Source: Obelidium mucronatum
Taxonomy: Eukaryota > Chytridiomycota > Chytridiomycetes > Chytridiales > Chytriomycetaceae
Assembly: GCA_025765595.1 (NCBI GenBank)
Contig: JAIVFH010000625.1
Location: 1-12,260, forward strand
Direction: 5' to 3'
DNA: 12,260 bases
In this document: in pieces, positions 1 to 12,260 of the stretch
How positions within the stretch are numbered: the first letter of the stretch is position 1
How the letters are laid out: each line of letters starts with the position of its first letter
Position numbers and translations under genes: made by a program
Notes under the pieces: model-generated
The model's input: only the letters and a program-made list of their open reading frames with translations
Told to the model about the DNA's origin: nothing
Databases searched by the model: none

Positions 1-234
1 AGTGGCTCATGGATCACATGACTTGTGGTACCATATATATCGGGTGGCTGGTTGTTTGACATTTACTCTTGAACAACTTGGACGCCAGAGTGGCAAACCA
101 GTAGGGGTAGACGACTTGAACCCGTTGTGTAACTTAGCCTCCATAACTTCCCAACTAAAATACCATCATTCACCTCCATTCTCCCAACTTCTCTCCACAA
201 CGCACCCTCTCATCCTCCTTTAACCACAGTCAGG
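1..234. other. Non-coding left edge, probable 3' UTR/start of 3' LTR of the retroelement
   Basis: This stretch lies just downstream of the last pol stop codon (235-237) on the minus strand. It has no supported gene. The part from about 160 to 221 is strongly purine-rich on the minus strand, as expected near the 3' end of an LTR retrotransposon. Whether an LTR starts here cannot be proven, because the other LTR copy is not recognisable in the window. Confidence 0.4.
205..221 (-). other. Candidate polypurine tract
   Basis: The minus strand reads AAAGGAGGATGAGAGGG, purines except for one T, and is followed directly by TG at 204-203, the dinucleotide with which most LTRs begin. It sits 14 bases past the pol stop. 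Position and composition fit a plus-strand primer for reverse transcription. Other purine-rich runs lie further left (about 168-198), so the exact tract is uncertain. Confidence 0.3.
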
Positions 235-3200
235 CTATCTACGAGAGCGCGCTTCCATTCTTTCTTCCCTTGTAGACTGTGGTGGAGCTGCCGGTTTGGC
301 TTGTTGCTTCCGTCTCCGGGTGGCAACTGTCACTGAGACTGCAGATGTACCTTCTGCACGTTCCATTAGAACGGGTCGAGGCAGTGGCTCAACTTCCTTC
401 CTTTGTTTGGCAACCCAGCGAGAATAAGTTCCCCACCAAGCATTCTTCTGGTCCTTCATTTGTTTCCAGAATTCGTCAAGGACTGCTTGTGGCATGTCCT
501 CCTGGCGCTGCATCCACGCATGCCTAATAGGCTGGTCAAGTCCTTTAACTTTGTACACAAAACTACCCTTAGGGTCTCGATCTAACATGACCTCAAGAAC
601 ACGTTCAATGACAATCTTTGGGTCCTGAATATCACGTTCCTCAAAGTCAGGGTCTAATTTACGGGCTAACCAAACATTGGTCCCAGCCACTTTGCTTTTG
701 TGAGAGTGTACAGGTCTCTTTTGGAGGACCTTGGATTTCTTCCATCTTTCAAGCTCGGCTTCAAAATCATCACCTGTATTTTGTGCAGCTTTCTCAGCTG
801 AGTCTGTAGGGACACGAGCCGTAAAAGGTCTCAGTCTACTGACATGAACTGTCCTAAAAACAATATCTCCACCAGGGAAGGTTTCAACAACTGTGAAACG
901 GGTTTGAGAACTACCCCCTCTCTGTGCTACAATGCGCACAGGTCCTACCCATCGATAAATTAGTTTTTTAGTAACACCTAGTCTCTGGGCTTCACTAGCA
1001 AGAGGCACAGAGAGCCAAGCTCTATCACCCAGTTTAAAGCTGTATGCAGCTTGGTCTTTGTTTTCAGACTGCTCTTTTTGAGCTTCTTGCCTTTTAGCTA
1101 CCTTTGCCTTAATGATTTCTTGACGTATTCTTAAACCGTCAAGGATTTTCCTCAAAGTGATAACCTTCTGTTCCTCTGTCGAGGGTCTGATAGTCTCAGC
1201 CTCCTCCTCCAGGATAGACGTTTCAAAGACAGCCTCCTTACTTTCATTAAGAAAGACATAGTTAGGCGGGCACTCATCCATTTCTATAGCGCAAATGGGA
1301 GTCCTGATTACAACAAACTTTCCAGAATTCTCCCAAAGAGGCTCATTCCAGAAAGACAAAGGGTTATCCTTCAGAGGGTTGTACAACGTCCTCACATTGT
1401 CAACGTATTTACCTCCTGGTTTATAACAACGAAATGTACATGAAAGGACATTAGCAGCAGCTAAACTTAAAACAGGGGTTTTGATGTCAGAATCAACATC
1501 ATCAAGAGAGGTGACTGCTGGACCAATATCCAGTACTTTGTCTCTACTATAAACAACAGAAATTCTCTCAGCTGGTTTTCGCTGAAACTTTACAATAGGG
1601 TCATCATCCTCCGGATTCAAGCGATAGACATGGTCCCTTAGAGAAACAACAGAGCCGTTGTTAAGGTAAAAATACCCCGGAAAATCATACTTTGATGTTT
1701 TCTTAGCACGAGGGTCAAAAGATATACACAAGACATCGAGTTTGAAATGCTCAAAGACATCTTTCAACGTGATAAATAGCTTCTCGTCCTTGTGGAAACC
1801 GTGAATTTGCTTACAGCATTTATCCTGAAATTGTTTTAGGCTACTAAACTGTGCCACTGCAATTTTTGGAAATTTGTACTCATCCCAAGCTTTACCACAG
1901 CCCCATGAACATACAAAAGACTCTATCTCTTCATCCTCTTCTGAGATGGGGACTATATCCCTAATGGCCTGGGCCGGTTTAGGATACAAGGGGTCATCAG
2001 GACTGATGCCAAAGAAGGCATCAGAGGGTAGACGTGCATCACGGCCATGATACATGAAGAAAGGTGTTTCGCTAGTTGACGAGTGAACATGTGTGCAATA
2101 TGCAAACAGAATGAAGGGTAGAATATCATCCCAATTATTAAAATCATACTGATTAATGTAAGCTCGTAACTCCTGGGATAAGGTCTTGATTAACCTCTCC
2201 ACAGGTCCGTTAGCCCGGGGCCAGTATGGTGCTGTGAAGGTTTTATAGAACCCCATCACCTTACTCACTTGTTTCATTAAGTCATCGTCCAATGGAGGGC
2301 CGTTATCTGAATGAACAAATACAGGTACCCCCGTTCTTGTAAACACTTCTTTTACCAAGGCTTCGCAAACAGTCTTGGCAGACAAATTAGGCAAAGGAAC
2401 TGCTTCAGCCCATTTTGTGAAACTGTCTACAATTACCATGACATACCGATTGTGCGAGGCTGACTCAGTCAGGGGTCCCATGAAGTCAACAAAGACTCTT
2501 TCCCAGGGATACTCACCAAGTGGAATAGGATGCACAAAGCCAGTCCTAGCTGCATAATCCTTAGACTTTTGGCAATCCTCGCAAGACTGGATATGGTTTT
2601 TCAAATCACTTATAATGGAGGGCCACCAAAACCTGTCAAGTAATGAGGGTAGGATTTTGGAAGTACCCAAGTGGCCACTGAACAAGTCATCATGATGCTT
2701 TTCTAAGATCTCCCTTCGAAGACCATCTGGTACACACAATGCTATTCGGCCAGGCATACGACGCATAGTAGCAGAAGCTATGTCTGAGACACGGTATAAG
2801 AGCCCTTGATTATCCAACACTAAATACTTTGATCCTAAGGCCATCATCTCAGGCTCCTTGTTTTCAGGAACAATACCTTCTTCCCGATATCTAATAATGG
2901 GTCCAAAAATAGGATCTGCAAGCTGAAGTTCACGAATGCGCTTAGTGTCAAAACCAAAGAGAGGTAATGTAGTGAAACCCAAGTTGCACTCCAGGAATTC
3001 AGATTGATATGTTGCATAATCCCCCCTTGTCATTTCAGGAGAGACCCAATCGGTTTTTTCTACAGCACCAAAGTCGAGTTTTAAGTGATCTAACTTGATA
3101 TCAGCTCGCAGGCGTAAGTGGTCACTCATGTTAGTACTAGAGTCCACTCGAACATCAAAATAACAAGGCTCAATACGTTTATCAATGAGTATATGGTCAA

Positions 3201-4452
3201 TTCTCCAGAAAGGATACTCCTTTTGGTCCACGGTCTTTAAGGTCCAGGTTCCCCCCATATCCAAAGGGTGCTTAACTCTAAAGCTATCATGGAAATTGTT
3301 AAGCATGGACGCAAACCATTCTTGCTCAACTTTGGTTATAGTTGAACGAAATCGTTCAGTGAGACATTCCTCCATCACAAACAGAAGTACATCCTTATTG
3401 GAGGGGGCTATATTGAAGTCGCCAGTGGCTATAACAAGGTGTGTTTCCTGTAGTTTGCTACAATGCTCCTTGAAACTGTTTAGGAATTGCAGTTTATACT
3501 CCTGCCTTTCATCTGTACGCATACCACTAGGAATGTAAGCAGTTGTCACTGCTACTTCTCCAATTGTTAAAGTAATAATTCGACCCTCGTCCTCAGCTCT
3601 GGAGTTGTACATTCCATTTCGAATGGAACTCTCCTCAACTTGATGTGCAAGTTCGCGTCGCCAAATGATGGCAACACCTGCATACCCCAGGGTTTTGTCG
3701 TTAAAGTGACAATTCCACTCTTCAAGTTTGCTCATAGCTTCAAATAATTTCTTACTTTTGTTATCAGTGCCCATCCGCGTCTCTTGGAGGCAGATGATAC
3801 TGCTTCCCATTGAGTTGAAGAAGAGCGACAATTGTTTGTCAACAGCTTCTTTATCCAGCTTGTTTTCTTTAATGTACTTTTTTAGTAACTGTCTTAATCC
3901 ATTGATATTCCAAGTCACTACATTGAGGCTATGTCCCTCAGCCTTAAAAGGCTTTACAGGTTGTTTTGGCACCTTTTGTAGATCTGTCATAGATTTGATT
4001 CGATTATCTTTTGAGCGGTTTATTAGAATGCGTTTGGAAAGATCGCTAATTAGCTTCTGAGTTTCATCAACCGCTTCTCCCACCAGTGTTTCATAGTGGT
4101 GCAAATATTCTTTCTTTGCATATTCCAACTCATAGTGTGAGCGGTTACCCTTTAAGCCATAAATTAATGCTTGAGTCATCGAAATTAATGGGGGTAACTC
4201 AACCCCTTGGTCATTCTCTGACCATTTACCCTCTTTTTCAAGAATGAAGTCATCTTTGAAACAAAATGATGTTTCTGCGTTGGTAGTTTCAACTTCTTCT
4301 GGCAGTTTAACATTGGAGTGAATGTTCACCCTGGATAAGGTGTCAGCCACAATTTGGTTTTTTCCTGCAACATGGGTGAGAGTAATGTTGTAATTGCTTA
4401 GGGCATAAGCCCATCTAGCAAATCTACCGGTTAGTTCACCTTTCTTAAACAA
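235..4452 (-). CDS. pol: Pol C-terminal part: RNase H end, ExoIII/APE endonuclease, integrase, insertion, chromodomain
   Basis: A 1405-residue open frame. Residues 1-41 are the end of an RNase H, finishing with the ADTLSR motif. Residues 177-460 are an ExoIII/APE-type endonuclease (separate entry). Residues about 586-627 form the H2C2 zinc module of integrase (H586/H587, H594, C624, C627). The integrase core has D656, D716 and E752, with 35 residues between the last two (DD35E). Residues 838-1094 are an unidentified insertion. Residues 1095-1210 resume the integrase tail, with a GPY/F-like WVGPVRIV stretch near 1168. Residues 1279-1332 resemble a chromodomain, followed by a basic tail. The ATG at 4452 is simply the first Met after an in-frame TGA at 4492-4494; the same frame upstream continues RNase H, so this is one piece of a longer Pol and not an independent gene. 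It integrates reverse-transcribed DNA, and the chromodomain presumably steers it to chromatin. Confidence 0.9.
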   Translation of the reverse strand: MFKKGELTGRFARWAYALSNYNITLTHVAGKNQIVADTLSRVNIHSNVKLPEEVETTNAETSFCFKDDFILEKEGKWSENDQGVELPPLISMTQALIYGLKGNRSHYELEYAKKEYLHHYETLVGEAVDETQKLISDLSKRILINRSKDNRIKSMTDLQKVPKQPVKPFKAEGHSLNVVTWNINGLRQLLKKYIKENKLDKEAVDKQLSLFFNSMGSSIICLQETRMGTDNKSKKLFEAMSKLEEWNCHFNDKTLGYAGVAIIWRRELAHQVEESSIRNGMYNSRAEDEGRIITLTIGEVAVTTAYIPSGMRTDERQEYKLQFLNSFKEHCSKLQETHLVIATGDFNIAPSNKDVLLFVMEECLTERFRSTITKVEQEWFASMLNNFHDSFRVKHPLDMGGTWTLKTVDQKEYPFWRIDHILIDKRIEPCYFDVRVDSSTNMSDHLRLRADIKLDHLKLDFGAVEKTDWVSPEMTRGDYATYQSEFLECNLGFTTLPLFGFDTKRIRELQLADPIFGPIIRYREEGIVPENKEPEMMALGSKYLVLDNQGLLYRVSDIASATMRRMPGRIALCVPDGLRREILEKHHDDLFSGHLGTSKILPSLLDRFWWPSIISDLKNHIQSCEDCQKSKDYAARTGFVHPIPLGEYPWERVFVDFMGPLTESASHNRYVMVIVDSFTKWAEAVPLPNLSAKTVCEALVKEVFTRTGVPVFVHSDNGPPLDDDLMKQVSKVMGFYKTFTAPYWPRANGPVERLIKTLSQELRAYINQYDFNNWDDILPFILFAYCTHVHSSTSETPFFMYHGRDARLPSDAFFGISPDDPLYPKPAQAIRDIVPISEEDEEIESFVCSWGCGKAWDEYKFPKIAVAQFSSLKQFQDKCCKQIHGFHKDEKLFITLKDVFEHFKLDVLCISFDPRAKKTSKYDFPGYFYLNNGSVVSLRDHVYRLNPEDDDPIVKFQRKPAERISVVYSRDKVLDIGPAVTSLDDVDSDIKTPVLSLAAANVLSCTFRCYKPGGKYVDNVRTLYNPLKDNPLSFWNEPLWENSGKFVVIRTPICAIEMDECPPNYVFLNESKEAVFETSILEEEAETIRPSTEEQKVITLRKILDGLRIRQEIIKAKVAKRQEAQKEQSENKDQAAYSFKLGDRAWLSVPLASEAQRLGVTKKLIYRWVGPVRIVAQRGGSSQTRFTVVETFPGGDIVFRTVHVSRLRPFTARVPTDSAEKAAQNTGDDFEAELERWKKSKVLQKRPVHSHKSKVAGTNVWLARKLDPDFEERDIQDPKIVIERVLEVMLDRDPKGSFVYKVKGLDQPIRHAWMQRQEDMPQAVLDEFWKQMKDQKNAWWGTYSRWVAKQRKEVEPLPRPVLMERAEGTSAVSVTVATRRRKQQAKPAAPPQSTREERMEARSRR
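457..618 (-). other. Degenerate chromodomain at the integrase C-terminus
   Basis: Residues about 1279-1332 show the chromodomain pattern: IVIERVLEVML, a short turn, FVYKVKGL, then a helix-like ending with VLDEFWKQM. Chromodomains at this position define the chromovirus clade and target integration through binding to histone marks or other chromatin proteins. The tryptophan normally found in the VKW motif is absent, as in the group II chromodomains of some LTR retrotransposons that lack a full aromatic cage. About 70 residues follow, rich in Arg, Lys and Pro. Confidence 0.6.
1171..1941 (-). other. Unidentified ~255-residue insertion in the integrase C-terminal region
   Basis: Residues about 838-1094 of the same frame separate the integrase core, which ends in the usual GRDARLPSD stretch, from the RQ-rich helix and LGDRAWL segment that normally follow within a few tens of residues. 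The insert starts with an acidic run, then a Cys/His-rich stretch (C848, C852, C879, C880, H884, H887) that could bind zinc, although the spacing is not that of a classical C2H2 finger. It continues with mixed alpha/beta-looking sequence and ends in an acidic EEEAET region. I do not recognise the fold. It has no stop codons, so it was probably maintained as coding sequence. Confidence 0.6.
3073..3924 (-). other. ExoIII/APE-family endonuclease domain within Pol
   Basis: Residues 177-460 of the 1405-residue frame match the class II AP endonuclease (Xth/APE1) branch of the EEP superfamily. Motifs appear in order: WNINGLR (N182), CLQETR (E224), GYAGVAI, AYIPSG (Y306), GDFN (D345, N347), WRIDHIL (D419) and SDH (D444, H445). 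These correspond to the family's Mg-binding, phosphate-binding and His-Asp catalytic residues, and none is missing. A segment near 374-392 resembles the EE.WF...L....D.FR stretch typical of ExoIII relatives. Family members cut DNA 5' to abasic sites and often have 3'-phosphodiesterase or exonuclease activity. LINE retrotransposons use a distant relative to nick target DNA, but here the surrounding polymerase is clearly Ty3/gypsy. Residues 42-176, between RNase H and this domain, are an unidentified linker. Confidence 0.88.
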
Positions 4453-4491
4453 AGGTATCAGGGCTGAATGATCTGTCTCAATTGTTATTTT

Positions 4492-4494
4492 TCA
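4492..4494 (-). other. In-frame TGA inside RNase H
   Basis: The stop lies between the WVFG end of the upstream frame and the ITIETDH stretch that continues RNase H in the same frame; the third RNase H aspartate codon is at 4471-4473. It interrupts a folded domain and is not at a domain boundary. A point mutation is the simplest reading; programmed readthrough is the alternative. Confidence 0.85.
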
Positions 4495-5823
4495 ACCAAA
4501 TACCCATCTGTCAAAGGTATTTACAGCCCATACACATGCAAGACCTTCACGATCTGTGTTGGAATATCTCTGCTCCACTTCAGACAATGTCCGTGAAATG
4601 AAAGCAACAGGTTTTCTGGATGACTTAAGGCCATCTTTGCTCTTAAGATAAAGTGCAGCTCCCAGCGCATGCTTAGAAGCGTCACATTTGATAATAAATT
4701 CATTTACATCACCAGGTTCCTGTGATGGATCAACAAGGACTATGTCTTGCTGTAACTTTGATATAAGCCCTTTAAAAGCTTCATTGCACTCAAATGTCCA
4801 ACTCCAAGCTGTATCAGCTTTCAATAGATTGTATAATGGCAATGCTATGTGTGTGAAGTTCTTCACAAACCTCTTGAAATAATTGGCAAAACCAAGGAAA
4901 GACTGCAATTGCTTCACATTGCGTGGGGCTGGCCAATTTTCAAGCTTAGTGATTTTGCTGGGGTCCATGCGGATTCCATCACGAGAAAGAACATGACCTA
5001 AGAAAGGTAATTCTGTAAAGAAGAATTGACATTTTGAAGGCTTAATCTTTAAGTTGTATTCTTGCATTCGCTCAAGAATCATCTCAATGTGTTTGAGGTG
5101 CTCATCAGCATCATTAGAGAATATAATGACATCATCTATATAAACCATACAGAATAAAAATGTATATCCTGCAAGTACAACATCCATCAAGTGTTGGAAG
5201 GAGGGTGGGGCATTTGTAAGGCCAAATGGTAACACTTCAAACTCATAGAGGCCTTGGGAAGAGATAAATGCTGTTTTCTCCTTACTGCTTTCAGCGAGTG
5301 GGACTTGCCAAAAACCACTTTGTAGGTCAACACTGCTGAAGTACATTTTATGCCCGACAATCATAAACACATCAGTAATGTTAGGCAGAGGATACCTAAA
5401 AGGTACGGTAATATCATTAATTTTTCTGTAATCCACACAGAAACGCCAACTGCCATCAGGCTTCTTGGCCAATACAACGGGGGAAGAATATTGTGATTTT
5501 GAGGGGCGGATAATTCCATCTTCTAGCATCTTCTGAATATGCTCTCTCAAAATCTGCATGCGCCCAGTTCCTTCGGGGTATGGCGCTGAATGGGGTGCCA
5601 GCGCACCTGGCTTTAGGTTGATTTCATGTGGAGGGACATCTTTAGTTCCAGATTTCATGTACTGCGAAAATACAGCACGATATTTAAGAATTAGAGTAAT
5701 CAATTTGTCTTTAATGTCCTTCCTATCAAGGGCATCAAGGTTTAAATTTAGCAAGGAGCTCTTCGTTTGTTTTTGCATCCTCTTCAGGCTCATAGTATTG
5801 TTAATCTTCTTTTGAGGTATCAT
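4492..5823 (-). CDS. pol: Pol middle part: reverse transcriptase and N-terminal RNase H
   Basis: A 443-residue frame. Residues about 105-285 are a Ty3/gypsy reverse transcriptase. The catalytic aspartates are D166 (SSVDLQSGFWQ) and the YIDD box at 228-231, with the LPFGLTNAPPSFQ motif at 198 and FLGHVLS near 274. Residues about 290-360 are the thumb/connection, including LQSFLGFANYFKRF. RNase H starts near 375 with D381 (KCDASKHALG) and E426 (DREGLA). It stops at a TGA inside RNase H and resumes in the same frame in the next block. The ATG at 5823 overlaps the end of the protease frame by 23 bases and lies in a different frame. The first 20 or so residues do not look conserved, so the true junction with the protease frame is probably near 5738-5750. 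It copies the element RNA into DNA and degrades the template. Confidence 0.92.
   Translation of the reverse strand: MIPQKKINNTMSLKRMQKQTKSSLLNLNLDALDRKDIKDKLITLILKYRAVFSQYMKSGTKDVPPHEINLKPGALAPHSAPYPEGTGRMQILREHIQKMLEDGIIRPSKSQYSSPVVLAKKPDGSWRFCVDYRKINDITVPFRYPLPNITDVFMIVGHKMYFSSVDLQSGFWQVPLAESSKEKTAFISSQGLYEFEVLPFGLTNAPPSFQHLMDVVLAGYTFLFCMVYIDDVIIFSNDADEHLKHIEMILERMQEYNLKIKPSKCQFFFTELPFLGHVLSRDGIRMDPSKITKLENWPAPRNVKQLQSFLGFANYFKRFVKNFTHIALPLYNLLKADTAWSWTFECNEAFKGLISKLQQDIVLVDPSQEPGDVNEFIIKCDASKHALGAALYLKSKDGLKSSRKPVAFISRTLSEVEQRYSNTDREGLACVWAVNTFDRWVFG
5735..5803 (-). other. Stop codon plus frame change between protease and reverse transcriptase blocks
   Basis: The protease frame ends at a TAA (5801-5803). 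Past it the same frame stays open for about 20 plausible acidic codons and then ends near 5733. The reverse transcriptase frame becomes protein-like at about the same place, close to a short A/T homopolymer run at 5741-5750. The pattern fits a nonsense mutation and a separate single-base indel. A programmed frameshift at the run is possible but would not bypass the TAA. Confidence 0.6.
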
Positions 5824-7036
5824 CCATTGGGATTGAATTCATGATGACGTTTCTTTCTGCCATAGGAAATTCTCCAAGGTTGGAAACAAACTTACGAATG
5901 CGCTTCCTAGAACGTAAAACTTTCCTTGGTATGTTGGGTACCAACTCACGCAAGTTATAGATCTCCCTGACCCTAGGTGGGGCAGCAGTTGGTGGAACTA
6001 TAAGGTCTAATTCGTCAGCAGTAAACACTAAAGGTATGAAATCAATGTCTTCTTCCTCTTCTTCTAGTTGAACATCTAAAGAGGGCATTTCAAGAGGCTC
6101 CTCCTGGGAGTCAAGTGGTATGGTCTCTCCAAGTTTGTTCTCCAAATGAGTATAGAACGACACAGTGTCAGCAGGCTGTGCCAGAGTAACCTCCATCTGC
6201 ATGTGAGCCAAGGCCAGTTGATCATTAGCAATTGCCATAGGGACTTCGACAGTATTAACTTCGTATTGTCCTCCACCCTCAACAAGTGCAATGGTCATAG
6301 AGCTGGGTAGGTGGAGACTTTTCTTAGTACCATGGTAAAAAACCTTCAATTCTAAGGGTCCCTTGAGTAGTTCTTCAGATTCTACAACAAGCTTAGGGAA
6401 GAATATCCCCTTCTCTAACAATTCAGGGATAATGTTAACAAATATCCTTTTATCTAAACGCAATTGGCTGATATCCGTTTCGAAAGGTAAACGAATTTTA
6501 ATATCGGCTTGTCTGTTCTTGGGGATGACTACATCCTCGTCCAAGTAGAGTTCATGGAGAGCACTCTCCGGAGTCAATTCTACAGGCAAATTAGTGTAGT
6601 ATTCCAAAGGAGCACATTTGCGCGGCAAGGGGTTTGCTTTCACCTCAACAGTGAGCGACTCCAAACCCAGTTCATCGTCACTACAGGTATAGTGCTTGCG
6701 GGATGCAGTAGGACTTTCAGGTGGTCCCCAAAAAATGCAATCTGATGAGAAACAAATGTCTATCTCAAAGAGATCACACTCAGGTGTACCGAGCAGTACA
6801 CCTCGAGGACATTCAGGTAATAAAGTATACTTTACAATTTTACTTCCTCCAACACTAGATTCACCAAGATTCGTTTTAACAAAACAGTACCCTAAGACTG
6901 GAACACGTCCTCCTATACCACGGTTTGTGATGTTACGCGTTTCTTTGTAGAATAAGTGACTCTTAGGAAGTCTTTGGAAGAAATTCCAATCCATAACACT
7001 GTGATTGCTACCTGAATCTATCAGTAATTTGTCAAT
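5801..7036 (-). CDS. pol: Pol N-terminal part: retropepsin-like aspartic protease and linker
   Basis: The frame is open from 7036, just after a TGA, to the TAA at 5801-5803; its first ATG is at 6994. The protease active-site motif DSGS is at 7018-7007, upstream of that ATG, so an ATG start at 6994 would lose the catalytic aspartate. Counting from the ATG, GVLLGTPECDLFEIDI at about 65-80 is the second conserved protease strand (the ILG region). From residue about 150 to 245 a beta-rich stretch (IPKNRQADIKIRL, then VFYHGTKKSLHLP and IALVEG) resembles the region between protease and reverse transcriptase in many Ty3/gypsy elements. The last 100 residues are acidic and include LEEEEEDIDFIPL. The protease would process Gag and Pol. 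The frame runs on from the Gag knuckle ORF. Confidence 0.82.
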   Translation of the reverse strand: MDKLLIDSGSNHSVMDWNFFQRLPKSHLFYKETRNITNRGIGGRVPVLGYCFVKTNLGESSVGGSKIVKYTLLPECPRGVLLGTPECDLFEIDICFSSDCIFWGPPESPTASRKHYTCSDDELGLESLTVEVKANPLPRKCAPLEYYTNLPVELTPESALHELYLDEDVVIPKNRQADIKIRLPFETDISQLRLDKRIFVNIIPELLEKGIFFPKLVVESEELLKGPLELKVFYHGTKKSLHLPSSMTIALVEGGGQYEVNTVEVPMAIANDQLALAHMQMEVTLAQPADTVSFYTHLENKLGETIPLDSQEEPLEMPSLDVQLEEEEEDIDFIPLVFTADELDLIVPPTAAPPRVREIYNLRELVPNIPRKVLRSRKRIRKFVSNLGEFPMAERNVIMNSIPMDDTSKED

Positions 7037-7039
7037 TCA
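7037..7039 (-). other. In-frame TGA just before the protease active site
   Basis: The Gag knuckle frame and the protease frame are the same frame, separated only by this TGA. The residues before it (GVATVNAWVGGV) look like the first beta strand of the protease and the residues after it lead straight to DSGS. The stop therefore cuts the protease domain and is not a clean gag/pol boundary. Mutation is likelier than programmed readthrough, although gag-pol readthrough at a single stop is known in some retroviruses. Confidence 0.8.
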
Positions 7040-7897
7040 AACACCACCAACCCAGGCATTCACAGTAGCAACACCGTACAACTGTTTTCGTGAGTTCTTT
7101 TTAATAGCGTTTCTCATAAAGTTGTTGTAACTTTTTGAGGGATCAGTACAGAGCTTTGTTGTTGCATAAGAGTTGTCCTCAAATCTAGCCATAACAGAAT
7201 CATTAAAACAAACAGCCTTTGGTCTAGTTAGTTTCTTGTCTTTGAGGGATAATAAGATGACGCTCTTTTTGTGTCTCAGCGGCAAGGGGAGTTGTGGTTT
7301 CACCACAACTTTCCATTGGTTCCTTAATGAAGGTTCATCCTGAGCCTCCAGTGCAAGGGAGTCGCTAAAATCCTCAATAGTTCCTTCCATTTCAAAAGAA
7401 AGTGAGAGGAGGGGTTTATCCTTAAGTGAATTGCAAGTTGAGGCTCCACTCAACTCCAATGTGCCGTTTACTTCATCACATGTAACACACTCAACGACAT
7501 CAATTTTATTTGAATTAAAACAGCCATCAGCTCTAGAAATATTTGAATGGTCAAACATCGGTGACTCTGAAGCCTCAATAAAATTGGAAGAAAACTCAGT
7601 AGAAGAAGGGACTTGGGGATTCTCTGTGTTTAAAACATCTTCAATAATTTCCTTAATTATATTAATAACTTCAGTCTTACAAGAAGGTTGATTCTTGGGG
7701 CATTCAGGATCGCGGCTCATATGCCCCAAACCACCACAACGGTAACAGCAAACTTTCTCCTTAGTAAAGCGAGAGCGTTCCTCCACATTCATGTAGGTCA
7801 TAAATTCACAGAGTTTAGCTTCTTCCGCTTCACTCGCAAGATCATCTATATGATCCGGAGAAGTTTCCAACTCACTAATGTTGGTTTCCTGCTTCAA
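7037..7897 (-). CDS. gag: Gag C-terminal part with CCHC zinc knuckle
   Basis: A 286-residue frame. A zinc knuckle lies at residues 51-66 (C51, C54, H59, C66), beginning CYRCGGLGHMS; the last spacing is six residues instead of the usual four. The knuckle would bind the element RNA during packaging. It is preceded by an acidic segment and followed by about 170 Ser- and acid-rich residues with no recognised domain. The last dozen residues look like the first protease strand. The frame is open upstream to a TAA at 7976-7978, adding 26 codons that look continuous with the coding sequence, so the ATG at 7897 is not a convincing start. It probably belonged to one Gag(-Pro) frame together with the capsid-like ORF to its right, from which it is separated by that TAA and a frame change near 8025-8050. 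Confidence 0.75.
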   Translation of the reverse strand: MKQETNISELETSPDHIDDLASEAEEAKLCEFMTYMNVEERSRFTKEKVCCYRCGGLGHMSRDPECPKNQPSCKTEVINIIKEIIEDVLNTENPQVPSSTEFSSNFIEASESPMFDHSNISRADGCFNSNKIDVVECVTCDEVNGTLELSGASTCNSLKDKPLLSLSFEMEGTIEDFSDSLALEAQDEPSLRNQWKVVVKPQLPLPLRHKKSVILLSLKDKKLTRPKAVCFNDSVMARFEDNSYATTKLCTDPSKSYNNFMRNAIKKNSRKQLYGVATVNAWVGGV

Positions 7898-7975
7898 AGG
7901 TTTAATAACTTCATTAAGAGATGGTTTCTTTGCTCCGTAGGTGGGAGTTGAAGGGACACCAATATAACGCTGTGG

Positions 7976-8050
7976 TTAAAGTATGCGGGGCGCATCAGGA
8001 GTTCTCTCTCGCGCGCTCAAAGACTTAGAAGCCAAAAGTCGCTCCATATT
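7976..8050 (-). other. Stop codon and frame change inside Gag
   Basis: The capsid-like frame ends in a TAA at 8025-8027. Another frame is open across the same place and runs to a TAA at 7976-7978, after which it continues openly into the zinc-knuckle ORF. Capsid and knuckle are normally one Gag protein, so a frame change near 8030-8050 plus a nonsense change at 7976 is the simplest reading. Confidence 0.5.
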
Positions 8051-10265
8051 GGAGATACGATTCGCGACTAGACTTATTCTCTAATTTTGATGAACTAGAT
8101 TTAGCAGACATCCCTTGACCGCGCAAGTATTCTGCAATGTCACGCACAGACACCTGAGGGTCTAGGTAGTCAAGGCGACCAACACCAGGTACTGAAATAG
8201 TAGTGTGGATGACTTTAGTATGGAATCTTTCGTAGTCCCTACGAAGGCCCGAAAGGTAGGAGTTTTTTAACTCAGTATTAGTGAAGGGCATTGCAAGACG
8301 TCCATTCATCAATTCCAAATATTGTTGTTCCAATATAGCATCGGCTGAACTCCATTTCCACAAACTAACCGCTTCACGGTGTCTAGCAACAGTCTCAGGA
8401 TTGTTAAAAACTTCTTTGAAGTAGCGTTTGTAGGAACTAAAGGTGGAATCCACCTCCATAAATTCAAAGAATCGGTTTGCGGTTGCATCACCGGCAACAC
8501 CACACATAACCAAAGACCTAATAACTTCATCTTGAGAATGGTACGTAGCATTTGCACCAATTTGCTGGGTCATAACTGAGTCAATAAACTTGCCCCATCT
8601 CAGAGCCGAATCATTGGTCAATAAAATTTTCTTCAATGTGGCCAAGTTGGTCTCGTGAGCCGATGAAACCATTTGGTTCTCTCTGAACGCGTTTTCAAAA
8701 CCAACTACGTTGATATTGACAGTTCCCGGTGCTGAATTGGTGGCAGCGGCTGCTGTCCCCCTATTTTCCGAAACGCCCGCATGACTGCGGGGAGGCATCG
8801 GACGCGTTTCTTCCTGCTGTCTCGCGTTTTCAACACGTAAGCGAATAGTTGCACGTCGCGTAGCTAGATTAGTACCGGCCATGTCGAAGGTGGTGTAGTT
8901 GTCCGGATGTCCGATACCCAGCGACAACTCCGCAAACGCGGACTGATCAACCTCTGTATCCTCATCCAATTGGGAGAGGTCACGAACCATTTCCATGAGG
9001 CGGTCGTAGTCGTATGGTTCAGGGTAGGTTTCTTTGAAGTACGCGACTGCATTCCAAAGACAGTAATACAGTGTCTCTTTGTGCTGTGCTGAGAGCTCAC
9101 GGCCGTTCCTAGCCCACTGCACTTGTGGTGATTCAGACTTGACAATCTTCAAAGTCCTCGTCATGACGTCAAACTTGACTGTGTCTTTATTGTTTTCAAG
9201 CCTAGGACGCAATCGTGATCGCGTTGAATAAAACAAGGAAGTTAATCCCACAATGATTAAAATAATCATGATAATAATGAACAGCGTTAAGATGCTGTAG
9301 ATCAGGAAAGAGAGACTCACAACATATGGGTCTTCGCGATGTGACAATTCTGGATTTATTAAACCACCAACCACAGGCAATCCTGCCAGAGTCACCAGAA
9401 ACAATCCAAATAGGTTGACAGATAATATTATTCTTAAATACAAATTAACCATTATTCTTAGTACATTTAGACAAGGTGTGAATCCTAACACGTTCAAAAA
9501 AGCTTTTATTTTCGAATTGAAACTACACAAAGTAAGTTTGAAACAGTTAATTATTGTTTCTTCTGCCCTCACGGCGATAATAACCACCATCAACAGGATT
9601 TCTGTTTGCGTCAGTGCTCTCATCATCTGATGGGAAATAAAGTAAAATATTACTAAAAATACCACATATTTGCGAGCCATACCGCGGCGGCGTTTTTCAG
9701 CGGCTTTTGCAGCGCGATCGGCATTCCGCTGTTTGTTCATTGTCGCGATGAAGCTTACGTGTGCGACGGCTTCCTGTTGGATGTCCACAGGTCCCTGGTG
9801 AGAGCGTTCGCGCACATCATTCAAGAAGTCTGTTTTCTCGCGAGTGCGACGTTCCCAGCTTTGCTGACGAAAAATATCCCTTTCTATAGTTTTGGGGAAT
9901 GTCAGTGGGTATGAGACAATAATACGGTATAAAACCGTAAAGCAGACAAGCTGCACGCGGATCAAAGCCGCGAAGTGGCAGAATACCACAAATAGTAATA
10001 AAAAAGTATATTTTGACTCTTCACCAAAAAAAAATTTTTTCCCTTTCTTTGTGAAGACGTGTCCGTGAAGAGTACGTAAATATTCAAAATAATAATAGGC
10101 CAGCCCAAATTTATTTAAGATATAATTGACCTCTTCACCCCCTGCCATCTCCCATCGTTTCAGGCGCAAAAGTCTTCGAAAACCATCCCAAAAACTGCCA
10201 ATGCTCTCGGCCACAAGGAATCCACACGGCACCAACGTCGCAGTAATTGCTCGCTCTTCCGGCAC
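8025..10265 (-). CDS. gag: Gag-like protein: hydrophobic multi-segment N-terminal part, capsid-like C-terminal part
   Basis: A 746-residue open frame. Residues about 530-715 look like a Ty3/gypsy capsid: mostly helical, with ALRWGKFIDSVM, a phenylalanine-rich RFFEFMEVDSTFSSYKRYF stretch and WKWSSADAILEQQYLELMNGR. Residues 368-500 are polar and resemble a matrix-like N-terminus. Residues 40-350 contain several hydrophobic segments (about 87-122, 199-233, 265-300, 313-347) separated by basic or charged loops such as KAAEKRRRG, suggesting a membrane protein. Candidate starts are the ATGs at 10148 (residue 40), 9740 (176) and 9164 (368). A conventional Gag would start near 9164, but the frame is stop-free for about 370 codons before that in AT-rich DNA, which is hard to get by chance. 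Alternatives: the N-terminal part is 5' LTR or leader sequence open by accident, or contains introns. Confidence 0.65.
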   Translation of the reverse strand: MPEERAITATLVPCGFLVAESIGSFWDGFRRLLRLKRWEMAGGEEVNYILNKFGLAYYYFEYLRTLHGHVFTKKGKKFFFGEESKYTFLLLFVVFCHFAALIRVQLVCFTVLYRIIVSYPLTFPKTIERDIFRQQSWERRTREKTDFLNDVRERSHQGPVDIQQEAVAHVSFIATMNKQRNADRAAKAAEKRRRGMARKYVVFLVIFYFISHQMMRALTQTEILLMVVIIAVRAEETIINCFKLTLCSFNSKIKAFLNVLGFTPCLNVLRIMVNLYLRIILSVNLFGLFLVTLAGLPVVGGLINPELSHREDPYVVSLSFLIYSILTLFIIIMIILIIVGLTSLFYSTRSRLRPRLENNKDTVKFDVMTRTLKIVKSESPQVQWARNGRELSAQHKETLYYCLWNAVAYFKETYPEPYDYDRLMEMVRDLSQLDEDTEVDQSAFAELSLGIGHPDNYTTFDMAGTNLATRRATIRLRVENARQQEETRPMPPRSHAGVSENRGTAAAATNSAPGTVNINVVGFENAFRENQMVSSAHETNLATLKKILLTNDSALRWGKFIDSVMTQQIGANATYHSQDEVIRSLVMCGVAGDATANRFFEFMEVDSTFSSYKRYFKEVFNNPETVARHREAVSLWKWSSADAILEQQYLELMNGRLAMPFTNTELKNSYLSGLRRDYERFHTKVIHTTISVPGVGRLDYLDPQVSVRDIAEYLRGQGMSAKSSSSKLENKSSRESYLQYGATFGF
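10109..10126 (+). promoter_or_regulatory. Possible TATA-like element for the divergent plus-strand gene
   Basis: An AT-rich stretch containing TTTAAGATATAATT lies about 75-90 bases before the first plus-strand ATG at 10201. Only its composition and distance support it, and it also lies inside the minus-strand open frame. Confidence 0.15.
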
Positions 10266-11479
10266 TGCTATGAATCCTACAGCAGCGGTGCTTCAGACAT
10301 CCCCGGAGCAAGTGCAACCCCGTAGACGAGGCCGCCCGTCAAATTCTCAAAGATTTGGGAATTCTCCGGGTTTTACTTCAGTGTCAACAAGTTCATCAAG
10401 GAAGCGGAAGAGAACCACCAGTGACGTCAACACTCACAGTCTCGGACATGGACAAAATACAAGTTCTTCCAACAATGAAACCGCCAACGCCGAAAGCAAC
10501 CCTGGGGAATATGTCCCGCCGCTTATCGAGGAGGAGGAAGAAAATGAATCAGACGGTGAAGACGAATATGGCGACGATGAAGTAGCAGCGAGACTTCACT
10601 TTAATGAGCAACTAGCGCTTCGAGAGCAATCTGACTGGGCCCACAATCAACAAAAGGGAACCAAGATTTATTTGGAACATCAAAAGGAATATAAGGTAAT
10701 CAGTTTGTGGTATTGGAAGTTCTAAGTTTCTAACGGCATATGAATATTTTCACAATTTCAGACTTGGTGCCATGAACAACAATATCAAGATGAATATGTG
10801 AATGAAAATCGATTGCTTGTATTTCTCAAGACCATTCAAAACCGTGGCCTCAAAACCCGTGGCCGAAAGTCTGTGAATTCTTTTCAAAGACGGACAACCA
10901 GAAGTATAGCAGGCAAGATCACAACAATAGAACGACGAGATAAAAATGGAAAAGTGATATACCGCCATCCTGATTACGATGCAATTGTCAACGGTAGATC
11001 GGATCGAACATTGAGCCATCATTCAATCAAGGTGGTTGTTAATGCTCTTGTTCATCTTTATTTTTGGCAAACCACAGACATGGTATTATTGAATTATTAT
11101 TATTTATTACATTATTTTTATTATTTTTACTCCAACGTTAATTAATTGATTGAATCAGCCAAAAAATCCACATCCGTATCCCCGAGGCCCCACAATAAGC
11201 AGTTTTTTGAAAGAACACAAGCAGAATTCACTCCAGAAACACAAGCCGCAAGATTGGATAGTTTGGGAATCGAAGACATACGATGAGAGGTGGGCAAACA
11301 AAGATTGGGAGAAGTTGACGTTGGGACTCCTGGCCCAAAAGAAGTTCACTGAGCTTGCAACGCTCCACGTTGACAAACAAGCCGTTGCAAGACATCAGCT
11401 GGCTCGTGATTGGCACTGGAACGCATTTTTGTACACTCTCTGGAACGGGAAAGCGTCACTGGAGGAGATGTTGGTTTAG
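10201..11479 (+). CDS. Ndc10/Crypton-type tyrosine recombinase-like protein, exons 1-3
   Basis: Three exons (10201 or 10270 to 10695, 10762-11082, 11159-11479) join in phase 0 across two introns to give about 355-378 codons. The N-terminal 100 residues are low-complexity: an AT-hook-like RRRGRPS, a basic KRKR, then an acidic EEEEENESDGEDEYGDDE run. After it, spanning the first intron, comes a core-binding region (HQKEYK, then TWCHEQQYQDEYVNENRLLVFL), then TLSHHSIKVVVNALVHLY and, across the second intron, NPHPYPRGPTISSFLKEHK. This is the pattern of the DNA-binding part of fungal Ndc10-like proteins and Crypton recombinases. The frame ends at a TAG (11477-11479), where the catalytic part should continue, and recognisable family motifs carry on in other frames. 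The ATGs at 10201 and 10270 are both plausible starts. It is divergent to the retroelement Gag frame and overlaps it at the 5' ends. Confidence 0.6.
10696..10761 (+). other. Intron 1 (66 bp)
   Basis: It begins GTAATC and ends TTTCAG, with a CTAAC branch-point-like sequence at 10730-10734. Removing it in phase 0 joins HQKEYK to TWCHEQQ, restoring the helix pattern of the family. Without splicing the frame meets a stop soon after the donor. Confidence 0.75.
11083..11158 (+). other. Intron 2 (76 bp)
   Basis: It begins GTATTATTG and ends GAATCAG, and is very AT-rich with ATT repeats. Phase 0 splicing joins the LYFWQTTDM end to PKNPHPYPRGP, the conserved HPxPRG region of this recombinase-like family. 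The unspliced frame stops inside the intron. Confidence 0.75.
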
Positions 11480-12260
11480 TGATTTTAGTTGGTCGCACAA
11501 ACGAATCCAAAACAACCACTTCCAAAGAGCGGAGCATTTCGCCTTTTTTCGTCATAGAGATGTAATGAGCTGTGCATGGGGTTGGATTGTTGAATTACAG
11601 GTTTGTTTTACTATTTTAAACTCCAAATTGAACTTACACTCCATTAAGGCTCGTGGAATGTATTCGGAAATAGCGGGAATACATGGCAAGAGCCGGAGGT
11701 GTCGAAACGAGAATTATTCTACAAAGAAAAAGTGTTGGGGAATCCGACTTACAGCAAAATGTACAAGACACTGGATGAACTTAATGAAAACCAGCGGTAT
11801 TATATCAAAATATTCAATACAAATTTTATGTCGAATTTCGCATGTTATAATTTTAAAACTTAATTGCTCTTTATTTTAGAAAAAGCGCATCTCAGCCGAG
11901 TCAGCGGAAATATGCTGATGCTGATCGTTCTGTGGATCCAGGAGCTATGAGCCTTGCAGCGCGCAACAACTGGACTCGCAGCTAACATGCTACCAGTTTA
12001 GTTTTTCGTGCCCTGCATCACGGGTTGCTTGCCAACTGGGAAAAGGAATCAGGTAAAAAGCACATGAATGAAGCACCACTCAAACATAAAAAATAGGGAC
12101 ATAATAACTGTCTGCGGGAACTCACAAAAGTTCCGGAGGAGCTGCTAAAATTGGTCTTTGATTTTCTCGATCGAGAAGAAAAAGTGAAAGAAACATCGAA
12201 ACTGGACACTATGACAATGCTTTGGCAGCGAAACCGCAATATCAAGCTCGACTACAAAAG
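11440..12260 (+). pseudogene. Decayed catalytic part of the tyrosine recombinase-like gene
   Basis: Short family-like stretches continue but change frame several times. LERESV...VILVGRTNESK starts at 11440 in a frame one base off exon 3. FRHRDVMSC near 11555 is in the third frame. ELFYKEKVLGNPTYSKMYK near 11708-11765 is shifted again. A possible HxxR box, HLSRVSG, begins at 11889. KYADAD..VDPGAMSLAARNNW from about 11909 is shifted once more, and a candidate catalytic tyrosine codon is at 11991-11993. PEELLKLVFDFL near 12134 resembles the usual C-terminal helix. Possible further introns are 11601-11648 and 11797-11879, both with GT...AG ends. Repeated one-base shifts and several stops argue for a pseudogene. 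Homopolymer indel errors in the assembly are the alternative. The gene may continue past the window. Confidence 0.5.

Follow-up and report, generated by a model that had tools for sequence, protein, structure and literature searches.

We have identified a complete ExoIII/APE1-type nuclease domain (endonuclease/exonuclease/phosphatase, EEP) in the Pol of a Ty3/gypsy retrotransposon, where it lies between RNase H and integrase, and we consider its identity and its conservation to be nearly certain. The domain, its place, its reading frame, its catalytic residues, the LTRs, the constraint on its sequence, and its repeated occurrence in this position, both in diverged subfamilies and in a second source, are all directly supported. 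Retrotransposon classes are commonly told apart by whether they have an AP endonuclease or an LTR-type integrase, a rule that is broken where one Pol conserves both as a fusion; the pairing is not standard for LTR retrotransposons. As a whole explanation, we propose that a conserved repair-type nuclease in a gypsy Pol may act on the element's own cDNA, and we give this reading a probability of about 0.5.

The window, that is the whole stretch of DNA analysed, is contig C625 (12,260 bases) of a 48.3-Mb genome, in which a small-subunit rRNA gene on one contig matches the Rfam eukaryotic model. On the minus strand of the window, a Gag-like region with a CCHC knuckle, a protease-like region, reverse transcriptase (RT) with RNase H, and an open reading frame at 235-4452 follow one another. 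The Gag-like coding part (8025-9170, within an open frame at 8025-10265) was assigned by its place only, with the start of its frame unsure and no firm Pfam family, and the zinc knuckle (7709-7750) matched PF00098 with 21.4 bits (cut-off 20.8). In the protease-like region (5801-7036), a DSG motif was read by eye at about 7010-7018, and the Pfam scan of ORF 5801-6994 gave no match. RT and the first part of RNase H occupy 4495-5823 (PF00078, E=6.4e-37; PF17919, E=2e-21) in ORF 4492-5823, which ends inside RNase H with an in-frame TGA (4492-4494) whose 40-nt context is identical in two copies of the element on contig C182 (copies a and b). The other in-frame stop of the window copy, at 7037-7039 before the protease, is also a TGA on the minus strand, and the frame changes near 5801-5823.

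The frame at 235-4452 (minus strand; 1405 aa, P0001; stop at 235-237) holds the end of RNase H, a linker, the EEP domain, the integrase, an insert and a long C-terminus. The RNase H end and the poorly conserved linker lie at 3925-4452, the linker being 24-27% identical between subfamilies versus 53-60% in the EEP domain, which is encoded at 3073-3924 (aa 177-460). The integrase follows with an H2C2 zinc-binding domain at 2560-2733 (PF17921, aa 574-631, E=5.9e-19), found at the same place in the genome-wide set of H2C2 matches, and with a catalytic core at 2224-2496 (rve, PF00665, aa 653-743, E=5.8e-9, 36.6 bits, cut-off 32.6). A conserved insert of about 310 aa (1045-1995), 35-36% identical across subfamilies, leads from this core to the C-terminal module; no fold was assigned to it, its predicted model (pLDDT 43) being too poor for a fold search. 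Its counterpart in P0025, a metagenome protein described below, has about 510 aa and a weak aspartyl-protease-like match. The C-terminal module (451-1044), which we take to be GPY/F-like, has a degenerate chromodomain-like end, and residues 1102-1334 of P0001 are 42% identical to residues 1399-1629 of P0025.

This element resembles Ty3/gypsy elements (Metaviridae) in its LTRs, CCHC knuckle, RT, RNase H, H2C2 and rve in the gypsy order, and in an RT nested among gypsy-type Pols, but differs from them by the ExoIII/APE1-type domain inserted into the RT-RNase H-integrase order and by the insert after the integrase core. The preliminary description had compared it with chromoviruses. The Ty3/gypsy assignment stands, but chromovirus status is unproven, with no Chromo match in P0001 and a sub-threshold one in P0025 (23.8 bits, cut-off 25.1).

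The EEP domain matched the Pfam profile PF03372 over its full length (positions 1-225 of 225; P0001 aa 179-445, E=3.8e-15), with H2C2 and rve in the same reading frame, and it contains the signature of the ExoIII/APE1 nuclease family (catalytic N, E, Y, D-x-N, D and D-H). Several statements of the preliminary description were borne out: a complete domain between RNase H and integrase, a DD35E integrase in the same uninterrupted frame (with the D-35-E spacing counted by eye on the translated P0001), stop codons elsewhere in the copy, and the catalytic residues, of which all eight (N182, E224, Y306, D345, N347, D419, D444 and H445) were correct when each was checked by position. The best match to solved structures was Arabidopsis ARP (E=1.8e-19, PDB sequence search), and the predicted fold is that of ExoIII/APE1 across residues 1-279, the whole domain; on these two grounds, the resemblance is not due to chance. 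The relatives among PDB sequences were of the repair type (ARP, XthA, NApe, Mth212 and APE1), the 54 matching PDB sequences at E<=1e-3 included no LINE endonuclease, and repair enzymes led among the best 50 rows when the model was compared by fold. The preliminary description had presented such domains as a hallmark of LINE elements. An EEP domain is indeed present in this gypsy Pol, but by sequence and predicted fold it is of the DNA-repair ExoIII/APE1 kind, and therefore a LINE-like use is not implied. It shares the full-length domain, the predicted fold and all catalytic residues with ExoIII, APE1, NApe and Mth212; those are free-standing cellular enzymes, whereas here the domain is part of a polyprotein.

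At the catalytic Asp, the window clade has W-R-I-D and the aligned repair enzymes have W-R-I/L-D, and the sister lineage (families B, D, F and G) has F or M where the window clade has the Trp. From what is known of APE1, we take this Trp to line the abasic pocket. Because of its replacement, the EEP substrate in families B, D, F and G may differ from that of the window clade. A LINE origin of the domain was also considered and is unsupported by the PDB sequence matches; two LINE-like EEPs from the same genome had very long branches (5.7-6.7 changes per column in the first EEP tree) and were too diverged to place. Three loci of this genome (L044, L046 and L054) are LINE-like elements with strongly diverged EEP domains.

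Searching the genome with the EEP domain gave 30 places, including that of the window. Copies at 98-99% occur at three places, two on C182 and one on C128, and the EEPs of C33 and C601, the only two of the next group that were aligned in full, are 54 and 55% identical to that of the window. An EEP match, whole or partial, lies just upstream of H2C2 in C33, C601, C183, C649, C77, C305, C132, C191, C473 and C140. Among 94 integrase H2C2 matches in the genome, 17 have a same-strand EEP less than 1 kb upstream (323-837 bases), in the order RNase H-EEP-IN sought by the preliminary description, and 13 have an EEP 1.9-3.3 kb upstream, in the order EEP-RT-RH-IN; these counts come from positions only and take in near-identical contigs of the same locus, and because only the best candidates were scored, they are minimum values. 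The other 64 of the 94 have no EEP within 4 kb upstream, and therefore the majority of the host's gypsy elements manage without the domain.

Pfam scans showed the order RNase H-EEP-H2C2-rve in L009, RT-RNase H-EEP with H2C2 in the next frame in L026, EEP-RT-RNase H-H2C2 in L019, L024 and L025, and EEP-RT and RNase H-H2C2 divided between two frames in L021. The rve match was below the cut-off in L019 and L025 (23.2 and 20.1 bits versus 32.6), and none was reported for L024, L021 and L026. The loci L019, L020, L021, L024 and L025 (C26, C10, C85, C151 and C493, respectively) represent Ty3/gypsy families with the EEP before RT, a LINE-like order. Outside this genome, one of 97 integrase-sharing proteins also has PF03372. 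This is P0025 (1710 aa), from a metagenome contig of 6,438 bases, with the Pfam order RNase H, EEP, H2C2 and rve, and it is 38% identical to the window Pol in a single 846-residue alignment spanning the EEP.

Between the EEPs of subfamilies A1 (window), A2 (C33) and A3 (C601), no codon has been gained or lost over 284. Their pN is 0.30-0.32, compared with 0.20-0.22 in the integrase, 0.49-0.54 in the linker before the EEP and 0.45-0.47 in the insert after the integrase. A dN/dS comparison across copies, as the preliminary description had proposed, thus finds the EEP below its linker in pN, but the ratio itself is not reliably computable because synonymous sites are saturated in the EEP (pS 0.79-0.88). 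An alignment of nine diverged retrotransposon EEPs (A1, A2, A3, P0025, B, two of D, F and G) has 29 invariant columns out of 284, which include all eight catalytic residues.

Damaged copies also occur. In copy b (L003, C182:50270-51121), the second copy of the window element, Asn replaces the catalytic Asp345. C132, C191 and C473 (L015, L016 and L017) have lost the N-terminal part of the EEP through a shared gap, so that their matches start at residue 108-121, and C649, C183, C77, C305 and C140 have stops inside the EEP match. Because such copies exist, the EEP domain may be supplied in trans or may be dispensable. The suggestion of the preliminary description that the domain was functional recently is supported by its relatives, since the C33 copy has identical LTRs and an open RNase H-EEP-IN frame, but not by the window copy, in whose sister copy b one catalytic aspartate is gone. 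The frame of C132 and C191 is open from the EEP gap through the integrase (1179 aa). In the C33 copy (L009, C33:140600-148500), a 2.2-kb open frame upstream of the open RNase H-EEP-IN frame gave no RVT_1 match, and this copy was possibly mobilised in trans.

On C182, the sequence just beyond window position 1 recurs four times: copy a has it on the minus strand (18796-19789 and 35358-36351), and copy b on the plus strand (41386-42379 and 53936-54923). These repeats are LTR pairs of about 1 kb or more, their edges being those of the repeating part of the query, and the last one (53936-54923) is cut by the contig end. Copy a is the same locus as the window and is surrounded by its LTR pair; since C182 also matches the far flank of the window (99%), C625 is another copy of the C182 locus, probably from the other haplotype. 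LTR searches restricted to the window itself or to 12 loci 6-8 kb long gave only a 27-nt pair (78%) and, in one locus, a 124-nt pair, respectively, because the LTRs lie outside those stretches. In C33 (subfamily A2), the LTRs show no difference over 971 bp, have TG..CA ends and are flanked by ACAG on either side, which is an integrase-type footprint; such ends and the short target duplication were seen for this related copy only. Also in A2, LTR matches were found at both ends of C183, C132, C473 and C191, and at the end that its contig reaches for C77. In family F, all four copies with a 1432-aa frame (C151, C10, C295 and C93) have LTR-like repeat pairs 8.2-8.3 kb apart, for which the remaining stretches were too short to fix the ends. 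The EEP-bearing elements with LTR pairs are integrase-type elements.

For the RT tree, 98 rows were prepared and 53 were used (eight from this genome plus 45 of the 90 homologues, taking every second one); the homologues had been gathered with the integrase of the window, so that the sampling is biased. The window group A (A1-A3, three rows) was nested among gypsy Pols that have no EEP, and B, D, F and G formed a separate clade (100/100), in which D, F and G, with the EEP before RT, form one clade and B, with the EEP after RNase H, stands beside it. The EEP-bearing RTs are thus apart in the free tree, but a single clade of all of them was not rejected (p-AU 0.436). The first EEP tree had 35 rows. 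The second had 24, with 14 rows dropped (12 exonucleases near-identical to kept ones and the two LINE rows) and three PDB chains added. Without LINE rows, A with P0025 (100/98) and B-D-F-G (100/100) were firm, and all nine retrotransposon EEPs joined against the repair enzymes with weak support (73/88), ARP being the only eukaryotic APE1/Apn2-type member included. The tree envisaged in the preliminary description therefore sets the retrotransposon EEPs against repair enzymes to this extent, but not against LINE endonucleases, whose rows were too diverged. Either one capture followed by a move within Pol or two captures would fit these trees. Tentatively, and with more doubt than belief, we suggest an ancient, single acquisition of a repair-type ExoIII/APE nuclease by a Ty3/gypsy branch, which then retained it in both deep lineages even as its position in Pol shifted (after RNase H in A and B, before RT in D, F and G). 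Such elements would possess a repair nuclease besides their DDE integrase, both cutting DNA, and would use the nuclease to clean the cDNA or to prepare the target, a strategy not described for LTR elements in the literature searched.

In the mechanism that we prefer, the EEP would be an active enzyme that reaches the virus-like particle as part of Pol. Its substrate would be the element's own cDNA, in which it would incise abasic or damaged sites, or trim 3' ends, before insertion, and integration itself would still be carried out by the DDE integrase. Taken by itself, this cDNA-repair step is plausible, at somewhat under even odds. Another role in the same process, rather unlikely in our view, is that the EEP mainly repairs or tailors the integration junction, or serves as an extra exonuclease or RNase H in plus-strand synthesis, and does not act on abasic sites. 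The activities of ExoIII-type enzymes include 3'-phosphatase, 3'-5' exonuclease and RNase H, and these, with the place of the EEP directly between RNase H and integrase, favour such a role; the W-R-I-D kept at the catalytic Asp in the window clade is a point against it, but nothing in the present data separates it from cDNA repair.

More improbable still is that the EEP nicks target DNA as LINE endonucleases do, for target-primed reverse transcription or site choice, with the integrase as a helper. On the one hand, families D, F and G have the LINE-like EEP-RT order with an integrase core below the Pfam cut-off or not reported, and the available text of PMC5718144 gives AP endonuclease as the typical endonuclease, and as a domain combination, of non-LTR elements; the EEP before RT in these families fits target nicking as well as cDNA repair, and therefore keeps this explanation alive. 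On the other hand, C33 has TG..CA ends and a short direct duplication, the F and A families have LTR pairs, and the relatives of the EEP are repair enzymes. A captured host repair gene retained as a passive spacer or passenger, with no role in transposition, would account for the copies with a damaged EEP, but it is very improbable given that the length is kept across three subfamilies and all eight catalytic residues are kept in nine aligned representatives, including P0025. As for a chimera, made in assembly or cloning, between a gypsy element and an APE gene or a LINE, which the preliminary description had named as a possible undoing of its claim together with the lack of other copies, we found no point in its favour; it is effectively ruled out because many contigs of the genome and the separate metagenome contig of P0025 share the arrangement, and the domain recurs at this place in other copies, in other subfamilies and in that 38%-identical protein.

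For the preferred cDNA-repair role, a functional parallel may be seen in the dUTPase of non-primate lentiviruses, which sits in the same pol slot between RNase H and IN and, as a DNA-hygiene enzyme, helps keep uracil out of viral DNA, although it differs in enzyme and chemistry (PMC4531489, parts available). LINE elements with AP endonuclease share an EEP fold and an RT per element, and the EEP-RT order with D, F and G, whereas the present elements have LTRs, an integrase and a repair-type EEP; the window element, with its EEP after RT, its LTRs and its integrase, does not have the LINE layout. Among LTR elements, the Troyka-like Kuafuorterviruses also bear comparison: in the text available, Exo_endo_phos is "only present sporadically in Kuafuorterviruses" (PMC11673190), the only statement on EEP in LTR elements met in the literature searched. 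Theirs are animal elements defined by [I/V/L]ADD in place of YXDD in RT, whereas here the EEP is kept across families, and the window RT has YIDD and lacks [I/V/L]ADD. As far as the accessible texts go, other LTR elements have likewise taken up extra enzymes, although as separate ORFs and of other kinds: orchid Ty3/gypsy elements have fixed an AlkB-type demethylase ORF (PMC9289625), and bdelloid rotifer elements have an extra ORF3 of DEDDy or GDSL type, not a domain between RNase H and integrase (PMC5408684).

Further accessible passages report complex fungal elements with additional domains, among which EEP is not named (PMC3248453), Exo_endo_phos in elements of Symbiodinium, where the figure legend concerned covers both LINE and DIRS types (PMC5890265), and an unclassified element of a fish W chromosome that weakly resembles EEP (cited in PMC9025612); PMC3391268 merely used an EEP profile, and the text seen of PMC12440569 has no occurrence of endonuclease. 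A conserved EEP between RNase H and integrase in LTR elements was thus not met in the open literature searched, in the parts available; this does not show its absence from print, since most subscription papers, preprints and Repbase lay outside the scope. These elements warn that an EEP match alone is unsafe for classifying elements. They also provide a natural setting in which to test if LTR elements depend on base-excision repair of their own, and the intact-EEP and damaged-EEP copies in one genome are material for such a comparison.

A protein search with the EEP part of the full-length Pol gave 921 candidates, with 0 at E<=1e-3. In scans of viral contigs, the count was 0 of 52 stretches with the window-clade EEPs and 0 of 18 with the sister-clade EEPs, and a mixed EEP alignment gave 20 stretches, with four loci at 22-29% identity that are suspected to be bacterial exonuclease. 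Upstream of gag and outside the element, another repeat (10003-12260, plus strand) is nested in the window copy; copy b carries a different sequence in that position, and copy a has its 5' LTR beyond the repeat. The window edge at 10010 was rejected as the end of the element, as the C182 LTR data make it the edge of this nested repeat. Its open frames gave no firm Pfam match, and its relatives are found at 97-98% on C23 and C2, where the copies begin at this point, and at 72% on C138.
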